12,149 nucleotides of DNA from Treponema sp. GTDB lineage: Bacteria > Spirochaetota > Spirochaetia > Treponematales > Treponemataceae. Made by a program: the position numbers and the translations under genes. The stretch is from assembly GCA_017421145.1 (NCBI GenBank), contig JAFOTA010000083.1:1-12149 (forward strand), read 5' to 3'. Below the pieces are notes generated by a model. It was not told the DNA's origin, ran no database searches, and was given only the letters and a program-made list of their open reading frames with translations. The stretch's first letter is position 1; each line of letters opens with the position of its first letter. Below, piece after piece: positions 1 through 12,149 of this stretch.

Positions 1-888
1 AGCGTTTGCACTCACAGCAAGAGTAGGATTGTTTGCAAACGGCATAGCAAAACCTACATTCACAGCCAAGCCTGGAACGAATGAGTTTGAATCCTTGAGC
101 TTTGCTTCGAGAGCCATAGCATAACCGTTGTTGTAGTAATCAGCATCACCTGCAGCGGTTGCGCCTGTTTTTGCTGAACGCAAAATTACGTATCCATCAT
201 TAGCTTTTCCCTTAGTAACATAAGGGGCAGCTGTTGTTCCATCATCAGCCGTTGAAGCAACCCACCCAACATAACCAGCGCTGTTTGACCATATTTCGTA
301 ATATGTTGTTCCAGCAACAGCAGCTGTAACGTTACCAGGTGTAGAGCGGAAATCAACGTCAAATCCGAAGTTATCATCGCCGTATCCACCGACAATACCG
401 TGTTCAGCACCGGCTCCGACACCTGCAATCTGCAAAGCGTTGTCACTGTTGTCTGCTGACATGATTGCGTTAGTAACTTTGAAATCACCGACTTTTGTGT
501 CGCCGCTCATAATTCCAACGTATACAGGTCCAAAGTGAAGCTTTGCTCCAGAAACTTTGATTTTTCCGAGATTGTCTCCGTCCCAACCTGTTCCAGCACC
601 TTCTCCACCGGTTGCCGTTGCCGTAGATTTGGTCTTCAAAGCCTGTGTGACTTCAACTCCGACTTCTCCCCAGACTCCGTCGCCTTCAGTACTCTTTGTA
701 CCTTTGTTGGCAAGATTTACTTTGAATGTAGCCTCAGCCTCATTCTTGAAACCACTTGAGAATGTTCCTGCTGCAGTATCATCGAGGTCAACACCCCAAG
801 TTACTGAAGCATTACCGGAAACTTCTGCAACCTTTACGTCAGCTGTAGGCTCATCAGCGAATGAGAAGCCAGCTACCGCAGCTGCCAT
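1..888 (-). CDS. Msp-like outer sheath/outer-membrane surface protein, C-terminal part outside window
   Basis: The minus strand is open for 296 codons from the ATG at 888 to the window edge. The product starts MAAAVAGFSFADEPTADVKV and continues as Gly/Ala/Thr-rich amphipathic beta-type sequence with repeated V-x-V and Y/F-G patterns. There is a GNASVTWGVDLD stretch near residue 27, typical of the first strand of treponemal Msp-type outer-membrane proteins. This points to a beta-barrel surface protein, probably porin-like. Codon choice is strongly biased (ACA, GCT, GGT), as in a highly expressed gene. Oddity: the signal peptide seems headless. The h-region end AAAVAGFSFA and an A-D-E cleavage-type boundary are present, but there is no Met-Lys-Lys start, and no good ribosome site precedes the ATG. 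Reading upstream in the same frame gives charged, non-signal residues (S-P-E-E-R-R-G-F-L-R) with no ATG before a stop at 994-996. The recombinase stop codon sits two bases before the ATG, so expression, if any, would be by coupling to that gene. Family assignment is by recognition, and other treponemal barrel families are possible. Confidence 0.72.
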   Translation of the reverse strand, partial: MAAAVAGFSFADEPTADVKVAEVSGNASVTWGVDLDDTAAGTFSSGFKNEAEATFKVNLANKGTKSTEGDGVWGEVGVEVTQALKTKSTATATGGEGAGTGWDGDNLGKIKVSGAKLHFGPVYVGIMSGDTKVGDFKVTNAIMSADNSDNALQIAGVGAGAEHGIVGGYGDDNFGFDVDFRSTPGNVTAAVAGTTYYEIWSNSAGYVGWVASTADDGTTAAPYVTKGKANDGYVILRSAKTGATAAGDADYYNNGYAMALEAKLKDSNSFVPGLAVNVGFAMPFANNPTLAVSANA

Positions 889-890
889 TT

Positions 891-2030
891 TTATCCCAAG
901 AGACCGGAGAAAACCTCTGCGCTCTTCCGGGCTATTTCCTGCAATGCGCTTTCGTTCTGGTGGGCGGCGTAGTGTTCTATCATTTCGATCGATTTATGGC
1001 CGGTTACCAGCTGGAGTTTCCTTAAATCGATTCTGTCTGCCATGTTTGCGGAGAAAAAGTGCCGCCAGCAATGGAATGTGATTTTGCTTCCGTTTTTTAT
1101 GCCGAGCTTTTCTGCAACAGCATGCAGTTCTTTGTTCCACAGGCTTACTGAGCCGGGTTTCATGCGGTCTGTGCCGTAGAACAAGAAATTTGAAGGGCAT
1201 TGTCCGAACGGATTTTTTTCTGCATGTTCCCTGATCAGCGCAAGAAGTTTTTGGTCAACGATAATTTCCCGTTCGTTTCCGTTTTTGGGGCTTTTAAGTC
1301 CTTCTTTTCTTGCCCAGTTGTGCCTTACGAAAATCCGGTCGCGTCCTATGTCCTTGAGCTGCAGTGCCCGTACTTCTCCTATCCTCATACCAGTGCATGC
1401 GGAAATAAGATGGGCAAGCTTTGTCTGACCGTTCTGCCAATCAGCTGAAAAAATCTTCACTGCATCTTCCATGGCAGGGACAATCCGTTTTTCGGGAACG
1501 ACATGGCAGAACACGATGCCGTTGAAGCAGTTGTTTTCGGTGAGCTTGTTGTTGTATGCCCATTTGAGTGCAAGGACTGCGCATCTTACGATTTGGTTCA
1601 CCGTTTCCGGCCTTAGCATTTTCATTTCAAAAATCTGATTTCCGGATTCATCTTTTTTCTGCGTGCCTACTTTTTGTTCCTTTGCCGCCAGATTCTGCAG
1701 CCTGCGTTTTATGTCGAACACGGTTATTGATCCGAGAGGTCTTTTTCCGTATTCAGGAATCCAGTAGTTTTTTGCGCGTGACAGCATGATCGAAGCATAG
1801 CGTTTGTGGACTGACTGGCCTGCAATCCTTTTTTCAAAAAAATACGGCGACTTGTCGAAATCCCAGAAGCGTTCAAGAAAATGCCCGAATGTTTCGCTTT
1901 GCGGCGTGGAAGGAAGTATTGCTGATACTATGTATTTTTTCATTTCAAGTGCGCGGATTATCTGCCTGATTCCGTTCTGGCTCAGGTTTTTCGTGAGTAT
2001 TATTTCGCTTATCTTTTTTTCGTAGGTCAT
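891..2030 (-). CDS. Tyrosine recombinase / phage-type integrase
   Basis: This 379-residue protein has the full tyrosine recombinase layout. A SAM-like core-binding domain covers about residues 46-160. A catalytic domain follows with R216 (TGMRIGE), a probable beta-hairpin lysine K249, H320-x-x-R323 (HCWRH), H345 (TGHKS) and the nucleophile Y354 (IEHYAAH). All catalytic positions are intact, so the enzyme should be active. It would cut and rejoin DNA at a specific site, through a covalent phosphotyrosine link. The ATG start is supported by GAGGTGA a few bases upstream. Length is normal for an integrase, and the C-terminal tail after the tyrosine is complete. No excisionase, phage or conjugation gene is near: the far side is an ordinary metabolic operon. 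Its 3' end touches the truncated Msp-like gene, so it is either a solitary insertion into that gene or a recombinase acting on it. The partner DNA site is not identifiable from this window alone. Confidence 0.95.
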   Translation of the reverse strand: MTYEKKISEIILTKNLSQNGIRQIIRALEMKKYIVSAILPSTPQSETFGHFLERFWDFDKSPYFFEKRIAGQSVHKRYASIMLSRAKNYWIPEYGKRPLGSITVFDIKRRLQNLAAKEQKVGTQKKDESGNQIFEMKMLRPETVNQIVRCAVLALKWAYNNKLTENNCFNGIVFCHVVPEKRIVPAMEDAVKIFSADWQNGQTKLAHLISACTGMRIGEVRALQLKDIGRDRIFVRHNWARKEGLKSPKNGNEREIIVDQKLLALIREHAEKNPFGQCPSNFLFYGTDRMKPGSVSLWNKELHAVAEKLGIKNGSKITFHCWRHFFSANMADRIDLRKLQLVTGHKSIEMIEHYAAHQNESALQEIARKSAEVFSGLLG

Positions 2031-2086
2031 CTTTCACCTCTTGCTCGGTTCTGTTTTTCCCTCCGTTGATTACTGCTTGACAGATT

Positions 2087-2115
2087 CTTAAATGTCGGTG
2101 AATAAAGCATCACAA
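2087..2115 (-). promoter_or_regulatory. Putative promoter of the recombinase gene
   Basis: On the minus strand TTGTGA (2115-2110) and TTTAAG (2092-2087) are spaced by exactly 17 bp. Each matches the sigma-70 consensus at four of six positions. Transcription would begin near 2080, leaving a leader of about 50 bases before the recombinase ATG. The -35 box overlaps the first of the 23-bp-period repeats, so a protein bound there could control it. The match is moderate and could be chance. Confidence 0.35.
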
Positions 2116-2176
2116 ATGTCTAAAGTAAAATACCGCAAATCTCTAAAATGAAATTGCACAAATCTCTAAAATGGAG
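2111..2176. repeat. Three direct repeats with 23-bp period (iteron-like)
   Basis: Three related 20-bp units begin at 2111, 2134 and 2157, exactly 23 bp apart. The first reads CACAAATGTCTAAAGTAAAA, the second CGCAAATCTCTAAAATGAAA and the third CACAAATCTCTAAAATGGAG. The shared core is CRCAAATSTCTAAARTRRAR. A weaker relative (AAATGTC core) starts at 2087. Period and position, between the recombinase promoter and the divergent regulator gene, suggest tandem protein-binding sites. They could be recombinase arm sites, an excisionase or regulator operator, or a copy of a dispersed intergenic repeat. They are too short and too alike in spacing to be a CRISPR array. Confidence 0.7.
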
Positions 2177-2184
2177 TGGTTCCG

Positions 2185-2222
2185 TTGTATGAGTGTACAA
2201 AACTGAAAAAAAAATGTATCCT
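2185..2222 (+). promoter_or_regulatory. Putative promoter and palindromic operator of the AsnC/Lrp-regulator operon
   Basis: A palindrome with arms TTGTA and TACAA around a 6-bp centre lies at 2185-2200. It overlaps a possible -35 (TGTACA, 2194-2199), which is 17 bp from a possible -10 (TATCCT, 2217-2222). The ribosome site GGGGG (2241-2245) follows, seven bases before the ATG at 2253. AsnC/Lrp regulators often bind their own promoters at short imperfect palindromes, so autoregulation is a reasonable inference. Both hexamers are only four of six matches. Confidence 0.35.
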
Positions 2223-2252
2223 AGGTTAAGGTCAGAGACAGGGGGATAATAT

Positions 2253-2747
2253 ATGGAAATCAGTGAACAGATTTTGAATCTTCTCAGGGACAATGCCCGC
2301 ATCACGGCTGAAGATATTTCGGCAATGACAAAAGCACCGGTGGAAGAGGTCAAGTCCGTAATCAAAAAGCTTGAAGATGAAGGTGTCATCATAAAATATG
2401 CGGCGATAATCAACCCGGAAAAAGATGCGGTTGAAAAATCAAAGGTCATGGCGGAAATTGAAATCCAGGTTGCCCCGGAGCGCGAGCATGGGTTTGACGG
2501 AATTGCAGACAGAATCTACCGTTTCCCTCAGGTTAAGTCACTTTATCTCATGAGCGGCGGTTATGATCTGAAGGTCGTGATTGAAGGAGATACTTTGCAG
2601 GATGTCGCGCTTTTTGTTGCAAGGAAGCTTTCCACTTTGGAAGGTGTCCGCTCCACAAAGACGCATTTCCTCCTTAAGACATACAAAGAAAACGGAATCG
2701 TTTATGTCGAGGAAAAAAGAGACCGTAGGGAAGGGGTTACTGCATAA
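2253..2747 (+). CDS. AsnC/Lrp-family transcriptional regulator
   Basis: The 164-residue protein begins with a winged helix-turn-helix of the AsnC type (about residues 1-55: ILNLLRDNARITAEDISAMT, then a second helix and the IIKYAAIINPEK wing). A RAM/effector-binding domain follows at about 65-150, with the alternating beta-alpha pattern and the LYLMSGGYDLKVVIEGD segment typical of ligand-sensing Lrp proteins. Such proteins form octamers or dimers and switch genes on binding an amino acid. The GGGGG ribosome site seven bases upstream fixes the start. Its stop overlaps the next ATG (TAATG), so the aminotransferase is translationally coupled to it and is the likely regulated target. The pairing resembles Bacillus alaR-alaT. 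The effector (alanine or another amino acid) is inferred, not shown. Confidence 0.92.
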   Translation: MEISEQILNLLRDNARITAEDISAMTKAPVEEVKSVIKKLEDEGVIIKYAAIINPEKDAVEKSKVMAEIEIQVAPEREHGFDGIADRIYRFPQVKSLYLMSGGYDLKVVIEGDTLQDVALFVARKLSTLEGVRSTKTHFLLKTYKENGIVYVEEKRDRREGVTA

Positions 2748-3919
2748 TGAACAACCGTGAAGATAAATTCAGCCGCTCCATGGTGGAAACGCCTCCAAGC
2801 GGAATAAGAAAATTTTTTGAGATGCTCATCGGGCATGATGACGTGATTTCCCTTTCGGTCGGCGAGCCTGATTTTCCGACTCCGTGGCTTATGAGGGAAG
2901 AAGCTTTCTATCATCTTGAACAGGGACACACAAGCTATACAAGCAACTGGGGTCTTTTGGAGCTTCGTGAAGAGATTGCAAGATACATGGCGCGCTATGG
3001 ATGCTCATACAATCCGGCAAAAGAGATTTTGATAACGGTCGGTGCATCTGAAGGAGTTGACGCTTCGCTTCGTGCAATATTGAATCCCGGCGACGAGATG
3101 ATTGTCTGTGAACCATGCTACGTGAACTACATTCCTCTTGCCCATTTGTGCGGTGCAAAAGTCGTAAAGCTTGATACGAGCGTGAACGGATTCTATCCCA
3201 CGGCAGAGCAGTTCCAGAAACTTGTCACTCCGAAGACAAAGGCAATCATGTTCTGTTCTCCGAGCAATCCGACGGGCACTATGATTCCGGCTTCCGAGCT
3301 TAAAAAGATTGCGGAAATCTGCGTGAAAAACCAGATTTGGTGCATTGCCGACGAAATCTACTGCGAGCTTGTATATGACGAAAACAAGCATGTTTCAATC
3401 GGTTCTTTCCCGGGCATGAAAGATTATTCGATCATACTGAACGGATTCAGCAAAAGCTTTGCAATGACCGGATGGCGTATCGGCTGGATTGCAGCTCCCG
3501 ATGATCTTATGGGTCAGATTGTAAAGCTCCATCAGTACAATACGATCTGCGCTCCGATCATGAGCCAGTATGCCGCGCTTGAAGGGCTGAAAAACGGTTG
3601 GGACGAAGTGGAAAAAATGAGGATTTCATATCAGCAGAGAAGGAACCTCATGTACAAGTCTTTCATTGACATGGGACTCCCGGTTCCTGAGCCGACCGGT
3701 GCTTTCTACATGTTCCCGGATATTAGTTCAACCGGAATGTCCGCTGATGATTTTGCTACCGAGCTTTTCAAAAAGCACAATGTTGCGGTGGTGCCTGGGA
3801 CTGCTTTCGGAGATGCCGGTGCCGGACACATAAGATGCTGCTATGCCACCGCCGTGGATAAAATCAAGGTTGCGCTTGATAGGATTGCGGAATTCGTGGA
3901 TGAATGCCGTAAACGTTAA
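2747..3919 (+). CDS. PLP-dependent aminotransferase, class I/II (aspartate aminotransferase fold)
   Basis: This is a 390-residue fold-type I aminotransferase that moves an amino group between an amino acid and a 2-oxo acid in the cytoplasm. Visible landmarks are the N-terminal SVGEPDFPTP motif, SNPTG with N174, the cofactor aspartate in IADEIY (D202) with Y205, and the Schiff-base lysine K236 in GFSKSFAMTGWR. R244 contacts the cofactor phosphate, and the substrate-carboxylate arginine is R363 (HIRCCYA). Length is normal and no key residue is missing. It shares one base with the regulator gene upstream, and the pair ends without an obvious strong terminator. The neighbouring regulator and the layout suggest an alanine- or branched-chain-type aminotransferase (AlaT-like), but substrate cannot be read from sequence. 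Annotation as aspartate or aromatic aminotransferase is equally possible. Confidence 0.93.
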   Translation: MNNREDKFSRSMVETPPSGIRKFFEMLIGHDDVISLSVGEPDFPTPWLMREEAFYHLEQGHTSYTSNWGLLELREEIARYMARYGCSYNPAKEILITVGASEGVDASLRAILNPGDEMIVCEPCYVNYIPLAHLCGAKVVKLDTSVNGFYPTAEQFQKLVTPKTKAIMFCSPSNPTGTMIPASELKKIAEICVKNQIWCIADEIYCELVYDENKHVSIGSFPGMKDYSIILNGFSKSFAMTGWRIGWIAAPDDLMGQIVKLHQYNTICAPIMSQYAALEGLKNGWDEVEKMRISYQQRRNLMYKSFIDMGLPVPEPTGAFYMFPDISSTGMSADDFATELFKKHNVAVVPGTAFGDAGAGHIRCCYATAVDKIKVALDRIAEFVDECRKR

Positions 3920-3924
3920 GCGTT

Positions 3925-3953
3925 TTGACCTTGGCCTTTGATTTTATTAAACT
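3925..3953 (+). promoter_or_regulatory. Putative promoter of the TPR-protein gene
   Basis: TTGACC (3925-3930, five of six matches) and TAAACT (3948-3953, four of six) are separated by 17 bp. Transcription would start about 88 bases before the ATG at 4049, leaving a long T-rich leader. No riboswitch-like fold was recognised in the leader. Confidence 0.4.
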
Positions 3954-4048
3954 AAATATGTTTTTTCTCCGATAATCAGACTGGGGCAGGCTGTATTTTT
4001 GTTTGCTCCGGTTTGTTCATTTTTTAATCTGAAAGGACTTGTTGTGCT

Positions 4049-5374
4049 ATGCCGTATGTTATCATTGGAATTTTGATTGTCGCTGCCGTCGCCGTGTTTT
4101 TTGTCTTGAAGAGTAAAAAATCTGCCGGAAGATCAGGCGGCAAATCTCAGTCGCAGATCATCAGGGAAGCAAAACGCAAGCTTGACCGCAATCCTGATGA
4201 CACAGAAGGTCTTTCCGAGCTTGGGGACATATATTTCCAGAACAAGCTTTGGGACAAGGCCCTCCCTATTTATGAAAGGCTTTATAAGCTTGCCGCAAAA
4301 GATCCGAAGGTCGATTCATTCCAGAGCATTCTCCGTCACGGCGTTTGTTTCATGAACCTCGACAATCTTCCGGAAGCTATAAAATCTCTTTCACTTGCGT
4401 ATCAGATGAATTCACGCGATTTTGAAGTGAACTATTACATGGGAATCGCAATGTTCAAGGACAAAAACTATGACAAGGCGGTTCCTTGCCTTAAAAAAGC
4501 CCTTGCAATTAACCCTGAGGCAGAAGGCGTTTATCTGATTCTGGGACAGAGCTATTATTACGGAAACCATTACCGTGATTCACTCCCTTGTTTCAAGCGT
4601 GCGCTCGATGAAGACCCTACGAACAAAGAGGCCCTTTTTGACATGGCGGATGCTATGAACATCGGCGGTCACGGAGACAAGTCAATAAAAGTGTTCATGC
4701 ATCTCCGTGCTGATCCTGTCTATGGCCCTAGGTCATGCCTTGAAGCCGGTGTCTATCATATAAAGATGGACGACTATGATGCCGCAATCCAGGATTTTGA
4801 AGTCGGAATGAAGCATACCAACATAGAAACCGACGTTCTCCTTGACTTGCAGTACAGGACTGCGCAGTGCTATTTCAATAAGAACGATTTTGCGACCGGT
4901 CTCCAGCTTTTGAACAAAATCCGTCTTTCAAACGCCAATTACAAGGACGTGAATGCGTTGATAAGCCGGTATCAGGAATTGAGCCAGAATACAAACCTCC
5001 AGATTTATCTTTCTGCCGGTGCTTCTGATTTCGTTGCACTCTGCCGCAAATTCATAGAGACAATCTACCGCGGTTCACAGGTCAAGATTATGGACATTCA
5101 GGTTCAGCCTGCATACACGGACATCCTTGCCGAAGTCGATACGGTGAAGATAACGGACATCGAGCTTTTCAGATTCTTCAGGACATCAGGTTCTTCAGGG
5201 GAGCTTTATGTAAGGGATCTTCATGGACACATGCACGACGTAAAGGCAGACCGCGGATTCTGTATTACAGCCGGAGTTTTCTCTGAAGATGCACAGAAAT
5301 ATATCGAAGGCCGCCCGTTGGATCTGATAGAAAAAAGCAGGCTCGTAAAAGTCCTGAAATCTATCACGCTTTAA
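4049..5374 (+). CDS. Membrane-anchored TPR protein with degenerate Mrr-like nuclease-fold C-terminus
   Basis: This protein has 441 residues. Residues 2-20 form one hydrophobic membrane segment followed by a basic stretch (KSKKSAGRSGGK), which places the rest in the cytoplasm. About residues 35-310 are tandem TPR units, for example the pairs around 54-83, 94-122, 126-155, 160-189 and 228-255, with A-x-x-x-Y/F-x-x-A-L signatures. Residues 325-437 resemble the Mrr_cat/restriction-endonuclease-like fold: a leading helix, a strand region, then LYVRDLHGHMHDVKADRGFC, ITAGVFSEDAQKYIEGR and PLDLIEKSRLVKVL. The last three match the K-G-V-x-I-T-T-x-x-F-T-x-x-A and I-x-L-I-D-x-x-x-L pattern of that family. 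The expected D...Q/E-x-K catalytic set is not evident (E-V-D stands where Q-x-K is usual), so it is probably a binding rather than a cutting domain. A GAAAGGA ribosome site lies at 4031-4037. The gene precedes the histidine fusion by 30 bases. TPR scaffolding at the membrane is an inference. Confidence 0.85.
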   Translation: MPYVIIGILIVAAVAVFFVLKSKKSAGRSGGKSQSQIIREAKRKLDRNPDDTEGLSELGDIYFQNKLWDKALPIYERLYKLAAKDPKVDSFQSILRHGVCFMNLDNLPEAIKSLSLAYQMNSRDFEVNYYMGIAMFKDKNYDKAVPCLKKALAINPEAEGVYLILGQSYYYGNHYRDSLPCFKRALDEDPTNKEALFDMADAMNIGGHGDKSIKVFMHLRADPVYGPRSCLEAGVYHIKMDDYDAAIQDFEVGMKHTNIETDVLLDLQYRTAQCYFNKNDFATGLQLLNKIRLSNANYKDVNALISRYQELSQNTNLQIYLSAGASDFVALCRKFIETIYRGSQVKIMDIQVQPAYTDILAEVDTVKITDIELFRFFRTSGSSGELYVRDLHGHMHDVKADRGFCITAGVFSEDAQKYIEGRPLDLIEKSRLVKVLKSITL

Positions 5375-5398
5375 AAAAGATTTGATTTTTGGTAGACT
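5370..5398 (+). promoter_or_regulatory. Putative promoter for the HisA-HisIE gene, close to its ATG
   Basis: TTTAAA (5370-5375) and TAGACT (5393-5398) are 17 bp apart, each with four of six consensus matches. The -10 box ends six bases before the ATG at 5405, so transcription would start at or next to the start codon. The sequence before the ATG has no clear ribosome site (only GGT at 5391-5393). The box overlaps the end of the TPR gene. Confidence 0.35.
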
Positions 5399-5404
5399 CT
5401 TGCC

Positions 5405-6706
5405 ATGGTAATAGCTTCAATAGATTTAAAAGACGGACATGTAGTTCAGCTGAAAAACGGTAAGGATCTGGTTCTCCAGAGGGATGATGCAGACAATCTT
5501 ATCGCTGATTTCAATAAATACGGCGAAGTTGCTGTCATTGACCTTGATGCGGCGATGAGGCATGCTGACGAAAAAGGAAACACCGCAAACACGGAGCTTT
5601 TGAAATCTCTTTTGCGGAAGGGAAACGTGCGTGTCGGCGGAGGAATAAGAACCGTAAAGCAGGCGCGTAAGCTCATTTCGCTTGGTGCAGAAAAAGTCAT
5701 AATCGGTTCTGCGGCTTGGAATCCTGAAAGAAAATCTGATTCAGATCCTATACTCAACGTTGAATTCCTTGAAGAGCTTGTTCAGGCAATAGGAAAACAG
5801 CGCGTGATTATTTCCGTGGATTCAATCAACGGGAAGATTGCGCTCAAGGGATGGACGGAAACCGCTGACATTTCTTTGATCGACGGTGCCAAGGCTGCTG
5901 AAAAATATGCTTCCGAGCTTTTGTTCACATGCGTTGAAAAAGAAGGATGCATGCAGGGAACGGACATGGAAAAAGTCAGGGAGCTTCGTTCTTCCGTAAG
6001 CTGCCGTGTCGTTGCCGCTGGCGGGGTTAATTCGCTTGAGCAGATTGTGGAGCTTGAAAAACTCGGCTGCGACGTTCAGCTTGGAATGGCTTTGTATACC
6101 GGAAAAGTGAGCCTGAAAGATTCGTTTGTCGGCTGCCTGAATTTTGAAAAGACAAACGGGATGATTCCTGTGATTGCCCAGGGCGTTAACGGCGAAGTCC
6201 TTATGATGGGCTATTCAAACAAGGAAGCTTTTGAAAAGACTTTTGAGACTGGCCATCTTACGTTCTTCAGCAGGACGCGCAACAAGCTTTGGACAAAGGG
6301 CGAAACAAGCGGACATTTCCTTGAAGTAAAAAAACTACGCGTTGATTGTGACCGTGATACAGTCCTTGCAACTGTAGTACCGAACGGCGGTGCATGTCAT
6401 ACAGGAAGCTGGACATGTTTCGGCTCCGATCCTGATGCCCCCAGCACTCTCGAAAGATTGTACGGAACCATTTCACAGCGCTTTGCAAATCCTCGTCCGG
6501 GAAGCTACACTGCAACCTTGAACGATGAGCGTGTGCGTGAAAAAGTAATGGAAGAAGCTGAAGAGCTGACCGAAGCAGACGGAAAAGATGAGGTTGTCTG
6601 GGAAGCCGCCGACCTTTTGTATTTCGTCTCAGTCCTTATGTACAAAGAGGGCGTTGAATGGAAAGACGTTCTCGATGAACTGGACAAAAGGCACAAGGAA
6701 AAATAA
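5405..6706 (+). CDS. hisA-hisIE: Trifunctional histidine biosynthesis protein: HisA-HisI-HisE fusion
   Basis: One 433-residue chain carries three enzymes of histidine synthesis. Residues 1-245 are the (beta/alpha)8 isomerase HisA (ProFAR isomerase): IDLKDG with catalytic D7, phosphate loop VGGGIR, SVDSINGKIALKGW with D139, second phosphate loop AAGGVNS, and GMALYTGK. Residues 250-345 are HisI (PR-AMP cyclohydrolase): SRTRNKLWTKGETSGH, metal-site motif DCDRD (314-318), and CHTGSWTCF with C331, H332 and C338. Residues 347-433 are HisE (PR-ATP pyrophosphohydrolase): SYTATL, MEEAEELTEA, and EAADLLYF with D403. Domain order A-I-E is the reverse of pathway order (E, I, A). HisIE fusions are common; joining HisA in front is unusual and skips hisF, which often sits between them in operons. 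The residue matching the T-D-I aspartate of many HisA proteins is C176. No other his gene is present here. Start choice rests on alignment of IDLKDG with HisA N-termini. Confidence 0.93.
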   Translation: MVIASIDLKDGHVVQLKNGKDLVLQRDDADNLIADFNKYGEVAVIDLDAAMRHADEKGNTANTELLKSLLRKGNVRVGGGIRTVKQARKLISLGAEKVIIGSAAWNPERKSDSDPILNVEFLEELVQAIGKQRVIISVDSINGKIALKGWTETADISLIDGAKAAEKYASELLFTCVEKEGCMQGTDMEKVRELRSSVSCRVVAAGGVNSLEQIVELEKLGCDVQLGMALYTGKVSLKDSFVGCLNFEKTNGMIPVIAQGVNGEVLMMGYSNKEAFEKTFETGHLTFFSRTRNKLWTKGETSGHFLEVKKLRVDCDRDTVLATVVPNGGACHTGSWTCFGSDPDAPSTLERLYGTISQRFANPRPGSYTATLNDERVREKVMEEAEELTEADGKDEVVWEAADLLYFVSVLMYKEGVEWKDVLDELDKRHKEK

Positions 6707-6730
6707 CCGGCTGTCCCGAAATCTTCTATT

Positions 6731-7597
6731 CTACAATATTCCTTTCAGACGGCAGGCTGTGTTGTAGAACTGCGCGTTCGGAATCTGGAAATTGTATTTT
6801 ACGGCATAGGAATCCCTTGTCGTTGAAAGCTCGAATTTTACGGTTCCGCCTAAAAGCAATGCTGAGTGCAGCTTGTTTGAGAAAGTGGAGCCGAAATTTA
6901 TCCTGTCCGAAGTGTTCCTTGCAGTGAATGAAAATGACGTTCCTTTTGAATCTGTTATTTTAATCGTGTATTTGAGCGGGGTCTTAGTGCTTCCTTTAAG
7001 CGGTTCTTCCGAATTGCCTTCATAAATCATAAGGCTTATGTCGTTTTTTGCCTTGATTATAAAATCTGCCTTGAAGCTTGCTGCATCGAAAGAAATGTCC
7101 GAATATGTTCCGGAAAGCGGTTCTGAAATCGTGATGTAGCTTACGTTCGTTTCGTTTCCGTTCTGGTCGGTGAAATTTTTAATTTTCCATATTCCGGTGT
7201 AATCTGCCGAAGTGCTCTGAAGCTCTGCAATCTCATGTTCCCTTTCCGCCGCTTTGATTTCTTTTTCTTCAGATTCAATCAGATCGTAGTATGTCTGGAA
7301 CTGGGCGATCCTGCTGGAAGTGGGGAACAAGTCTATGAAAGTGATTATATACGCTTTTGTCAGCTCGTAATTTTTCAGCGCAAAGTTGTATTCGATTTTA
7401 CCGCGCATTTTGGTTTCGGATATCTCACCGTTTTTCAGGCTTTCATTTTCGCGTATGAGCCTTTCGTTTTCTGCCTGAAGCCTGCTGATTTCTCCGGCTG
7501 CGTTTATCTGCACGAATTCGTTTGTTTCTTTATTTTTGCATGAAAATAATATTGCGGCAACAAAAATCATTGCCGCAAATTTAAAAGTCTTTTTCAA
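6731..7597 (-). CDS. Lipoprotein with N-terminal coiled coil, function unknown
   Basis: This 288-residue protein begins with a signal peptide (KKTFKFAAMIFVAAILFSC). It ends in a spirochaete-type lipobox LFSC, with C20 as the lipidated cysteine, so it should be anchored to a membrane facing the periplasm or outside. A charged spacer is followed by a short coiled coil at about 36-58 (ISRLQAENERLIRENESLK, leucine every seven residues) and a helical region to about 130. A beta-rich domain with many alternating polar and hydrophobic residues completes it. The start codon is TTG at 7597, chosen because GAGG lies nine bases upstream and the M-K-K-type signal begins there. It follows the 354-residue secreted protein gene by 25 bases, so the two probably form one operon. 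It converges on the histidine fusion with only 24 bases between, and no clear terminator hairpin is seen. I do not recognise the family. Confidence 0.85.
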   Translation of the reverse strand: MKKTFKFAAMIFVAAILFSCKNKETNEFVQINAAGEISRLQAENERLIRENESLKNGEISETKMRGKIEYNFALKNYELTKAYIITFIDLFPTSSRIAQFQTYYDLIESEEKEIKAAEREHEIAELQSTSADYTGIWKIKNFTDQNGNETNVSYITISEPLSGTYSDISFDAASFKADFIIKAKNDISLMIYEGNSEEPLKGSTKTPLKYTIKITDSKGTSFSFTARNTSDRINFGSTFSNKLHSALLLGGTVKFELSTTRDSYAVKYNFQIPNAQFYNTACRLKGIL

Positions 7598-7622
7598 TTG
7601 AATTGACCTCTGTTTGGAATTC

Positions 7623-8687
7623 CTATTTTGCCTTGTAAGATTTCAGGATGCCGTCAAAGTAGGATTTGTTTTTCTGATATATGCCGTCAAAAATCGTGAG
7701 CGTGAGATATGCGTATGTTCCGTCGCTGCATTTTGTGAGCACCGTGAACTTTCGCTTTACGTCGCCTGTTTCTGGTTCGTAATAGATGCTGGCAACCGCC
7801 GTGGAATTTTTATTGCGCCCCAGTGTCTTTTGTTTCCACATCGAATAGGAGCCGGTCGTGCTTTCAAAGGAACTTCTTATGATCATATCTTCGCACAATG
7901 CCGGACTGTAGCCGTCGGGAATTGAGATTGCGGTCATGACAAGGCTTGCATAGTCATCCATGAGCCATACGTTTTCCATGGGCTGAGTCCATTGTGTCGT
8001 GAGCTTTATTTCCTGATTTCCTGATTTGACCACGTTGTCCTTTGCGTTTGATTTTTTCTGGAACTTGCGTGATTTGTCTTTCGGTGCAACGTCCGTTCCC
8101 TTGTATGCGGTGAAGCTTTTGTCGTCGGATCCGGCAAGCACTCCTGTCGTTATGACGTTGAAGACTTTTGTTCCGTCGGCGGCTTTTATGGTTTCGATGT
8201 TGAAGATCGGCACCAGCGCGTTGAATACTATTGTTACGTTTCCGCCGAACTGTGCGAAATCCTGCTTGCTTTCGATTTTCTCGCTTGAATCAAGGAATGC
8301 TTTTTGTGCCCTTGCTGAAAATTCGTAGAAAAGGTCATGCATGTAGTTTATGATGTCCGTATCGTCAGCCGTTGTTGCGCCTACGATGTTTTCGCCGGTA
8401 AGCTCAAGGTGATTTGCATCCGGGTTCACGCTGAAATAAAGCGTTATGTCCTTTTCGATCAGCTTTTTCTTTGTGTCTGCCGGAGCATAATAGCGGAGCG
8501 CATAAGTGCTGTCGTCGTAGTAAAGGAACCCGATGATTGACGTGCGCGTAAATGATTTGTCGGAATAATAGACATACTCGCCTGAAGCATCCGGGATATA
8601 CTGAATCATTCCCGGAACGGCATGTGCAAAAACCGTGATCATGGCAAGCACGGCGGCAAGTGAAATTTTTTTCTTCAAATTCTTCAT
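7623..8687 (-). CDS. Secreted or periplasmic protein, function unknown
   Basis: This 354-residue protein has a classical signal peptide: basic MKNLKKK, hydrophobic core ISLAAVLAMITVF, and probable cleavage after AHA at residue 23. The mature part is mostly beta-type with aromatic clusters (YIPDASGEYVYYSD, FLYYDDSTYALRYYAP). A Lys-rich linker lies at about 205-225 (KDKSRKFQKKSNAKDN). The end GTYAYLTLTIFDGIYQKNKS plus YFDGILKSYKAK looks like a folded C-terminal strand-helix. No catalytic motif or known domain is visible. GAGGT six bases before the ATG supports the start. Upstream lies the hairpin region that separates it from proS; downstream is the coiled-coil lipoprotein, likely co-transcribed. 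The pairing suggests an envelope complex or a ligand-binding role, but this is inference only. Confidence 0.85.
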   Translation of the reverse strand: MKNLKKKISLAAVLAMITVFAHAVPGMIQYIPDASGEYVYYSDKSFTRTSIIGFLYYDDSTYALRYYAPADTKKKLIEKDITLYFSVNPDANHLELTGENIVGATTADDTDIINYMHDLFYEFSARAQKAFLDSSEKIESKQDFAQFGGNVTIVFNALVPIFNIETIKAADGTKVFNVITTGVLAGSDDKSFTAYKGTDVAPKDKSRKFQKKSNAKDNVVKSGNQEIKLTTQWTQPMENVWLMDDYASLVMTAISIPDGYSPALCEDMIIRSSFESTTGSYSMWKQKTLGRNKNSTAVASIYYEPETGDVKRKFTVLTKCSDGTYAYLTLTIFDGIYQKNKSYFDGILKSYKAK

Positions 8688-8735
8688 AGCTAGACCTCAA
8701 TAAAAAAATGAAAAAGCGGAGGATTGGTTACAGTC

Positions 8736-8768
8736 GCAAGAGGGAAAGCTTTTAGCTTTCCCTCTTGC
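8736..8768. repeat. Perfect 14-bp inverted repeat hairpin after proS
   Basis: Arms GCAAGAGGGAAAGC (8736-8749) and GCTTTCCCTCTTGC (8755-8768) pair perfectly around a 5-base loop. A second, imperfect inverted repeat adjoins at 8771-8800 (TGCGA...TCGCA with GAGTTTGC/GCAAGCTC). It lies about 40 bases after the proS stop, so it could be the proS terminator or mRNA 3' stabiliser. No T-run follows directly on the minus strand; T-rich sequence appears only some 20 bases later, so a standard intrinsic terminator is not assured. A REP-like element is an alternative. Confidence 0.8.
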
Positions 8769-8806
8769 TCTGCGAGTTTGCGTTGCAAGCTCGGTCGCAA
8801 AAATTT

Positions 8807-10627
8807 TCAGCAGTTGTTGAGTTTTTCCAGAGCGGATTTTACCATGTCGCTGATTTTTGAGGCTGCGTCATCAAGCGGTATCAAATCAGCGGATTCGGCT
8901 GTCCTTAGCTTTACTTCCACGTTCGGGAGATTTTTGTCACCCACTGTCACGCGGATCGGGAAGCCTATCAAATCCATGTCGTTGAATTTTACGCCCGGGC
9001 GCTCGTCCCTGTCATCAAGGAGAACGTCTATGCCGAGTTTTTTGAGCTGATCATAAAGCTTGTCGGCAGCATCTTTCATTGCGTCCTTGTATTTTATAGG
9101 AACTATCGCAACCTGGAACGGAGCCGTCGTCATAGGCCACTGTATTCCCATGTCATCATGGTAGCTTTCTATGATGCTTGCCAAAACCCTATCCACGCCG
9201 ATACCGTAGCATCCCATAGTCGGAACGGCTGTCTTTCCGTTTTTGTCAAGGTATGTCACGTTCATGGATTCTGTGTATTTTTTTCCGAGCTTGAAAATGT
9301 GTCCCAGCTCATTTCCCTTCGTGCTGTAATATGTTCCGTTGCATCCTTCGCAGGCACATTTGTCACCCGGCTTTGCCGTGCGCACGTCAACGTTCATCCA
9401 AGGAGTGTAGTCTCTTCCCGGCTCCACATGCTTTATATGGTAGCCTTCTTTTCCTGCTCCCGTGATTGCGTCGTGCATGTCGTTCACGCTCAAATCCTGA
9501 AGAATCGGACATTTTACGTTGACCGGTCCTACAAATCCATGCGGTGCACCTGCAATGCTAAGGATTTCTTCTGCTTCGGCAAGAACCACTTCGCTTGCTT
9601 TGAGTGCGCCTGCGAGCTTTGCTTCATTAACGTCCAAATCTGCACGGATAAGTACGCAGACATAAGACAGCGGATAGAATTTTATGTTTCCTTCCTGCTT
9701 TGATTTCAAATCCTTGCAGTGGGGGGCGTTTTCCAAATCAAGGGTTGAATTTATGACGCGGTAAATCAATGCCTTGATGAACATTTTCGGCGTTGACTTG
9801 AAAAACTTTTCCATGTCGTCAATTGAAAATACATTCGGCGTGGCAACTTCTTCAAACGGCAGGTCAGTTTTTTTCTGCGGATTTCCGTCATTGTCCACGG
9901 CTGCATCCGGCTTGCAGGTTGCTTTTTCCGCGTTTGCCGCATAACCGCATTCAGGGCAGAGAATCAGCGTGTCATCACCGACCGGGCTTTCTACCATGAA
10001 TTCTTCCGAGCCTGAACCACCCATTGCACCTGTGTCGGCTTTTACCGGAATCACTTTGAGACCGAGGCGCTTGAAAATCCTGTGGTATGCCTGAGCATAA
10101 GCCTGGTAGCTTTCGTCAAGTGATTCGTCATCTGCATTGAGCGTGTATCCGTCCATCATGTTGAACTCACGTCCGCGCATGACACCGTATCTCGGGCGGA
10201 TTTCATCACGGTATTTCGTGTTGATCTGATACATGTTAATAGGAAGCTGCTTGTATGATGTGAGTCCGGCACGGCAGATTGCGGTATATGCTTCTTCGGC
10301 AGTGGGGCTTACGACCATGTCCTGACCACCGCGGTTTTTTGCAGTGAGCATCTGGGGACCCATCGTTTCCCATCTTCCGCTTTCTTTCCAAATGTCTCCC
10401 GGAACGACCACCGTAGGCTTGAATTCCATTGCGCCGCTTTCGTTGAGTTCCTCTTTGATTATGGCTTCGAGTTTTCTGTATGCGCGCAGTCCCATGGGCA
10501 TGTATGTATAAAGCCCGTTTCCAAGCTTGCGGATTAAATCTGCCCTCATCATAAGCTGGTGACTGGCAATGACGGCTTCTGCAGGTGCTTCCCGCAGTGT
10601 CCTGAAATGAATCTGTGATGTTTTCAT
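8807..10627 (-). CDS. proS: Prolyl-tRNA synthetase, bacterial type with editing domain
   Basis: This 606-residue class II synthetase attaches proline to tRNA-Pro. The start MKTSQIHFRTLREAPAEA at 10627 matches bacterial ProRS N-termini; a longer open frame to 10735 is not convincing. Motif 1 is near 37-46 (GNGLYTYMPMG) and the SGRWETMGPQM region lies at 83-93. Motif 2 is at 138-156 (KYRDEIRPRYGVMRGREFN). The SGSEEFM and CPECGYAANAEKA segments (224-236) open the editing insertion domain, which clears mischarged Ala-tRNA. Cysteines C424, C426 and C429 follow. Motif 3 is GCYGIGVDR (472-480), and the anticodon-binding domain starts near PFQVAIVPIKY (503). The editing domain has an extra polar segment around 291-318 compared with the compact E. 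coli form as I recall it. No ribosome site is visible before the ATG; a promoter lies directly upstream. The neighbouring genes are envelope proteins with no obvious link. Confidence 0.97.
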   Translation of the reverse strand: MKTSQIHFRTLREAPAEAVIASHQLMMRADLIRKLGNGLYTYMPMGLRAYRKLEAIIKEELNESGAMEFKPTVVVPGDIWKESGRWETMGPQMLTAKNRGGQDMVVSPTAEEAYTAICRAGLTSYKQLPINMYQINTKYRDEIRPRYGVMRGREFNMMDGYTLNADDESLDESYQAYAQAYHRIFKRLGLKVIPVKADTGAMGGSGSEEFMVESPVGDDTLILCPECGYAANAEKATCKPDAAVDNDGNPQKKTDLPFEEVATPNVFSIDDMEKFFKSTPKMFIKALIYRVINSTLDLENAPHCKDLKSKQEGNIKFYPLSYVCVLIRADLDVNEAKLAGALKASEVVLAEAEEILSIAGAPHGFVGPVNVKCPILQDLSVNDMHDAITGAGKEGYHIKHVEPGRDYTPWMNVDVRTAKPGDKCACEGCNGTYYSTKGNELGHIFKLGKKYTESMNVTYLDKNGKTAVPTMGCYGIGVDRVLASIIESYHDDMGIQWPMTTAPFQVAIVPIKYKDAMKDAADKLYDQLKKLGIDVLLDDRDERPGVKFNDMDLIGFPIRVTVGDKNLPNVEVKLRTAESADLIPLDDAASKISDMVKSALEKLNNC

Positions 10628-10635
10628 AGGGTAGT

Positions 10636-10664
10636 ATTTTACTGATTTGGAAGGGGATAGACAA
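10636..10664 (-). promoter_or_regulatory. Promoter of proS, possibly giving a leaderless mRNA
   Basis: On the minus strand TTGTCT (10664-10659, four of six) and TAAAAT (10641-10636, five of six) are separated by exactly 17 bp. Only eight bases (ACTACCCT) lie between the -10 box and the proS ATG at 10627. A start site six to eight bases downstream would leave almost no leader, in keeping with the lack of any purine-rich ribosome site. The terminator of the upstream operon ends just before it. Confidence 0.6.
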
Positions 10665-10670
10665 GAGAGT

Positions 10671-10704
10671 AAAAAAGCTGCCCCGTATATGCCGGAACAG
10701 CTTT
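10671..10704 (-). terminator. Rho-independent terminator of the lipoprotein/outer-membrane operon
   Basis: On the minus strand AAAGCTG (10704-10698) pairs with CAGCTTT (10680-10674). An inner CCG/CGG pair extends the stem past a two-base internal mismatch, and the stem runs into a T-run. It begins 12 bases after the stop of the outer-membrane protein gene and insulates proS from read-through. Confidence 0.8.
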
Positions 10705-10716
10705 GCTTGAATTGAA

Positions 10717-11367
10717 TCAGAAATACACCGTGCATCCGATTTTGGGCATGAACGTGAAGTAGCCGACTATCATTCCGGGACCTGCTGTCAGATCTGCGGA
10801 AAGCGCTAAATGCGGGTTCAGCTTATAGTTTGCATGGATGTTCACTGCCAAAAGCATGTCGCTGTGTTCTCCAGGACGGTACAGCATGTTTATCCGGTCT
10901 TTTTTTTCATAATAAACGTTGCGCTTCCATCCTTTTTTTTCAGCCTCCTCCTCGCTCATCTGGTATTCAACATACCCTGCCAGCAGAGATGCGGAAACTG
11001 AAAACTTATCATTGTTTATGAATCTGTAACCCATTCCTCCACCGACGGTGAAAGACGAGTCAGACGTTCCTATGCTTGCAGAACCAACAAGTTCCACGCC
11101 GAAAATGTCGAGCCTGACATCGAAATCAGCGCACAGCCCCGTGCTTCCGCCGATAGACTGGAATCCGCCGTATCCTGAAAAAGAAAATCCGAAATTAGAT
11201 TTTTTCTTTGAGGAGGATTTTGCTCCTAGAATCTCATTTCCTATATCAGATGATGGAGCTGAAATTCCAGGGAACTCCGGTTGGGATGGAATCGGCTTGA
11301 AATCCTGGGCAAAAATCGTACTGACAGAAAGCAGTGCAAGAAATAACAAAATCAAGTGCTTTTTCAT
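10717..11367 (-). CDS. Small outer-membrane beta-barrel protein, function unknown
   Basis: This 216-residue protein begins with a signal peptide, KKHLILLFLALLSVSTIFA, cleaved before Q-D-F. A Pro/Ser-rich linker follows, then from about residue 55 alternating beta strands (FGFSFSGYGGFQSIGG, CADFDVRLDIFGVELVGSAS, SFTVGGGMGYRFINN, KFSVSASLLAGYVEY). It ends in aromatic Y-F, the usual C-terminal signature of barrels inserted by the BAM machinery. Size fits an eight-stranded barrel of the OmpW/OmpX class, but I see no family-specific motif. The ATG at 11367 is preferred; a GTG at 11376 (M-P-T- added) is closer to AAGG and is also possible. It is the second gene of a two-gene operon with the small lipoprotein, 19 bases or fewer away, and has its own terminator. 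Its expression should follow the poly-G promoter. Confidence 0.85.
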   Translation of the reverse strand: MKKHLILLFLALLSVSTIFAQDFKPIPSQPEFPGISAPSSDIGNEILGAKSSSKKKSNFGFSFSGYGGFQSIGGSTGLCADFDVRLDIFGVELVGSASIGTSDSSFTVGGGMGYRFINNDKFSVSASLLAGYVEYQMSEEEAEKKGWKRNVYYEKKDRINMLYRPGEHSDMLLAVNIHANYKLNPHLALSADLTAGPGMIVGYFTFMPKIGCTVYF

Positions 11368-11386
11368 AGTGGGCACCCGACCTTTA

Positions 11387-11695
11387 TCAGTTCTTATACT
11401 TCACAACAACAGCACTCATGATGTAGTACTGTTTGCCGTTCAATGTTTTTCCGTCAACCAGAATGTTCACGATGTCATCGGCATTCGGATATTGTTTAAG
11501 GGCTTCTTCAAGAAGGATAGTGTATCCGCTCTGTTTTGTTTCCCTTTCAACGGTCACGCGGCCAAGGACATCCACATTTGACTTGACGACTTTGTTGTCT
11601 CCTCCAAGAAGCGGACGATAGGAAGCACAGCCCGCAAATGCCAAAGAAAGTGCAATCACACCTGCAGCCAACAGCAATTTAGAAAATCTCTTCAT
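11387..11695 (-). CDS. Small lipoprotein, function unknown
   Basis: This 102-residue lipoprotein has signal peptide KRFSKLLLAAGVIALSLAF and lipobox FAGC, followed by ASYRPLLGG. The mature domain has an alpha/beta outline, with the pattern VDVLGRVTVERETKQSGYTI, then LLEEALKQYPNADDIVNI and a final strand pair ending MSAVVVKY. I recognise this as a recurrent small-lipoprotein shape but cannot name a function. The start at 11695 is set by AAGGAG six bases upstream; an in-frame upstream start at 11716 would put the ribosome site inside the gene. It is first in the operon driven by the promoter with the G-run, and the outer-membrane barrel gene follows. Confidence 0.87.
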   Translation of the reverse strand: MKRFSKLLLAAGVIALSLAFAGCASYRPLLGGDNKVVKSNVDVLGRVTVERETKQSGYTILLEEALKQYPNADDIVNILVDGKTLNGKQYYIMSAVVVKYKN

Positions 11696-11730
11696 CTCTT
11701 TCTCCTTATTAAGCAAGATTTATGATTTTA

Positions 11731-11757
11731 ATTATACCCCCCCCATGTATTTGTCAA
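11731..11757 (-). promoter_or_regulatory. Poly-G spacer promoter, candidate phase-variable switch
   Basis: On the minus strand a perfect -35 TTGACA (11757-11752) and a perfect -10 TATAAT (11736-11731) flank a spacer of 15 bp. Positions 11744-11737 of the spacer are eight consecutive G. Upstream is very A/T-rich, like an UP element. Spacer length controls promoter strength, and a run of eight G is prone to slippage, so gain of two G would bring the spacer to the optimal 17. The start site would be near 11724, about 30 bases before the lipoprotein ATG. Confidence 0.85.
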
Positions 11758-11825
11758 ATAAAATATTGTTATTTTTAACGGGATTTTCAGAAATCATAAG
11801 TTTGAGAATTGTATTGGCGGTCTGT

Positions 11826-11868
11826 AAAAAAAAATAAACCTGCCCGGAAACTTTGGTTTCAGGACAGG
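11826..11868 (-). terminator. Rho-independent terminator of the acidic-protein gene
   Basis: On the minus strand CCTGTCCTGAAAC (11868-11856) pairs with GTTTCCGGGCAGG (11851-11839) around a four-base loop, with one mismatch and one G-U pair. TTTATTTTTTTTT follows (11838-11826). It starts 33 bases after the stop codon at 11902. Confidence 0.92.
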
Positions 11869-11901
11869 CTTGGTTTTGTCTTGCTGATTTTCTACCGTTG
11901 T

Positions 11902-12149
11902 TTATTCAATGGAGAAAGCGTAGTATAGACCGGATCCCCACAGGTATACATAGAGGTAGTCGTCATCAGAGACAAGAATTACTGTTCCATCATCCAGGCC
12001 GCTTACGTTTGCCGTCATTGTCTCGAAGAACTCATCTATGACGCTGTAGTCATAGCATTCCTCAAGGTCAAGGTCAAAGTAGTCTGATGCTTCGTCTGCG
12101 TTGCTGAATGTTTCGTAGAATTCATCAAAATCCATTTCATCGATCAGCT
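11902..12149 (-). CDS. C-terminal part of an extremely acidic protein, function unknown
   Basis: The minus-strand frame is open from the right edge to a stop at 11902 (about 82 visible residues). The codons before the first internal ATG at 12135 read L-I-D-E without a stop, so the gene most likely begins outside the window. From that ATG on there are 77 residues with 21 Asp/Glu and no Lys, Arg or His. Tyr and Phe are abundant: DFDEFYETFSNADEASDYFD, then a C-terminal beta-like part (GTVILVSDDDYLYVYLWGSG). I do not recognise a family. Charge this extreme is seen in DNA-mimic inhibitors and in some calcium-binding or surface proteins, but nothing here decides among them. A strong terminator follows, so it is the last gene of its unit. 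Confidence 0.7.
   Translation of the reverse strand, partial: LIDEMDFDEFYETFSNADEASDYFDLDLEECYDYSVIDEFFETMTANVSGLDDGTVILVSDDDYLYVYLWGSGLYYAFSIE

Follow-up and report, generated by a model that had tools for sequence, protein, structure and literature searches.

A homopolymer in the promoter spacer of a treponemal lipoprotein operon and its recurrence at envelope genes of Treponemataceae: a candidate route to phase variation

Can the DNA between two perfect promoter hexamers decide whether the genes behind them are strongly or weakly transcribed? The question is raised by a locus within a 12,149-nt stretch of Treponema sp. DNA (the window, meaning the whole stretch that was analysed). Here the minus strand, at 11757-11731, reads TTGACA AATACAT GGGGGGGG TATAAT, a predicted σ70-type promoter with a homopolymer in its spacer (Table 1). 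The initial annotation had described perfect -35 and -10 elements around a G8 run in a 15-nt spacer, and this is confirmed: a promoter pattern that tolerates other spacer arrangements finds one match in the window and none in 200 dinucleotide-preserving shuffles. Since G8 by itself is present in 14 of the 200 shuffles, it is the combination of hexamers and run, not the G8, that exceeds chance. A general promoter scan does not return this promoter, because the scan needs 16-18 nt between the hexamers and the spacer has 15. The promoter pattern has no exact counterpart in a viral collection, and the window has no Rfam match and no tRNA. By inspection, the ATG of the first gene, at 11695, lies at a normal distance from the ribosome binding site AAGGAG.

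Table 1. Coordinates of the promoter, the two genes and the flanking hairpins within the window.
Feature	Position	Strand	Basis
-35 hexamer TTGACA, perfect	11752..11757	minus	sequence and pattern match
AATACAT spacer prefix, 7 nt	11745..11751	minus	sequence
G8 tract within the 15-nt spacer, abutting the -10	11737..11744	minus	sequence
-10 hexamer TATAAT, perfect	11731..11736	minus	sequence and pattern match
Ribosome binding site AAGGAG	11702..11707	minus	inspection
Gene for a 102-aa lipoprotein, lipobox up to Cys23	11387..11695	minus	reading frame and signal/lipobox reading
Gene for a 216-aa outer-membrane barrel protein with signal peptide	10717..11367	minus	DUF481 match
Terminator-like hairpin with T tail, 3' of the second gene	10674..10704	minus	-18.3 kcal/mol, z -5.2
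Terminator-like hairpin, 3' of the upstream reading frame	11836..11871	minus	-20.7 kcal/mol, z -4.1

The gene directly behind the promoter encodes a lipoprotein, not an OmpW-like protein, and a gap of 19 nt separates it from the barrel gene. Given this gap and a hairpin on each side, the two genes are read as a small, self-contained envelope operon that has a promoter of its own, in agreement with the earlier proposal that a lipoprotein and an outer-membrane barrel protein are expressed together. The barrel protein scores 33.0 bits against DUF481 (PF04338), above the Pfam cut-off of 21.1, and no OmpW family is listed for it in a Pfam search up to E 1. The window lipoprotein has no Pfam match and falls below the cut-off for DUF6567 (PF20205); since only a distant relative, P0070, exceeds that cut-off (29.2 bits against 27), the kinship to DUF6567 is distant. 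An AlphaFold2 model of the lipoprotein shows a signal helix and a small domain of beta-beta-alpha-beta-beta topology; pLDDT is at least 90 at 47 of 102 residues, and its block means are 89-97 between residues 41 and 100. A sequence search of the lipoprotein family against solved structures finds only vinculin chains, with E values of 0.73 or worse, and these were dismissed as noise. Elsewhere in the window, a tyrosine recombinase (891-2030, minus strand; Phage_integrase, E 2.9e-20) lies directly upstream of a partial, outer-membrane-like reading frame without a Pfam hit (1-888, minus strand), and a 433-aa reading frame (5405-6706, plus strand) is presumably a fusion of the histidine-synthesis proteins HisA and HisI/HisE.

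The run need not act within a promoter. A transcript that starts farther upstream would carry it in its 5' leader, where it could affect RNA structure or translation; the window promoter is predicted from sequence, and for TprL of T. pallidum the cited passages of PMC7864442 give a start well upstream of the annotated codon. However, perfect hexamers stand on both sides of the run, the hairpin just upstream separates the upstream reading frame from the window promoter, and the spacers of 189 comparable sites, among the matches listed, span 13-22 nt with a constrained variance (see below). A role in the leader is therefore very unlikely.

How the spacer has fared in evolution can be followed through the lipoprotein. 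A protein search returns six proteins, the window's own (P0001, listed on 33 contigs) and five others, one of them from Treponema zioleckii, a species of rumen origin. Of these five, P0002 has the highest identity (67%); it is left out of the promoter comparison. The nearest proteins and loci belong to Treponema and Spirochaetaceae, and a scan of genome contigs yields six loci, four of them from Treponema or Spirochaetaceae and two distant ones from Lentisphaerae-type assemblies. At all four spirochete loci a homopolymer lies between the -35 and -10 elements of the lipoprotein promoter (T9, T8, G9 and T12). All four (L001-L004) also have a downstream gene for a signal-peptide product of 191-213 aa; similarity of this product to the window barrel is weak in two (L001, E 0.001; L003, E 0.019) and not detectable in L002 and L004, so that a conserved barrel partner is likely rather than established.

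A relative of the lipoprotein is present in 30 of 200 genus genomes. Among 33 homologues (the window, L007-L010 and L012-L039; the paralogue L011, which has no run, is left out), 20 carry a spacer run of at least 8 (8 G, 11 T and 1 C) and 13 carry none, and the runs of the 19 other than the window are G8-9, T8-12 or C10. Weak homologues occur on both sides of this division (L036, L037 and L039 lack a run, whereas L038 has C10 behind a poor -35), and two entries, L019 and L020, are identical proteins. In a tree of 28 rows, built without L025, L035, L036, L038, L039 and L011 and containing two rows with very long branches, the window groups with four relatives in a supported clade (99/98), and well-supported branches force at least three changes of the G label. 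The initial annotation had held that one and the same G8 in all relatives would count against switching; the five members of this clade instead have G8 (the window), T9, T8, G9 and T12. Within the window's clade, then, a run is present in every spacer while its base and its length change. Because G, T or C can take one another's place, this suggests that what is conserved is the presence of a run in the spacer and not a particular sequence.

The finding is larger than the initial claim about one operon, for the layout recurs on lipoprotein genes of the family, with changes of the run base. In ten genomes picked for holding a lipoprotein homologue, the poly-G pattern has 27 matches and the reversed pattern none. 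Across 274 family genomes it has 334 matches (a few of which are one site counted twice) in 117 genomes against one reversed hit, and it is absent from the other 157. In a search of 392 phylum genomes a match is found in 75, namely in 45 of the 79 that lie inside the family search and in 30 of the 313 outside it, with one reversed hit in each part. A poly-C pattern gives 34 matches in 20 of the 274 genomes, with 5 reversed hits. Poly-T runs before GTATAGT, sought as TTTTTTTTGTATAGT, a pattern to which runs shorter than 8 are invisible, give 135 matches (a sum added by hand) in 75 of the 274, with 18 reversed hits; a narrower pattern, exactly T8 after C, matches in one of ten genomes. Functionless runs might of course fall into spacers by chance or mutational bias, and treponemes are rich in A and T runs according to the cited part of PMC8049484. 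Such an origin is hardly credible: the poly-G controls contradict it, with a weaker margin for poly-T, as do the presence of a run throughout the five-row clade despite the change of base and the bias toward lipoprotein genes described below.

Outside the family, genomes of 1.9-2.3 Mb have a more rigid layout in common, often ACC-G8/9-TAG, at L397-L405 and at sister places in G475, G492, G510, G526, G542, G554, G571, G578 and G584. The first gene at the nine loci read encodes a lipoprotein in six cases and a signal-peptide protein in one, two have no reading frame, and no tRNA was found at loci of this type.

The genes behind the poly-G promoters are mainly those of exported proteins. Among the matches listed, and with near-identical proteins removed, the first gene encodes a lipoprotein, as called by a crude pattern, at 116 of 177 sites and an exported protein (a lipoprotein or a signal-peptide protein) at 148. 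One fixed, crude rule assigns the class of the first gene. These 177 derive from 189 family sites, comprising the matches listed (up to G100) and those of genomes searched earlier, and 7 of them that have no reading frame are scored as misses. Among 69 control promoters, TTGACA-TAnAAT sites that lack a G run, taken from five genomes, the corresponding numbers are 4 lipoproteins and 15 exported proteins (Fisher p 5e-19 and 9e-20, respectively; both values assume independent sites, which sites of one genome or one gene family are not). The controls are of two kinds. Twenty-nine are the first listed for G202, where the reversed pattern has 21 hits against 45, so that up to half of them may not be promoters; 40 were hand-picked at 16-17 nt spacing, with fewer reversed hits, and yield 2 lipoproteins and 9 exported proteins. 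One control lipoprotein, L099, itself has a C12 run, and another, L125, looks falsely called.

The other run bases behave similarly. Poly-C sites have a lipoprotein as first gene in 17 of 28 cases and an exported protein in 23. For poly-T sites the counts are 27 and 38 of 49, and a TTG-type -35 lies at a fitting distance in 37; seven of the 27 lipoproteins are homologues of the window lipoprotein, from genomes chosen for them, and without these the lipoprotein count is 20 of 42. Poly-G sites outside the family (n=27) precede 11 lipoprotein and 16 exported genes. Smaller poly-G sets, since superseded, gave lipoproteins at 49 of 76 sites (under a looser rule) and 50 of 75. In two genomes a poly-G spacer promoter lies upstream of a Cas12a-like reading frame, by 134 nt at L211 (G053:C21) and by 104 nt at L219 (G054:C12). 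The match to Cas12a covers the first 255-265 residues (PADLOC, E 6.5e-85 and 1.4e-75; REC1 domain), and this CRISPR nuclease is possibly switched in G053 and G054.

If the runs slip, their lengths become the central matter. Of 57 pairs of related poly-G sites that share 85% identity or more, 33 have G runs of unequal length, 32 have spacers of unequal length, and 24 have equal runs (for example L062/L135 and L148/L149); since the pairs overlap and include within-genome paralogues, no statistical test is attached to these counts. The flanks of the same pairs have 80 indel events in 13,300 columns. Related sites have, for instance, G9, G10 and G8 (L060, L142 and L139) or G13 and G9 (L085 and L087), and a close trio of homologues of the lipoprotein has C4G8, C3G9 and C3G8. 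At a homologue of the lipoprotein gene, two genomes (L061 and L137) show no difference in 412 flanking columns; they differ solely inside the run, C3G9 versus C4G8, which leaves the spacer at 16. Because assemblies may misread runs, length differences between sites may in part be assembly error and are taken as support, not proof.

Spacer lengths are unusual as well. In five genomes, among the pairs listed, a 17-nt spacer is found at 0 of 35 poly-G sites versus 52 of 136 TTGACA/TATAAT pairs that lack a G run. Another comparison (13 of 145 versus 58 of 144) was set aside, as its two sides came from different genomes. At the 189 poly-G sites, among the matches listed, the spacers peak at 15-16 and 18-19 nt with a dip at 17, and the peaks are partly bound to genomes (19-21 in G053, 14-15 in G115). 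The dip coincides with the commonest length of ordinary promoters. The assembled sites thus lie mostly at least one step away from 17 nt, and these states, including the 15 nt of the window, are presumably weak. Run and prefix lengths also compensate each other: in a swap chain over the 189 sites that honours the lower limit imposed by the search pattern, the observed spacer variance (3.8, versus a mean of 5.9) lies under all 449 samples, which indicates that spacing is constrained.

Some of this would also fit a structural class of promoters that does not switch at all. In such a class the run would have a fixed length and set the twist or stiffness of the spacer, and lipoprotein promoters would respond jointly to supercoiling or to a regulator. 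G-rich DNA has a lower twist, and a G run could by this means shift the optimum spacing; the clustering of spacers around 18-19 and 15-16, away from 17, and a run that abuts the -10 element at 132 of 145 poly-G sites among the matches listed, are both in keeping with a structural role. So is constancy of length. T. zioleckii (G002) has T8 at 8 of its 9 poly-T sites, with T9 at 11 of 12 sites and T10 at one in the other genomes of that comparison, and the spacer has 19 nt at 6 of the 9 poly-G sites of G053. The near-constant T8 and 19 nt run contrary to what free slippage predicts and are the strongest points against it. However, G and T runs, which differ in shape, replace each other at one and the same place among the homologues, and some closely related sites differ in run length. 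We therefore regard a purely structural class as unlikely.

Transcriptional phase variation by slippage in the spacer homopolymer is, in our judgement, the probable explanation of the window promoter, with both slippage in the population and its effect on expression inferred from the sequence. Slippage would add G units to the run or remove them, the distance between the -35 and -10 elements would shift around its optimum, and transcription of the lipoprotein and barrel operon would rise or fall at random. The window promoter would then be one of many such promoters, shared by a sizeable minority of the Treponemataceae genomes and located for the most part before genes for lipoproteins and other exported proteins. 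With less assurance, we lean toward a broader proposal: that many Treponemataceae, including gut and rumen species, keep a genome-wide set of lipoprotein and outer-membrane genes under slippable G, T or C spacer runs. Selection would maintain the changeability itself, with runs exchanged for runs of another base, and each cell would display a random surface combination; in two genomes the set would include Cas12a.

In the literature excerpts cited here, the discussion of transcriptional phase variation in treponemes concerns the agent of syphilis, with its Tpr and OmpW proteins. If the broader proposal is true, randomly switched surface lipoproteins would be common in host-associated treponemes, including the rumen species T. 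zioleckii, and the evasion of antibodies during syphilis would then account for only part of the picture. The analysis also provides a sequence rule for candidate switched genes, a homopolymer of 7 or more between TTGACA and TAnnnT, and a named strain that carries such sites, T. zioleckii kT3.

Several known systems resemble parts of this picture; what follows on each reflects the cited portions of its source. In Neisseria meningitidis, porA has a poly-G run between its -10 and -35 elements and loses transcription when the spacing falls below 17 (as told in PMC7864442, which likens the TP0126 and tpr promoters to porA and opc); porA is a single gene, whereas the layout described here stands at many. 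Every vlp promoter of Mycoplasma hyorhinis contains an adenine run, with ON/OFF switching by indels (PMC10502178). This is likewise a promoter run across a set of lipoproteins; however, vlp is one named gene family, and the set described here covers a variety of lipoproteins and more than one run base. A study of the same genus counted homopolymers per genome in cultivable treponemes, linked them to pseudogenes and found the fewest in the commensal T. ruminis (PMC8049484), but its cited portion gives neither a promoter position nor a link to lipoproteins. In titles and abstract openings of the open-access literature, no homopolymer-spacer promoter on a lipoprotein gene is reported for the phylum outside T. 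pallidum, and nothing on point appears for homopolymers in rumen or gut treponemes.

The nearest relatives are in T. pallidum itself. Poly-G length affects transcription of surface proteins at tprE/G/J and tprL, as is proposed here; tprL has 7-11 G in vivo, and an E. coli reporter is stronger with 8 G than with 10 G (PMC7864442). These loci differ in that they encode Tpr proteins and in that not all of their runs are placed between -35 and -10 elements in the cited passages. The closest parallel is the one drawn by the initial annotation, and it holds: TP0126 (OmpW-like) has poly-G between its -35 and -10 elements and is transcribed best at 17 nt (PMC7864442). TP0126 and the window share the spacer poly-G and an outer-membrane protein, and by analogy of design the window device would work as TP0126 does. 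Yet the TP0126 passages concern G runs at single loci, and here the operon is led by a lipoprotein gene, some genomes have several sites, and the runs are of G, T or C. Thus, the mechanism is known from TP0126, and what appears to be new is a widespread set of lipoprotein promoters in which the base of the run is interchangeable.
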